A stretch of DNA of 64,000 nt from Acinetobacter lwoffii (lineage in GTDB: Bacteria; Pseudomonadota; Gammaproteobacteria; Pseudomonadales; Moraxellaceae). Below the pieces are notes generated by a model. That model did no database searches and had not been told where the DNA came from. It worked only from the letters and a program-made list of their open reading frames with translations. Where the stretch lies: NCBI RefSeq assembly GCF_019048525.1, contig NZ_CP077369.1, forward strand, positions 310,001 to 374,000, in the 5' to 3' direction. Positions 1 to 64,000 of the stretch are shown in pieces. Numbering within the stretch: position 1 is the stretch's first letter; each line of letters begins with the position of its first letter. A program made the position numbers and the translations under genes.

Positions 1-2716
<2,716 letters not shown>

Positions 2717-3185
2717 TATACAACCCCAAACAGTCGTTTATCCTTACAAGTGGGATAAGCAACAGATTGTGATGATCTCTCATCACGCTCATACAGTTGG
2801 CGTTTCGTAGATTTAACTACTGTACAGCTTCAATTAGATTCATATACCAAAACGCTTGATTCAGTTAATTTCGCTAGAACTCATTTCATTCAACTTTCAC
2901 AATTGCTTGCTAGGTTGTTTAAAACGAGTTTGAACAAATTATTTCAACTCAAATATATTCTGTTAATGATTTTTCCAGCCTTCGTCAGGTCAGGAAACTG
3001 TGATAAATCACAGAGATTATCAAGTGCGCGTATCATAACGCTTGTACTTGTTAATCTCTAGGATCTAAACACTTGATCGCTTAGGAACTAAACAACTTCA
3101 TCACTGTATGCTTACATACTGCGCGAAGCGTAGCTTCTTGCTTAAATTTCAAGTAAAAGCAGTGCTCTTTTATGATCTTGAAATT
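2717..3185 (-). other. Transcribed spacer between tRNA-Ala and 23S rRNA
   Basis: About 470 bases with no protein gene, read leftwards as part of the rRNA precursor. It should carry the upstream arm of the 23S processing stem; the downstream arm is outside the window, so the pairing cannot be tested here. I looked for a boxA-like antitermination element and did not find a convincing one. Confidence 0.8.
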
Positions 3186-3261
3186 TGGTGGAGACTAGGA
3201 GAGTCGAACTCCTGACCTCCTGCGTGCAAAGCAGGCGCTCTACCAACTAAGCTAAGTCCCC
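3186..3261 (-). tRNA. tRNA-Ala (anticodon TGC)
   Basis: 76-base cloverleaf read on the minus strand. The acceptor stem begins GGGGACT and pairs with AGTCTCC, followed by an encoded CCA. The anticodon loop reads TTTGCAC, giving TGC. It sits in the 16S-23S spacer behind tRNA-Ile, the usual Ile-Ala arrangement of gammaproteobacterial rRNA operons. Confidence 0.97.
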
Positions 3262-3332
3262 AGCTTATCAATAAGTCAATGTATCGTTCTGTTCTGTTTG
3301 CTTCAGCACTTTCATGCTTCGTTAGTCAGATT

Positions 3333-3409
<77 letters not shown>

Positions 3410-3422
3410 TCAGATACATCGT

Positions 3423-3451
3423 ATGAAGAACAACTTGTTGTGGATTCTTAC
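3423..3451 (-). repeat. Downstream arm of the 16S rRNA processing stem
   Basis: This stretch, just past the 16S 3' end in the direction of transcription, is the reverse complement of 5132-5159 in the 16S leader, apart from about two inserted bases and one substitution. In the precursor RNA the two arms would pair and loop out the whole 16S, the structure cut by RNase III in other bacteria. The pairing is seen in the sequence; the RNase III role is known for the family. Confidence 0.85.
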
Positions 3452-3469
3452 CAATCGTCAATCTTTCGT

Positions 3470-5007
<1,538 letters not shown>

Positions 5008-5131
5008 AATACTATGTAGCACCTTAAAGGGTGCCAATCTTGGCTCATCAATTTTCTGACAAATATTTCTCAAATAAACTTCGAGTAATTTCTACCATCA
5101 ATCAATGAAAATAATTTCGATCAATCAACCA

Positions 5132-5159
5132 GTAAAAATCCACACAAGTTGTTCTTCAT
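5132..5159 (-). repeat. Upstream arm of the 16S rRNA processing stem
   Basis: Leader segment of the 16S precursor, complementary to 3423-3451 on the far side of the 16S. The leader arm reads GAAGAACAACTTGTGTGG on the minus strand, matching the reverse complement of the spacer arm except for a two-base gap and one mismatch. Together they form a long stem closing off the 16S sequence. Confidence 0.85.
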
Positions 5160-5210
5160 AATCTCTTAATGATCTTCTTGTTGGTTCGTCACCAGCAAGC
5201 TAGGTCGGCT

Positions 5211-5238
5211 ATATTACTCTCTATCTCTAGAAAGTCAA
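5211..5238 (-). promoter_or_regulatory. rRNA operon promoter P2 (proximal)
   Basis: On the minus strand the -35 box is TTGACT (5233-5238) and the -10 box is TAATAT (5211-5216), separated by 16 bases. A GC-rich discriminator (GCCGACC) follows the -10 box, a feature typical of stringently controlled stable-RNA promoters. The DNA just upstream (5241-5280) is AT-rich and could act as an UP element. Transcription would start near 5204, about 200 bases before the 16S. Confidence 0.8.
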
Positions 5239-5350
5239 CCAGTAAATCAGATTATTTTTAAACTTTCTTTCTAAAACCCAACTCAATCAATCTTAACTAA
5301 GTCACTGTTTTATCAGAAGTTTTAATCTTCATCACCGCCGATGGATGTGC

Positions 5351-5378
5351 ATTCTACAGCATTCCCAACCCAATACAA
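5351..5378 (-). promoter_or_regulatory. rRNA operon promoter P1 (distal)
   Basis: A second sigma70-like promoter on the minus strand: -35 TTGTAT (5373-5378), 16-base spacer, -10 TAGAAT (5351-5356). The upstream segment 5385-5430 is strongly AT-rich, as expected for an UP element. It lies 140 bases upstream of P2, so the operon seems to have the tandem-promoter layout familiar from E. coli rrn operons. Confidence 0.65.
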
Positions 5379-5448
5379 CCCCTATTTTTAAATAATTCAG
5401 CAAAAATATCACGACTGTTTATTTATTCTACAAAAATCGCACTTTTCT

Positions 5449-6525
5449 TCATTTCTTGAGCAGTAAAGGGACTGAATTGGATAAATGACTTAATCTTTTT
5501 TCTGTTTTATTCTGTTCCTGAAAGCGTAAAGGCCGACAATCTATGTATTCACAATAGCCCCCTTCCCCACTTTCGGTTTCTTCATTTATTTTCACTTGAT
5601 AACTAAAACTTCCTACATAGCCCGCTGCCAGGCCAAATTTAAAATCTCCACGACTTTGCCCTTGTACCCAGATACAAGTACCGTCTGCATTTTCATAACA
5701 CCATTCAAATTCGCGCGGCAAATACATACTCTGCCCATTAGGTGTCGTGACACGCGGATAAACACGATGAACTTTAAAATAAACTTTGCGATCGAACATT
5801 TGGGTCCGCATGTTTTTTAAATCACGCAGATAGATCCGCGACTGAACAATACGATTAAAACCACCCCGAATTTGCGCCAACAACAGTTGCCGGTTTTCAC
5901 TAAGATTAATAATTTGATAAGTCAGGAAGGCCAAAGGCAGATAAGGAAAGTTAAAACTTCGCGCGTATTCAAAGCTTCCCAGACCATCAATCGTATATTG
6001 CTGTGCTTTATAGTTCACCGTTCCCTGACAATGACATAGCAAAGACCAGTGATCTGCCAAGGAAAACCGCATTTTGGTAAAATGAGAAATCAGTTGAATA
6101 GTTTGAATATTTAAATCCAAACTGAGCTCCGAGTCAGAACGTAGCAAACGAAAATTTGGGAAATTTCCGCTCAATTGCTCCCGATCCAGAAACTGAAACA
6201 GACCCGATTTAAAATGACAGTCCTGCTTGACCGAGTAGTGATGTAATTGCCCCACCATATGCGGACTCGAACTGCAAATCACGGTGGCGGTATCTAAGGC
6301 TGTGGTTTCGATTGCGCTCGGGTTTGACAGCATGGGTGCATTGGGTTGCCCGATAATACTCATAAAGTTTAAATAATAGAGCGGTGCCGGAAGCCCGGGG
6401 ATCATCAAACCTTGATGAATAATTTTATATTTTGAGGTAGGACCATGATAGGCGGGATAGCGCGAAACAGCAGGAGTCTGATTTAGCTGTTTCGAACGAT
6501 CTAGAAAATCTTGAAGAAACCGCAT
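5449..6525 (-). CDS. Conserved hypothetical protein, 358 aa
   Basis: I do not recognise a characterised family. The protein has no signal peptide and no clear membrane segment. It is rich in aromatic residues and beta-prone stretches, including a repeated pattern of short hydrophobic strands in the C-terminal half (residues 240-330), so a beta-rich soluble fold is possible. The start has a good ribosome site (AAGGAG, 7 bases before the ATG). It lies 18 bases beyond the end of the pssA frame, in the same orientation, and may be co-transcribed with it. Its stop sits next to the rRNA promoter region, so transcription from this gene would run into the rRNA operon; I saw no terminator between them. 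Confidence 0.8.
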   Translation of the reverse strand: MRFLQDFLDRSKQLNQTPAVSRYPAYHGPTSKYKIIHQGLMIPGLPAPLYYLNFMSIIGQPNAPMLSNPSAIETTALDTATVICSSSPHMVGQLHHYSVKQDCHFKSGLFQFLDREQLSGNFPNFRLLRSDSELSLDLNIQTIQLISHFTKMRFSLADHWSLLCHCQGTVNYKAQQYTIDGLGSFEYARSFNFPYLPLAFLTYQIINLSENRQLLLAQIRGGFNRIVQSRIYLRDLKNMRTQMFDRKVYFKVHRVYPRVTTPNGQSMYLPREFEWCYENADGTCIWVQGQSRGDFKFGLAAGYVGSFSYQVKINEETESGEGGYCEYIDCRPLRFQEQNKTEKRLSHLSNSVPLLLKK

Positions 6526-6543
6526 CTCAAACTCCTTATATTT

Positions 6544-7365
6544 TTATAATGTACTCGATCTTTTTGCCATAAAGGTGGTTACAAAACCAGACAAGGCATA
6601 GAGAATAGAAATGACCAGAATGCCGACAGGAATATTATAAGTCATCGCTGCAAAGACGAATACGGCAATTGGTAGGACAAAAAATGGAACCCGTTTACGT
6701 TCTACAGTTTTAAATGAATAGTATTTGATATTGGAAATCATCAACAAGCCTACCGCAATGATGACCACTGCATTAATGACCTGAAGAGAAGGTTCACGAA
6801 TATCAAAGATTTCTGGAAAATCCAGACCGACCCAGACCAGTGACACAATCATGATGGCAGCCAGAGGACTTGCGACACCAATAAAATAACGTTTGTCGAC
6901 CACACCAATCTGTACATTGAAGCGTGCCAGACGGAACGCAGCACATGCGGTATAAACAAAACAAGCCGCCAGACCAATACGGCCCAAATCACTCAAGCCC
7001 CAGCTATACATCAAAATAGCGGGAGCTACGCCAAAAGCCAGCATGTCAGAAAGCGAGTCAAATTGTTCACCGAACGGACTTTGTGCACCAATAGCACGTG
7101 CCACACGTCCATCCAGTCCATCCAGTAATGCCGCAATAAAAATCGCATAAATAGCTTGCTGAAAATCACCATTCATACTGGCAATAATGGAGTAGAAACC
7201 TGACAACAACGCTGCCGTTGTAATCAGGTTCGGCCATAGATAGATGCCTCGACGCTTAACTTTTTGCCCTTCCTGGGTATGCTCCTCTTCTTCTACCTCA
7301 AAGGTGATGCCATCGAAAGGCACTTCAGTTGAAGAGTCACGTTCCGGTTTGCTTATATTTGTCAT
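6544..7365 (-). CDS. pssA: CDP-diacylglycerol-serine O-phosphatidyltransferase
   Basis: Makes phosphatidylserine from CDP-diacylglycerol and L-serine, the committed step towards phosphatidylethanolamine, at the inner membrane. The CDP-alcohol phosphotransferase signature is complete: D85-G-x2-A-R, then eight residues, G99, D103 and D107. Several hydrophobic helices follow, with an acidic cytoplasmic N-terminus of about 40 residues. The length (273 aa) matches the multi-membrane type II PssA family rather than the E. coli peripheral enzyme. The start ATG has AGGA upstream. It lies between rlmJ and the hypothetical gene at 5449, all leftward. Confidence 0.93.
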   Translation of the reverse strand: MTNISKPERDSSTEVPFDGITFEVEEEEHTQEGQKVKRRGIYLWPNLITTAALLSGFYSIIASMNGDFQQAIYAIFIAALLDGLDGRVARAIGAQSPFGEQFDSLSDMLAFGVAPAILMYSWGLSDLGRIGLAACFVYTACAAFRLARFNVQIGVVDKRYFIGVASPLAAIMIVSLVWVGLDFPEIFDIREPSLQVINAVVIIAVGLLMISNIKYYSFKTVERKRVPFFVLPIAVFVFAAMTYNIPVGILVISILYALSGFVTTFMAKRSSTL

Positions 7366-7403
7366 TCTTGTCGATCCTAGCTATGACCTGATCTTTGAAA
7401 AAA

Positions 7404-8261
7404 TTATTCGCCCACTAACCAACGAACTGCAGCGTGACCACCGTTTTCACTCATGCGAAGATGCGGGAATAACCACTGTAGTGCTTCATCAGCATCTTCA
7501 GAGAATTTCCAAGGTGGGTTAATCACCAGCAAACCACAACCGTTCAGGCCTACTGGGGTATCATCCGGCCATACACAGACTTCACAAACCAGTTGACGGC
7601 GGATACCAGTCTTAAACATTTTCTTCTCAAAACGTTCAATCATGGCACGGTCTTTAATTGGATACCAAACGGCAAATACACCTGTCGGCCATTTCTTATA
7701 CGCAGCAACCAGCAGTTCGACCAACTGCGGGAAATCTTTACGTTCCAGTTCATATGGCGGATCGATCATCACCAGACCACGTTTTTCTTTTGGCGGAATG
7801 ACTGCCAACAGACCTTCGTATGCATCACGCTCATGCAAACCGGCACGCTTGTCAAAAATATTATGACGAAGTTGCTGGAATACATCACGCTGCATTTCAA
7901 AAATGGTCGCTTTATCAATTTCACGCATGCCTTCCAGGGCAAACCAAGGTGAACCGGGATAAGCACCCTTACCAAAGTTTTCACGCATTTTTTCGACAAC
8001 TTTCAAATATTGTTGTACGCCTTCAGGTGCATTACGCTTGATCGAATCATCCAGCTTAATAAGACGATGAATACCGTTTAAAAACTCACCTGATTTTTGC
8101 GCTTCGGCAGTCGACAAATCATATTTACCTGCACCACCATGTGTATCTACATAGCGATAAGGTTTGTCTTTTGCATTCAGTCGAGTCAACAACTGAAGCA
8201 ATAAAACGTGCTTCATGACATCGGCAAAGTTGCCTGCGTGGTAAGAGTGACGGTAATTCAT
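7404..8261 (-). CDS. rlmJ: 23S rRNA (adenine(2030)-N(6))-methyltransferase
   Basis: SAM-dependent enzyme that methylates A2030 of 23S rRNA. The N-terminus MNYRHSYHAGNFADVMKH is diagnostic of the RlmJ (formerly ComJ/YhiR) family, and the catalytic N6-adenine motif DPPY is at residues 167-170. At 285 aa it is the usual length. The ribosome site AGGA precedes the ATG. It is transcribed away from the 2OG oxygenase gene at 8379, with a 117-base shared upstream region. Confidence 0.95.
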   Translation of the reverse strand: MNYRHSYHAGNFADVMKHVLLLQLLTRLNAKDKPYRYVDTHGGAGKYDLSTAEAQKSGEFLNGIHRLIKLDDSIKRNAPEGVQQYLKVVEKMRENFGKGAYPGSPWFALEGMREIDKATIFEMQRDVFQQLRHNIFDKRAGLHERDAYEGLLAVIPPKEKRGLVMIDPPYELERKDFPQLVELLVAAYKKWPTGVFAVWYPIKDRAMIERFEKKMFKTGIRRQLVCEVCVWPDDTPVGLNGCGLLVINPPWKFSEDADEALQWLFPHLRMSENGGHAAVRWLVGE

Positions 8262-8378
8262 GTTTCAATTATTCCTAAGATCAATTGCTATTTTAACATG
8301 AAAAACTATTTCGTTCAGAAACGATTATTGAACTAAAATAGCGGACCTTTTTTTACCACACTATCGAGAATTGAAAAA

Positions 8379-8981
8379 ATGGAAGCAGTTATCATCCCAG
8401 GGGATTGGAATGTTGATCAAATCTTAGATGATTTAGATCAACATGGCTTTAGTATTGTTGACGATGCTTACTCTAGCGAATATCAACATGCAGTGAGCCA
8501 AGAATGCTTAAGCCACTTAAACGAATTTCGTAATGCAGCCATTCAAAATGGTGTAGTTAACAACATCCGTAGTGATCATATTCTTTGGTTACAACCTGAA
8601 TTTCAAATTTCCCACCTACACATCCAAACACTTCAACAATTTTCCCAAATTTTAAACCGCGCGTTTTATTTAGGCATCAAAGATGTCGAAGCACATTTCG
8701 CTTGCTATCACGCGGGTGAGTTCTATACCCTGCACCGCGACAATCCTCAAGATAAAAATGGCCGGATGATTTCCAGTGTGTATTATTTACATGGACAATG
8801 GCAGACGGACTGGGGCGGTGAACTACGCCTGCAGGACAAACATGGCCAGTGGCATATTATCCAGCCAAAACCGAACCGAATGGCGCTGTTCCAGAGCGAT
8901 TTATTACATGAAGTTTTAATCTCTAAACAGCAACGCCTATCCATTACCGCCTGGCTAAGAAGTGATACCTCACTACTCTAA
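8379..8981 (+). CDS. 2OG-Fe(II) oxygenase family protein
   Basis: Predicted non-haem iron dioxygenase of the prolyl-4-hydroxylase-like superfamily, using 2-oxoglutarate and O2. The facial triad can be read: H119-x-D121 in LHRDN and H177 in DLLHEV, with R186 as the likely 2-oxoglutarate-binding arginine. The central double-stranded beta-helix spans about residues 100-195. Its substrate is unknown; related bacterial proteins are annotated as SM-20-like hydroxylases. It is 200 aa, soluble, and divergent from rlmJ. The next gene starts 70 bases downstream on the same strand. Confidence 0.88.
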   Translation: MEAVIIPGDWNVDQILDDLDQHGFSIVDDAYSSEYQHAVSQECLSHLNEFRNAAIQNGVVNNIRSDHILWLQPEFQISHLHIQTLQQFSQILNRAFYLGIKDVEAHFACYHAGEFYTLHRDNPQDKNGRMISSVYYLHGQWQTDWGGELRLQDKHGQWHIIQPKPNRMALFQSDLLHEVLISKQQRLSITAWLRSDTSLL

Positions 8982-9051
8982 GACACGCTGCCGCTTTAAA
9001 TTTTAATTTTTAACCTCATATAGCCATTATTGAGAAATGAGGATTGCGTTG

Positions 9052-9579
9052 ATGCGATTAACGACCAAACAGATTATTCAACGTCTGGGTGAAACTGACC
9101 AATTGTATTTAAAAGGCAATACGCCGGAATTAACGCTTGAACGTGCTGATCTTCGTTTACAGCTGGTGACTTTAAGTGAACTGCGTCAGGAACAGCGACA
9201 TTTCCTGCAAGAAGCCGTAGTGTTGCTGGAACAAGGCCGGGTAGAATTTGAAGAAATGCCGCTGCGCATGTATATCAACCTATCTTTGCATCTGGCCAAG
9301 GCTTATATGATGTTTTTTGAATTGACCAAAGAGCACCATTTCGCCCTGATTACTCAGCAAATTTTAAAGCCAATGGCCAGTTATGAACATGGGGACATTT
9401 ATTTCTTTCTGGCCTATGCCAGTGCCAGTAAAAATGAGCCGGCCCTGACCCGCCACTGGTTAGGTAAGTACACCACCACTGCCGAATTTGAGCTGGAATT
9501 ATTACAGCAGCATCATGCATTTAATGATTATCGTCAGCACGAATGGTTTAACAAAATATTAAAAAGCAAAATGCATTAA
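9052..9579 (+). CDS. Hypothetical protein, 175 aa, helical
   Basis: Not recognised. The sequence is mostly alpha-helical with no signal peptide; residues 30-120 look like paired helices and could form a TPR-like fold, but no repeat consensus is clear. I prefer the ATG at 9052 over the upstream one at 9037, because GAGG lies 9 bases before it and the sequence from MRLTTKQ onward is better behaved. It ends just before a strong terminator and probably shares a transcript with the 2OG oxygenase. Confidence 0.75.
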   Translation: MRLTTKQIIQRLGETDQLYLKGNTPELTLERADLRLQLVTLSELRQEQRHFLQEAVVLLEQGRVEFEEMPLRMYINLSLHLAKAYMMFFELTKEHHFALITQQILKPMASYEHGDIYFFLAYASASKNEPALTRHWLGKYTTTAEFELELLQQHHAFNDYRQHEWFNKILKSKMH

Positions 9580-9590
9580 GCCAAAGAACA

Positions 9591-9616
9591 AAAACGCCTC
9601 AAATGAGGCGTTTTTT
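9591..9616 (+). terminator. Rho-independent terminator
   Basis: Stem AACGCCTC / GAGGCGTT with a 4-base AAAT loop, followed by six T residues. It closes the rightward oxygenase-hypothetical unit. Confidence 0.92.
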
Positions 9617-9669
9617 AATACAAGCTATATCATCTTATTTTAAATATCAGAAAAATATAGGAAAAATGA

Positions 9670-9927
9670 TCAAGCAGGTTGACGTCTATAAGCGTCCATG
9701 TGCAGTTGCTGATTCAGTTCATCGACCCAAATTGCCCAATCATCATCTTGTACCAAATGGCTGATTAATAAAGAACGCTGGGCTTTATTCCAGAATGGCG
9801 CATCATGCAAGGACAGCCCTGCTGGCAGTTGATGGGTGCGTACATACAATTCAATAGCCGCAGGACTATTGGCGAGACCGAGCTGAGAAAACAAGAGCTC
9901 TAAGGATGGTTGGTTCTTTGCGAGCAT
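9670..9927 (-). CDS. DUF2789 family protein, copy 1
   Basis: 85 aa, small acidic soluble protein of the DUF2789 family, function unknown. The family pattern is visible: LELLFSQLGL near the N-terminus, LP-G-x-x-L-x-DAPFW in the middle, and DDDWAxWVDELNxQLH at the C-terminus. The ATG has a near-perfect ribosome site (AAGGAGGG, 5 bases away). It is the last of three consecutive leftward paralogues; a terminator lies between it and the second copy, so it may have its own promoter. Confidence 0.88.
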   Translation of the reverse strand: MLAKNQPSLELLFSQLGLANSPAAIELYVRTHQLPAGLSLHDAPFWNKAQRSLLISHLVQDDDWAIWVDELNQQLHMDAYRRQPA

Positions 9928-9988
9928 CGCGCCCTCCTTATATCAGATAAATTGTAATTATTTATAGATCTAACTTATAAGATAAGGC

Positions 9989-10017
9989 AAAAAAAACCTA
10001 GTCCTTTGACTAGGTTT
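9989..10017 (-). terminator. Rho-independent terminator behind DUF2789 copy 2
   Basis: Stem AAACCTAGTC / GACTAGGTTT with a four-base loop. On the minus strand it is followed by a run of eight T residues, so it ends leftward transcription from copy 2. Confidence 0.9.
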
Positions 10018-10042
10018 GTTGTTTCTTTTTGTATGAATGCAT

Positions 10043-10297
10043 TTAAACGCTTTGTTTGTCGCTTTCCACATGTAAAAGCTGATTTAACTTGTCAATAATG
10101 ACAATCCATTCATCATCTTGGTGCCAATGTTCACGCAGGAAGGCACTTTGTCCCTCACTCCAGAATTCGGCATCTGGCAATGCGACTTCAGATGGCAATT
10201 GATGGGTATGGGTAAACTGATTAATTGAGGCTTCATCAGAAGGCAAACCCAATTGTTCAAATAATAATTCTAAAGTTAACTGTTGTTCCGTAAGCAT
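10043..10297 (-). CDS. DUF2789 family protein, copy 2
   Basis: 84 aa, with the same layout as its neighbours: LELLFEQLGL, LPDAEFWSEGQ in the middle, and DDEWIVIIDKLNQLLH near the C-terminus. Function unknown. It starts at an ATG with GGAGT 8 bases upstream. The gap to copy 3 is about 50 bases with no terminator, so copies 3 and 2 are probably one transcript. Confidence 0.88.
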   Translation of the reverse strand: MLTEQQLTLELLFEQLGLPSDEASINQFTHTHQLPSEVALPDAEFWSEGQSAFLREHWHQDDEWIVIIDKLNQLLHVESDKQSV

Positions 10298-10348
10298 AAA
10301 TAGACTCCATCGTAATGTTAAATTATGAGCGTGTTGAGATTCGAATTC

Positions 10349-10627
10349 TTAGGTTGATTTATGGCTCGGTATGTCACAGGAACCTGAACCCTCTGCCTCA
10401 ATATGTAATTGTTCATTTAACACATCGACAAAAATGGCCCAGTCATCATCTTTCTTCCAGTGACTGATCAGAAAGTCATGCTGTGATTTACTCCAAAAAG
10501 GAGCTTTATGCAGGGGCACATCCATACCGATTTGATGCGTATTAATAAACTCATCAATCGCTTCCGGACTCGAATCCAGACCCAATTGTTCAAAGAAAAG
10601 TTCGAAGGTGGCGCGTTGTTCTAACAT
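10349..10627 (-). CDS. DUF2789 family protein, copy 3
   Basis: 92 aa when started at the internal ATG at 10627; an upstream ATG at 10639 overlaps the ribosome site itself (GGAGGT, 4 bases before the chosen start), so the shorter form is preferred. It carries the family motifs TFELFFEQLGLD, the HKAPFW segment and DDDWAIFVDVLNEQLH, plus a 13-residue extension after the domain that contains a cysteine and that the other copies lack. It is the first gene of the three-gene paralogue array. Confidence 0.87.
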   Translation of the reverse strand: MLEQRATFELFFEQLGLDSSPEAIDEFINTHQIGMDVPLHKAPFWSKSQHDFLISHWKKDDDWAIFVDVLNEQLHIEAEGSGSCDIPSHKST

Positions 10628-10747
10628 CTGAACCTCCATCTTTTTTATCTATAATCTTGTCTCTACCTTAGATCGCTCATAGCGAAAACTCAGTTGTCTC
10701 TCCTTCACAGCTTGTTATTTTTTGTTGATTAAAGTGAGTGACATAAA

Positions 10748-10773
10748 AAAAGCACCCCAAATGGAGTGCTTTT
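10748..10773 (-). terminator. Rho-independent terminator behind mdh
   Basis: Stem AAAAGCACyCC / GGrGTGCTTTT (one C-A mismatch on the plus strand, a G-U pair in the leftward RNA), loop of four. A T run follows on the minus strand. It closes the mdh transcript. Confidence 0.85.
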
Positions 10774-10799
10774 CTTCAACTTAATCTGAAAAGATCAAA

Positions 10800-11786
10800 T
10801 TATTTAAGCATATCAGCAATTGCTGCGCGCTCTTCTTCAAGTTCGTTCAACGTAACGTTGATACGTTCACGGCTGAATTCGTCGATTTCTAGACCTTGAA
10901 CGATTTTGTATTCACCGTTTTCAGTCGTTACAGGGAAACCGAACATTACGCCTTCAGGAATACCGTAAGAACCGTCAGAAGGAATACCCATAGTTACCCA
11001 TTCGCCATTTGTACCAAGAGCCCAATCGCGCATATGGTCGATTGCAGCGTTAGCAGCAGAAGCAGCAGAAGACAAACCACGTGCTTCGATAATCGCAGCA
11101 CCACGTTTACCAACAGTCGGAAGGAATGTATTTGCATTCCATTCTTGGTCGTTGATCATGTCTTTAACGCTTTCGCCGTTAATTGTTGCAAAACGGTAGT
11201 CGGCATACATGGTTGGAGAGTGGTTACCCCAAACTGTAAGATTTTTGATGTCTTTAACCGCTTTACCAGTTTTAGCAGTAATTTGAGATGCAGCACGGTT
11301 GTGGTCAAGACGTAACATTGCAGTGAAGTTTTTCGCTGGAAGATCTGGAGCAGATTTCATTGCGATGTAAGCATTCGTGTTTGCAGGGTTACCAACAACT
11401 AGAACTTTAACGTCACGGCTTGCAACTTCGTTCAATGCTTGACCTTGACCGATGAAGATTTCACCGTTCACTTTAAGCAGGTCAGCACGTTCCATACCTG
11501 GACCACGTGGACGTGAACCAACTAATAACGCATAGTCAGCATCTTTAAATGCAACTTTAGGATCATCAGTACCGATCATGTCTTCTAGTAATGGGAATGC
11601 ACAATCTTGAAGCTCCATCATTACGCCTTTAAGCGCTTGTTGAGCTTTCTCAAAAGGAACTTCGAGCAATTGCAAAATCACTGGTTGATCTTTACCTAGC
11701 ATTTCGCCGCTTGCGATACGGAATAATAGGCTGTAACCAATTTGACCTGCAGCGCCAGTAACGGCAACACGAACTGCTTGCTTCAT
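10800..11786 (-). CDS. mdh: Malate dehydrogenase
   Basis: NAD-dependent oxidation of malate to oxaloacetate in the TCA cycle. The dinucleotide-binding loop GAAGQIG is at residues 11-17, the mobile substrate loop with R92, R94 and R100 follows, then D161 and R164 in LRLDHNR, and the proton-relay histidine H189 in WGNHSP. At 328 aa it belongs to the cytosolic-type bacterial MDH family (as in Acinetobacter and Burkholderia) rather than the 312-residue E. coli type. It forms a monocistronic unit with its own terminator. Confidence 0.97.
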
Positions 11787-11953
11787 CTAATTATCTCCAA
11801 TTGAGGATATTCAATGCGATTAAATAGTTAGTATTTAATCTAATAATCGTAAACGCGAAAGATTGTACTCCAATCCTTTGCCAGATGCATATAAAAGAGG
11901 ACGGATTTCACCTAAAGTCTGATAGGAAATATAAATTAAATCGGCAAAAAAGC

Positions 11954-12592
11954 TCAGTATGTTCCTTTTATTGTGACAGTTTTTGGGCATGTATTAATAA
12001 TGTTGGCAGGACAGGATTTGTAATTGCCATTGGGGCGATAACAGACCTTGATCGAGGTAAGCACGCTAGCTGACTGAGTCTGCTGGCAGTTGAATCGCAA
12101 GGCATTGCCCGGTAATTGCGGATTAATTTTCAGGAATTTGGCTCGCAATGTATCGACAGAAATCGTGATATTTTCCTGTTCCGTCAGTTCCGCAGGCACT
12201 TTGAGACGATCTGCATAATTGATAATCGTCCGGAAATATTGACTGGCATTCATCGGCACGCAGCCACCGATATTGCGCCATAAAATTGTCCGGGTATTGT
12301 CATCCGGCATGATCCTGGCCACTACCTTGGACTGCAGTGGTGACAGTTTCGCGGAGCTATTGGTCGTACAATTTTGTGATGTAGTCTGAGGATATAAGCC
12401 GGAGATATTCAGCGAATAACCTTCCAGACATTTTCGCTTCTTGGCATATTCCGGGTACAAGCTACATAAGGCCGGGACCATTTGTACATCCATGACATAG
12501 TCTGTTGGTGCAGCAAATGCTGCCTGACTGCTGGTCAATACTACAAGCGCAACCGATCCAGCCCAGACTCGACGATCCTTCATTATTTTCAT
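11954..12592 (-). CDS. RNase T2-family protein lacking catalytic residues (predicted pseudoenzyme)
   Basis: 212 aa exported protein with a signal peptide ending about residue 27 (AAFA). The fold signature of ribonuclease T2/RNase I is recognisable: a PALC segment near 40-43, the first active-site segment at 63-69, and the second at 103-111 followed by QYFRTIINYADRLKVPA. The catalytic positions are changed. HGLWP reads SGLYP (His to Ser), and the H-E-W-x-K-H-G-x-C segment reads I-L-W-R-N-I-G-G-C, losing His, Glu, Lys and His. The cysteines expected for disulfides remain. It probably binds but does not cut RNA, or does something else in the periplasm. A TTG start at 12613 is possible but would spoil the signal peptide. 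It follows the transglycosylase gene by 32 bases. Confidence 0.75.
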   Translation of the reverse strand: MKIMKDRRVWAGSVALVVLTSSQAAFAAPTDYVMDVQMVPALCSLYPEYAKKRKCLEGYSLNISGLYPQTTSQNCTTNSSAKLSPLQSKVVARIMPDDNTRTILWRNIGGCVPMNASQYFRTIINYADRLKVPAELTEQENITISVDTLRAKFLKINPQLPGNALRFNCQQTQSASVLTSIKVCYRPNGNYKSCPANIINTCPKTVTIKGTY

Positions 12593-12624
12593 GAATAAAT
12601 TACCATCCCCCAATAATTTTAATT

Positions 12625-14580
12625 TTATTGTGTATTACGTAATGGTATCAGTTGCATGCGTTTACCCACTGACTGTGCCCCCTGTCCTAACAAGATACCG
12701 TAATGCGTGGCATTGGTCATGACATGTTTCACATAATCTCGGGTTTCGAGTAAAGGAATACTTTCAGTATATTGATCTGCGGCCATTCCCTGAAATTCCG
12801 GCTGCCAGCGGCGGGCACGGTTTGGACCGGCATTATAGCCTGCTGTTGCCAGCACCGGACTATCGCTAAGCTGACGCTGAATCGTAGATAAATAGAATGT
12901 TCCATAGCGAATATTGGTATTCATATCGGTAAGTGCCGCCGGGTTATAAGCTTCACCCATTTGACGGGCCACCAACTTGGCCGTATCCGGCATAATCTGC
13001 ATTAGACCACCCGCCCCGACATGTGAACGTGCGACGGTATTGAAACGACTTTCTTGACGCATCAAACCATAGGCCCAGGCCGGATCTATACCGGCATTTC
13101 GACTATGGCTGACCACGTAATTCTGATGTGGCATTGGATAACGATAGTTATAATTATGTTTGTTCGCGGTACGGTCAGCGGCATAAATGGCACGATCATA
13201 CCAGCCCATATCCATGGCACGTTTTGCCGCGGCCAGCAACAGGTCATCATCCTTCTTTAGATAAGCCTGACGCACTGCCCAGTTCCATTCCCGGTTAATA
13301 TAGTTCTCCGGGGCGCTGATATTACGTAAGGTGAAAGCACGGCGGAAATGAATATCCTGATTCAAGCGCTGCATAGCCTGATTGGATGGCTGCGCTGGAT
13401 TTGGTGTACTCGCAGTCACCTGCCCCAGCTTGTCGCGTGCCAGAAGATTGTGATAGTCATCTCCGGTCGCCAGCTTACGATAAATACTTTCTGCTGCCTG
13501 TTTGGAAGCACGATCAGTACGTTGTTCGCTGGCACGCGCCAGCCAATATTGCCAGCGATCTTCCTGCTTCTGGTTGACACTCATGCTATCAATCGCACGG
13601 ACCAGGCTTTCCCAGGCACTAAAACGAATCGCCTGACGCGCATAAATCTCGGCTTCTTCCGGGCTAAATGGCAGACCATAGCTGGCATCTAGCGCATTTA
13701 ACACTTCCCGGTTGAAGTTGTTTTTCATGACTGTGGTACCACCGATATAACCGACAGCACGATATAAGGCGCGTTGTACCTGTACTGGTGTACCTTCCGC
13801 GGTCCGCTTGACGATAGACAAAGCTGAGTCCAAATCGCTATCGGCCAGACGTCCCAGCGCATAAATCAGATAGGCATGCTCTGCCGCAGTACTTTTAGGC
13901 GCAGACCACAAATAATTGGTGGGATTGGCCTGAATCGAATTCAGTTGTGCCAGAGACAGATTTAGACCAATGCCTTGCGCTGTCGCAATGGCCTGACCTG
14001 ACTGTCCGGCACGAAGTTGCCCCCAGAGTCGCTGCTGACGGTCTTCTGAGGTCATGAGTGGACTGGATAGCATCATCCGACCTAGACCAGTACAAGAATC
14101 AGGCTGGCTATTGGTGGTTAACCAGACTTCTTTAAACTCGGCATAGACCAGTTCATCGCCAGCTTTGGCGCGCACTTGTGCCACTGCACAGGCTTCGGCA
14201 GGATCGGCATTGGTCACATAAGGCAATACCGGTTGGGCAGTGCTAAAGTCTGCCATTTTTACTTTTTCTTCGACATAGTCTGCTGCCAGCTTTTCAGCCA
14301 TAGCAGATTGAGGGTAACGCTGGGCAAAGCTGATAATCTGGCTGACAGGCTGCATGGCAAGATTCTGGTTTAAAATCCAGTATTCCGGATAATAGCCCAA
14401 GGCATCATTCTGCATAGACAGACGATATTGCTGTAACAGTTCAGTATTACCTGCATTGGCTGCACGCAAGGCATCATTAAATTGTTCTTCTGCTGCCTGT
14501 GTACTCGCTGAACAGATACATGCCACACTTAAAGTAATTAATTTATAGTATTTATACATAGTTTTAGTGTGTTTCAACAT
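12625..14580 (-). CDS. slt: Soluble lytic murein transglycosylase
   Basis: Periplasmic enzyme that cleaves the MurNAc-GlcNAc bond of peptidoglycan, leaving 1,6-anhydro ends. The start at 14580 gives 651 aa with a signal peptide (cut near residue 29, after STQA) and a GAAGG ribosome site; a longer frame reaches 14658 but would place the signal peptide internally. The long helical superhelix domain occupies about residues 35-480. The Slt catalytic domain follows, with the catalytic glutamate E510 in MRQESRF, the GAGGLMQIMP motif and GYNAGPNRARRW. The length matches Slt70. Probably co-transcribed with the RNase T2-like gene. Confidence 0.93.
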   Translation of the reverse strand: MLKHTKTMYKYYKLITLSVACICSASTQAAEEQFNDALRAANAGNTELLQQYRLSMQNDALGYYPEYWILNQNLAMQPVSQIISFAQRYPQSAMAEKLAADYVEEKVKMADFSTAQPVLPYVTNADPAEACAVAQVRAKAGDELVYAEFKEVWLTTNSQPDSCTGLGRMMLSSPLMTSEDRQQRLWGQLRAGQSGQAIATAQGIGLNLSLAQLNSIQANPTNYLWSAPKSTAAEHAYLIYALGRLADSDLDSALSIVKRTAEGTPVQVQRALYRAVGYIGGTTVMKNNFNREVLNALDASYGLPFSPEEAEIYARQAIRFSAWESLVRAIDSMSVNQKQEDRWQYWLARASEQRTDRASKQAAESIYRKLATGDDYHNLLARDKLGQVTASTPNPAQPSNQAMQRLNQDIHFRRAFTLRNISAPENYINREWNWAVRQAYLKKDDDLLLAAAKRAMDMGWYDRAIYAADRTANKHNYNYRYPMPHQNYVVSHSRNAGIDPAWAYGLMRQESRFNTVARSHVGAGGLMQIMPDTAKLVARQMGEAYNPAALTDMNTNIRYGTFYLSTIQRQLSDSPVLATAGYNAGPNRARRWQPEFQGMAADQYTESIPLLETRDYVKHVMTNATHYGILLGQGAQSVGKRMQLIPLRNTQ

Positions 14581-14893
14581 CCCTTTGCCTTCTATCATCG
14601 ATTTTGTGCTTAGCCCATGTTGCATATCATAAGAGCTAGTTTGAAGATTATAACCCACTCTATTGTTCAGTTATGTAACCTTATGATTAAGCAATATTAA
14701 TCTACAGACAATTTTTGCCCATAAATCAATATTTTTCCACAGTTAATTTGGGCTATAAGTTTAAGCGACTTTCCTGCTAAAATATGCGCCTTTCCAAGAT
14801 TTCAGTCCGTGAATTGAATTTTTATTCACCTGTTTGATGCATCAATCAGGCTGTTCGTTCACTCTTTCAACGTATTACCTTGTAGGAGCCTAC

Positions 14894-16351
14894 ATGACGG
14901 TTCAAACCTTCATTCCGAATGGTGCCCCAGCTGCCTCAGAAAACACTGTTACCCAGCCAGCGCACACCCCAGTTAGCGATGCTTCAGTCAAAAAACTGTA
15001 CATCGAAACACAAGGGTGTCAGATGAATGAGTACGACAGTCACCGTATGGCAGACCTGTTAGGCGATTCTCATGGCTATGTGCTGACCACTGATCCTAAA
15101 GATGCCGATATTCTGCTGATGAATACCTGCTCGATCCGTGAAAAGGCACAGGAGAAAGTATTCTCCGAGCTGGGCCGCTGGCGCAAACTAAAGGATAAAA
15201 ATCCTGACCTGATTATTGGTGTCGGTGGTTGTGTAGCGTCTCAGGAAGGCGACAACATCCAGAAACGTGCCAATTATGTCGACATGATCTTTGGCCCGCA
15301 AACCCTGCACCGTTTGCCGCAAATGCTGGATCAGCATTTTGAGCAGATCGAAAAGCCGAAAAAAGAAAAAATCAAACTGGTGGATATTTCCTTCCCGGAC
15401 ATCGAGAAATTCGACTTCCTGCCTGAACCGCGTGTTGAAGGCTATAAAGCCTTTGTTTCGATTATGGAAGGCTGTTCTAAATACTGTTCTTTCTGTGTGG
15501 TGCCTTATACGCGTGGTGAAGAAGTGTCCCGTCCACTGGATGATGTCCTCGCAGAAATTGCGGGTTTGGCAGAAAAAGGCGTACGTGAAATTTCACTTTT
15601 GGGTCAGAACGTAAATGGCTACCGTGGTGAAACTTTTGAAGGCAATATCTGTACCTTTGCCGATTTGCTGCGTTTGGTTGCGGATATTCCGGGTATTGGC
15701 CGGATTCGTTATACCACCTCGCATCCACTGGAATTTAATGACGACCTGATCCAGTGTTATCGCGACCTACCACAAATGGTTTCACATCTGCATCTGCCGG
15801 TACAAAGCGGTTCCAATGATGTCCTTCAGGCTATGAAGCGTAACCACACCATTGATGTCTATATCGAGAAGATTAAAAAGTTACGTGCAGTTCGCCCAGA
15901 TATGCACCTATCTTCAGACTTTATCATTGGTTTTCCGGGTGAAACTGATGAAAACTTTGAAGAGACTTATCAATTCATTAAAGATCTGGATTTTGATCAC
16001 TCTTATAGTTTCATCTATTCAAAACGTCCGGGCACACCGGCAGCAGAACTGGAAGATACGATTTCTGAAGATGTGAAAAAAGAACGTCTAGCCAAAGTTC
16101 AGCAATGGATTAAGCGTTCAAGCATTGACAAGACGGATGCCATGCTCGGGACCATCCAGCGTGTACTCATCGAAAAAGTTTCTGATAAAGATCCGAACAT
16201 TCTGGTTGGTACGGCGGACAATACCCGTTATGTTAACTTTATTGGTGACCCTGCCTGGGTAGGCCGCTTTGCCGAGATTGAAATTACCGAAATTAAAACT
16301 TTGAATTTAGTTTACGGTGAGCTCTTGAATCTTGAGCCTGACGTGGCGTAA
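14894..16351 (+). CDS. miaB: tRNA-2-methylthio-N6-dimethylallyladenosine synthase
   Basis: Radical-SAM methylthiotransferase that completes ms2i6A at position 37 of tRNAs reading U-starting codons. The auxiliary iron-sulphur cluster cysteines are C42, C79 and C113; the radical-SAM triad is C194, C198 and C201 (GCSKYCSFC). A TRAM domain occupies the last 65 residues. The start chosen is the ATG at 14894 with AGGAG 8 bases upstream; the frame extends to 14834 but without support. 485 aa. First gene of a miaB-phoH-ybeY unit, a conserved proteobacterial order. Confidence 0.97.
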
Positions 16352-16388
16352 TGTAGAGCATATAACGCACACTTCATAAGGAACACTC

Positions 16389-17465
16389 TTGACTGCAGCG
16401 ATTCGACGTACAGTAGCTTTTCCTGGAATTTCGATGGACCGTATACAAGCCATGTTAGGTGCCTATAACGGCCATTTGAAGCAAATTGAACAACGTTTAG
16501 ACGTCAAAATCTCCCATCGCGGAGAAAGTTTTATTATTGATGGTGGAATCGATGCCGTTGAGAGAGCCGAAATGCTCTTACAACGTCTTCATGAAGAATC
16601 TGAACATAGTCAGCAGATTAGTGCAGATACTTTACATCTGATGATTCAGGGTAGCCAGACTGACCGTGAACTTCAGCAAGATCTGGATGATCAGGAACAT
16701 ACGGGGCTGGACAATGTCTGGCTGCAAACCCGTAAAGGCCGGATCAACCCGCGTGGTGCCAACCAGAAACGCTATGTACAGCGCATTCTGCAAAGTGATA
16801 TTTCTTTTGGTATTGGCCCTGCCGGTACAGGTAAAACCTATCTTGCCGTTGCGGCTGCCGTGGACATGCTGGAGCGCAATGAAATCCAGCGCATTCTGCT
16901 GGTTCGTCCTGCGGTTGAAGCCGGTGAAAAACTCGGTTTCCTGCCGGGAGATTTAACCCAGAAAATCGATCCTTATTTACGTCCCTTGTATGACGCGCTG
17001 TATGAAATGCTTGGCTTTGAAAAAGTGGCCAAGCTGATCGAACGTCAGGTGATTGAAGTGGCTCCGCTTGCTTATATGCGTGGCCGTACCCTAAATCATT
17101 CTTTCGTGATTCTGGATGAAGCGCAGAACACCACCCCAGAACAGATGAAAATGTTCCTGACCCGTTTAGGTTTTGGCTCACGAGCGGTGATTACTGGCGA
17201 CGTAACTCAGGTAGATTTACCGCGAGGTCAGCAATCCGGCCTGTCACATGCTTTGCGCGTGATTGATAAAATTCCTGAAATTCATATCACCCGTTTTCAT
17301 TCGCGTGATGTGGTACGTCATCAGCTGGTACAGAAAATTGTCGAAGCCTATGAAGGCTGGGACAGTGAACAGCAGCGTTTAAGTGCTGAAGCACGTGCAG
17401 AACGTAAAGCACGTCAGGATGCCTTGATCGCTGAAAATGATGCTGCGGCAGATGCACAGCATTAA
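16389..17465 (+). CDS. ybeZ: PhoH-family ATPase (YbeZ)
   Basis: PhoH-like P-loop protein that partners YbeY in ribosome maturation in other proteobacteria. Walker A GPAGTGKT is at residues 143-150, with Walker B VILDEAQN further on. The N-terminal 80 residues resemble a KH-like fold, consistent with RNA binding. 358 aa. The start is a TTG with AAGGA 7 bases upstream; the first ATG in frame (residue 16) would remove conserved residues, so the TTG is preferred. It sits 37 bases after miaB and 22 before ybeY. Confidence 0.93.
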   Translation: MTAAIRRTVAFPGISMDRIQAMLGAYNGHLKQIEQRLDVKISHRGESFIIDGGIDAVERAEMLLQRLHEESEHSQQISADTLHLMIQGSQTDRELQQDLDDQEHTGLDNVWLQTRKGRINPRGANQKRYVQRILQSDISFGIGPAGTGKTYLAVAAAVDMLERNEIQRILLVRPAVEAGEKLGFLPGDLTQKIDPYLRPLYDALYEMLGFEKVAKLIERQVIEVAPLAYMRGRTLNHSFVILDEAQNTTPEQMKMFLTRLGFGSRAVITGDVTQVDLPRGQQSGLSHALRVIDKIPEIHITRFHSRDVVRHQLVQKIVEAYEGWDSEQQRLSAEARAERKARQDALIAENDAAADAQH

Positions 17466-17487
17466 GCTTTAAACTTAAGGATTTGTG

Positions 17488-17970
17488 TTGAAACTTAGTC
17501 TTTCCTTACAACAGGACTTTCAGTCGCCTGAACTGGTACTGAAACGTGTCTATATTAAAAAAGTTGTAGAAACCACTTTACGTCATATCAGCACTCAAAG
17601 TGATTGCGAAATCGGAATTGCCTGTGTCGACAATGACGAAAGTCATAAACTGAATCTGGAATATCGCGGCAAAGACAAACCGACCAATGTCCTGTCTTTC
17701 CCGAGTGAACTTCCAGATGAAATGGCGCAGTTTCTGGATGCATTTCCCATTGGTGATCTGGTGATCTGTATTCCTGTGGTACTGGCGGAAGCGCTGGAAC
17801 AGCAAAAAGTACCCTTGACGCATTTCACCCATATGCTGGTACATGGCACTTTACACCTAATGGGCTATGACCATGAAACCTCGGATGAAGATGCTGAAGA
17901 AATGGAAGGTATTGAAATCGAGATTCTGGCCAAGCTAGGTTTTGAAAATCCCTATCTGGAACAGAACTAA
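17488..17970 (+). CDS. ybeY: Endoribonuclease YbeY
   Basis: Zinc-dependent RNase required for 16S rRNA 3'-end maturation and ribosome quality control. The metal-binding H-x3-H-x5-H pattern is intact near the C-terminus ([11 protein letters not shown]). About 160 aa. The start is a TTG (17488), or the GTG directly before it (17485); AAGGA at 17477 gives better spacing to the TTG. It is the last gene of the miaB-ybeZ-ybeY unit: the ybeX and lnt genes that follow in E. coli are not here, and a terminator comes directly after. Confidence 0.94.
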
Positions 17971-17986
17971 AATTTCTTCATAAAAA

Positions 17987-18012
17987 AAAAGCGGGCCAAG
18001 GCTCGCTTTTTT
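17987..18012 (+). terminator. Rho-independent terminator behind ybeY
   Basis: Stem AAAAGCGGGCC / GGCTCGCTTTT (one G-T pair) with a two-base gap, followed by a T run. The reverse strand also shows a T run, so it could act both ways. Confidence 0.9.
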
Positions 18013-18013
18013 T

Positions 18014-18124
18014 ATTGTTTACCCTCACCCCAACCCTCTCCCATAAGAGAGGAAGCTTTAATATCTATAACTCAATGATAGTCCTCCCTCCTTTTGGGAG
18101 GGAGTTAGAGGGAGGGTTTACAAA
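18014..18124. repeat. Palindromic intergenic repeat (REP/MITE-like), about 110 bases
   Basis: Imperfect inverted ends: the left end reads TTGTTTACCCTCACCCC and the right end, reverse-complemented, reads TTGTAAACCCTCCCTCT. Inside are two smaller hairpins: CCTCTC-GAGAGG near 18035-18052, and CCTCCC-GGGAGG near 18083-18102. No coding frame. The pyrimidine/purine skew and double-hairpin layout resemble short interspersed palindromic elements that bacteria carry in many copies; copy number cannot be judged from one window. Confidence 0.75.
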
Positions 18125-18137
18125 TGAGTAAAATGGT

Positions 18138-19004
18138 CTAACGAACCTCAAACTCTGCTTCAGCCGGGTCAAAACGCCAGGTACGAATCACCCGCAGTTC
18201 GGAAATTTCTTTCATTTTACTATCGAAAGCACCAAATGGCGCTGCCTTACGCACGGAAGCTTTGGCTGCTTCATCCAACATGGCATGTCCTGAACTGTCA
18301 ATCAGTCGAATGGCACGAATTCCGCCATTCTGATTGAGGATCACCATCAGCCGCACTTCCCCTGCCAGATTCTGTTGTTTGGCTGCTTCCGGATAATAAC
18401 GGTTCCCATAGAACTCCACTTTCTCGCGAAACTTTTCCAGATAGGCGGCAGAAACATCCTGCTTGGACTGAATACCATCTACAGTCTTAATTTTTTGCTG
18501 ACGACTGAAATTTTGCTGACGCTGTAAATATTGCGCTTCCAGACTGGCGACCATGGCCGCTTTGGCCTGAAACTGGCTCTGTAATTGCTCCTGCATTTTT
18601 TTTCGCTGATTTTCTTCCGCCTGCTTTTGCCAGCTCAAGGTGGTCATCAGGACTTTTTCTTCAAAACTGAGTTCCTGTTGCTGTTGCAGCATATCCAGAC
18701 TTTCTTGCAGCTCTTCGCCTGCATGTTGTTCCATTAACGGCGATGGCATATCACTCGACATGCGATGAGCTTCTCTAAACTGGCCGGAACCCTGCTGGTC
18801 CGTTTGGGCGAGAAAATCAGCATGCTCAATTTTTTCATCAGTCTGGCGCAAACTGACTGCGATTTCTTTGGTACTGGTATCCCGATCTTGCGGCATACCA
18901 AATTCCAGGGTCAGCACGATCAAATGCAGAATGCCTGCGGCAAGCACCGCACTGCTAAACACTGGATCTTTCCACCAAGTTCTGACCAGAGGCATGAGTA
19001 TCAT
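18138..19004 (-). CDS. TonB-family energy transducer-like protein
   Basis: Inner-membrane-anchored protein likely to pass proton-motive energy to outer-membrane receptors. It has one N-terminal membrane helix (about residues 15-35, SAVLAAGILHLIVLTLEF), a long Gln/Glu-rich helical periplasmic region (residues 80-185), and a C-terminal TonB domain with YYPEAA, GEVRLMVILNQNGGI and TWRFDPAEAEF. The start is uncertain: the ATG at 19004 is used, the ATG at 18995 is an alternative, and neither has a strong ribosome site. No exbB/exbD genes adjoin. The middle is Gln-rich rather than the Pro-rich spacer of classical TonB. Confidence 0.85.
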   Translation of the reverse strand: MILMPLVRTWWKDPVFSSAVLAAGILHLIVLTLEFGMPQDRDTSTKEIAVSLRQTDEKIEHADFLAQTDQQGSGQFREAHRMSSDMPSPLMEQHAGEELQESLDMLQQQQELSFEEKVLMTTLSWQKQAEENQRKKMQEQLQSQFQAKAAMVASLEAQYLQRQQNFSRQQKIKTVDGIQSKQDVSAAYLEKFREKVEFYGNRYYPEAAKQQNLAGEVRLMVILNQNGGIRAIRLIDSSGHAMLDEAAKASVRKAAPFGAFDSKMKEISELRVIRTWRFDPAEAEFEVR

Positions 19005-19258
19005 CGTTTTTTCACATTCGCCCAAACTCAATACTGAGTTCAGCTCCCCAAAAAAGTATTTGAAAGATTAAAAATAAACGGATTCGTCATTTATCTTTTT
19101 AAAATGCCAAATCCATCAAATCTTCAACGTTACATAACTAAAACTATAAAAATGGTGCTATTTATTTTGCTAAACTTCAAGCATGAACGCTTGTATTTTT
19201 CATACAATTCGACAAGATACATCCCGAGTCAAAAATAAAGTTGCCAGGACGCTTCAGT

Positions 19259-19945
19259 ATGCAAACGCTAATTTCCAATATTTCCAACCGAATCCGCCAA
19301 GTGTATCAGAGGGCGGAAGGATTTATTGAAGATGAGCGTGAATTTCCCTTATCGCAAGTCTTCCTGAATGCAACCTTTCAGCGCTTTGTCACAGACAATG
19401 TCGATGCATTAAAAGACTTACATGCAGATTTACACGAAGACTGGCTGCGTTTGTATGCAACACTGGATTATAAAGGCCTGATTGTCACTTTATCGGTTGA
19501 TTTGAAACTGGTACAGATGGAATTGAATAAAACCACCCAGTTGATCGTGTTCGAGCAAATTAGTGATACTCAGCTGATTGAAGCCAAATATCCAAATATG
19601 CTGTATAAACTGGGCGTGCGTTTCGGCTTGTTCTTCTATCAACGTATCTTGAATAAAGATCCTTTGGGAATGATTCTGGAAAAACTGGGCGTAATTAAAG
19701 TCATCGATGACTTGCTTTATCTAGATTTAAATCGCTGGTTAGGTAAAAGCCGATCGGTCATTGATACCTTGGGCAAAGTTCATGTGAATCACGCAGTACT
19801 TCGTGAAGCCGAACTGGTGGTGATTGGTAATGTCAATCTGGCCGCCCTGTTTAGAAAACTTTCCCAAGATCAGGAAGAGAACTGGGATGAAGACAAGATG
19901 GATGACAACCGGGTCACCCCCATCAAACAGAAAAATCCTTCTTAA
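19259..19945 (+). CDS. Conserved hypothetical protein, 228 aa
   Basis: No family recognised. Soluble, mixed alpha/beta, with a strongly acidic C-terminal tail (DQEENWDEDKMDD). No signal peptide. The ATG at 19259 has AGGA 9 bases upstream; a TTG at 19241 would add six residues and is less likely. It is followed by a 160-base gap to the DUF3108 gene and transcribed divergently from the TonB gene, with about 250 bases shared upstream. Confidence 0.8.
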   Translation: MQTLISNISNRIRQVYQRAEGFIEDEREFPLSQVFLNATFQRFVTDNVDALKDLHADLHEDWLRLYATLDYKGLIVTLSVDLKLVQMELNKTTQLIVFEQISDTQLIEAKYPNMLYKLGVRFGLFFYQRILNKDPLGMILEKLGVIKVIDDLLYLDLNRWLGKSRSVIDTLGKVHVNHAVLREAELVVIGNVNLAALFRKLSQDQEENWDEDKMDDNRVTPIKQKNPS

Positions 19946-20104
19946 ATCATGTCAAACGTAGTTTTTGAACAAAAGTTCCATAAAACTACATGAAATATAC
20001 ATTTTTGGCAGAAATATCCCTTCAATTTCCATATTTTGCCCAAATAATAAAGGGTGCAATAAGTGATATGTTTTGCCAATTGAATCAATATAGGAAAATA
20101 ACTG

Positions 20105-20818
20105 ATGGCGAAGACTGTATTCAAAATTTTAGTGATGACCACGGGTCTGAGCAGCGCAATACTGTTCACTGTTATTTCTAGCCAGGCTTTTGCCATGACT
20201 CCTTTCCAAGCCAGTTATCAATTTAGCTATAATGGCAAGAATATGGGTTCTGCAACGCGGACTTTAAGCAAATCAGGCAATAACTGGACTTATGTCTTTG
20301 CTGCAAAAGCCGGAGGTATTGCCTCTGCAACCGAAACCAGCCGCTTTACTTTTAATAATGGCAAGATCGGCTCAAGCAGTTTCAGTCGCAGCAGTAAAGT
20401 GCTGGTGCATAACAACACCATGAGTATTAATTTTAATCCTTCCAGCAAAAGCATCAGTACCAAGAAAGACGATGAAAAACGCTCTTTTGCCTGGAGAGCA
20501 GATGTTCTGGATGAGTTGAATGCGGAATTGCAGATCCGTGAAGACTTAAAAAATTCAGGCCTGAAAGCAAATTACTATATCGCTGATGCTAAAGAAGTTG
20601 AAGGCCGTAAGTTTATCAAACAGGGTTCAGAGACTATAAGCACCAAATACGGATCCTTTAATACCATTAAAGTGGTGATGAAACACAGCAAACCAGGTCG
20701 TGAAACCATTTTCTGGCTGGCACCAAAACTTGACTATCTTCCAGTCAAAGTTTCGCATGTCGACAAGAAAACCTCCTATGGTTTACTGTTAACTGACTAT
20801 AAAGGTGCAAGCAACTAA
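20105..20818 (+). CDS. DUF3108 domain-containing exported protein
   Basis: 237 aa with a signal peptide ending near residue 30 (SSQAFA-MTPF). The mature part matches the DUF3108 family: ASYQFSYNGKNMGSATRTL at the start, then alternating beta strands, and a C-terminal FWLAPKLDYLPVKVSH segment. The family is thought to form a beta-rich periplasmic or outer-membrane-associated protein of unknown role. ATG start with AGGA 10 bases before. The next gene, xpt, has its own promoter. Confidence 0.87.
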   Translation: MAKTVFKILVMTTGLSSAILFTVISSQAFAMTPFQASYQFSYNGKNMGSATRTLSKSGNNWTYVFAAKAGGIASATETSRFTFNNGKIGSSSFSRSSKVLVHNNTMSINFNPSSKSISTKKDDEKRSFAWRADVLDELNAELQIREDLKNSGLKANYYIADAKEVEGRKFIKQGSETISTKYGSFNTIKVVMKHSKPGRETIFWLAPKLDYLPVKVSHVDKKTSYGLLLTDYKGASN

Positions 20819-20836
20819 GTTTTTGGCGAATTTCAC

Positions 20837-21482
<646 letters not shown>

Positions 21483-21500
21483 GCTCGACAATCAATTTTA

Positions 21501-21526
21501 AAAGAGCGCTTATGCGCTCTTTTTTA
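21501..21526 (+). terminator. Rho-independent terminator behind xpt
   Basis: Stem AAAGAGCGC / GCGCTCTTT with loop TTAT and a following T run. Confidence 0.93.
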
Positions 21527-21732
21527 TTTTGTCTATCTGATGAAATAAATTAAAAATATTCAAAGCTCGACTCTAGTTCAATCTAATGTGTTATTCATGA
21601 TTCCTGACTTGATCCTAGATGAATGGCTTACTTTTAAATTCGAAGTGATTAAACCTCTAAAATAGATCGTGTCATAAAATAAATAATTTTTCTATCCGAT
21701 GAATAAACAACCAGTTATAGCAATTTTATTAT

Positions 21733-21773
21733 AAGATAAAGAGGTCTAACTATCTGCAAATAATTAGACCTCT
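21733..21773 (-). terminator. Terminator of the CsgG/HfaB-type operon
   Basis: Stem AGAGGTCTAA / TTAGACCTCT (10 perfect pairs, 14-base loop). On the minus strand it is followed by TTTATCTTATAAT, a T-rich tail. It lies 20 bases beyond the last gene of the leftward operon. Confidence 0.8.
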
Positions 21774-21792
21774 GTTCACCTTGAACAAGAGT

Positions 21793-22458
21793 TTATTTAA
21801 CCGTCACAGTAATACTGCCGCTATTTACAGCACCGATAGCGGTAGTTGTGATGCTATTGTTAATAGCAGTTTGAGTTCCTTCTGCAATCGCATTGACAGA
21901 GGCATCAATGGTACCCGCATTATAGGCAATGTTCGCGACACTATAATTGCTTAAAGTTTCATTGATCTGCTCACTATAGTTGGTAGACAGTGATGAACTT
22001 ACAACTTCCGAGAGATCTGAACTATCCGCAACCTCGGATAACTCTTCTAAGGTTTCAGAATTATTCGTTGCACTGGTGACTTGACTGAAATCATAGTCAT
22101 ATGTTTCATCTGATACGTCTGATATCACCTGATTGAAGCTGCCTTGCTCAATCGTGATACTACCTGTGTTCGCTGCACCAATTGCAGTAGTTTCAATTGT
22201 CCCTTCAATTGAACTAATCGCATCTGGTACTTCTCTTACTGCTCCTGCAAGTGCTTCTAAATCAACGCTTGCATCAACATCACCTGTATTCACTGCCAGA
22301 TTCAGCGCAGAACCATTTTCAACCTGCTGAGAAATAGAATCCAGAGTAGCTTGTAAACCGGTATCTACTTCCACATTGGTTTCTTGAGCATATGCCATCC
22401 CCGCACTAGACAGAAAGGCGACGGATAATGCGACTGTTTTGATCGTGTTTTTCATCAT
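21793..22458 (-). CDS. Exported repeat protein, candidate surface subunit (HfaD-like position)
   Basis: 221 aa when started at the ATG at 22458 (AGGAAG just upstream); a frame reaching 22533 would bury the signal peptide. The signal peptide ends near residue 24 (AGMAYA). The mature protein is Asn/Ser/Thr/Ala-rich, very acidic, without cysteine, and contains an internal duplication: residues about 53-103 and 174-218 align, each ending in TTAIGA(A/V)N(T/S)GSIT(I/V). A low-complexity S/E/D linker (130-165) joins them. This composition suits an exported fibre or adhesin. It follows a CsgG/HfaB-like exporter gene; by position it resembles hfaD of Caulobacter, but I cannot show sequence homology from memory. 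Confidence 0.72.
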   Translation of the reverse strand: MMKNTIKTVALSVAFLSSAGMAYAQETNVEVDTGLQATLDSISQQVENGSALNLAVNTGDVDASVDLEALAGAVREVPDAISSIEGTIETTAIGAANTGSITIEQGSFNQVISDVSDETYDYDFSQVTSATNNSETLEELSEVADSSDLSEVVSSSLSTNYSEQINETLSNYSVANIAYNAGTIDASVNAIAEGTQTAINNSITTTAIGAVNSGSITVTVK

Positions 22459-22480
22459 TGTTCTTCCTACTGTTATTTTG

Positions 22481-22528
22481 AAGTACCTCTCGCTAAGTAC
22501 TTCTTCTGACAATGGGAGCGAGCCCATT
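22481..22528 (-). other. Two hairpins between the exporter gene and the candidate subunit gene
   Basis: AATGGG-6-CCCATT at 22511-22528 and AAGTAC-10-GTACTT at 22481-22502, both perfect. Neither is followed by a T run on the minus strand, so they look like RNA processing or stabilising structures in the 80-base gap rather than terminators. They could let the downstream gene be expressed at a different level from the exporter. Confidence 0.55.
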
Positions 22529-22538
22529 TTCAAATCTT

Positions 22539-23744
22539 TTAATCACGTTGAATATTTGACCAGTAATTCTCCACTACCTCTGGATTGGCATCCCATAAAC
22601 TGGATGACTTCTCCTCAGCTTGTTCTTTGTTGGCTTGTTCTTGAACATCTTTTTTGTCATTTATTTTGCTTGTCGGAGATGGGCGCTTAGTCTTACTAAT
22701 ATATTTAATCAGTTCCTGTTTGCTCATTTCAGGCTCGGCTTCAGGATTCTGAATCACCTCAGATTCTTTCTGCTTAGGCGGCTTGGTATCTTTGCTGGGT
22801 GAATTGATCGACTTGTTTTTTTCATTGGATGAATCTGCCTGACGTGAGGCCGATTCCTGAACAGGGTTGCTGGAATCGGTACTGATTTGTTGCTGATTTT
22901 TCTTATATTTATGCAAGGCAACAGAACTGCGAGTGAGATCTAAGCGACCAAATTCAGGTGGAATTTCCGCACGGCAACTTGCAAACACTGCCGGTGGCAC
23001 GACCTGACTGAGTAATTCAAAAGTGGCCAGGTTCAACATTTGGCGTAAGGCAAAATTACTCGCCTCTCGTTCTCCCTTGCCAATTTGAATATTTAACAGT
23101 GTACGACCCGCGAACCTGCCTGCACTAAGACCATAATCCTGTGCAGCAATCTGCTTTTGCAAAGAAACATTACCCACCACTTTACTACTGCGGGTATCAG
23201 TCAAAGATAAATCCAGACCGATCATAATCCGGGTTTGACTATAATTCGGACCGACACCAGCGATCTGCATGTCAAAACCACCACCCGGAATAAAATCCAG
23301 ACTGTTAATACTGCCTGTCACATAATAATCAGAAGCCTGGATTTGTCTTGGATCACGAATGCCCCACTTGGCTTCGCTTTCGATAATCCGGGGATCACGC
23401 CGGTTCATTAAGCTTACCCCCGCCTGAAACAAGGCAGATTGCACCATATCTCCCGCACCTTGGGTCACCATTTTTCCGCTACCACCATTGGTAACTACAT
23501 CCTTACCGGTTTGATCCAGAATTGCCCCCACGGAGAAACTCACATCACTACGTAATTGTCCTTTTAGGCAGGATAAAGCCATATCAAAAGGGGTAAAAAT
23601 ATCGGTAATTGGGGGGCCTTGTACCAGGCTAACTGGCTTCTTGTTTGAGGGCGCTAAACCCGTGCAGCCTGTTAAAAAAGAGCTGAAAAGGACAGTGGCA
23701 CTCACGAAAGATATATGTCTTTTGGTCGAGGAGAAATTCAACAT
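22539..23744 (-). CDS. CsgG/HfaB-family outer-membrane secretion lipoprotein
   Basis: 401 aa lipoprotein: signal peptide with lipobox LTGC, lipidated Cys27. Residues about 45-260 match the CsgG/HfaB fold: GPPITDIFTPFDMALSCL, VGAILDQTGK, KMVTQGAGDMVQSALFQAGV, ASDYYVTGSINSLDF, a GVGPNYSQTRI segment at the CsgG pore-region position, and a final FALRQMLNLATFELL helix. Known members form nonameric outer-membrane channels for curli (CsgG) or anchor the Caulobacter holdfast (HfaB). The R-x-(V)TQGA-x-M and DPRI features are closer to HfaB. Unusually, a 140-residue Lys/Glu/Ser/Pro-rich tail follows the domain. The start overlaps the previous gene by 7 bases (AGGAGA ribosome site), implying translational coupling. 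Confidence 0.85.
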   Translation of the reverse strand: MLNFSSTKRHISFVSATVLFSSFLTGCTGLAPSNKKPVSLVQGPPITDIFTPFDMALSCLKGQLRSDVSFSVGAILDQTGKDVVTNGGSGKMVTQGAGDMVQSALFQAGVSLMNRRDPRIIESEAKWGIRDPRQIQASDYYVTGSINSLDFIPGGGFDMQIAGVGPNYSQTRIMIGLDLSLTDTRSSKVVGNVSLQKQIAAQDYGLSAGRFAGRTLLNIQIGKGEREASNFALRQMLNLATFELLSQVVPPAVFASCRAEIPPEFGRLDLTRSSVALHKYKKNQQQISTDSSNPVQESASRQADSSNEKNKSINSPSKDTKPPKQKESEVIQNPEAEPEMSKQELIKYISKTKRPSPTSKINDKKDVQEQANKEQAEEKSSSLWDANPEVVENYWSNIQRD

Positions 23745-24115
23745 TGTGATTCTCCTGGTCTGTTACTTAAATTAAGACAGCGCTGAGGATTTTGGTTGGT
23801 ATTTGAATTGACTGGTGCTTCATTCAGCAACTCACTCGTAATATCGATACTGTTGTCTGTACCCTCTACATTGATATTGTTGGTCGGGGTATTTACCGTC
23901 CCGATGGAAGTAGTTGAGGTGCTATGAACGGTGGTTTTACCTAATCCGGAATAATAGTCTGACTCCTTAAGTTCGATCAGATTGGCTTGAACTAGATTCT
24001 CATTGGAACGGGCACTGGATGATTTCCAACGCTGAGTCCACTCATCAGAGGTGGCATAAGCGTTACTCAGAAAACATAAACCTAATAAACCCAGATTGAT
24101 AACTAATATTCTCAT
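23738..24115 (-). CDS. Small exported protein, first gene of the CsgG/HfaB-type operon
   Basis: 125 aa with a signal peptide ending near residue 21 (SNAYA). The mature protein is Asn/Ser/Thr-rich and carries TTSIGTVNT at 68-76, the same TT-x-IG-x-x-N motif found twice in the protein encoded at 21793. Two cysteines lie near the C-terminus (positions 113 and 125). By position it resembles HfaA of Caulobacter. GAGGA precedes the ATG by 10 bases. Likely a second export substrate or a minor, nucleating subunit; that is inference. Confidence 0.7.
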   Translation of the reverse strand: MRILVINLGLLGLCFLSNAYATSDEWTQRWKSSSARSNENLVQANLIELKESDYYSGLGKTTVHSTSTTSIGTVNTPTNNINVEGTDNSIDITSELLNEAPVNSNTNQNPQRCLNLSNRPGESQC

Positions 24116-24961
24116 AATCTTAATATCCTCTGACTTAAGATATTTATTTAATTTTTCATTTAAGTAAGATTAAATTTATCTGAAAAATATTAAATCACAT
24201 AAAATTATAAAATGTAAAACTTATACCTATTCACTTATTTTTTTGTTTTATTTAAAAATATAAATTATTGTTTTTATTAAATTAATATATATTTGTTTAT
24301 TATTTGTGATTTGTAAGAAATCATTATATAAATTTTTTTGAATATAAAATTCATCCAAAAAACTTGATTAAGATAATATATTTTTTATATTATCAATAAT
24401 CAAAAATTTATCTAATAAAGATTAGAATTATTATACTTTTTATATTTTAAAAGTCGTAAATTTTTATTTTATTAGAACTTCTATTTAATAAGGATAAATG
24501 TCACGATTTATTTAAAATATAATTAATCAATTACAATGAAGGTGACTTATAACGAAACGCCAATATTCAGATGTATTTTGGCAGAAAAATTTTAATAGCC
24601 CTGATAAGAACTCGTTTACATATTTTTCGACTTCCCTTCCTTTTTCATTTCGAATCCAGAAATGGCCTACCTAAGATCGCAATATTTAGACTGATGAGAG
24701 AAGAACATTTCTGATGATCTTGAGATTTGCCATTTCCTCAATGACAGGTTAAGAATTGCGTTAATCAACCAAGAAGGCATATATTTACAGCTGAAATACA
24801 ATGTTTTAGCGTGAACTCAACTAGAATCAAGTGAGTATGCAATGTTTCTGATTTGCGAATTCAAAACTTATCTAGTGTGTTGTTGTATGTTATGAATAAG
24901 TGCTGATCAGGGCACACATCCTATTCCCGACAAACCTAAAACAAGCACATCTCAATCCTTG
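24116..24961. other. Gene-free AT-rich region upstream of the CsgG/HfaB-type operon
   Basis: About 845 bases with no credible coding frame on either strand. The half next to the operon (24120-24540) is extremely AT-rich with many A and T tracts; the half towards 24960 is closer to average. This size and composition fit a long regulatory region for a silenced or environment-controlled operon, or the remains of decayed genes. I could not identify a specific promoter with confidence. Confidence 0.6.
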
Positions 24962-25369
24962 ATGGAACAATCTATGCAATGTCCTAAATGTGGCTCAGCT
25001 GATATCGAACAGCGCGATCATGAACAGAATTTAAAGAAAATTGGCGGCATTCTCATGAGTTCAGCGGGTGCAACTGCAGGGACTGTGGGTGGCGCTGCTT
25101 CAGGTGCATCCATTGGCGCTGCGATTGGTACAGTAGCCGGACCTTTAGGTGTAATTGTCGGCGGAACCGTAGGCACTTTTGTCGGTGCAATCAGTGTCGG
25201 GATTACCGGCGGTGTAGTCGGTAATTTTCTGGGGAAAAAGGCCGGGGTTTCTGTCGACCGTAATCTGTTTCAGGATTATCAATGTCTGAAATGCAAATAC
25301 AGATTTAGTCAAAAAGATCAAAAAGATCAAAAAGATCAAAAAGATCAAAAAGATCAAAAAGAAGCCTAA
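24962..25369 (+). CDS. Zinc-ribbon protein split by a glycine-zipper membrane segment
   Basis: 135 aa. A CPKC pair at residues 7-10 and a CLKC pair at 108-111 look like the two halves of one zinc ribbon. Between them (about 30-92) lies a continuous Gly/Ala-rich hydrophobic stretch of the glycine-zipper type (GTVGGAASGASIGAAIG and so on), which would span or insert in a membrane. The tail is a run of Q-K-D triplets encoded by a 9-base tandem repeat. The start may be the ATG at 24962 or the one at 24974; neither has a strong ribosome site. Function unknown. Confidence 0.7.
   Translation: MEQSMQCPKCGSADIEQRDHEQNLKKIGGILMSSAGATAGTVGGAASGASIGAAIGTVAGPLGVIVGGTVGTFVGAISVGITGGVVGNFLGKKAGVSVDRNLFQDYQCLKCKYRFSQKDQKDQKDQKDQKDQKEA
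25311..25361 (+). repeat. Tandem repeat AAAAAGATC x5 plus partial copy
   Basis: Five identical 9-base units (25311-25355) plus six bases of a sixth, encoding the repeated QKD tail. Because the unit is a multiple of three, copy-number change would lengthen or shorten the tail without breaking the frame. Confidence 0.95.
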
Positions 25370-25376
25370 TAAAATT

Positions 25377-25406
25377 CAGGAAATGAAGTTCATCCTTCAT
25401 TTCCTG
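25377..25406 (-). terminator. Rho-independent terminator behind wrbA
   Basis: Stem CAGGAAATGAAG / CTTCATTTCCTG (12 perfect pairs, 6-base loop); on the minus strand it is followed by AATTTTATT. It lies between convergent genes and may also slow rightward transcription. Confidence 0.8.
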
Positions 25407-25416
25407 CGAGAGCTTG

Positions 25417-26016
25417 TCAGACTTGATTGAGTTTCAGTACCACTTCACCTAAACGCTTGCCTTGTACTTCACACAGAATTTTTTCATCCTGACTCAGGCC
25501 CTGATCATGCCGTGGTCCGCTGACATGACTAGCACCATAAGGGGTACCACCCGTTTTGGTATTCGAGAGTGCAGGTGTTGCATTGCTGAGCCCCATGATC
25601 ATCATGCCATGATGAAATAACGGCGGCAGCATGGTCAGCAAAGTACTTTCCTGCCCGCCATGCATGGAACCTGATGCTGTAAACACGCAAGCCGGTTTAC
25701 CGTGTAGCGCTCCATTCAGCCACAGACTCGTGGTCTGATCCCAAAAATATTTCATTTCAGAGGCCATATTGCCAAAACGGGTCGGTGAACCAAGCGCCAA
25801 ACCGGCACACTGCGCCAGATCTTCCAAAGTACAGTAGATATCCCCTTCTGCCGGAATACTGGGTTCAGCCACTTTTACCATGCTGGATATGTTTGGAACT
25901 GTCCTGATTTTTACTGCCACGCCTGCCGCTTCAATTCCATTGGCAATTAAATGCGCCATTTCTTTGGTTGAGCCATATTTGCTGTAATATAAAACAAGGA
26001 CATAAGGTTGCATCAT
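25417..26016 (-). CDS. wrbA: WrbA-like NAD(P)H:quinone oxidoreductase
   Basis: Flavodoxin-fold FMN protein reducing quinones by two electrons, thought to protect against oxidative stress. The FMN phosphate-binding loop SKYGSTKEMA is near the N-terminus, followed by GSPTRFGNMASEM and the SGSMHGGQEST segment typical of WrbA. 199 aa, the usual length. Start at the first of two adjacent ATGs; the ribosome site is weak. Convergent with the zinc-ribbon gene and divergent from yihY. Confidence 0.93.
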   Translation of the reverse strand: MMQPYVLVLYYSKYGSTKEMAHLIANGIEAAGVAVKIRTVPNISSMVKVAEPSIPAEGDIYCTLEDLAQCAGLALGSPTRFGNMASEMKYFWDQTTSLWLNGALHGKPACVFTASGSMHGGQESTLLTMLPPLFHHGMMIMGLSNATPALSNTKTGGTPYGASHVSGPRHDQGLSQDEKILCEVQGKRLGEVVLKLNQV

Positions 26017-26120
26017 GGTTCTTAGTCATTACTTAAAAAAATAAAACTATACGATACTTTGCAAGTTTTTTGGTTAAGCTGATGGTGAAAATTCATGATG
26101 ATTAAAAAAATTGAGATTGG

Positions 26121-27374
26121 ATGCAGATGATTGTTAAGTATTTAAAGAAATTACCTTTCTATGAAAAACACTGGTTTCAATTTGTTTTATTTGTACTTCG
26201 ACGCTTTGAAGCAGACCGCTGTCGCGAACAGGCAGGTTCCCTGACCTACACTACCCTGTTTGCGGTGGTGCCGATGCTGACGGTTTTTCTGGTAATTATC
26301 TCTTCCATTAAAGCGCTGGAACCTGCGCGGCAGCAATTGCAACAACTGATCTATAGTAATTTTTTACCCAAAACTACAATTGCCTTTGATAAGGCCCTGA
26401 ATGCCTTTACCGATAAATCCAGCAATCTCACCATCATTGGTATTCTGTTCTTGTTTGTGACGACAGTATTGATGCTCAGCAGTATCGAAACGGTGTTTAA
26501 CCGCATTTGGCGCGTGACTGAAACGCGGGGCGGAATTATGGGCTTTATGCGTTACTGGACCATCATTTCGCTCGGGCCGATTTTACTCGGCAGTGCATTT
26601 GTGATTTCTTCGACCGTGGCATCCATGAGCATTCTCAGCAATAACTTTGCCGGTTATGAGCTTGATGGCGCTTTTGTCCTCTGGGCGATTTCCTTTTCTT
26701 TGACTGTACTCGGATTTTTCATTTTGAACTGGACCATCCCGAATCGCAGTGTACCGCTTAAATCTGCCTTTATTGCCGGTCTATTTAGTGCCGTGGTGTT
26801 TGAGCTGCTGAAAAATCTGTTTGGCTATATCATGTCAAACTTTACCAGCTATGAGATCGTCTATGGTGCCTTCGCCGCCGTGCCGATTTTCCTGCTCTGG
26901 ATTTATCTGTCGTGGATTATTGTGTTACTAGGGGTTGAAATCAGCTATGCCCTGACGGCGTTTGAATCTGGGCAGGACAATAAACGCCATCCCATCGTCA
27001 TGCTGCTGGATCTGTTAGAATTATTTTATAAAAAGCAGAAAACTGGTGAAAGCATCAGTGAAGCCCAAGCACTTGAGGTCTTAGGCCGGGATGAAATTGG
27101 ACGCTGGCCGAGCTATGTCGCCATGTTTGAAAAGCAGAATTTGATCAAACGTACCGATGAAAATGAATATGTGCTGGTTCGTGATCTGGATCAGGTCAGC
27201 TTCTGGAATTTTTATCTGCAATTACCCTATCCACTGCCACGCAAAGACCATCTCACCAATGCCCAGACTGATGACATCTGGATGCAAAATTTCTCACCTA
27301 GATTACAGGAAACCGATCAATATCTGGAAGAAAAACTCAATTTTCCATTGTCCGAACTGTTCCGACATAAATAA
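26121..27374 (+). CDS. YihY/BrkB-family inner-membrane protein
   Basis: 417 aa protein with six predicted membrane segments in the first 280 residues, preceded by the family motif REQAGSLTYTTLFAVVPM. The family was once called RNase BN by misassignment; its function is unsettled and a transport or permease role is suspected. The soluble C-terminus (residues 290-417) resembles a winged-helix region (EALEVLGRDEIGRWPSYVAM), found in longer members of the family. Single gene with its own terminator. Confidence 0.9.
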   Translation: MQMIVKYLKKLPFYEKHWFQFVLFVLRRFEADRCREQAGSLTYTTLFAVVPMLTVFLVIISSIKALEPARQQLQQLIYSNFLPKTTIAFDKALNAFTDKSSNLTIIGILFLFVTTVLMLSSIETVFNRIWRVTETRGGIMGFMRYWTIISLGPILLGSAFVISSTVASMSILSNNFAGYELDGAFVLWAISFSLTVLGFFILNWTIPNRSVPLKSAFIAGLFSAVVFELLKNLFGYIMSNFTSYEIVYGAFAAVPIFLLWIYLSWIIVLLGVEISYALTAFESGQDNKRHPIVMLLDLLELFYKKQKTGESISEAQALEVLGRDEIGRWPSYVAMFEKQNLIKRTDENEYVLVRDLDQVSFWNFYLQLPYPLPRKDHLTNAQTDDIWMQNFSPRLQETDQYLEEKLNFPLSELFRHK

Positions 27375-27403
27375 AAAAATCCTCTCGCTTGAGAGGATTT
27401 TTT
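27374..27403. terminator. Bidirectional terminator between convergent genes
   Basis: Stem AAAAAATCCTCTC / GAGAGGATTTTTT with loop GCTT; T runs on both strands. It serves yihY from the left and the DMT exporter pair from the right. Confidence 0.92.
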
Positions 27404-28291
27404 TTAACTGATAGCGGTAGATTTCCAGCAGACTATAGCGCCTGCAGTCACCAAACCCGTCCCGATCCAAAAACTGAGTTCGGGTCTGACATCCAGAATC
27501 AGCATTGACATGACCGAAGAAAGAATCGGCATAAAATAGGTGGCTAAAATCAGCACCTTGATATTGCCGAACTGCATACTCTGATTCCAGTTACTATAGG
27601 CGATGCCAATCAGACTACCCACCACTGCAATTCCCAACCATAGCTTGAATGTGGGCATGATAAAAGGTTCGTTTAATCCTAAATGTAAGAACCATAAGCT
27701 AATTACAGCGACCAAAAAGAAAATCGGTACACCATTTTGTCCGCGGCCATAGGTCCTAGTTAGAACGCAGTAGCAAGGCCATAACAAAGCGCCGAGAAAG
27801 GCAAAGCCATAAGCCCAAGGATTTTCAGCTAAAGCCTGCATAAACTTCGGCAGATTAGTGATTTCTGGATTGACCACCAGCATCAGTCCCATCACAGCGA
27901 GCAGAAAGCCTGGAATCACCCAGAGGCGAGCCTGCAACTGTCGGGCAAAAATCGAAAAAACAATCATCAAGGGTGGCCACAGATAATTGATCATGGCAAT
28001 CAGCATCACCTGTTCACGATTATCCGACCATGCCACAGCAACCAGAAATAGAATCTCATAAGCCACAAATAAAGCGCCACAACCGAGCAGATAACGCTTG
28101 GACATTTGCATGATTTTTGGAAAGCCGGTGAACGCAAAAATCGCCAGACTGCTAAAACTATAAATTAAAGCAATCCCCTGCACTGCACTGGTGGATTCAG
28201 TAATCAGTTTCACTACGGCGACCAGACTGGCCCAGATCAGAATAGAAGACAGACCAATCCAGGTCGCTAAATTTACAGACCAGATTTTCAT
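27404..28291 (-). CDS. yddG: YddG-like DMT-superfamily exporter
   Basis: 295 aa, ten predicted membrane helices in two EamA-type halves. Features such as ALFVAYEILFLVA and the INYLWPPLMIV segment match the YddG aromatic-amino-acid exporter group within the drug/metabolite transporter superfamily. The substrate in this organism is an inference from family only. The ATG overlaps the stop of the upstream exporter by four bases (ATGA), so the pair is translationally coupled. Confidence 0.82.
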   Translation of the reverse strand: MKIWSVNLATWIGLSSILIWASLVAVVKLITESTSAVQGIALIYSFSSLAIFAFTGFPKIMQMSKRYLLGCGALFVAYEILFLVAVAWSDNREQVMLIAMINYLWPPLMIVFSIFARQLQARLWVIPGFLLAVMGLMLVVNPEITNLPKFMQALAENPWAYGFAFLGALLWPCYCVLTRTYGRGQNGVPIFFLVAVISLWFLHLGLNEPFIMPTFKLWLGIAVVGSLIGIAYSNWNQSMQFGNIKVLILATYFMPILSSVMSMLILDVRPELSFWIGTGLVTAGAIVCWKSTAIS

Positions 28292-29226
28292 GCTTGCTCT
28301 TGAATGCTTTTATTGATATTCGGTTTTTTCAGCCATCCCTGCAAACTCACTAGAATCACACCCAGCATGACCATACAGGTGCCGATAATAAAATTGATTT
28401 CGATATGTTCATCCAGAATCAGTACGCCGAACAGCATGCCGAATACAGGGGTCAAAAAGGAAAATACCCCTAGACGCGATGCCAGATAATGCTTCAGCAT
28501 CCAGAACCAGATCAGATAACTGGCAAAGGAAATCAGCACGGTATGAAAAACCAGACTGGAAATAGACAACACCGTCCATTGAATGGCTGCTTGTCCAGTC
28601 AGAACAGCCAGAGGCAATAACAGCATTCCACCTATCAATAATTGATAGAACAAAGTCTGGGTTGCAGGTGCTTCAGCCAGCCGGCTCAGACGTACACTGA
28701 CTGTGGTGGCTGCCCAGAATACGCCGCCAAGCAAAGCCAGAAAATCTCCCCACAAGGCATCAGTTTGTAAAGTTGATTCTGTCTGTGGACGTAACAGAAA
28801 GCTGACTACAATTCCGCTAAAGGCAAGAAATATTCCGCCCCATTGCACAGAAGACAAACGCTCTGCCGGCAATTTCCAGTGTAAACCCAAAGCCACAAAA
28901 ATCGGCGCGGTATAAAGTAAAACAATCGTATGCGAGGCTGAGGTATAACGCAGTGCCTCACCAATCAGATAGAATTCGGTTGCAAACAACACACCGACTA
29001 GTAATCCTGCAGGTAAATAGCGTGCATTCCAGAGTTGACGGCGCACGCTCTGCTGAATCAGGGGATAAACCATCAGCGCAGACAAGGCTGAACGCAAGGC
29101 AATTTGCATCAGGGCTGAAATATCATTCGCGGCCCACTTCAGTACCACCTGTTGTAAACCCCACAACATACACAATACAAACATGATGGCAGATGCTTTG
29201 GCATCTAATGCCTGACGCTGGCTCAC
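28288..29226 (-). CDS. EamA-family DMT transporter
   Basis: 312 aa integral membrane protein with ten predicted helices and two EamA repeats; MLWGLQQVVLKWA near the N-terminus and the LGVFSFLTPVFG segment near the C-terminus are typical. Exports small metabolites in characterised relatives; substrate here unknown. The start is a GTG with AGGA upstream. First of a two-gene unit with the YddG-like gene; a broken AraC-type regulator is transcribed divergently 104 bases away and may once have controlled it. Confidence 0.85.
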   Translation of the reverse strand: MSQRQALDAKASAIMFVLCMLWGLQQVVLKWAANDISALMQIALRSALSALMVYPLIQQSVRRQLWNARYLPAGLLVGVLFATEFYLIGEALRYTSASHTIVLLYTAPIFVALGLHWKLPAERLSSVQWGGIFLAFSGIVVSFLLRPQTESTLQTDALWGDFLALLGGVFWAATTVSVRLSRLAEAPATQTLFYQLLIGGMLLLPLAVLTGQAAIQWTVLSISSLVFHTVLISFASYLIWFWMLKHYLASRLGVFSFLTPVFGMLFGVLILDEHIEINFIIGTCMVMLGVILVSLQGWLKKPNINKSIQEQA

Positions 29227-29330
29227 ATACGGTCCTGTTGCTCATTTGGAAGGTACACTATAAAAGTGTCAGAAATAAAAGATATACTTCAAAACAGACA
29301 AATGATGGTGTTATTCAGGCAATTTCGGTG

Positions 29331-30162
29331 ATGCATAAAAAAATCCAAGCAGATTCAGCTTCGCTCAAGCAACTTCCGACCCATGATCTGATTAAAGCAC
29401 CTCTGTGGATCAGTTTCAGGGAAGATCCTGCGCAATCTGTTTATCCGCTACATGGCCATGCCTGGGGAGAATTTGTCTATGCTTTTCATGGCGTGATGGA
29501 AGTGAATATTAATCATATAAATTATGTGACGCCTTCACCTCACGGCATCTGGCTCCCACCGAATTTAGAGCATCGTGGTCTGAACCGTACCGCAGTTTCT
29601 CATGGCACTCTGTATGTGCATGAATCACTTTGTAGCCAACTGCCCACTCAACCGGGCATCCTGCTCAGCGCCCCCTTGGTCACTGCTTTATTTACCCACC
29701 TGAAACAACTACATCAGCAAGATCATCCGGGATTCGAGAATTCAGCTGAATATCAGCGTCTGCTACAGGTGCTGCTTGATCAGCTCCAGCAAGCCCAACT
29801 GGTCAGCAGTTATCTACCGCATTCAGAACATGCATTGCTGAAACAGATTTTAGATTATTTACATCAGCATCCGGCAGATCAGAGCTCGCTGCAGCAACTG
29901 GCCGAACGCGTCAATTTAACCGAGCGGACGTTAGCGCGATATAGCCAGAAAGAACTGGGAATGTCACTGCATGAATGGCGGCAACGCCTGAAAGTGATGC
30001 AGGCCATGTCTTTATTAAATGCAGCGCATAGTGTCGAGAGCATTGCCTTTGATCTGGGCTATGCCAATGCCTCAGCATTTATCAGCATTTATCAGCATGT
30101 TTAAACGCTGGATGGGAAGCACCCCAGATCAGTTTCGCAAACGTTATACTGTTAATGATTAA
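29331..30162 (+). pseudogene. AraC-family transcriptional regulator, frameshifted by a 10-base tandem duplication
   Basis: The N-terminal cupin-like sensor domain (residues 20-120) and most of the C-terminal AraC DNA-binding domain are intact: the first helix-turn-helix (SLQQLAERVNLTERTLARY) and the start of the second (VESIAFDLGYANASAFI). At 30073-30092 the ten bases AGCATTTATC occur twice in tandem. The second copy shifts the frame, so the protein ends at 30104. Removing one copy restores SMFKRWMGSTPDQFRKRY and a stop at 30162, for a normal 273-residue product. Truncation falls inside the second HTH, so DNA binding is probably lost. The start at ATG 29331 is chosen because it lies clear of the divergent exporter gene. 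Confidence 0.85.
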
Positions 30163-30176
30163 AATTATGCATATGA

Positions 30177-30200
30177 AAAAGGAGCCAATAGGCTCCTTTG
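30177..30200. terminator. Terminator between the AraC remnant and the FAH-family gene
   Basis: Stem AAAGGAGCC / GGCTCCTTT with loop AATA. The T run is stronger on the minus strand, so it mainly closes the leftward unit beginning near 31391. Confidence 0.88.
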
Positions 30201-30214
30201 ATTCAAAATCCTGG

Positions 30215-30856
30215 TTATTTCACAAAAGTCGTCCAGACATAATCTTGAGCCTGCCCTTTGAGGGTCATTTTCAGTTGATCGCCTGAATGTAATGCCGCAA
30301 CGCCTGCCGGTGTACCGGTCATCACCACATCCCCTTCTTCCAAAGTAAAGACCTGACTGATGTCAGCCAGCAAGGTCGCAATATCAAATATCAATAAAGC
30401 GGTATCACCTTTTTGACGTAGCTCATCATTGACTTGCAGTGTGTAATGCACATCTTTCCAGTCCGTGACTACATCGGCGACAGGCACCCAGTCCGACAAC
30501 AGACAAGAGCCATCAAAGGCTTTGGCACGTTCCCAAGGCTGGCCTTTTTTCTTGAGATCATCCTGTAAATCACGCAAAGTTAAGTCCAGACCTAAAGTCA
30601 CCGCACCCACAGCTTCAAGTGATTTCACAGGATCGCTTTCTTTGCTTAAAGTCCGGTCAATGCGCAAGCTGAGTTCACATTCATAATGACAATTGCCCCA
30701 TTCCGGATTCCATTCAATGCCTGCTTCGAGCGAACTTAAGGCACTCGGTGGCTTGATAAACAATACCGGACGATCAGGGATCGCATTGCCGAGTTCTTTG
30801 GCATGATCGGCATAACTGCGACCCACGCAAACGATTTTGGATGGACGTGTGCTCAT
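30215..30856 (-). CDS. Fumarylacetoacetate hydrolase-family protein
   Basis: 213 aa from the ATG at 30856; a longer frame to 30961 overlaps the preceding gene and is rejected. The FAH fold signatures are KIVCVGRSYADHAKELG, FIKPPSAL, the metal ligands in YECELSL and the final GTPAGV loop. The family includes fumarylpyruvate and acylpyruvate hydrolases and oxaloacetate decarboxylases (E. coli YcgM, human FAHD1), so the exact reaction is uncertain. Probably co-transcribed with the YcxB-like gene, 37 bases upstream. Confidence 0.88.
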   Translation of the reverse strand: MSTRPSKIVCVGRSYADHAKELGNAIPDRPVLFIKPPSALSSLEAGIEWNPEWGNCHYECELSLRIDRTLSKESDPVKSLEAVGAVTLGLDLTLRDLQDDLKKKGQPWERAKAFDGSCLLSDWVPVADVVTDWKDVHYTLQVNDELRQKGDTALLIFDIATLLADISQVFTLEEGDVVMTGTPAGVAALHSGDQLKMTLKGQAQDYVWTTFVK

Positions 30857-30893
30857 GATCAAAACTTCCCTTTTCCTTTTATAGATATCTGAA

Positions 30894-31391
30894 TTATTTT
30901 TTAAATGTATGCTCGAACATACTCTGTTCAGTGCCGTCCTTAAATGCACGCTTCGGCACAATAACCACGGTACGGTTTTTTAATTCCAGCATATAAGTGA
31001 GTTTACCGACAGCAAAATTCTGCACTTCGCTATATGGCACCGACTTACTACGATCATTATTAAAAATTTCCGCATAGTCCTGATACAAATCAATACCCTG
31101 TTCGCTTTTACCAAACTGATATTTAACAAACTGACGTTTAAACATCATCGGCAGGAACCAGTAACGCATAATACCTTGCAGGAGCAGAAAAAATGCGCCC
31201 AAAGCCACGTAATAACGTCCGACGCCATCAAAACCCATCGAGAAACCCCAGATGATGATCCCGATACTGACCAGAGGCGTCAGAAAACGTGAAATCTGCT
31301 TTTTACCAAACGTCGCCAGGGCAAAACCATCCTGAGATTCTTCTAAAGTCAGAAAATAACGGGTCGATAAAGTCGGTGCTGACTCAGTCAT
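30894..31391 (-). CDS. YcxB-like membrane protein, 165 aa
   Basis: Two hydrophobic segments (about residues 36-52 and 58-80) followed by a C-terminal domain with the YcxB-type pattern DYAEIFNNDRSKSVPYSEV and VVIVPKRAF. The family is widespread, of unknown function, and is related to PH-like membrane domains. ATG start. It shares the leftward unit with the FAH-family gene; no metabolic link between them is evident. Confidence 0.78.
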   Translation of the reverse strand: MTESAPTLSTRYFLTLEESQDGFALATFGKKQISRFLTPLVSIGIIIWGFSMGFDGVGRYYVALGAFFLLLQGIMRYWFLPMMFKRQFVKYQFGKSEQGIDLYQDYAEIFNNDRSKSVPYSEVQNFAVGKLTYMLELKNRTVVIVPKRAFKDGTEQSMFEHTFKK

Positions 31392-31549
31392 AGCATCACA
31401 TCAAAAATAAAATCTTGCCCAATACTATACCAAAATATCCATAGCGCTTATGGCCTGTCGCATCAATTACATAACTTTGCTTTGGAAATACGTGCATTTG
31501 GTTTTAAATAAACAGCAATTAAAACAAAAAATACGCAACAGGATGTTGA

Positions 31550-32848
31550 ATGAAAGGATTAAAGCAATGCATGCTCATCGGTGTTTGTTTGGCAGTTTCT
31601 GTCCCAGCACTGGCCAAGATTATTCCTTGGAATGCCGAATTGCCGAGCAGTCTGAGTGCTTATCAGGGCAATGCCCAGCAACTGGCAGAATTAACCGGCG
31701 AGCGGATTCTGATTTATGCGCATCCAACCAGTAAAACCCAGCTCCCCACCTTAAACAATAATGCAGCCAGCAAGACACAGTTTTATAGTGCAGCTGTGGT
31801 ATTGCCTGTGGCTGAAGCTCAAGTTGAAAAATTGCTGCGCCATTATCCAAATTATGTGGGTCTGTTTCCAACTTTAAAGTCAGCCAAAGTGCTAGAGCAG
31901 CAGGGTTCGATTCAGCAGATTAAATATCAGGTTCATATCCCGACCCCGATTCCGGTGTTAAACTTTAAAGAAACTGTAGTGATGCAGCATCATCTGGGCG
32001 AAAACAGCATCAGCACCTTAATTATTGATGCGCCGATTCCCTATGGTGCGGGAAAACTGGAATGGTTTGCACTGGGTCCGCATAAAACGCTGGTGACTGT
32101 CACCCAATGGGGCGACCTGAACCAGCCCAAAGGCTTTTTATTCAGTAAAATCCTGAATGCGCTGCCTGAAGCCAAACTCGGCATTCCGCCGAGTACCAAT
32201 GCATTTCTACTGGAAGCACTACAACAGCGCTTTGAAACCGATCATACAGCGGCACTAGCAACTCCAATTCCGCAACTTAGATTCAACCCTCAACAGCTAC
32301 AAAAAATTACCCAGATCAGCCAAAAGTCTGGTCAACCGGTCAGTTTCATTTTTCCGAACTATCAGATTAAAGAAGGAAAAGCCTCAGAAAATTTAAGATT
32401 TAGCAGCACCTATCAATATTTTGCGCATCCAGTCGAAAAATTGCTGCCGTGGTTGGCTGCTGAAGCAACCCAGCAACTTTTCCCCCGGCAGATCAAGAAG
32501 GTCGAACTTAATCCAGTCAATACCCAAAGTGTGGATGCCAACTATAAGGTTTCGGTGGGTTTAGGGGTGATTCAGATTCCATTTAACTTCAAGATGCGTT
32601 TTTACCAGCTTGATTCCCTGCAAAACCAGTTCAATGCCAATGGCGGCGACTTGAAGTTTGTGAAAGGTGGCATGCGCTTATTACCGCAGTCACAAGGTAC
32701 CTTATTTCAAATTACCAGCAGCATGAAGATTCACGATCAGGCGCCATTCTTATTAAGAGCTATGCGCAGCATGCCCTATCACGATGTTTTACCTGCGGTA
32801 GGTGGCAATACCGTTTATGCACTGAAAGTTCAGCAAAAATTAAGATAA
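31550..32848 (+). CDS. Exported protein of unknown function, 432 aa
   Basis: Signal peptide ends near residue 22 (SVPALA-K). The mature part is beta-rich with no cysteines and no membrane segments, and looks like two related halves (each with a strand-rich VNFxxxxxxQ pattern), though the duplication is faint. Probably periplasmic or outer-membrane-associated. No characterised family recognised. ATG start with AGGA about 9 bases upstream. Single-gene unit ending at the terminator shared with tRNA-Arg. Confidence 0.78.
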   Translation: MKGLKQCMLIGVCLAVSVPALAKIIPWNAELPSSLSAYQGNAQQLAELTGERILIYAHPTSKTQLPTLNNNAASKTQFYSAAVVLPVAEAQVEKLLRHYPNYVGLFPTLKSAKVLEQQGSIQQIKYQVHIPTPIPVLNFKETVVMQHHLGENSISTLIIDAPIPYGAGKLEWFALGPHKTLVTVTQWGDLNQPKGFLFSKILNALPEAKLGIPPSTNAFLLEALQQRFETDHTAALATPIPQLRFNPQQLQKITQISQKSGQPVSFIFPNYQIKEGKASENLRFSSTYQYFAHPVEKLLPWLAAEATQQLFPRQIKKVELNPVNTQSVDANYKVSVGLGVIQIPFNFKMRFYQLDSLQNQFNANGGDLKFVKGGMRLLPQSQGTLFQITSSMKIHDQAPFLLRAMRSMPYHDVLPAVGGNTVYALKVQQKLR

Positions 32849-32905
32849 GAAGGATGCAGAGAGTTATTGGTTTTTTATATGAAAAATTCACACACATTCC
32901 AGACA

Positions 32906-32936
32906 CAAAAAAACCGCATCAATGTGCGGTTTTTTC
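32906..32936. terminator. Bidirectional terminator between the exported protein and tRNA-Arg
   Basis: Stem AAAACCGCA / TGCGGTTTT with a 6-base loop and A/T runs on both sides, serving the rightward gene at 31550 and the leftward tRNA. Confidence 0.88.
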
Positions 32937-32953
32937 AGATTTTTTATCAAGAT

Positions 32954-33030
32954 TGGTGCGCTCAGAGAGATTCGAACTCCCGACCCCTTAGTTCGTAGCC
33001 AAGTGCTCTATCCAGCTGAGCTATGAGCGC
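32954..33030 (-). tRNA. tRNA-Arg (anticodon ACG), copy 1
   Basis: 77-base cloverleaf on the minus strand, acceptor GCGCTCA / TGAGCGC with encoded CCA, anticodon loop CTACGAA (ACG, read as ICG after deamination). Identical by eye to the two copies at 34042 and 34168, but separated from them by about 1 kb that contains a RibD/DHFR-like gene, and driven by its own promoter. Confidence 0.97.
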
Positions 33031-33048
33031 GACGTCTTGATGGGGTGC

Positions 33049-33076
33049 ATTATACGAGTTTTTTCAGTGTTGTTAA
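33049..33076 (-). promoter_or_regulatory. Promoter of tRNA-Arg copy 1
   Basis: -35 TTAACA (33071-33076), 16-base spacer, consensus -10 TATAAT (33049-33054) on the minus strand, ending 18 bases before the tRNA. The short untranslated leader is usual for tRNA genes. Confidence 0.75.
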
Positions 33077-33317
33077 GTGTTTTTTAATAAAATCTCAACC
33101 GAACGTACAGTAATTAAACGATGCAGCAATATTCACAACTTTCTGCTGAAAACTTCTGCAAATTTAGAGCTAAAAGCACTTAATTAATTCAACCAAGAAG
33201 CTTCATTTTCCAAAAAATTTCAGCACCAAATAATGGGTCAACCTTAAGTATTCTCAACCAGGTATCCAGCCAGAATAGAATTCAAATATAAACCGACCAT
33301 CACTCTTGTGCGCTTTA

Positions 33318-33923
33318 TCACTCGCGTATTGTTCCCGTCTTTACTTCTCCTGCCCTTTGATAATGCGTAAACACAATACCATTTGAGCTGACCAGATGAT
33401 CTATCAATTGAAAAGCGGCGGGTATTGATTCATGACTAAACAGGCGTTTGCCAACACCCAGTATAATTGGAAAAGTCAGCAGACAAAGTTCATCCACAAG
33501 CTCATATTTGAAAAGCGCCTGTACCACTGCAGCACTGCCATAAACTCGAATATCCCCCTCTCCTGATGCTTTAAGCTTGATGATCTCATCAATGCTTTTC
33601 AGAAAAAGGGTATTTTGCCAGTCGGAATGCTCCAGACTGGTAGAAAGGACATATTTATTGACGTCATTGATTCCCGGCCAGTCTTCAGTATGTGTGGGCC
33701 AGTAAGATTCAAAAATCTGAAAAGTATGTTTCCCTAAAAGAATATCGGAGGGCTGCATCCATTTTTGCATAATGACATCAAATGCCGGATCAGGTTCCGC
33801 ATTAAAATACGGCGCCACCCAGCCACCATATTGAAAGCCACCAGATATATCTTCTTCTGGGCCGCCGGGCCCCTGCATCACGCCATCGAGGGTCAAAAAT
33901 TCCTGGACAATGATTTTTCTCAT
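33318..33923 (-). CDS. RibD C-terminal/DHFR-like domain protein
   Basis: 201 aa single-domain protein of the dihydrofolate-reductase-like RibD C-terminal superfamily: KIIVQEFLTLDGVMQ at the start, ILLGKHTFQIF, then DIRVYGSAAVVQALF and LLTFPIILGVGKRLF. Family members are NAD(P)H-dependent reductases of mostly unknown substrate; it should not be read as a true FolA. The ATG at 33923 (AAGG 9 bases upstream) is preferred to the GTG one codon earlier. It lies between the first and second tRNA-Arg copies and may be an insertion there. Confidence 0.87.
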   Translation of the reverse strand: MRKIIVQEFLTLDGVMQGPGGPEEDISGGFQYGGWVAPYFNAEPDPAFDVIMQKWMQPSDILLGKHTFQIFESYWPTHTEDWPGINDVNKYVLSTSLEHSDWQNTLFLKSIDEIIKLKASGEGDIRVYGSAAVVQALFKYELVDELCLLTFPIILGVGKRLFSHESIPAAFQLIDHLVSSNGIVFTHYQRAGEVKTGTIRE

Positions 33924-34003
33924 CACGACTGCCTTTATTTTTATTCACTCGCCTGAGACTTATTTTTAGCATGTGTTGTCTGGTGTTTCTGTAAATTTTA
34001 GGC

Positions 34004-34029
34004 ACAAAAAAACCGCAACATGTGCGGTT
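34004..34029 (-). terminator. Terminator of the tRNA-Ser/Arg/Arg unit
   Basis: Stem AACCGCA / TGCGGTT, five-base loop, T run on the minus strand. It closely resembles the terminator at 32906, including the flanking CACAAAAAAACCGCA, which suggests that tRNA and terminator were duplicated together. Confidence 0.85.
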
Positions 34030-34041
34030 AATTGTTCAAGT

Positions 34042-34118
34042 TGGTGCGCTCAGAGAGATTCGAACTCCCGACCCCTTAGTTCGTAGCCAAGTGCTCTATC
34101 CAGCTGAGCTATGAGCGC
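34042..34118 (-). tRNA. tRNA-Arg (anticodon ACG), copy 2
   Basis: 77 bases, identical by eye to copies 1 and 3, encoded CCA. Last tRNA of the leftward Ser-Arg-Arg unit; the terminator begins 13 bases downstream. Confidence 0.97.
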
Positions 34119-34167
34119 GTAACTTGTCTGCCTCGGTTGGCAATACGTTTTTTCTGCTTAACTTACT

Positions 34168-34244
34168 TGGTGCGCTCAGAGAGATTCGAACTCCCGACCC
34201 CTTAGTTCGTAGCCAAGTGCTCTATCCAGCTGAGCTATGAGCGC
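34168..34244 (-). tRNA. tRNA-Arg (anticodon ACG), copy 3
   Basis: 77 bases, identical by eye to the other two Arg copies. Separated by 49 bases from copy 2 and 16 from tRNA-Ser, so all three are one transcript. Confidence 0.97.
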
Positions 34245-34260
34245 GCGACATAAGTAAGCG

Positions 34261-34350
34261 TGGCGGTGAGAGAGGGATTCGAACCCTCGATACAGTTACC
34301 CGTATGCGTCCTTAGCAGGGACGTGGTTTCAGCCACTCACCCATCTCACC
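34261..34350 (-). tRNA. tRNA-Ser (anticodon GCT)
   Basis: 90-base class II tRNA with a long variable arm, acceptor GGTGAGA / TCTCACC and encoded CCA. The anticodon loop reads CTGCTAA, giving GCT, which decodes AGC/AGU. First gene of the leftward tRNA unit. Confidence 0.96.
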
Positions 34351-34363
34351 GTAACGTGCGGCC

Positions 34364-34392
34364 ATAATACAAATTTCGGCATGGCACTGCAA
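34364..34392 (-). promoter_or_regulatory. Promoter of the tRNA-Ser/Arg/Arg unit
   Basis: -35 TTGCAG (34387-34392), 17-base spacer, -10 TATTAT (34364-34369) on the minus strand, with a GC-rich discriminator (GGCCGC) typical of stringently controlled tRNA promoters. Confidence 0.8.
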
Positions 34393-34613
34393 GCGCAGCA
34401 TCAAAAAAAAGTGCATATTTTTGCTCGTTTAAATACTTTTTAAGCAATTCCTCGATTTTTCGCGCATTTTGATGGCAAAAAAACTGCATAAATTTCCAGT
34501 TATCGAAAATTAACAGAAAATTGAAAACTTAAATGGATTATTGCAATCATTTACGTGCAGTCTGCGCACACATGTTTTATGCTAAACCTATCTCCTAAGA
34601 TAAATTTAAAGAC

Positions 34614-37061
34614 ATGATGAAAAACTGGGTCGATCCTGAAGCAAAAGCTGAAGCCGAACGTTATGACAACCCTATCCCTAGCCGCACGCTCATTTTAGAA
34701 ACCATCGAAAAGAACAATGCCCAGTCCCATGCAGACCTGGTCGAACATTTTGAAATTGCAGATCAAAAAAGTATTGATGCCCTGAGCCATCGTTTAATTG
34801 CGATGGTGCGTGACGGGCAACTGATGAAAGACGGCTACAAGTTTCAGATTGCCGTCGAGCAACCTGAATCCGAAGCGACGGTTTATATCAATTCCCGAGG
34901 GATGGGAACTGCCAACATTTCCGGCCAGGATGACCTATTATTGGCTGAGCGTGAACTGCGTCTGGTCTTTAATGGTGACCGCGTTAAAGTGCGTCAGACT
35001 TCGGTAGACCGTAAAGGTAAGGCCTGGGGCTATATTACTGAAGTTGTGCAGCATCGTGTCAAACAGATCATTGGTAAAGTGTCAGAGTATGATGGTGAAT
35101 ACTTTATCCAGCCAGCCAACCCGAATGCACATCAGCCAATCACCCTTGAAAAAGAACTGATCGAACATGCCCAGGTCAATCTGGGTGACTCGATTCGTGT
35201 GGCGATTGATACCTATCCGACCCGTGAAGAATTCGCGACTGGGCATATTGTGCAGTCCATGGCAGACAAGGCCGATACTGAAATCATCATTCCACAAACC
35301 ATTTTAGAATATGGTTTGCCTTATGAATTCCCGGAAGAAGTTGTTAAAGAAGCCGAGAGCTTTAAAGAACCAACGGCCAAAGACCATGAAGGTCGTGTGG
35401 ATCTGCGTGATTTAGCCTTAGTTACTATTGACGGTGAAGATGCACGTGACTTTGATGATGCCGTTTATGCCGAAAAACGTCCCGGCGGTGGTTATCGTGT
35501 AGTCGTAGCCATTGCCGATGTCAGCCATTATGTGCGTCCAGGCAAACCGCTGGATGATGAAGCGCAGGAACGCGGGACGTCAGTCTACTTCCCGCACTTT
35601 GTTTTACCGATGCTGCCTGAAGCATTGTCGAATGGCCTGTGTTCGTTAAATCCGAATGTTGACCGCCTATGTATGGTCTGTGATTTAAAACTGTCACGTG
35701 CTGGCCGTGTTACCGGTTTTGAGTTCTATCCATCTGTTATGCATTCCAAGGCACGTTTGACCTATGATCAGGTCGCACAGTATCTGGAAGGTGACAGTCA
35801 AGCCATTACCGAAGACCGTGAAGTTCGCAAGTCGATCAACACCCTGTTCCAGCTTTATCAAGTTCTTAAAAGTTTACGTGCTGAACGCCATGCCATGGAA
35901 TTTGAAACCGTCGAAACTTACATGACCTTCGACGAACTGGGCGGAATTAAAGAAATTTTGCCGCGTAGCCGTAATGATGCGCATAAGCTGATTGAAGAAT
36001 GTATGTTGCTGGCCAACGTGGCAGCCGCAGAATATGCATTGAAAAATGAAATGCCAATGTTGTACCGTGTGCATGAGCCACCAGAGTTCTCACGTATCCA
36101 GAAAGTCCGTGACTTCGTCAAGCTGCTGGGTTTGAATTTCCCGGAACAGCCGACTCAGAAAGATTATCAGGCGGTGATTGAAGCGACCAAAGAACGGATT
36201 GATGCACCAAGTATTCATGCGGTGTTATTACGCTCCATGATGCAGGCTTACTATGGTGCGAGTAATGCAGGCCATTATGGTCTGGCTTATGAAGCCTATA
36301 CACATTTCACTTCACCAATTCGCCGTTATCCGGATTTGTTATTGCATCGTGCAATCAAAGCACATTTAAATAACAAGCCATCTCCGCTTTCAGGCGGTGC
36401 TTTAGATGAAGCTGGTGACCATTTCTCTGCCACAGAACGTCGTGCAGATGAAGCGTCGCGCTCGGTGACGACCTGGTTGAAATGTCATTATATGCAGCAG
36501 CATCTGGGCGAAGAATTTGTCGGCATTATTAGTGCAACGGCAGAATTTGGCCTGTTTGTCACGTTAAAAGATCTGTATGTCGATGGTATGGTGCATGTCA
36601 GCCAGCTAGGTGATGACTTCTTTGTCTTTGATCAAAGCAGCCAGAATCTGATCGGCCAGAACCGTGGTCAGGTCTTTGGTCTGGGTGATGAAGTCAAAAT
36701 CAAGGTTGCCGGTGTCAATCTGGAAGAACGTAAGATCGATTTTGAACTGGTGCAACAACTCAGTCATGCCGGCCGTGCAGTTCGTGCCCGTGCACCGCGC
36801 GTGAGTGAGAAAAAACCAGTATCACGTCCAGCAGCGACAGAAGAAGTGTTTGGCAATAATGAACGTGAATCTAAATCCAACTTGAGCGCCGATGGAGAAC
36901 AACCCATACGACACAAAAAAGGAAAAGGAAAACCCAGCTCTTACAGTAAAAAGTCTGCTAAACCATCTGCAGGAAAGTCTGAAGCAAAGGTTAAAGATAA
37001 AGTAAAGAAAAAGGCCAAGGTCAAAAAGAAAAAGTCGAATGCAAAAGCCAAGACTGAATAA
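34614..37061 (+). CDS. rnr: Ribonuclease R
   Basis: Processive 3'-to-5' exoribonuclease that degrades structured RNA. Domains in order: helix-turn-helix (about 20-80), two cold-shock domains (85-220), RNB catalytic domain (about 260-590) with the metal-binding aspartates in GEDARDFDDAVY (D276-D282), an S1 domain (about 640-725) and a Lys-rich basic tail (about 765-815). 815 aa, typical of the family. The first of two adjacent ATGs is used; the ribosome site (AAAGA) is modest. Single-gene unit ended by a strong terminator. Confidence 0.97.
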   Translation: MMKNWVDPEAKAEAERYDNPIPSRTLILETIEKNNAQSHADLVEHFEIADQKSIDALSHRLIAMVRDGQLMKDGYKFQIAVEQPESEATVYINSRGMGTANISGQDDLLLAERELRLVFNGDRVKVRQTSVDRKGKAWGYITEVVQHRVKQIIGKVSEYDGEYFIQPANPNAHQPITLEKELIEHAQVNLGDSIRVAIDTYPTREEFATGHIVQSMADKADTEIIIPQTILEYGLPYEFPEEVVKEAESFKEPTAKDHEGRVDLRDLALVTIDGEDARDFDDAVYAEKRPGGGYRVVVAIADVSHYVRPGKPLDDEAQERGTSVYFPHFVLPMLPEALSNGLCSLNPNVDRLCMVCDLKLSRAGRVTGFEFYPSVMHSKARLTYDQVAQYLEGDSQAITEDREVRKSINTLFQLYQVLKSLRAERHAMEFETVETYMTFDELGGIKEILPRSRNDAHKLIEECMLLANVAAAEYALKNEMPMLYRVHEPPEFSRIQKVRDFVKLLGLNFPEQPTQKDYQAVIEATKERIDAPSIHAVLLRSMMQAYYGASNAGHYGLAYEAYTHFTSPIRRYPDLLLHRAIKAHLNNKPSPLSGGALDEAGDHFSATERRADEASRSVTTWLKCHYMQQHLGEEFVGIISATAEFGLFVTLKDLYVDGMVHVSQLGDDFFVFDQSSQNLIGQNRGQVFGLGDEVKIKVAGVNLEERKIDFELVQQLSHAGRAVRARAPRVSEKKPVSRPAATEEVFGNNERESKSNLSADGEQPIRHKKGKGKPSSYSKKSAKPSAGKSEAKVKDKVKKKAKVKKKKSNAKAKTE

Positions 37062-37076
37062 TTTTTGATGGTTTAA

Positions 37077-37102
37077 AAAGAGCGCTACGGCGCTCTTTTT
37101 TA
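37077..37102 (+). terminator. Rho-independent terminator behind rnr
   Basis: Stem AAAAGAGCGC / GCGCTCTTTT with loop TACG (a stable tetraloop) and a T run. Confidence 0.93.
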
Positions 37103-37145
37103 TTCATAATCAAGATACTAACTAGAAATAAAAAGGAATTATAAA

Positions 37146-37700
37146 TTGGAAGTTATTAATATTCTAACATTAATCATTTCTCTTATGGCTCTGCTCGTAA
37201 CCTATGCAGTTTTTAAGTCCGATCAGCAACCACAAATTATTATTTTTGCTACCCCTCATTATGGGAAAGAATCCGTAATCCAACTTCATGTTAAAAATAT
37301 TGGAAAGTCCATCGCTCATAATGTAAAAATATCTAGTGATCGACTGATCCCTCGTGCAGCATTTGGAATTGAAAAATTAAATTCTGAAAAACAATATTTT
37401 GAAACTGGAATTTTTAAAAATGGAGTCAAAGTATTCCCACCCAATCAGAGCTATATATAAGATTGGGGGCAATATGGGGGCTTAAAAGATTCATTAGATA
37501 ATTCCCCTATAACATTCACTATTACATATTTGTATAAACACCCTTTGAATCTTTGGAAAACAAAAATCACTGACATCTCTACAATTGATATAAATGAATT
37601 AGAATCACTTCCAGCGTCCAATGGAGGATTATTAGAACAATTAAAAAATATCAATAAATCATTAACAACCTTAAATCAAAAGATCGAGAAAAAAGTATAG
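37146..37700 (+). pseudogene. Small membrane-anchored protein gene split by an in-frame stop
   Basis: A TTG-initiated frame encodes one N-terminal membrane helix (ILTLIISLMALLVTYAVF) and a beta-rich domain, then meets TAA at 37458-37460. The same frame continues without another stop for 79 codons (DWGQYGGLKDSL... to ...KIEKKV) and ends with TAG at 37700. The downstream half is clearly coding-like, with an amphipathic helical C-terminus (LLEQLKNINKSLTTLNQ). The simplest reading is a 184-residue protein interrupted by one nonsense codon. Family unknown; membrane-anchored proteins of this general layout occur in many genomes as hypotheticals. Base composition is more AT-rich than its neighbours rnr and prlC, hinting at acquired DNA. 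Confidence 0.72.
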
Positions 37701-37769
37701 ATAGCTTGATTTCCTAGCTTACAACCCCTACATCTAGATTTAACATAGGAAATAAATCGGCAGACCGAC

Positions 37770-39809
37770 ATGACTTTAGAAAAGGCAACTTTGCCTGTTC
37801 CACAATTTGATCAGATTACGCTGGCTGAGCTAAAACAAAAAATTGAAAGCTGTATCGCTGAAGGGCAAAAGTTCCTGAATGACCTCACCGAAACGCCTAC
37901 TACAGTACAGGAGCAGCTGACTACTCTGGAACATGTCGACACGCTTGAAAACAATATGAGTGAGTCTTGGGGCATCTTGTCACATTTAAATGCCGTGATG
38001 AACAATGCCGAAACCCGTGATGTCTACCAAGCACTTTTACCGGGTCTTAGCGAATATTATACGCAACTGGGTCAACATACGGCGCTGTATCAGACCTATC
38101 AGCATATTTATGATGCGTCGATTTATAGTGAACTGCCGGCAGCGCAGCAAAGCGCTATTAAACTGGCCTTACGTGACTTTAAATTATCTGGGGTGGCGTT
38201 AGAGGGTGAAGCGAAAAAACGTTATGCGGAAATTTCGGCACGTCTGTCCCAATTATCTTCCGACTTCTCCAACCATGTGCTAGATGCGACTCAGGCCTAT
38301 TTCAGACCGCTGAATGAAGAGGAGTTAGCGGGTCTATCTTCAAATAATATTGAGCTGTTAAAACAATATGGTCAGCAACGTGAGCTGGATCAACCGGTGG
38401 CTACGCTGGATTTCCCGTCTTATCTGGCGATCATGACCCATTCAGAAAATCGCCCTCTGCGTGAAGAACTCTATAAAGCTTATACCACGCGTGCGTCAGA
38501 TCAGGCTGAACAGAGCGAGTTTGACAATACTGCACTGATCGAAGAAATTCTCAGTTTGCGTCTGGAAATGGCAAAACTGCTTGGCTTTAATAATTATGCG
38601 GAATTGTCCTTAGCCAGCAAAATGGCACCAAGTGTAGAGGCCGTAGACGAATTCTTGCGTGATCTGGCAGAGCATGCCCGCGCGCCAGCAGAGAAAGAAA
38701 TTGCAGAACTGAAAGCGATTGCTGCTGAAGATGGCATCCGTGATCTGCAACCGTGGGACAGTGGCTATTATTCTGAAAAGCTGAAAATGCAGCAATTTAA
38801 TTTGTCACAGGAAGTGCTTAAACCTTACTTCCCTGCACCAAAAATCCTGCAAGGCCTGTTCAGTATTGTGAATCGTCTGTATGGCATTCAAGTCATTGAA
38901 CGTGAAGCGCCTGTCTGGCATCCAGATGCACGTTATTTTGAACTAGAAGATCAGGGTCAGGTGATTGGCGGTTTCTATTTTGATCTGTATGCACGTCAAG
39001 GCAAACGTGGCGGTGCATGGATGAGCGGTTTCCGTTCCCGTATGCAGACCAGTGATGGCTTGCAAAAACCGATTTGTTATATGGTCGGTAACTTTACTCC
39101 ACCCGTCGGCAATCGCCCTGCACTGCTGACCCATGATGAAGTCATCACCTTGTTCCATGAATTTGGTCATGGCCTGCATCATATGCTGACAGAAGTAGAC
39201 AATATTGCCGTGGCAGGTACCCATGGCGTGGCGTGGGATGCGGTCGAGCTGCCAAGCCAATTTATGGAATTCTGGGCTTGGGATCAGGAAAGTCTGGATC
39301 TGCTCAGCGAGCACATAGAAACCCAAGAATCTTTGCCGGCTGAACTGCTGAAAGCCCTGCTGGATGCACGTTTCTTCCAGTCTGGCATGCAAACCCTGCG
39401 TCAGCTTGAATTTGCCCTGTTTGACCTGAGTATTCACCGAGCCAATCCGGCTTTAAATGCAGCACAGGTTCAGGCTACTTTGAATGAGATCCGTGAAAAA
39501 TATGCGGTTCTACCGACCACCGACTATAACCGTTTCCAGCACAGCTTCAGTCATATTTTTGCCGGTGGTTATGCAGCGGGATATTATTCCTATAAATGGG
39601 CCGAAGTTTTGGCCAGTGATGCCTTCGACCGCTTTGAAGATGAAGGTATTTTTAATACCACTACCGGAAAGCAGTTTCGGGAAAATATCCTCGCAGTTGG
39701 CGGAAAAGACACAGCACTTGACGCATTTATCAATTTCCGCGGACGCGAGCCAAAAATAGATGCATTGCTGCGTCATCAAGGTTGGACGAACCCCTCTAAA
39801 AACGCTTAA
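37770..39809 (+). CDS. prlC: Oligopeptidase A (M3 family)
   Basis: Cytoplasmic zinc metallopeptidase that degrades oligopeptides, including signal-peptide fragments. The HEFGH zinc motif is at residues 463-467 within LFHEFGHGLHHML, and the third ligand lies in the following DAVELPSQFMEFW segment. 679 aa, usual length. ATG start. It is followed by yheV 31 bases later, an order shared with Pseudomonas. Confidence 0.96.
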   Translation: MTLEKATLPVPQFDQITLAELKQKIESCIAEGQKFLNDLTETPTTVQEQLTTLEHVDTLENNMSESWGILSHLNAVMNNAETRDVYQALLPGLSEYYTQLGQHTALYQTYQHIYDASIYSELPAAQQSAIKLALRDFKLSGVALEGEAKKRYAEISARLSQLSSDFSNHVLDATQAYFRPLNEEELAGLSSNNIELLKQYGQQRELDQPVATLDFPSYLAIMTHSENRPLREELYKAYTTRASDQAEQSEFDNTALIEEILSLRLEMAKLLGFNNYAELSLASKMAPSVEAVDEFLRDLAEHARAPAEKEIAELKAIAAEDGIRDLQPWDSGYYSEKLKMQQFNLSQEVLKPYFPAPKILQGLFSIVNRLYGIQVIEREAPVWHPDARYFELEDQGQVIGGFYFDLYARQGKRGGAWMSGFRSRMQTSDGLQKPICYMVGNFTPPVGNRPALLTHDEVITLFHEFGHGLHHMLTEVDNIAVAGTHGVAWDAVELPSQFMEFWAWDQESLDLLSEHIETQESLPAELLKALLDARFFQSGMQTLRQLEFALFDLSIHRANPALNAAQVQATLNEIREKYAVLPTTDYNRFQHSFSHIFAGGYAAGYYSYKWAEVLASDAFDRFEDEGIFNTTTGKQFRENILAVGGKDTALDAFINFRGREPKIDALLRHQGWTNPSKNA

Positions 39810-39840
39810 ACTAGCTTTTTAAGTTGATCACAAGGTGAGT

Positions 39841-40059
39841 ATGATGACCATTAAACGTCGTTTCATTGCAGGCGCAAAATGTCCAAAATGTCAGGCGTTA
39901 GATCGCGTCGTCATGCTGACCTCTGGTGAAGATGAATGGATCGAATGTATTGAATGTGGTTATGAAGAAAATCGTCCCACACATGTTGACCCACCAGAAA
40001 CACCAGCTGTTCCAGATGAAGTTGGCGTGATTCAGTTTAAACCTCGTTCAGTAAAATAA
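39841..40059 (+). CDS. yheV: YheV-family putative zinc-ribbon protein
   Basis: 72 aa. Two CxxC pairs (CPKC, CIEC) form a predicted zinc ribbon, followed by an acidic, proline-rich tail ending VIQFKPRSVK. Function unknown. GGTGAG lies directly before two adjacent ATGs (39841 and 39844); a GTG at 39835 is part of the ribosome site. Downstream of prlC, probably one transcript. Confidence 0.88.
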   Translation: MMTIKRRFIAGAKCPKCQALDRVVMLTSGEDEWIECIECGYEENRPTHVDPPETPAVPDEVGVIQFKPRSVK

Positions 40060-40076
40060 AAATCAAGGTTCAAGCT

Positions 40077-40511
40077 ATGTCAGTAGAACAAAGAAATAAC
40101 CCCAAACTTTTAATGGGGATTATGGGGGCTTTAGTTACTGTCGTTGCATTGGTATTGCTATATCAGTGGTTGAATGCCTCTTCCGGTGAAGCGGAACGCA
40201 TGCATCAGGAAGATATCGCGGCTGTTCCGGCAGCAAAACCTGCGGCGAAAACTGAAGAAGATACGGCGGCAGCCAAAGCAGCTGAAACTATCGAAGCTAA
40301 AGCACTGGTATCAGAGCAGCTGTTAGATTCACCAGTGCCGGAGAATGCCAGTTTGGCCAAAGAAGAAGTGGCTAAACTAGATGACATCCAAGTTCAGCTC
40401 AATGAACAAAAAGCCACACTGGATGCGCAGCATAGCGATGCCGACCAGTTGATCCAACTGAAAGAGGAACAGATCAAGTTACTTGAAGCACAACTTGCTC
40501 AAAGCCAGTAA
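40077..40511 (+). CDS. Membrane-anchored coiled-coil protein, 144 aa
   Basis: One membrane helix near the N-terminus (about residues 11-32), then an Ala/Lys/Glu-rich segment (40-85) and a C-terminal coiled coil (100-142). No family recognised. It starts 17 bases after yheV with AAGG upstream, so prlC, yheV and this gene are probably an operon. Low-complexity Ala/Glu content makes similarity searches unreliable. Confidence 0.75.
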   Translation: MSVEQRNNPKLLMGIMGALVTVVALVLLYQWLNASSGEAERMHQEDIAAVPAAKPAAKTEEDTAAAKAAETIEAKALVSEQLLDSPVPENASLAKEEVAKLDDIQVQLNEQKATLDAQHSDADQLIQLKEEQIKLLEAQLAQSQ

Positions 40512-40566
40512 ATCTCGACAGCATTTCAGCTAGAATATCGTCAGATCTTCTAGCTCAGTTGTTTCC

Positions 40567-41448
40567 ATGTCTGCCCCAGCCGCTCCGCATCTGCTTAAAG
40601 CCATTCTGTTACTGACCTGCTCTGCTTTTCTCTTTTCAGTTATGGGCGTCTGTATCCGTTATGCCTCGGCAACGGTTGATAATGCCACAGTGGTCTTCTT
40701 TCGCAATTTTGTTGGGCTGTTTATTTTCCTGCCCTTCATTTTCAATAAAGGCATTGTTTTTTTCAAAACTGAAAAGCTGTGGATGCACACTTGGCGCGCA
40801 GTGGTCGGACTGACGGCCATGTACGGCTTTTTCTATGCCATTGCTCATTTAAAACTCTCCAATGCCATGGTCTTCACCTACTCTTCCCCGATTTTTATTC
40901 CTTTGATTGCCTGGCTATTTCTCAAGGAAAAAATCACCACAAGCATGTTAGCCGCAGCTCTGATTGGTTTCATCGGCGTACTCTGTGTCGCCAAACCAGA
41001 TTCGGGTCTAATTAACCTGATGTCGGTCATTGGTTTGAGTGCCAGCTTTCTGGCGGCGATGGCCTTTGTCACGGTTCGGGCACTGACCAAAACCGATTCT
41101 CCGGAAAAAATCGTGTTTTATTTCTGCTTTATTGGCACCCTGATTTCAGTGATTCCGATGTTCTGGCTATGGCGACCTTATACCCTGACAGAACTCAGCT
41201 ATCTGATTACTGCCGGCATCCTGGCCAATTTCAGCCAACTGTTTATGTCAAATGCCTACAAGCTGGCTCCGGCAGGACAGATTGGACCGGTCAACTATGT
41301 GGCGATTTTCTTTGCCGGCATGTGGGGCTTTCTGTTCTGGCAGGAAGTTCCGGACCTCTATAGCGTGATTGGGCTGGGGCTGATTTTCTGTGCGATTCTA
41401 TTGTGTAGCCCGATCCTACAAAAGCGCCTGAATTCATCCAAAATTTGA
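40567..41448 (+). CDS. EamA-family DMT transporter
   Basis: 293 aa with ten predicted membrane helices and two EamA repeats; SAFLFSVMGVCIRYAS and the second-half PVNYVAIFFAGMWGFLFWQE segment are typical. Substrate unknown. ATG start. A terminator follows, and an IS3-family element is inserted just beyond it, between this gene and the convergent TRAP permease gene. Confidence 0.86.
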   Translation: MSAPAAPHLLKAILLLTCSAFLFSVMGVCIRYASATVDNATVVFFRNFVGLFIFLPFIFNKGIVFFKTEKLWMHTWRAVVGLTAMYGFFYAIAHLKLSNAMVFTYSSPIFIPLIAWLFLKEKITTSMLAAALIGFIGVLCVAKPDSGLINLMSVIGLSASFLAAMAFVTVRALTKTDSPEKIVFYFCFIGTLISVIPMFWLWRPYTLTELSYLITAGILANFSQLFMSNAYKLAPAGQIGPVNYVAIFFAGMWGFLFWQEVPDLYSVIGLGLIFCAILLCSPILQKRLNSSKI

Positions 41449-41473
41449 TTAACGAATTTAAATCAAATAAATA

Positions 41474-41497
41474 AAAAAGCACCCGAAAGTGCTTTTT
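41474..41497. terminator. Rho-independent terminator behind the DMT transporter
   Basis: Stem AAAAAGCAC / GTGCTTTTT with a six-base loop and T runs on both strands. Before the IS arrived it would have served the convergent TRAP gene too. Confidence 0.9.
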
Positions 41498-41509
41498 TAT
41501 TGCTTTTCT

Positions 41510-41535
41510 TGTCCCGTCCTGAAATAAGTTTACAC
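41510..41535 (+). repeat. IS left inverted repeat
   Basis: 26-base terminal repeat starting TG; about 20 of 26 positions match the right end. Preceded by TCT, the target duplication. Confidence 0.9.
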
Positions 41536-41552
41536 CTTAAGAGACTTATTTT

Positions 41553-41942
41553 ATGGAACATAAACGAGAACAACGAGTTAAACGTACACAACGTGACTAT
41601 AGCTTTGCCTTTAAAATGATGGTGGTACATGAAGTAGAAAAAGGGCAAATTACTTATAAGCAAGCTCAGGCAAAATATGGTATTCAAGGAAGATCAACTG
41701 TGCTGGTATGGTTACGCAAGCACGGACAACAGGACTGGACTTCGAATATGCCGACTTCTTCTAAACGCCAATTGACACCCCAACAACGAATCCGCCAATT
41801 AGAAAAGCAGTTAGCCGCAGAAAAGCTTAAAACTGAATTTATTCAGGATGTGATTTATCACATTGATAAAGAATGTGGGACTGATCTTGGAAAAAAGTAT
41901 ACCGAGCACGTTTCAAAGATTGGCAAAGCCAAAGAAGACTAA
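41553..41942 (+). CDS. IS3-family transposase OrfA
   Basis: 129 aa. An N-terminal helix-turn-helix of the IS3 OrfA type (FKMMVVHEVEKGQITYKQA... then GRSTVLVWLRKHG) is followed by a leucine-zipper-like helix (RIRQLEKQLAAEKLKTEFI). It binds the IS ends and, by frameshifting at 41891-41897, forms the OrfAB transposase with the next frame. Confidence 0.93.
   Translation: MEHKREQRVKRTQRDYSFAFKMMVVHEVEKGQITYKQAQAKYGIQGRSTVLVWLRKHGQQDWTSNMPTSSKRQLTPQQRIRQLEKQLAAEKLKTEFIQDVIYHIDKECGTDLGKKYTEHVSKIGKAKED
41891..41897 (+). other. A AAA AAG programmed -1 frameshift site
   Basis: In the OrfA frame the codons are GGA AAA AAG, giving the slippery heptamer A AAA AAG used by many IS3-family elements. The -1 frame is open from there (last stop TGA at about 41882) straight into OrfB, so slippage gives a fused OrfAB. 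Confidence 0.85.
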
Positions 41943-41965
41943 GCGTTTCACGTTATTGTCAGTGG

Positions 41966-42775
41966 TTGGGAATCACCCGACAAGCTTATTATCAAGCAGA
42001 AAAACGTGCTCAAATGACTGCACAAGCAACTGAACAAATACTTGAGTTGGTTATGGAATATCGCTGTCTCATGCCAAGTATCGGAACACGTAAGCTGTAT
42101 TGGCTTATTAAAGGCAAATTGTTGCAACGTGGTTTAAAGTGTGGACGGGATCAGTTATTTAAAATATTGAAAGAAAATAACTTATTGATTCGCCCTAAGC
42201 GTCGCTATACAAAAACTACGGATAGCAAGCATTGGATGAAGAAGCATCCAAATTTATTAAAGGATTATTCAGCGGTGCAAGCCAATGAAGTCTTTGTTAG
42301 TGATATTACCTATGTTGAGAGTGCTGAAGGTGTGCATTATTTATCCTTGGTGACAGATGCTTATACCCGACAGATTAAAGGTTATAAGTTATCGAATGAT
42401 ATGCGTGCAGAGAATGTTGTGCAGGCACTACATATGGCGATGCAGCATGTGACAGATCGGGCAGCCAGGATGATTCACCATTCAGACAGAGGCTCTCAGT
42501 ATTGCTCTGAGCTATATCAATCGGCATTGCGCCATTATGGGATATGTCCTTCCATGACAGATGGCAAGGACTGTTATCAGAATGCATTAGCAGAGCGAAT
42601 TAATGGAATATTAAAGCAGGAGTTTTTAACCACGCGATGTCAAACCATGAAGGAGTTAGATCACTTAATTGCGGAATCTATCATGATTTACAATTGTTAT
42701 AGACCGCATTTAAGTTTAAATATGAACACCCCGAATCAGATGTATGAGCAAACAAAAACCGAGCTAATTGCTTAA
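41966..42775 (+). CDS. IS3-family transposase OrfB (DDE integrase domain)
   Basis: 269 aa counted from a TTG; in vivo it is probably made mainly as the OrfAB fusion, since its frame is open back to the slippery site. The rve catalytic triad is readable: D in FVSDITYV, D in HHSDRGSQY, and E in ALAERINGI exactly 35 residues later (DD35E). The C-terminal YNCYRPHLSLN segment is typical. Appears intact. Confidence 0.93.
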   Translation: MGITRQAYYQAEKRAQMTAQATEQILELVMEYRCLMPSIGTRKLYWLIKGKLLQRGLKCGRDQLFKILKENNLLIRPKRRYTKTTDSKHWMKKHPNLLKDYSAVQANEVFVSDITYVESAEGVHYLSLVTDAYTRQIKGYKLSNDMRAENVVQALHMAMQHVTDRAARMIHHSDRGSQYCSELYQSALRHYGICPSMTDGKDCYQNALAERINGILKQEFLTTRCQTMKELDHLIAESIMIYNCYRPHLSLNMNTPNQMYEQTKTELIA

Positions 42776-42794
42776 CTCGGTTTGAAGTGGAATA

Positions 42795-42820
42795 CTGTCA
42801 ATCTATTTCAGGACAAGACA
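42795..42820 (+). repeat. IS right inverted repeat
   Basis: 26-base terminal repeat ending CA, followed directly by the TCT target duplication at 42821-42823. Confidence 0.9.
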
Positions 42821-42824
42821 TCTT

Positions 42825-45107
42825 TTATTGATACCAGCCGAACAGCTTAAACATATAAGGCACATAGGCAATGATCAGCATCGCAGGCAGCAATACTATC
42901 ATCGGCAAAATCCAGCGTTCATAACGGTAGTAGAAAGACAAGTGTCGTACTTCTGCATCCGCCTCGGCCACTTCGGCATCGCCAATCGACTGTCTGGCCA
43001 GCAGATGATTTAGCGCAACCGGTGGCGTCACATAACCCAGCTCAAAACCAATCAGGGTAATCATCCAGAAATGTACTGGATGAATGCCGTATTGATAGGC
43101 CACTGGAGCCACGGTCGCCGAGATCAGAATCACCGCGCCAAATGGATCCATGATCATCCCGACAAAAATCATCAAGCCGACAATCAGGGAAATCACCAGA
43201 ATGGTACTGCTGATTTCGGTCGGGAAGGCTTCCATAATTTCAATACGTTCCAGCAAGCCACCCACACTCACCGAAAGTGCCATCAGAATCACCAGCGCAC
43301 CAATATGTCCCACGGTTTCACTGGTAGAAATATGCATGGATTTCCAGAAACCGACATTACGCAAAATTTCAGTCGCTTTTGAACGCTGCACAGTATGATC
43401 AACAGCCAATTCTTTGCCTGGTTGTTCACTATGTTCAGCCTCACGATATTCTGCATTGGCTGCGGCACCGGCTGTCGCCAGTTCAGGTGCCGATCTTGAG
43501 TTTAAAGTTGCGGTCAAAGTTTCATCCCAATGCCCCACTGCCGGCAACGGCGCAGGTTCATGACGCAACTTGTCGAACAAGACAATCATCAGCAGAATGA
43601 CTGGCATCATCACTGGTGCGGTAAATTCATTCAGGTCAGTCGACAAGGCATATTTATAGAATAACCAGATCAGAATGAAAATCACGATATATGGAATAAT
43701 CGCAATGAAGGCGCGACCGGATTGAGGAGCAGCCACAATAGGTGCAGCAATCCGGAATTTGTTTTCTGCAAAGAACAGGGAAATTACCAGGAATAAAGTC
43801 GAACTGAGCAGGAAGACATAAATCCCGTAGTGATAGAGTAAGTCGGTGGTCACTTCTTTATTCAGTGATGCCACAACGACAATCAGCAAGCAAGGACGTA
43901 AAACCACGCCCAGTGAACCAGACATTGCAGTGGCGGCCAATGCAAACTGACGGCGTCCGCCCGCATTCCAGACTTCCTTATAAATAATCGCACCTGCGGC
44001 AATTACGAAAATCCCTGATGCTCCGGTATAGGCGGTCGGTAATGCAGCTGCCAGCAAGATTAACCAGGTCAGGGTTTCAGGGGCCAGATTCCATGGACGC
44101 AGAATATTCAGGAACATGTCCACGACACGGGTCTGTTTTAGCAACATACCGGCCCAGATAAACAAGGCCAAGTTCAGAAAAATACTGGAAAACTCTACCA
44201 ATTGACCGAGGTAAATCCCCTGTCCCATTGGATAGTCCATAAAAAAGGTGAAATTTATTCCGGTAGTAATGGCCATATAGGCATACAGCGGCACACTCAA
44301 AAAGGCCAGACCAAAACTGCCACCTTCGCGCGTTGGTTTTGGCTGTTTGATCACCTGATACAGGCTGATCAAGGTGAGTGTGCTGAACAGAATCATCCAC
44401 AACCAGTAGATGTACTTCATCTCCCCCATCGGCACGCCCGAGTTCAATACGGACTGATATTGGCTATAGGATGAAAATGCCAGGAAAGCATTAGCGACCA
44501 GCATGGCGACCGAATAAACTTTAAAGTCGATACGCGTGCTCGGGCTACGTAAGCCAATATGATGGGTTTTTAGAGTGGCACTGATCGCAGCAAAGACCAC
44601 CATGATGACCAGAAGCAAAGCCCGGTTTTCCGTACCAAACTTGAAGATTCCAAAAAAAGAGGTTTCAAACGTCCGATAAGCCCGAATACTTGGATGAGCT
44701 TGCACATGTTGAATGGCTTTATCATAAAACAGGTAGGATTCTTCACAGACCTGCTGTGCCTGTAACACCGCAGCACGGACATCCGCTTCCGAACGCACCC
44801 CGAAGAAATCAGCATATTCATCGGCTGCATCGGCTTTCATCTGCTGCTGAACACGCTGATCAACATTGATATTGCGTTCACATTGTGGACGCGTCGGTTC
44901 AGCCCTTAGAAATGAATATTGCATTGCGGTTGCCGGATCGCCGTAAATACGCTCGCCCATACGCAGCAACTGGCCGTGAATCATTTCCCCGGTGCCAATA
45001 ATCAAAGTGAGCAAAAGTAAAACCAGCACGACGAAGGTCGAGATCCACTCTGTCCATATATAACGCAACAGACCTAATCCTGATCTGTTTTGATCATCAT
45101 TTTGCAT
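42825..45107 (-). CDS. TRAP transporter large permease, extended form
   Basis: 760 aa membrane protein. The C-terminal 460 residues match the DctM large-permease family, including ELGYVTPPVALN near the end and the repeated helical hairpins. About 300 residues precede this: a first membrane helix, a periplasmic-looking loop (residues 45-160, with two cysteines) and several more helices, perhaps replacing the separate DctQ small subunit. TRAP systems use ion gradients to import organic acids. No classical DctP binding-protein gene is next to it; a TatT-like lipoprotein gene lies upstream in the same orientation. An IS3 element is inserted five bases after its stop without changing the protein. 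Confidence 0.85.
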   Translation of the reverse strand: MQNDDQNRSGLGLLRYIWTEWISTFVVLVLLLLTLIIGTGEMIHGQLLRMGERIYGDPATAMQYSFLRAEPTRPQCERNINVDQRVQQQMKADAADEYADFFGVRSEADVRAAVLQAQQVCEESYLFYDKAIQHVQAHPSIRAYRTFETSFFGIFKFGTENRALLLVIMVVFAAISATLKTHHIGLRSPSTRIDFKVYSVAMLVANAFLAFSSYSQYQSVLNSGVPMGEMKYIYWLWMILFSTLTLISLYQVIKQPKPTREGGSFGLAFLSVPLYAYMAITTGINFTFFMDYPMGQGIYLGQLVEFSSIFLNLALFIWAGMLLKQTRVVDMFLNILRPWNLAPETLTWLILLAAALPTAYTGASGIFVIAAGAIIYKEVWNAGGRRQFALAATAMSGSLGVVLRPCLLIVVVASLNKEVTTDLLYHYGIYVFLLSSTLFLVISLFFAENKFRIAAPIVAAPQSGRAFIAIIPYIVIFILIWLFYKYALSTDLNEFTAPVMMPVILLMIVLFDKLRHEPAPLPAVGHWDETLTATLNSRSAPELATAGAAANAEYREAEHSEQPGKELAVDHTVQRSKATEILRNVGFWKSMHISTSETVGHIGALVILMALSVSVGGLLERIEIMEAFPTEISSTILVISLIVGLMIFVGMIMDPFGAVILISATVAPVAYQYGIHPVHFWMITLIGFELGYVTPPVALNHLLARQSIGDAEVAEADAEVRHLSFYYRYERWILPMIVLLPAMLIIAYVPYMFKLFGWYQ

Positions 45108-45304
45108 GTGTATTCCTATTTTTATTTTAGCGGCCTGATGCTTGGTCTAGGACGCCGATCTTCCCTTCTGCCTAGAAAATTCCTTTTCAAAGGTCAGGAT
45201 CTTTATTCTATGTTTTGACTTTGCATGAAAATTGGTACAATAAAAATGACAATTTATATTTTCTTTTTGTATTTTCTGCCAAGTAAATTATTTATCTCTG
45301 CACT

Positions 45305-45877
45305 TTAATTATCCCGAAAATAATTGCTCACAATATAGATCAGCGCCAGAATCACGCCCCAAATCACCCCAAGTAAATGTGCCTCAACCAAAACCGGACT
45401 ACCGATCAGCTGCGCCGTTCCGACATTGCCAATGGTGTTTTCCCAGACCAGTTTGGCAAAAATCAAAAATAATACCAGCGCCGCAAAGCCGCGTTCCCGC
45501 TTATACAGCAAATGTACACAGGCTACGGCGACATAGGCACCATGCAGCACGCCCGACAGGCCAGCATAGGCTTCAATATTGGGTAAGAAAAAATAAAAGC
45601 TTAAACTGATCAACGGTGGCAAGATCAGCAAAATGGCACAGAAATGCCAGACGGTAGCGCGTGGAAAAATGAAAGGTAAACAGATAAAGGCGAGAATGTT
45701 TAGAAAGTAATGAATCCAGCTCACATGTACCCAGTGCGCTGTCCAGAGTCGCCAGAATTCACCCAGCAGACTCTCTTGCCAGTAGATAAAATGATCCTGA
45801 AAAATTTGCAGACATGCAGAGAGAGAGACAAAAGCCGCTAGAAAAATAATTTTTCGTCGAAAATGTTGATCTAGCAT
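45305..45877 (-). CDS. Rhombosortase-like rhomboid intramembrane protease
   Basis: 190 aa, about six membrane helices. The rhomboid catalytic pair is visible: nucleophile S108 in GLSGVLHG and H167 in VEAHLLG; HYFLN (H56, N60) fits the oxyanion helix. The extra His four residues after the Ser (GLSGxxHG) and the FWRLWTAHWVH segment match rhombosortases, which cleave GlyGly-CTERM tails of type II-secreted proteins. No GlyGly-CTERM protein is encoded in this window. The ATG at 45877 (GGAGG 11 bases upstream) is preferred to 45901. Lies between the TatT-like gene and the TRAP permease gene. Confidence 0.78.
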   Translation of the reverse strand: MLDQHFRRKIIFLAAFVSLSACLQIFQDHFIYWQESLLGEFWRLWTAHWVHVSWIHYFLNILAFICLPFIFPRATVWHFCAILLILPPLISLSFYFFLPNIEAYAGLSGVLHGAYVAVACVHLLYKRERGFAALVLFLIFAKLVWENTIGNVGTAQLIGSPVLVEAHLLGVIWGVILALIYIVSNYFRDN

Positions 45878-45944
45878 CGGCCTGTTGTCCTCCCTGACCA
45901 TCTAATTTGACTTCATCCCTGAAGCTTCATGCATAGTATCTGCA

Positions 45945-46985
45945 TTACAGATCCGCACTGAACAGATCATCGAGCTCGGAAGAACTGTCGGATTCATCCC
46001 AGAAACGTTGCATGCCATCATCGCCACTACGTATACCAGTATTTTCTGTCCAGTAACGATCTGATATGCCACTGACCATAATCGCGGCCATGCTGTCAAT
46101 CAGCTTGAATTGCGGATTTACCGGTTTTTCCTCCGTACGGGCCTGAGCAAAGGTTTTCAAGGCATCCCGAACTTTGGCATCATCGCCACTGGCCTGAGCC
46201 GCTACGGCATACAAGGCATGAGATAAACGTACACCTTTTTGCTCACCAATTTGTGTAGATTGTTTTAATGTTTGGTAAGGGTCAGGCTTGCCTTCCCCTG
46301 CGCCTGGCAACAAAGTCCAGATCACCGCACGGGTGGCATTCGGCGCACCCCAGAATTTCGCGTTATCCAGACACACCATGCCACGCTCGACCACGGCAGC
46401 AATATCTTTCGGTACATGCACTGCACCACCCGAGTTAATATCATTGGTCATGGCCTGCAAGCCACTGAGCATACCCAACAGATAAACCGTTTGCTCGATA
46501 TCACTGTTCATGCGTGGGCATTCTTCACCCAGGGCTTTTTGGTATTTCTTTTCATAACGGCTCTGGAACAGTTGATAACCGGTATATTGACGCTGTGCTG
46601 CCAGTGCCGCCCAGCGCTTCTGCTCGATTCGGGCATCTTGAGCTTCTGCCACCTGATTGGTTTTTGAAGCACGTAAATAGCGTAACTCGGCTTCCAGCGC
46701 TTTTTGCTCGGCACAAATACCGGCAGCCGAATACATCAGCACGGCCACCCGTGTTGGATCCGCCCCCATTTCTTTGGTCGCCATAATGGCCGGCGTTAAA
46801 GAATTCCCTGAATTACACACCATTTCAGCATCATCCATCGCTAAAATCGGCGGTACAATATGGTTTTCGGTGAAACCCAGTGCAACATTGGCACCGGTTT
46901 TAATGACCTGAGAACACCCCGTCAAAACTGTTGTTGTTATTGCAATGGTCGCCATACCTTGGCATATTTTACGGACGCCTGACAT
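45945..46985 (-). CDS. TatT-like (TRAP-associated) lipoprotein
   Basis: 346 aa. Lipobox LTGC with lipidated Cys24 after a signal peptide; the start at 46985 has GAGGACAGG just upstream, whereas 47018 would lengthen the signal unnaturally. The mature protein is mostly helical, and the region AMDDAEMVCNSGNSLTPAI and its following helices resemble the TRAP-transporter T-component (TatT) family, a TPR-like periplasmic partner known from Treponema. The C-terminus is acidic (SSSELDDLFSADL). Same orientation as the rhombosortase and TRAP permease genes; probably one functional unit. Confidence 0.72.
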   Translation of the reverse strand: MSGVRKICQGMATIAITTTVLTGCSQVIKTGANVALGFTENHIVPPILAMDDAEMVCNSGNSLTPAIMATKEMGADPTRVAVLMYSAAGICAEQKALEAELRYLRASKTNQVAEAQDARIEQKRWAALAAQRQYTGYQLFQSRYEKKYQKALGEECPRMNSDIEQTVYLLGMLSGLQAMTNDINSGGAVHVPKDIAAVVERGMVCLDNAKFWGAPNATRAVIWTLLPGAGEGKPDPYQTLKQSTQIGEQKGVRLSHALYAVAAQASGDDAKVRDALKTFAQARTEEKPVNPQFKLIDSMAAIMVSGISDRYWTENTGIRSGDDGMQRFWDESDSSSELDDLFSADL

Positions 46986-47150
46986 TTTCCTGTCCTCTAT
47001 AATTGTGATTATGTCCATCTTTCTGCTAAAGATATCAGAAGCATTTTGTGAATAAAAGAGTATTTACTCTAATTTAGACGAGACACTTTGCCATTAAATA
47101 GCCACGCTGCAATTGACTGTATTCAGGAGAATCCCAAATTTTGGGCAAAA

Positions 47151-47186
47151 AAAAGTAGCATTGCGACGGTTCAGCACATGCTACTT
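47151..47186 (-). terminator. Terminator behind the 32-residue membrane peptide gene
   Basis: Stem AAGTAGCAT / ATGCTACTT (nine perfect pairs, 16-base loop), followed on the minus strand by eight T residues. It lies 40 bases after the stop of the small gene at 47227. Confidence 0.8.
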
Positions 47187-47226
47187 ATTAACTGTACAAG
47201 CAGAAAAATGATAAAACCCTGCTTGG

Positions 47227-47325
47227 TTAAGATGAAAACTTATCCTTCAGCACCGTCCCGATTCGTCCTACTACCAAGGCTAAAACAATCGCGACGATCA
47301 AATACATCCACACTGGAAATTCCAT
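47227..47325 (-). CDS. Small single-span membrane protein, 32 aa
   Basis: A short frame reading MEFPVWMYLIVAIVLALV then VGRIGTVLKDKFSS: one hydrophobic helix with a short charged C-terminus, N-out/C-in by the positive-inside rule. GGGAGA lies 6 bases before the ATG, and a perfect terminator follows 40 bases after the stop, so it has the marks of a real, separately transcribed gene. No function is known to me. Plus-strand frames over this region have no such support. Confidence 0.7.
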   Translation of the reverse strand: MEFPVWMYLIVAIVLALVVGRIGTVLKDKFSS

Positions 47326-47520
47326 CAAGGTCTCCCGTAGTTGCTGTTGGTGAGTTAAATGTACAGGCTAAAAATAAAACATAGGGAATAAATTGTCAGA
47401 CAATTTCTCTAAGTTATGCATTAACCGTAATTTTTGTCTGACAATAAAAATAGAAAGTTGATCTAAATATTTGTTTTATAATTATTTTAATCAAATTATT
47501 AAAATACACTTGTCTTACAA

Positions 47521-47907
47521 CTAAATTAATTTAGTCAATAATTTTAAGTATTTCCATTGTTTGAAGGACAATTGATCACACCAGATCAGTAAAGGTCGCG
47601 CCTTGGCATGCTGGAAATACACCACAATATACGCCTGATGATCAATCACGTAACTAATACATACCCGACGGGTCGGTCGTGCTTTGGTGGTCAATAACCA
47701 TTCACGTCCATCCAGATATTCAAACTGCTCAATCTGTGGCGTCTTGCGGTAAAACAGCTGATAAATCACCAAGCCTATGACAGCACACACTGCCCAAAGT
47801 GCAATCGGTAATAACTGATACAATAGATACATCAGCAGTGCAAAAATAAAAAACTGAAACGCCAATGCACACAGACTGCGTTTCAGCTTGAAGCAACGAT
47901 TATCCAT
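47521..47907 (-). CDS. YgfX-like membrane protein
   Basis: 128 aa with two adjacent membrane helices (about residues 12-45) and a C-terminal soluble domain (WLLTTKARPTRRVCISYV onward). It starts inside the end of sdhE (8-base overlap), the arrangement of the sdhE-ygfX (cptB-cptA) pair. YgfX was reported in E. coli as a toxin acting on cytoskeletal proteins, with SdhE as partner, though that reading is debated. Similarity to YgfX here rests on layout, length and position rather than strong sequence motifs. Confidence 0.7.
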   Translation of the reverse strand: MDNRCFKLKRSLCALAFQFFIFALLMYLLYQLLPIALWAVCAVIGLVIYQLFYRKTPQIEQFEYLDGREWLLTTKARPTRRVCISYVIDHQAYIVVYFQHAKARPLLIWCDQLSFKQWKYLKLLTKLI

Positions 47908-48157
47908 GAACGTAAAATTTAAGCTTCTTGATAAAATCTTTTAGTTCAGGACGCGGCGGCTCAGACACTTCCATAAACCAGTCCAGCAAATCCGGGTCTT
48001 CCTGCTCAACCAGCTCTGCAAACATCTGTTTTTCGAAAGGCTCGGCATTCAGGTAATGGTTTTTTACGTAGGGATCAAAATATACATCCAGTTCTTTTAG
48101 ACCACGACGCGCACGATAAATCACTTTGCGCTCTTCTAAGCTAATGTCATCAGTCAT
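47900..48157 (-). CDS. sdhE: Succinate dehydrogenase assembly factor SdhE
   Basis: 85 aa, five-helix SdhE fold. It carries the RGxxE motif (R18-G19-L-K-E22) needed to help attach FAD covalently to SdhA and FrdA. Ribosome site GGGGGA precedes the ATG. It is the first gene of the sdhE-ygfX pair; the succinate dehydrogenase genes themselves are not in this window. Confidence 0.93.
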   Translation of the reverse strand: MTDDISLEERKVIYRARRGLKELDVYFDPYVKNHYLNAEPFEKQMFAELVEQEDPDLLDWFMEVSEPPRPELKDFIKKLKFYVHG

Positions 48158-48340
48158 CGAATTTCCCCCACTCGTTATAAACCCGAATAGTTTACCTGAA
48201 GCGCTGGCTGAATTTCGAGGGATTTCATAGAAATGACCAAAAGCATCAGCAGATTTAAGTCATTTGAACATTCCGCTCATTGCTGCTGATCTTGGCATGG
48301 CCTAAGTTAAACCAAACAGATCAAAATAAGGAATAACAAG

Positions 48341-49513
48341 ATGCAATCTGCAGCCATTCGCCCACTTGCTCCGATGCTGCCGCGCCAACTCTTTAATACC
48401 GAACATGATGCTTTTCGCGAGACGGTACGTAAATTTTATGAGAAAGAAGTCATTCCACATACCGAGCGTTATGAAAGTCAGCAACATGTGGATCGAGAGC
48501 TATGGAATAAATCCGGTGGGCTTGGATTGCTCTGCGCTACCATGCCTGAGGAATATGGCGGCTCTGGCGTAGACCGGCTGTATAGCATGATTTTGATTGA
48601 GGAACAGGCCTATGCCGGAGATTCAGCGACCGGATTTTCATTGCATTCGGATATTGTTGCCAATTATCTGCTGAACTTTGGTAATGAAGCTCAAAAACAG
48701 CAATGGCTACCCAAAATGGCGTCTGGAGAAGTCGTCACCGCGATCGCCATGACCGAACCGGGAACTGGCTCTGACCTGCAAGCAGTGCGTACATCGGCAA
48801 TCCTGGATGGCGATGACTATTTGATTAATGGTTCCAAGATTTTTATTACCAATGGCTATCTCTGTGATATGGCCATCGTGGTTTGTAAAACTGGCAATAA
48901 TGATAAAGGTTCAGCCAATCTGTCATTGATTATGGTCGAAGCCGACCGTCCCGGATTTAGCAAAGGCAAGCCGCTGAATAAAATTGGCATGAAAGGACAG
49001 GATACCTGTGAACTGTTCTTTGACAATGTTCGGGTTCCGAAAGAAAACCTGCTCGGTCTGGAAGGCATGGGCTTTATGATGCTGATGAAAGAGCTGGCTT
49101 GGGAACGCCTGATTGTGGCAATTATCTGTCAGGCAGGCGCTGAAGCTGCTTTCGCACATACAGTGAAATATACTAAGGAACGTCAGGCATTTGGCAAGAG
49201 CATCAGCCATTTTCAAAATACCCGTTTTAAACTGGCAGAACTACGTACCGAGATCGATGTCTGCCGCACTTATCTGGATCGCTGTATGCAGCTGCAACTC
49301 AAGCACGAACTAGGCATAGATGCCGCTGCGGCGGCCAAATACAAGATTTCAGAAATGTACAGCAAAGTCGTTGATGAATGTCTGCAATTGCATGGCGGCT
49401 ATGGTTATATGCTGGAATATCCGATTGCCCGTGCCTATATCGACAACCGTGCCAACCGGATTTATGCCGGTACCAATGAAATTATGAAAGAACTCATCGC
49501 ACGTTCACTTTAA
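48341..49513 (+). CDS. Acyl-CoA dehydrogenase (long-chain type)
   Basis: FAD-dependent alpha,beta-oxidation of acyl-CoA, first step of beta-oxidation. Family motifs: AMTEPGTGSDL (substrate/FAD site), QAFGKSISHFQNTRF and LQLHGGYGYMLEYPI, and the C-terminal IYAGTNEIMKELIAR. That last motif has Ala where medium-chain enzymes have the catalytic Glu; as in the long-chain/isovaleryl-CoA type, the base is probably E268 in AGAEAAF (inference by alignment from memory). 390 aa. Ends convergently with almA across a shared terminator. Confidence 0.92.
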   Translation: MQSAAIRPLAPMLPRQLFNTEHDAFRETVRKFYEKEVIPHTERYESQQHVDRELWNKSGGLGLLCATMPEEYGGSGVDRLYSMILIEEQAYAGDSATGFSLHSDIVANYLLNFGNEAQKQQWLPKMASGEVVTAIAMTEPGTGSDLQAVRTSAILDGDDYLINGSKIFITNGYLCDMAIVVCKTGNNDKGSANLSLIMVEADRPGFSKGKPLNKIGMKGQDTCELFFDNVRVPKENLLGLEGMGFMMLMKELAWERLIVAIICQAGAEAAFAHTVKYTKERQAFGKSISHFQNTRFKLAELRTEIDVCRTYLDRCMQLQLKHELGIDAAAAAKYKISEMYSKVVDECLQLHGGYGYMLEYPIARAYIDNRANRIYAGTNEIMKELIARSL

Positions 49514-49525
49514 AATGGATGCATA

Positions 49526-49553
49526 AAAAAGGAGTCTCTCAGGACTCCTTTTT
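49526..49553. terminator. Bidirectional terminator between the acyl-CoA dehydrogenase and almA
   Basis: Stem AAAAAGGAGTC / GACTCCTTTTT with a six-base loop; A/T runs on both strands. Confidence 0.92.
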
Positions 49554-49573
49554 CTGTATGCAAAGATATAACT

Positions 49574-51064
49574 TTAAGAAACCAGACGCGGTTTATGCTT
49601 TAAAGCATTACTGTTTTTTCTAAATTTCAGTACACCATCTTCAAACGAAGCTTGTTTGAGCTCCTTACGGTCTGCCAGATAATTATTGCTGACTTTCCAC
49701 GGAGCCTGTTTGCCTTGCTTTGGCATGACGTCTGCAGCCCGGGCAATATAACCCGAACTGAGACTGCCCATGACGGTATCCTGAAGCAATTCACTCTGAT
49801 CTCCCTGAGGAATTACCTGTGCATAACCTTGCTGATCCATATAGTTCAACAGACGGCAAATATATTCTGCTGCAATGTCGACTTTAAGCGTCCAGGAGGC
49901 ATTGATATAGCCAATAATCAGCGCCATATTCGGTATGTCACTGACCATGATACCTCTATACAGCATATGCTGAGAGGTATCGATAGGCTGACCATCCATC
50001 GTCGCCTGAATCCCGCCAAGAATTTGAATATTCAGACCGGTGGCAGAAACAATAATATCAGCATCCAGATGTTGACCTGATTTCAGCTGAATTCCCGTTT
50101 CGGTAAAGGTTTCTATCTGATCCGTTGCAACCGATGCCTGTCCTTCACGTAAAATTTTAAACAGATCTCCATCCGGCACCACACAAAGACGTTGATCCCA
50201 AGGTTCATAATTCGGGGTAAAGTGCTTCATATCCACTTTACCTTTCAGCTGGAGTTGCACCGATTTAAGCAAAAGCGATTTTAATAATTTTGGCTGTTTC
50301 TGTGCCAAAGCGTAAATCCCGCGCTGCATGCCGATATTACGCGCACGTGTCAGCTTATAGGCGACCTCCTCAGGCAGATATTTACGCATTTTTGAATAAA
50401 TAAAATCGACCGAAGGCACAGAGGCAATATAAGTCGGTGAACGCTGCAACATGGTCACATGACCTGCTCCACCTTTGACCATCGCAGGAACCAAGGTAAT
50501 CGCGGTCGCACCACTACCAATAATGACCACCTTTTTGCCTTTATAGTTTAAATTTTCCGGCCAATGTTGCGGATGAATAAACTCACCTTTGAATGCAGTT
50601 TGATTTGGAAACTCCGGCTGAAAACCCTGATCATAATTATAATAACCGGTACAACCCAGTATAAAGTTGGCGATCGAGATCTGCGTCTTACCCTGTGCGT
50701 CCACAATCTCTACTGACCATTTGCAGGTGGCAGAATCATAATTAGCACTCAGAACCCGATGCTGGAAATGGATTTTTGGCTGAAGTTTAAACTCTTCTAC
50801 CACTTCAGCCAGATAATTTTTGATGGATGCGCCATCGGCAAGCACGCTTTCTTTCTTCCAGGGTTTGAAATTAAAACCAAAAGTCGACATATCCGAATCA
50901 GAACGGATTCCCGGATATTTAAACAGATCCCAAGTTCCACCAATACTTTCGCGGCGTTCAATAATCTCAAAAGAGCGTTGCGGACAATGTTTAGAAAGAT
51001 GTGCTGCCAGACCAATCCCCGAGATCCCTGCACCCACAATTAAAATATCTACCTGCTTTTCCAT
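49574..51064 (-). CDS. almA: AlmA-type flavin-binding monooxygenase for long-chain n-alkanes
   Basis: 496 aa, the length and sequence pattern of AlmA, which initiates oxidation of very long n-alkanes (about C32 and above) in Acinetobacter strains. FAD-binding GAGISGIGLAAHL is at residues 11-23; the Baeyer-Villiger/FMO fingerprint F-x-G-x3-H-x3-W is at 158-168 (FKGEFIHPQHW); a second Rossmann motif, IIGSGATA, is at 181-188. Later markers are RSPTYIASVPS and WTLKVDIAAEYICRL. ATG start. Single-gene unit, convergent with an acyl-CoA dehydrogenase that could act on the resulting fatty acids. Confidence 0.9.
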   Translation of the reverse strand: MEKQVDILIVGAGISGIGLAAHLSKHCPQRSFEIIERRESIGGTWDLFKYPGIRSDSDMSTFGFNFKPWKKESVLADGASIKNYLAEVVEEFKLQPKIHFQHRVLSANYDSATCKWSVEIVDAQGKTQISIANFILGCTGYYNYDQGFQPEFPNQTAFKGEFIHPQHWPENLNYKGKKVVIIGSGATAITLVPAMVKGGAGHVTMLQRSPTYIASVPSVDFIYSKMRKYLPEEVAYKLTRARNIGMQRGIYALAQKQPKLLKSLLLKSVQLQLKGKVDMKHFTPNYEPWDQRLCVVPDGDLFKILREGQASVATDQIETFTETGIQLKSGQHLDADIIVSATGLNIQILGGIQATMDGQPIDTSQHMLYRGIMVSDIPNMALIIGYINASWTLKVDIAAEYICRLLNYMDQQGYAQVIPQGDQSELLQDTVMGSLSSGYIARAADVMPKQGKQAPWKVSNNYLADRKELKQASFEDGVLKFRKNSNALKHKPRLVS

Positions 51065-51226
51065 GTTGTTCTTTTACCTAAGCGATGCTATCTGTTTTTA
51101 TTAAATCACAAAACTGACAATACACAATGTCAAGTTCATTAAAAAGCCACTATTTTTTTTATCTTTTCAGGCCAGATCAGTTATGTTGAACTCAATCACT
51201 TTAAATTAAAATATACAGGCATTAAA

Positions 51227-51254
51227 AAAGGCCGGTTTATTCAACCGACCTTTT
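51227..51254 (-). terminator. Terminator of the ribosomal protein cluster
   Basis: In the leftward RNA the stem AAAGGUCGGUU / AACCGGCCUUU (one G-U pair) closes a five-base loop and is followed by a T run. It lies 30 bases after rplQ. Confidence 0.85.
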
Positions 51255-51282
51255 CGAACAACTTACGTTATTCTTCACGAAA

Positions 51283-51648
51283 TTAGTTAACTTCGCGATC
51301 TACTAGCTCAACGTAAGCCATCGGTGCAGCATCACCTGCACGGAAGCCCGCTTTAAGAACACGTAGATAACCGCCGTTACGCTCTTTGTAACGAGGGCCA
51401 AGAACGGTAAATAATTTACCAACAGTTGCTGCTGAACGAGTACGAGCAAACGCCAAACGACGGTTTGCTACTGTATCGTTTTTAGCTAAAGTGATTAAAG
51501 GCTCAGCTACACGACGTAACTCTTTTGCTTTAGGCACAGTTGTTTTGATCAACTCGTGCTCGAACAAAGAGTTAGCCATGTTTTGGAACATCGCTTTACG
51601 ATGACTGCTTGTACGGCCTAATTTCACACCACTATTACGATGACGCAT
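51283..51648 (-). CDS. rplQ: 50S ribosomal protein L17
   Basis: 121 aa, starts [20 protein letters not shown], the invariant L17 N-terminus, with the [17 protein letters not shown] helix following. Binds 23S rRNA near the exit tunnel. Last gene of the alpha operon, 18 bases after rpoA, just before the cluster terminator. Confidence 0.98.
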
Positions 51649-51666
51649 GGTGATAGTCCTACTTAA

Positions 51667-52674
51667 TTAACGGCTACGATAGGCGAAACGATCGTCCATA
51701 CGGAGACTAGCCGGTGGCCAGTTCTCTAAACGCATGCCGAGTTGTAAGCCTTTAGAAGCCAGAACATCTTTGATCTCAGTAAGCGATTTTTTACCCAAGT
51801 TAGGAGTTTTAAGCAACTCAACTTCGGTACGCTGTACAAGATCACCAATGTAGTAAATGTTTTCTGCTTTCAAACAGTTAGCAGAACGAACAGTTAGCTC
51901 TAGATCATCTACTGGGCGAAGCAAGATTGGGTCAACTTCTTCACGAGGCTCTTGAGCAACAGGTGCTTGATCTTTCTGAAGGTCAACGAAGATCGCAATT
52001 TGTTGCTGCAAAATAGTTGCAGCTTTGCGGATCGCTTCTTCAGGATCTACAGTACCGTTAGTTTCAAGATCAATGATCAGTTTATCAAGGTCAGTACGTT
52101 GTTCTACACGCGCGTTTTCCACGGTGTATGAAACACGTTTGATTGGGCTGTAAGACGCATCTAACTGCAAGCGACCCACTGGGCGAGTTTCGCCTTCAGG
52201 GAAGCGTGAATCAGAAGTCTCGTAGCCACGACCTTGAGCCACTTTCAGACGCATTTTCAATGAGCCTGAGGCACTTAAAGTACCGATCAAATGTTCAGGG
52301 TTAACCACTTCAACATTATGAGGTAAACGAAGGTCAGCCGCAGTTACGTCGCCTGCACCTTGTTTCTCTAATGTTAAATAAGCTTCATTTTGATCGAACA
52401 GCTTAATCGACAATCCTTTTAGGTTCAGCAAGAGCTCGACGATGTCCTGCTGCAAGCCTTCCAAAGTACTGTACTCGTGCTCGACCCCTTCAATCTCAAC
52501 TTCTACCACAGCTGCGCCAGGTAGAGAAGAAAGAAGGATGCGACGTAAAGCATTACCAAGAGTATGACCAAAGCCACGCTCTAATGGTTCTAGAATAACT
52601 TTTGCCGAGGTCCCGCTTGCCGCTTCGACCTTGATCGCTTGCGGAGTTAGAAACTCATTTGCAGTACGCGTCAT
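51667..52674 (-). CDS. rpoA: RNA polymerase alpha subunit
   Basis: 335 aa. The N-terminal dimerisation domain ([18 protein letters not shown]) assembles the core enzyme; the C-terminal domain (about 250-320, [20 protein letters not shown]) contacts UP elements and activators. The Acinetobacter-type extension after the second domain ends FAYRSR. Lies between rpsD and rplQ in the alpha operon. Confidence 0.99.
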
Positions 52675-52690
52675 ATTGCTTCCTCAAGGA

Positions 52691-53317
52691 TTATTTAGAA
52701 TACAATTCTACAATCAAGCTTTCGTTGATTTCAGCAGGTAAATCAGAACGATCCGGTGCAGCTTTGAACGTACCTTCTAATTTAGAATGGTCGATTTCCA
52801 TCCAAGAAGGCATGCCACGTTGAGTAGCTAATTCAATTGCGTTTTTGATACGTAATTGTTGCTTAGCGCCTTCGTGAACTGCGATCACATCACCCGCTTT
52901 AACTTGGATAGACGCAATGTTAACACGACGGCCATTCAAAGTGATGCTACGGTGAGATACTAACTGACGAGCTTCTGCGCGAGTAGAACCGAAACCCATA
53001 CGATAAACAACGTTATCAAGACGGCTTTCAAGTAGCTTCAACAGGTTTTCACCAGTTGCGCCTTTAACACGAGCAGCTTCTTTATAGTAGTTACTAAATT
53101 GACGCTCTAAAACACCGTACATGCGACGTACTTTTTGTTTTTCACGTAATTGTAGTGAGTACTCAGATTGTTTACCACCACGAGCCCCGCCGTGTTGGCC
53201 AGGAACTTTCGCATGTTTTTTTGTCTTAACATCAAACGGTTTAACGCCTGATTTAAGTTGCAGGTCTGTCCCTTCGCGACGAGAGAGTTTGCATTTTGGA
53301 CCAATATAACGAGCCAT
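52691..53317 (-). CDS. rpsD: 30S ribosomal protein S4
   Basis: 208 aa. Starts [16 protein letters not shown]; the S4 RNA-binding domain ([20 protein letters not shown]) is in the centre. Nucleates 30S assembly. In enterobacteria S4 also represses the alpha operon by binding its leader; whether this holds here cannot be told from the sequence. Confidence 0.99.
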
Positions 53318-53329
53318 GAATGTTTCTCC

Positions 53330-53716
53330 TTACACGCGACGTTTTTTAGGTGGACGGCAACCGTTGTGCGGGATTGGCGTCACATCGGTAATGCTGTTAA
53401 TTTTATAACCCACTGCACCTAAAGCACGAACCGCAGATTCACGACCAGGACCAGGACCTTTTACAAGGACGTCCAAGTTTTTCAAACCGTAGTCTAAAGC
53501 AGCTTTACCAGCAACTTCAGCAGCTACCTGAGCAGCGAACGGAGTTGATTTACGTGATCCACGGAAGCCTTGTCCACCTGAAGTGGCCCAAGCCAGTGCA
53601 TTACCTTGACGATCGGTAATAGTCACAATGGTGTTATTAAAAGAAGCGTGAATGTGTGCGACACCTTCAGAGACGGTACGAGTGACCTTCTTGCGTGCGC
53701 GAGTATCTTTAGCCAT
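53330..53716 (-). CDS. rpsK: 30S ribosomal protein S11
   Basis: 128 aa; the S11 core [20 protein letters not shown] and the C-terminal THIS-type tail ending [13 protein letters not shown] are present. Platform protein of the 30S subunit. Alpha operon, 12 bases before rpsD. Confidence 0.99.
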
Positions 53717-53735
53717 CTTTTAGCTTCCAGAAATC

Positions 53736-54092
53736 TTATTTCTTAATAGGTTTGCGCGGACCTTTACGGGTACGAGCGTTAGTTTTGGTGCGTTGACCGC
53801 GGACAGGCAAGCTGCGACGATGACGAAGACCGCGGTAGCAGCCTAAATCCATTAAACGTTTAATGTTCATGGAAATTTCGCGACGTAAATCACCTTCGGT
53901 CGGAACCTTAGCAACTTCTGCACGAATCGCATCAAGCTGAGCGTCATCTAATTCACGGATCTTAGTAGTTGGAGCAATACCAGCAGCAGCTAAGATAGCT
54001 TTTGAAGTATGGCGACCAATACCAAAGATATACGTTAGAGAGATAACAGCGTGCTTGTTATCCGGAATGTTTACACCGGCAATACGAGCCAT
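53736..54092 (-). CDS. rpsM: 30S ribosomal protein S13
   Basis: 118 aa. Begins [19 protein letters not shown] and has the [19 protein letters not shown] motif in its basic C-terminal tail, which reaches the decoding-centre side of P-site tRNA. First gene of the alpha operon; the 105-base gap from rpmJ could hold an alpha-operon leader or promoter. Confidence 0.99.
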
Positions 54093-54197
54093 TCAATTTT
54101 CTCCAAAAAGGCAGTAGATAATCAACCGCCCCACAAAAATCTTGAGGGGCGGATAATAACCTAATTCGCCTACAGAAATCAACAGGTCTTAATCAGA

Positions 54198-54314
54198 TTA
54201 ACCTTGACGCTGCTTATGACGAGGTTCTGCGCTACAAATTACGCGGATAACCCCATTACGACGGATAACTTTACAGCTACCACAAATTTTCTTAACAGAA
54301 GCTTGTACTTTCAT
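54198..54314 (-). CDS. rpmJ: 50S ribosomal protein L36
   Basis: 38 aa, [19 protein letters not shown] then [19 protein letters not shown]. Zinc-binding (C+) form: C11, C14, C27 and H32 are all present, so no zinc-free replacement is indicated here. Between secY and rpsM, as in other gammaproteobacteria. Confidence 0.97.
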
Positions 54315-54333
54315 GATGAAACCTCAAGTGCGC

Positions 54334-55692
54334 TTATCCCTTAGGATGAGCAGTCGTTTTTCTCATTAACGTTTGATTATCGTATTGGTGCGAAGTAAGG
54401 TGTGATTGCAGCTGAGCCATAAAGTCCATCACTACTACCACAACAATCAGCAAAGAGGTACCACCCAAATAGAATGGAATACCAAATGAACTTTGCAATA
54501 CCATCGGCATTAAACAAATGACTGCGATGTAAATCGCGCCAATAAACGTCAAACGATTGAGAATATGATCTAAGTAACGAGCAGTTTGCTCACCTGGACG
54601 TATACCAGGCACGTAAGCTCCGCTGCGTTTCAAGTTCTCTGACACTTCTTTAGGACTAAATACCAGTGCTGTATAGAAGTAACAGAAAAAGATAATTAAC
54701 GCACCAAAGAGCACCAAATACAACGGCTGACCAGGCGACAACACCAATGCTACATCTTGCAGGCTACGCTTAATAAATCCAGCATTTGGATCTGCACTAC
54801 CCACCCACTGACCTAAGCTCGCAGGGAACAAAAGCAATGAGCTGGCAAAAATTGCCGGAATCACACCCGCCATATTAATTTTTAATGGCAAATGTGTCTG
54901 CTGTGCAGTAAATACACGACGACCTTGTTGTTTTTGAGCATAGTTTACCGGAATACGACGCTGCGCTTTCTCGATAAACACGATCGCCGCCAAAACACCC
55001 AGAGACAACAAACCAAAAATTACCAAGCCAATCAGGCTGGTTTGGCCATTATCTACAGATGAGAAAGATTGCATAATCAGATTAGGCAATCCGGCAACAA
55101 TACCCGCGAAGATGATCATGGAAATACCATTCCCCACCCCACGCTCGGTAATCTGTTCACCCAACCACATCAAGAACATGGTCCCCGCAACCAGTGAGGT
55201 TACTGCAGGAACATAAAAAGCCAAACCAGTATTCAGGGTAATCCCCTGACTGATCAGGCCTGCACACATACCTATCGCCTGTACCAGCGCTAAGAATAAT
55301 GTACCTTGTCGTGTATATTGATTAATTTTACGTTTGCCTTGCTCGCCTTCTTTCTTTAAAGCTTCCAGCGAAGGAACCACAGTTGACATTAACTGCACGA
55401 TAATCGATGCAGAGATGTATGGCATGATCCCGAGAGCAAGAATAGACATTCGTTCTAATGCCCCACCAGAGAACATGTTAAACAAACCAAGGATGGTACC
55501 TTGGTTTGCATTAAACAAGTTTTCTAACGCAGCATTATTGATGCCTGGTACTGGAATATGCGCTCCTAGTCGAAATACCAACAACGCACCAATGAGAAAC
55601 ATCATTCGACGAATAATTTCACGGTATTTCACATGAAATGGTTGGCCTTTCATCATGTTGACATGACCTGAAGAACTAGGAGTCATAGACAC
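54334..55692 (-). CDS. secY: Protein translocase subunit SecY
   Basis: 452 aa, ten membrane helices; the channel of the Sec translocon. Motifs include [23 protein letters not shown] (split here as [16 protein letters not shown], then AHIPVPG), LNLPKI-equivalent loops and [13 protein letters not shown] in the cytoplasmic loop used by SecA and ribosomes. The GTG at 55692 has GAGGAG at the right distance, inside the end of rplO; an ATG two codons later is less well placed. Between rplO and rpmJ. Confidence 0.98.
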
Positions 55693-55698
55693 TGGGGA

Positions 55699-56139
55699 TT
55701 ACTCCTCGACTTTGCCGCCAGCAGCTTCAACAGCAGCTTTAGCGCCTTTAGTCAATGCAACACCTTGAACAGTGAATGCACGAGTAATTTCACCAGAAAG
55801 TACGATACGAGCACGGATCATGTCTTTACGTACAACGTTCGCAGCTTTTAAAGTTTCGAGAGACACGATGTCGCCTTCAACTTTAGCAAGCTCAGATAAA
55901 CGTACTTCAGCAGTTTTCAAAGCCAATTGGCTAGTGAAGCCGAATTTAGGCAAACGACGATAAAGTGCTGTTTGACCGCCTTCGAAACCTGGACGAGTAC
56001 CACCGCTCTTACGTGAGTTTTGACCTTTGACACCACGGCCACCGGTCTTACCAACGCCAGAACCGATACCACGGCCTAAACGAAGGTTGTCACGTTTAGC
56101 ACCTTCTGCAGGTGCAATTGTATTTAAACGCAGAGTCAT
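55699..56139 (-). CDS. rplO: 50S ribosomal protein L15
   Basis: 146 aa; Gly/Arg-rich N-terminal extension ([18 protein letters not shown]) and the C-terminal [15 protein letters not shown] are typical. Late assembly protein of the 50S. Ends six bases before secY and holds the secY ribosome site in its last codons. Confidence 0.99.
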
Positions 56140-56142
56140 GGC

Positions 56143-56319
56143 TTATTCCTCTACACTAACCATATAGTAGACTTGGTTGATCATACCACGGTTAGAAGGT
56201 GTGTCTAACACTTCTACAGTATGACCAATACGACGCAGACCTAAACCTTGCAGGCTAAGCTTGTGATTTTTCAAGCGGTGCGATGCAGATTTAGTCTGGG
56301 TAACTTTAATCGTTTTCAT
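56143..56319 (-). CDS. rpmD: 50S ribosomal protein L30
   Basis: 58 aa: [37 protein letters not shown] and a C-terminal [13 protein letters not shown]. The L30 consensus [12 protein letters not shown] is intact. Fits exactly between rpsE (6 bases before) and rplO (3 bases after). Confidence 0.97.
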
Positions 56320-56325
56320 GATTGA

Positions 56326-56823
56326 TTACCCTTGAATTTGTTCTACTGAAAGACCACGTTTCGCAGCAACCTTTTCAGGAGTAGTCATATCACGCAAACC
56401 ATTGAAAGTTGCGTTTACTACGTTAGCAGCGTTAGTAGAACCACGGCATTTAGTCAACACGTTACGTACGCCTACAGCTTCTAGAACTGCACGCATAGCG
56501 CCACCAGCAATTACACCTGTACCTTCAGAGGCAGGCTGCATGAATACGCGGCTAGCGCCGTGACGTGCATGAATTGGGTGCTGTAACGTACCATCAACAA
56601 GGTCAACAGTAATCATATTGCGACGAGCAGCTTCAAGTGCTTTAGAGATAGCAGCTGGAACTTCACGTGCTTTACCACGACCAAAACCTACGCGACCATT
56701 ACCATCACCCACAACAGTTAATGCTGTGAAAGAGAAGATACGACCACCCTTAACAACTTTGGCTACACGATCAACGGCAACCAGCTTTTCAACAAGACCT
56801 TCGTTTTGTTCAACTTTAGCCAT
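56326..56823 (-). CDS. rpsE: 30S ribosomal protein S5
   Basis: 165 aa. The S5 double-stranded RNA-binding region [20 protein letters not shown] and the C-terminal domain starting [16 protein letters not shown] are present. Contributes to decoding accuracy. Two bases after rplR. Confidence 0.99.
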
Positions 56824-56825
56824 GA

Positions 56826-57176
56826 TTAGAACTCCAAGCCGTTTTCACGAGCAGCATCAGCCAAGGCTTTGATACGACCATGATATTTAAAACCAGAACG
56901 GTCAAATGCAACTTTAGTAACACCAGCTGCTTTAGCGCGTTCTGCGATTAAAGCACCTACTTTTTGAGCTGCTTCAACGTTACCAGTTGTACCCGCACGT
57001 AGAGTAGCGTCTAAAGTAGAAGCTTGCGCTAATACTTTGCCACCATCTGCAGAGATAACTTGAGCATAGATGTGACGCGGAGTGCGGTTTACACACAAAC
57101 GAGTCGCACCCAATGCACGGATGTGCAAGCGTGTGCTTTTCGCACGACGCAAACGGGATTGTTTCTTTTCGTTCAT
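56826..57176 (-). CDS. rplR: 50S ribosomal protein L18
   Basis: 116 aa; basic N-terminus, [15 protein letters not shown] in the core and the C-terminal [18 protein letters not shown]. Binds 5S rRNA together with L5. Between rplF and rpsE. Confidence 0.99.
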
Positions 57177-57190
57177 AAGAACCTCGCGCC

Positions 57191-57724
57191 TTATTTCTTC
57201 TTAGCTTCTTTACGAAGTACAACTTCGTCAGAATAACGAACACCTTTGCCTTTATATGGCTCTGGTGGACGGTAACCACGGATATCTGCAGCAACCTGTC
57301 CTAAAGCTGCTTTATCAGCAGACTTAAGAATGATTTCAGTTGCAGTTGGAGTTTCAGCAGTTACACCTGCAGGAAGTGCATAATCGATCGGGTGAGAGAA
57401 ACCAAGGTTAAGATGAACAACGTCACCTTTAACCGCAGCTTTATAACCAACACCGATAAGCTGTAACTTACGTTCGAAACCTTCGCTAACACCTTTTACA
57501 AGGTTGTTAAGCACAGCGCGAGCAGTACCAGCTTGCATCCAAGCGTCTTTCGACTCTTGTACTGGAGCAATAGCTAGAATACCGTCTTCCTGTTTAAGCT
57601 CGACCAGCGCATGCAGGTTGAAAGACAATGTACCTTTAGTGCCTTTCACTTCGACCTGCCGGCCGTTCTGAGTAACTGTTACACCGTTAGGTACAGTTAC
57701 TGGGGCTTTAGCCACACGAGACAT
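57191..57724 (-). CDS. rplF: 50S ribosomal protein L6
   Basis: 177 aa with the two repeated L6 domains; [17 protein letters not shown] at the start and [16 protein letters not shown] near the end, the segment that touches the sarcin-ricin loop region. 14 bases before rplR. Confidence 0.99.
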
Positions 57725-57737
57725 GAGGAATCACCTA

Positions 57738-58133
57738 TTAAGAAACAAAAGCAATAACTTCACCACCAACGCCTGCAGCACGTGCAGCGCGATCAGTCAT
57801 GATGCCTTTGCTTGTAGAAACAATTGCAATACCTAAACCTTGCTTAACGCTAGGAAGTGCATCTTTACCGCGATACTGACGTAGACCTGGACGGCTTACG
57901 CGTTTCACAGTTTCGATAACTGGTTTGCCTTCGAAATACTTTAAAGTCAAAGTAAGAGTTGGTTTGCCTTCAGCATCCGCAACTTCTACGTTTGAAATAT
58001 AACCTTCTTGTTGAAGTAAGTTAGCAATTGCTACTTTCAACTTAGAATTAGGCATAGAAACAGTTTGTTTCTTTGCCATTTGTGCGTTACGAACACGTGT
58101 TAGCATGTCGGCAACGGTATCTTGCATACTCAT
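57738..58133 (-). CDS. rpsH: 30S ribosomal protein S8
   Basis: 131 aa; [18 protein letters not shown] at the N-terminus and the C-terminal S8 signature [20 protein letters not shown]. Binds the central domain of 16S rRNA; in E. coli it is also the repressor of the spc operon. Confidence 0.99.
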
Positions 58134-58145
58134 CTATAGTGCTCC

Positions 58146-58451
58146 TTACCAGCTTGCCTTAACAACGCCAGGTACATCACCTTGCATTACTGTTTCACGT
58201 AATTTGTTACGGCTTAAACCGAACTTACGGAAGTAACCATGAGGACGACCAGTTAAACCACAACGGTTACGTAGACGTACTGGAGATGCATTACGTGGTA
58301 ATGCTTGTAATTTCATCATCGCTTCGAAACGTTCTTCGTCTGATGCATTTACGTTTGCAATAACAGCTTTTAATTCAGCACGTTTTGCAGCGTATTTAGC
58401 AACAGTAGCTTCGCGTTTCAATTCGCGATTAATCATACCTTTCTTAGCCAT
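58146..58451 (-). CDS. rpsN: 30S ribosomal protein S14
   Basis: 101 aa, the longer zinc-free (C-) form: no CxxC pairs; ends [21 protein letters not shown] (the S14 C-terminal signature, slightly beyond 20 residues as written in two parts: [12 protein letters not shown] and VPGVVKASW). [15 protein letters not shown] is in the centre. 9 bases after rplE. Confidence 0.99.
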
Positions 58452-58460
58452 ATCGACCTC

Positions 58461-58997
58461 TTATTTGAACGGGAAGCCGAATGCACGCATAAGCGCACGG
58501 CCTTCGTCATCGGTGCGAGCAGTCGTAGTAATGGTAATATCCATACCACGAATACGATCAATCTTGTCAAAATCGATTTCAGGGAACATGATTTGTTCCT
58601 TAAGACCCATTGAGTAGTTACCACGACCGTCGAATGATTTCGCAGAGAAACCACGGAAGTCACGGATACGAGGAATCGCAATCGAGATCAAACGGTCCAA
58701 GAATTCGTACATACGTTCGCCGCGTAAAGTAACTTTACAACCGATCGGCCAACCATCACGGATTTTAAAACCAGCGATTGATTTACGAGCTAACGTAAGT
58801 ACTGGTTTTTGACCAGCGATAGCTTGCATATCTGAAAGAGCACCATCAAGGAGTTTTTTGTCAGCAGCAGCTGCGCCAACACCCATGTTGATCGTGATTT
58901 TAGTGATGCGAGGAATCTCCATCACATTCTTAACGCCCAATACTTCTTGTAATTGAGCTTTAAGTTCGTCGTTGTAACGTGTTTTAAGTCTGGCCAT
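58461..58997 (-). CDS. rplE: 50S ribosomal protein L5
   Basis: 178 aa. [16 protein letters not shown] start, [17 protein letters not shown] and [19 protein letters not shown] motifs. Binds 5S rRNA and contacts S13 in the intersubunit bridge. Between rplX and rpsN. Confidence 0.99.
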
Positions 58998-59013
58998 GGC
59001 CTATATCAACCTA

Positions 59014-59331
59014 TTACTTCGCTACCGCCACTGATTCACCATTTGATTTGAATACGCGAGTTTTCACGCCATCAATCACTTGGTAACCAACACGGTCAGC
59101 CTTTTGGGTTGTAGCATTAAAAACTGCCACGTTTGAAATATGAAGCGAAGCTTCCTGAGTTACAACGCTACCTTCAGCGCCTGTAGCACGGTTTGGCTTC
59201 TGATGCTTCTTCACCAAGTTAAGGCCTTCAACCTTAACACGGTCATTAGAAACAGACAGAACAGTACCCTGTTTGCCTTTTTCTTTACCTGCGATCACAA
59301 TTACTTGATCGCCTTTTTTAATCTTAGCCAT
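59014..59331 (-). CDS. rplX: 50S ribosomal protein L24
   Basis: 105 aa; KOW motif at the N-terminus (DQVIVIAGKEKGKQGTVL). Early 50S assembly initiator. Nine bases after rplN. Confidence 0.98.
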   Translation of the reverse strand: MAKIKKGDQVIVIAGKEKGKQGTVLSVSNDRVKVEGLNLVKKHQKPNRATGAEGSVVTQEASLHISNVAVFNATTQKADRVGYQVIDGVKTRVFKSNGESVAVAK

Positions 59332-59340
59332 GATCGCCTC

Positions 59341-59709
59341 TTATAGAACTTCAGGAGCCAATGAAATAATTTTCATGAACTGTTCAGTACGAAGTTCACG
59401 AGTCACTGGTCCGAAAATACGAGTTGCAATCGGCGCTTTGTTGTTGTTCAAAATAACAGCAGCGTTATCGTCGAAACGAATCACTGAACCGTCTGCACGA
59501 CGGATACCGAATTTTGTACGAACCACAACCGCATTCATCACGTCACCTTTTTTAACACGTGCGCGTGGAATTGCTTCTTTTACAGTAACTTTAATAATGT
59601 CGCCAACAGAAGCATAACGACGATGCGAGCCACCAAGTACTTTAATACATTGTACGCGGCGTGCACCACTGTTGTCTGCTACGTCGAGCATAGTTTCGGT
59701 CTGAATCAT
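59341..59709 (-). CDS. rplN: 50S ribosomal protein L14
   Basis: 122 aa; [19 protein letters not shown] start and the signature [16 protein letters not shown]. Sits at the subunit interface. First gene of the classical spc segment; the 91-base gap behind rpsQ is the largest in this part and could carry a promoter or leader. Confidence 0.99.
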
Positions 59710-59800
59710 TGCCCTACTCCAAAACCGAGCAACACCGGTCGAAATTTCGAAAGGCTCAAAGAGTACTCGAAATTGACCGATGATGCAACAAGAACGTTAA

Positions 59801-60058
59801 TTACTCAGCAGCTGCTTCAACAACTTCAACTAGAGTCCAAGACTTAGTTTTAGAAATTGGGCGGCTTTCTTTAATGGTTACAACATCACCAGCTTTCGCT
59901 GTGTTGTTCTCATCATGAGCATGTAATTTTGTTGAACGGCGGATTAATTTGCCATACAACGGGTGTTGAACTTGGCGTTCAATAAGAACAACGATAGATT
60001 TATCCATCTTGTCGCTTACAACTTTGCCAGTTAACGTGCGGACTGTTTTATCACTCAT
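59801..60058 (-). CDS. rpsQ: 30S ribosomal protein S17
   Basis: 85 aa OB-fold protein; [18 protein letters not shown] and the C-terminal [13 protein letters not shown] signature. The start codon overlaps the rpmC stop by four bases (ATGA), so the two are translationally coupled. Last gene of the S10 operon segment. Confidence 0.99.
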
Positions 60059-60252
60059 TGTCCGTTCCCCTGTTTTTCGGTAAGGAGGGTCTTAATACGA
60101 GCAATAGTCTGACGAGTAAGTGCAACTTCATGCGATTTACCCAATTGACCAGTTGCTTTCGCCATACGAAGACGGAATTGGTTAAGCTGTTGCTCATCAA
60201 GCAAAGCTGTCAACTCTTCTACCGACTTTTCACGTAGATCTTTAGTTTTCAT
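60055..60252 (-). CDS. rpmC: 50S ribosomal protein L29
   Basis: 65 aa two-helix protein, [20 protein letters not shown] start and a [19 protein letters not shown] second helix. Near the tunnel exit where trigger factor and SRP dock. Overlaps rplP by one base and rpsQ by four. Confidence 0.99.
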
Positions 60253-60665
60253 TACATTACCGTCCGAGTCACGATAGCGGTTTTAAACGGAAGCTTAGCT
60301 GCTGCAAGCGTAAACGCTTCGCGAGCCAATTCTTCGTTAACACCATCAATTTCGTACAAGACTTTACCTGGTTTGATTTGGCAAACCCAATATTCCACAG
60401 AACCTTTACCTTTACCCATACGCACTTCAAGAGGCTTAGAAGTAATCGGCTTGTCCGGGAATACACGGATAAAGATCTTACCACCACGCTTAATACGACG
60501 GCTAATTGTACGACGCGCTGCTTCAATTTGACGCGCAGTCATTTGACCACGTTCAACTGATTTAAGTGCAATAGTACCGAAAGATACTGTGCTACCGCGG
60601 TGTGCTAGACCAGTGTTACGGCCTTTCTGCACTTTACGGAATTTAGTACGCTTAGGTTGCAACAT
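60252..60665 (-). CDS. rplP: 50S ribosomal protein L16
   Basis: 137 aa; [19 protein letters not shown] start and the [12 protein letters not shown] motif. Contacts A-site tRNA and helps organise the peptidyl-transferase region. Three bases after rpsC. Confidence 0.99.
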
Positions 60666-60668
60666 GGA

Positions 60669-61421
60669 TTATTCTCCTTTTTCAGCAGAACGATCATTGC
60701 GACGACCACGACGCTCTTGACCTTCACCACGACCACGACCGCGTTTAGCTGGACGCTCTTCTGCTGGAGCTGGGTTCATGACTTGTTTCATGCCGCCCAA
60801 GATCTCACCACGGAAGATCCAAACTTTAACACCGATCGTACCGTAAGTAGTCTCAGCACGCATAGTCGCATAGTCGATATCTGCACGAAGCGTATGTAGA
60901 GGTACACGACCTTCACGATACCACTCAGTACGAGCAATCTCAGCACCACCTAAACGGCCTGAAACTTCTACTTTGATACCTTTAGCACCAGCACGCATTG
61001 TGTTTTGTACCGCACGCTTCATAGCACGACGGAACATTACACGTTTTTCTAATTGAGAAGCGATAGCTTCAGCAACTAGACGCGCGTCTAAGTCTGGACG
61101 ATCAATTTCATTAATACTTACTTGCGCAGGAACACCCATAATAGATGTTAATTCGCGTTGTAGTTTCTCAATATCTTCGCCTTTTTTACCGATTACGATA
61201 CCTGGACGAGCAGTGCTAATAGTTACTTTAGCAGCGCCCGTAGGGCGTTCGATAAGAATGTTGCTGATCATCGCGTTTTTAAGTTTTTTGATCAAAAACT
61301 CACGAACTTGAAGATCTTTAAGCAAGTATTCAGCGTATTGTTTCGGATTCGCATACCAGTTAGCGTTATGACGTTTCACAACACCTAGGCGGATACCGAT
61401 TGGATGAACCTTCTGACCCAT
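60669..61421 (-). CDS. rpsC: 30S ribosomal protein S3
   Basis: 250 aa; KH domain with [18 protein letters not shown], and the C-terminal S3 domain [19 protein letters not shown]. The end carries an Arg/Gly/Glu-rich tail (about 218-250) longer than in E. coli, a feature common in Acinetobacter relatives. Lines the mRNA entry channel. Confidence 0.99.
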
Positions 61422-61422
61422 A

Positions 61423-61755
61423 TCAAACCCCTACCTTAACGGTGATGTGACAAGTACGCTTAGTAATACGATCTGCACGGCCTTTAGCACGTGGCATAAT
61501 ACGTTTCAGGCTCATGCCTTCATCAACGTAGATCGTAGAAACTTTAAGGTCGTCTACATCTAAACTGTTATTGTGTTCAGCGTTTGCAATCGCAGATTCC
61601 AACGCTTTCTTAACTAGAACTGCAGCTTTTTTGTTGCTGAAGTTAAGGATGTTAAGAGCGTGCGCAACAGATTTGCCGCGGATAAGATCTGCAACCAAAC
61701 GAGCTTTTTGTGCCGAGATAGCGGCACCGCGTAATTTAGCAGTTACTTCCATCAT
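61423..61755 (-). CDS. rplV: 50S ribosomal protein L22
   Basis: 110 aa from the ATG at 61755 ([17 protein letters not shown]); a frame from 61764 adds three residues but overlaps the rpsS stop codon. The extended loop with [16 protein letters not shown] reaches the exit-tunnel constriction, where macrolide-resistance changes occur in other species; no duplication or deletion is evident. One base before rpsC. Confidence 0.98.
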
Positions 61756-61763
61756 AGCACCCA

Positions 61764-62039
61764 TTAACGTTTAGATTTCTTGTCAACACCGTGACCGCGA
61801 TAGGTACGAGTTGGTGCAAATTCACCAAGCTTGTGACCAACCATGTGCTCAGAAACGATCACAGGAACGTGGTTACGGCCATTGTGTACAGAAATTGTTA
61901 AACCAACAAAATCCGGGAGGATCATCGAACGACGCGACCAAGTTTTGATCGGCTTACGGTTATTAGCCGCGATAGCCGCTTCAACCTTAGCGAACAAGTG
62001 CGCATCGACGAATGGGCCTTTTTTCAGAGAACGAGGCAT
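61764..62039 (-). CDS. rpsS: 30S ribosomal protein S19
   Basis: 91 aa; [16 protein letters not shown] start and the S19 signature [15 protein letters not shown]. Forms a complex with S13 in the 30S head. 19 bases after rplB. Confidence 0.99.
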
Positions 62040-62058
62040 TGTCAGATTCCTTTACTTG

Positions 62059-62883
62059 TTACTTAACGCGACGGTCGCGAATAATCATCTTAGTCGTACG
62101 CTTATTGGTACGTGTCTTGTACCCTTTAGCTTTTTGACCCCATGGGCTTACAGGTTGAATACCTTTGTTACGCCCTTCACCACCACCATGTGGATGGTCA
62201 ACTGGGTTCATCGCCATACCACGAACGGTAGGACGAACACCACGCCAGCGTGATGCACCAGCTTTACCTAGTGAACGAAGGTTGCTTTCTGAGTTAGATA
62301 CTTCACCTAACACAGCACGGCATTCAACGTGAATTTTACGCATCTCGCCTGAACGCAGACGAACGATAGCGTAAGAACCGTCACGACCCAACAGCTGAAC
62401 TGAAGTACCAGCTGAACGAGCTAACTGCGCGCCTTTACCGATTTTAAGTTCGATGTTGTGAAGAGTAGAACCGATAGGCATGTTGCGAAGCGGCAAGCAG
62501 TTACCTGGACGAATTGGAGCATCGTTACCAGACTGTACTTTATCGCCAGCGCGAAGGCCTTTAGGAGCGATGATATAACGACGCTCACCATCAGCATACA
62601 ATACAAGTGCAATGTGTGCAGTACGGTTAGGATCGTATTCGATACGCTCTACAGTTGCAGGAATACCATCTTTGTTACGTTTAAAATCAACTAGACGGTA
62701 GTGCTGCTTGTGACCGCCACCAACGTGACGAGTCGTGATGTGACCGTTATTATTACGGCCGCCAGTACGTTTTTTAGCTTCAACCAACGGAGAGTATGGT
62801 GCGCCTTTGTGAAGGTGATCGTGAACCACTTTCTCTACAAAGCGACGTCCTGGAGACGTTGGCTTACATTTTTGAATAGGCAT
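62059..62883 (-). CDS. rplB: 50S ribosomal protein L2
   Basis: 274 aa; [22 protein letters not shown] loop ([14 protein letters not shown]) containing the histidine close to the peptidyl-transferase centre, and two barrel domains upstream. Needed for subunit association. 11 bases after rplW. Confidence 0.99.
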
Positions 62884-62894
62884 AATTCTCGTCC

Positions 62895-63215
62895 TTATTC
62901 CGCTGTGCTTTCAGCGGTATCGCCCAAGTCAGCCATTTCAACATCTTGGCCAGCTTTCAGGGTGACGTATGCTTTTTTAACATCAGAACGACGTCCTAAT
63001 GTTTTACCAAAGCGTTTAGACTTACCTTTAGTGATAGTCGTGTTAACTTTAACAACTTCCACACCAAAGAGTTGTTCCACTGCTTTTTTGATTTCAAGCT
63101 TGTTTGCATTTAATGCAACTTTAAACACTTGAACACCAGCAGTTTCACCTAAAACTTGTGCTTTTTCTGAGAATACAGGTCCTTGCAGGACTTGATAGAT
63201 ACGTTCGTTGTTCAT
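62895..63215 (-). CDS. rplW: 50S ribosomal protein L23
   Basis: 106 aa; [15 protein letters not shown] at the N-terminus and [18 protein letters not shown]. Docking site for trigger factor and SRP at the tunnel exit. Its ATG overlaps the rplD stop by four bases, so the pair is coupled. Confidence 0.99.
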
Positions 63216-63814
63216 GCGAGTTCTACCTCAATTTTCTTAGCAGCAGCTACAGACATAACAACTTTGTCGAACGCAATCAAGCTAACCGGATCGATTGCAG
63301 CAGCATCAACCACATCAACGTGTGGAATGTTGCGCGCAGCAAGATACAGGTTCTCATCAACAGCATCAGTAACGATCAATGCGCGAGTCGCATTCAAGTC
63401 GTTAAGTTTTGCAAGCAATTCTTTAGTTTTTGGAGCTGCAACAGCAAACTCTTCAACTAAAACTAAGCGATCTTGACGAACAAGTTCAGCTAGGATGCAT
63501 TGCATAGCACCGCGGTACATTTTACGGTTTACTTTTTGAGACCAGTCTTGTGGACGAGCAGCAAAAGTTTTACCACCGCCAACCCAGATTGGGCTACGAA
63601 TAGAACCAGCACGAGCGCGGCCAGTACCTTTTTGACGGAATGGCTTGCGACCACCGCCAGAAACGTCTGCACGTGATTTCTGAGCTTTTGAACCTTGACG
63701 GCCACCAGCTAAATAAGCTGTAACCACTTGGTGAACAAGAGCTTCATTAAATTCACGACCGAACGCAACTTCTGATAATTCAACAGCAGAGCCGGAAACA
63801 GTATTTAAATTCAC
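63212..63814 (-). CDS. rplD: 50S ribosomal protein L4
   Basis: 200 aa; the long internal loop with [15 protein letters not shown] reaches the exit tunnel. In E. coli L4 also represses the S10 operon; the leader would lie outside this window. 11 bases after rplC. Confidence 0.99.
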
Positions 63815-63825
63815 GTTATTTCCCC

Positions 63826-64000
63826 TCAGGCCTTGATCGTAGGACGAACGATTACGTCGCCACCAGTAGCACCAGGAACCGCGCCTTTAACAACTAGAAC
63901 TGAACGTTCTGTGTCGATAGCAACGATCTCAAGACCCTGTGTAGTTACGCGTTCAGCACCTAAATGGCCAGCCATTTTTTTGCCTTTGAATACGCGACCA
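63826..64000 (-). CDS. rplC: 50S ribosomal protein L3 (C-terminal part, cut by window edge)
   Basis: The last 58 codons are visible: [18 protein letters not shown] is the L3 signature region, ending VIVRPTIKA. The 5' part of the gene, and rpsJ before it, lie beyond base 64000. The truncation is only the window edge. Confidence 0.96.

Follow-up and report, generated by a model that had tools for sequence, protein, structure and literature searches.

The closest described relatives of the locus analysed here are the HfaABD system, the glue anchor of Caulobacter (PMC6707917), and the curli system of Escherichia coli, in which, according to the part of the source available, the N-terminus of CsgF lines the CsgG lumen (PMC7304575). 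Within Acinetobacter, the accessible portion of one paper describes an A. baumannii CsgG operon of three lipoproteins, which differs from the operon reported here (PMC3224125). In the available parts of further sources, a csgG operon is listed (PMC3483291), CsgG is mentioned once each (PMC9045253; PMC5538643), and an A. baumannii CsgG/HfaB family protein is cited as repressed by H-NS (PMC8446060). The partial texts of the literature searched gave no description of the present three-gene operon in Acinetobacter, and its N-terminal segment and intergenic RNA, dealt with below, are likewise new to these searches.

We analysed a window, meaning the whole 64,000-nucleotide stretch of Acinetobacter lwoffii DNA (NZ_CP077369.1, positions 310,001 to 374,000), and put at roughly 70% the probability that the locus within it is an HfaABD-type secretion and surface-assembly operon. 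The three open reading frames proposed by an earlier, sequence-only reading were found at the places it had given, all on the minus strand: an hfaA-like first gene (23738..24115) for a 125-amino-acid protein, exported as judged from a signal peptide recognized by eye; an hfaB-like gene (22539..23744) for a 401-residue CsgG-fold lipoprotein, whose translation contains the HfaB segments and the lipobox (LTG-C27, with Cys27) that had been pointed out; and an hfaD-like gene (21793..22458) for a 221-residue exported repeat protein, its signal peptide also seen by eye. The start of the last was taken as the ATG at 22458, and a longer form from a TTG at 22533 is in the list of reading frames. The hfaA-like stop and the hfaB-like start have 7 nt in common, an overlap present in 29 of the 31 distinct Acinetobacter loci, the exceptions being L020 (G057) and L022 (G080). 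In these two loci there are stops within the hfaB match, that of L022 lying near the gene end, and both small genes are open. A terminator-like hairpin of 15 pairs stands 3′ of hfaD (21740..21773, minus strand), and the upstream intergenic region (24116..24958) is AT-rich, with 24.4% G+C versus 44.3% for the window. The adjoining stretch (24959-25369) encodes a zipper-type protein whose C-terminal end is made of about five QKD repeats in a run.

The 401-residue protein is a lipoprotein of the outer-membrane type that has the CsgG fold and, within it, belongs to the HfaB branch. It scores 42 bits against PF03783 (CsgG/HfaB superfamily; curated cut-off 20.8) and is the one Pfam-CsgG protein of the genome. 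A profile match at the HfaB level, the test set beforehand for the suggested CsgG/HfaB identity, does exist: the HfaB equivalog NF037935 matches at 93.9 bits (E 9.3e-27), below its 300-bit cut-off. In a tree that did not include E. coli CsgG, the Acinetobacter protein groups with HfaB, far from a 225-residue CsgG class. With Caulobacteraceae HfaB it has in common the cysteine of the lipobox and the pair Cys59 and Cys257; C59 and C257 are invariant and C27 nearly so in a 20-row alignment (A5), and the mean column identity of the CsgG-like part (residues 45-262) is 96% over 30 rows. Full-length structural alignments to CsgG chains give 15-18% identity, with a predicted structure whose mean pLDDT is 56 and in which parts of the would-be membrane strands fall below 50. 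The C-terminal tail (residues 263-401; 22542..22958, minus strand) is rich in Lys, Glu, Ser and Gln, is disordered as judged by composition and has conserved blocks inside. Its end (22542-22607, minus strand) reads YWSxx(Q/L/N)RD in all 14 tails printed and resembles a docking peptide.

The protein was matched in 33 of 149 Acinetobacter genomes, its own included. The view that such a locus is unusual for the genus thus stood in that carriers are a minority, but the operon is not rare at this frequency, and databases already name the protein CsgG/HfaB family or HfaB protein. An HfaB-branch lipoprotein gene lies between two small exported-looking proteins, and the trio is kept together in Acinetobacter: all 34 loci have the three genes in order, representing 31 distinct loci from 30 genomes (28 of the 33 carriers, G639 with two loci, and G615; the carriers G033, G036, G051, G075 and G110 fall outside the set). 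The co-occurrence expected of the small genes therefore held in 31 of 31 distinct loci, which had been chosen by hfaB. Pfam CsgG of any class occurs in 90 of 148 Acinetobacter genomes, including classes of about 225 and about 340 residues, and the present operon is set apart from these other CsgG-class proteins of the genus. In a further class, of about 320-365 residues, the match is confined to roughly positions 2-174 out of the 210 in the Pfam model.

The operon stands beside xpt in 21 of 24 loci (exceptions L021, L024 and L026). The non-carriers looked at (16 of 116) all have xpt, followed directly by the zipper-protein gene in three and by a wrbA-like gene in four, with other genes in the rest, and the operon has accordingly been either gained or lost there. 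The HfaB model, a less sensitive query than the window protein, gives matches (E 1e-12 or better) in 8 of the family's 149 genomes, and all 8 belong to one of its 16 genera, Acinetobacter; across the class Gammaproteobacteria, profile A1 at 1e-10 recovers the own genome alone (1 of 369). NF037935 matches 17 of 398 genomes across the phylum at 1e-15 or better, and in the class of G404 there are matches in 26 of 385 genomes at 1e-20 or better, three from one genus reaching about 240 bits. No relative was found in viral contigs. Outside Acinetobacter, the closest relative found belongs to the Pacificitalea manganoxidans plasmid pDY25-D (48% identity, with 61% of the query aligned), where a similar three-gene operon has the same gene order, and transfer from an alphaproteobacterial source would be the simplest reading. 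More distant HfaB relatives occur on plasmids of Vibrio and Photobacterium (one of each read, 25-26% identity) together with TAVGNN-type repeat proteins. In L143 and L146 (Photobacterium and Vibrio plasmids) and in L045, L047, L150, L153, L154, L161 and L163, larger proteins in which TAVGNN or ATAVANN-like motifs recur are encoded 3′ of the HfaB-type gene; genome G1019 contains five HfaB-type genes.

Neither small protein has a credible match in Pfam or NCBIfam. NF037934 (HfaA) gave no match up to E 10 with the window protein and none among the 33 members of A7, and NF037936 (HfaD) matched neither the window protein nor any of the 42 members of A6; with the same models, C. vibrioides HfaA scores 161 bits and its HfaD 453 bits. 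A shared motif, TT[AS]IGxxN, had been reported once in the shorter protein and twice in the longer one, and six-frame counting and shuffling both confirmed it: the six-frame translation of the window (127,996 residues) contains just three copies, at residue 68 of the 125-residue protein and residues 90 and 205 of the 221-residue protein, and shuffled mature versions of both contain 0.00035 copies on average. The two copies in the longer protein sit inside its long internal repeat (residues 40-103 and 163-218; 22150..22341 and 21805..21972, minus strand), which has many Asn, Gly, Ser and Thr and scores 107, a value reached by none of 2000 shuffles (mean 39, maximum 72); the predicted structure of this protein has a mean pLDDT of 35. 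Beyond the motif the two small proteins show no similarity to each other (692 of 2000 shuffles score as high), and a short shared motif does not demonstrate that they are homologous.

Profiles of both small proteins were also compared with proteins encoded around other HfaB-type genes. Among 3466 reading frames from HfaB-linked loci, 103 of them HfaA by profile, the best match of the 125-residue profile was the Pacificitalea upstream gene (E 1.5e-4, with a strong compositional bias of 19.9 bits and a best single-domain E of 0.015), followed by the upstream gene of L147 (E 5.9e-4) and an HfaA (L048; E 0.0089). Of the top 40 matches, 29 are HfaA of the Caulobacterales type, 12 of them within the top 20. 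Ten profiles with shuffled columns put 1-9 such proteins among their top 20, and the reversed profile put 2 there; composition plainly contributes, so this enrichment is no more than suggestive. The profile-profile signal between the family and Caulobacterales HfaA was too slight for a claim of homology (hhalign P 0.015; reversed 0.21, shuffled 0.23, reversed HfaD 0.025). Adding the plasmid and g514 relatives brought no gain (P 0.018), and the Pacificitalea upstream protein alone did not match HfaA significantly (P 0.3; reversed control 0.075). That protein aligned with the 125-residue family over 31 columns in the motif region at P 5.7e-6, in a comparison run without a reversed control of the pair. 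The 221-residue family gave P 0.028 against HfaD (controls 0.36 and 0.9), and its profile at E 10 recovered neither HfaD nor the Pacificitalea downstream protein among the HfaB-linked frames. HfaA frames fill 20 of its top 40 places, a ranking obtained without a separate shuffle control and attributed here to composition.

The N-terminal mature segment of the 125-residue protein (about residues 22-62, TSDEW...SDYY...TT; 23930..24052, minus strand) resembles one in HfaB-linked small proteins of other lineages. A segment profile built from Pacificitalea and L147-L149 alone finds, besides its own four members, L144 of Variovorax (2.8e-4), a gene directly upstream of hfaB, and L043 (0.0042), and the segment is therefore common to several lineages. 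Membership of the Acinetobacter protein appears likely but is not shown, since an Acinetobacter-only segment profile gives no better than E 0.05 for its first match, L147, and E 10 for the Pacificitalea gene, in ninth place. The proteins encoded directly 5′ of hfaB in L043, L144, L142 and L147-L149 have a common N-terminal mature segment; that of L142, the one scanned, matches no Pfam or NCBIfam family. A CsgF-like identity found no support at the sequence level, there being no CsgF among the PDB matches of A7 and A8 and no Pfam CsgF in the 33 members of A7.

An intergenic RNA element of two hairpins lies between hfaB and hfaD (22474..22531, minus strand), hairpin 1 (22511-22528) having the loop CUCGCU and hairpin 2 (22480-22503) the loop AGCGAG. 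The alignment (A9) holds 23 distinct sequences, comprising 22 distinct forward-strand matches to the loop pattern and L012, which the pattern had missed and which was added; two reverse-strand duplicates and identical rows were removed. The stems covary. With two stems and a loop-loop helix, 97.9% of cells pair; seven pairs are changed on both sides (shuffled mean 2.3, none of 500 reaching 7) and the covariation is 0.185 versus 0.137 in shuffles, again reached by none of 500, while slid versions of the structure give at most three such pairs and RNAalifold independently predicts both stems. The loops are perfectly complementary in 22 of 23 sequences, with one U-G in the remaining one. A kissing contact between them is possible but not proven, because they hardly vary and a protein site would look alike. 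Hairpin 2 ends 11 nt before the likely hfaD ribosome-binding site (AGGAAG, by eye), and the RNA may set the level of hfaD, through RNA cutting and stability or through translation. Rfam returned two chance-level matches (11.7 and 8.1 bits; gathering scores 96.1 and 75). Apart from the window copy, the RNA model gave nothing better than E 0.55, hence no convincing second copy, across the window and 48 of 193 further loci, taken without the other carriers; a search with the 90-base intergenic sequence gave only plasmid matches at E 9, and the pattern is absent from the viral contigs searched.

Taken as an HfaABD-type system, the operon in this minority of Acinetobacter species probably builds an outer-membrane pore that brings two small proteins to the surface, as in the Caulobacter glue anchor. 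The ring pore, the export of both small proteins and their surface assembly are modelled on the available portions of work on Caulobacter (PMC6707917) and curli (PMC7304575). HfaB would form a ring-shaped outer-membrane pore, of nine subunits by analogy with CsgG, and both small proteins would be exported by Sec and then pass unfolded through this pore. The 125-residue protein may be held near the pore by its N-terminal segment and act as base or nucleator, and the two-repeat protein encoded behind the conserved RNA may form an outer adhesive or anchoring layer, which would bind surfaces directly or tether polysaccharide such as capsule; one Poly_export protein is encoded elsewhere in the genome, making a polysaccharide partner possible. 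As a more daring proposal, which we hold only tentatively and consider rather unlikely in full, HfaB-linked operons would constitute an unrecognised surface-assembly family in which the conserved N-terminal segment of the HfaA-like protein (by eye, an aromatic residue followed by a helix-prone stretch and then YY or similar) plugs the HfaB lumen as the CsgF N-terminus does that of CsgG, one protein thereby being anchor, gate and nucleator, with the kissing-hairpin RNA setting the supply of the outer repeat protein in Acinetobacter. The CsgF-like plug is a hypothesis to which sequence searches lent no support.

The same genes could be read as a curli-like amyloid, with the 221-residue protein as fibre subunit, the 125-residue protein as nucleator and no anchoring of polysaccharide. 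The CsgG-like pore and the two repeat copies rich in Asn, Gly, Ser and Thr agree with this, but a curli subunit would be expected to have more than two copies, CsgA having five. The absence of curli csgA/B, csgE and csgF, claimed earlier for the locus, extends to the genome, where Curlin_rpt, CsgE and CsgF each have no match at E 0.001 (controls were positive in E. coli); this and the grouping with HfaB, far from the 225-residue class in a tree lacking E. coli CsgG, make a curli-like fibre doubtful. That the 401-residue protein is instead a periplasmic envelope lipoprotein comparable to PelC, the TolB N-domain or GNA1162, with the small proteins as its periplasmic partners, we regard as improbable. 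That the operon was acquired and has degenerated, serving no function in Acinetobacter, would fit the stops inside the hfaB match in 2 of 33 carriers (G057 and G080) and the AT-rich upstream region; against it stand the conservation of residues 45-262 (96% mean column identity over 30 rows), the 7-nt overlap kept in 29 of 31 distinct loci and the covarying RNA stems, and we give it hardly any weight.

If the HfaABD-type reading is true, holdfast-anchor-type secretion extends beyond the Caulobacterales into a genus of hospital and environmental bacteria, and the operon offers a short route to testing how substrates are selected and retained by HfaB pores. Given that the small proteins have no Pfam or NCBIfam match and the RNA no credible Rfam match, there is scope for defining two protein families and one RNA family.

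Among the known systems, the three-lipoprotein operon (PMC3224125, as far as its available part goes) has in common with this locus a Pfam CsgG protein in the genus; it may correspond to L027-L030, which lie far away in the tree and have a CsgG reading frame of 224-225 residues beside frames of 120-133 and 224-229 residues with lipoprotein-like starts. Curli resembles the locus in the pore fold and in exporting its subunits via the CsgG pore and differs in having CsgE, CsgF and curlin repeats, which were not found in this genome. The pDY25-D operon (RS18440-RS17635-RS17640), whose annotation goes no further than hypothetical proteins and CsgG/HfaB family, has an HfaB 48% identical, the same three-gene order, an upstream protein related to the 125-residue protein and a downstream protein with AAGAVNTG and AAGAINTT; it is, however, plasmid-borne in an alphaproteobacterium, its small proteins are larger, the downstream one is not recovered by the 221-residue profile, and nothing in it matches the Acinetobacter RNA model. 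Acinetobacter is not known to have a stalk or holdfast. Relative to Caulobacter HfaABD, the identity to Caulobacteraceae HfaB is 29-34%, the HfaB tail differs, the models for HfaA and HfaD do not recognize the small proteins, and the D protein has 221 residues with two repeats versus 415 in the C. vibrioides locus. The resemblance to hfaABD put forward from the letters alone is borne out by the profile match and by the small genes flanking hfaB in 31 of 31 loci: the two systems share the gene order A-B-D, three adjacent genes, an HfaB-type CsgG-fold lipoprotein and small exported proteins with a T/S-x-IG motif.
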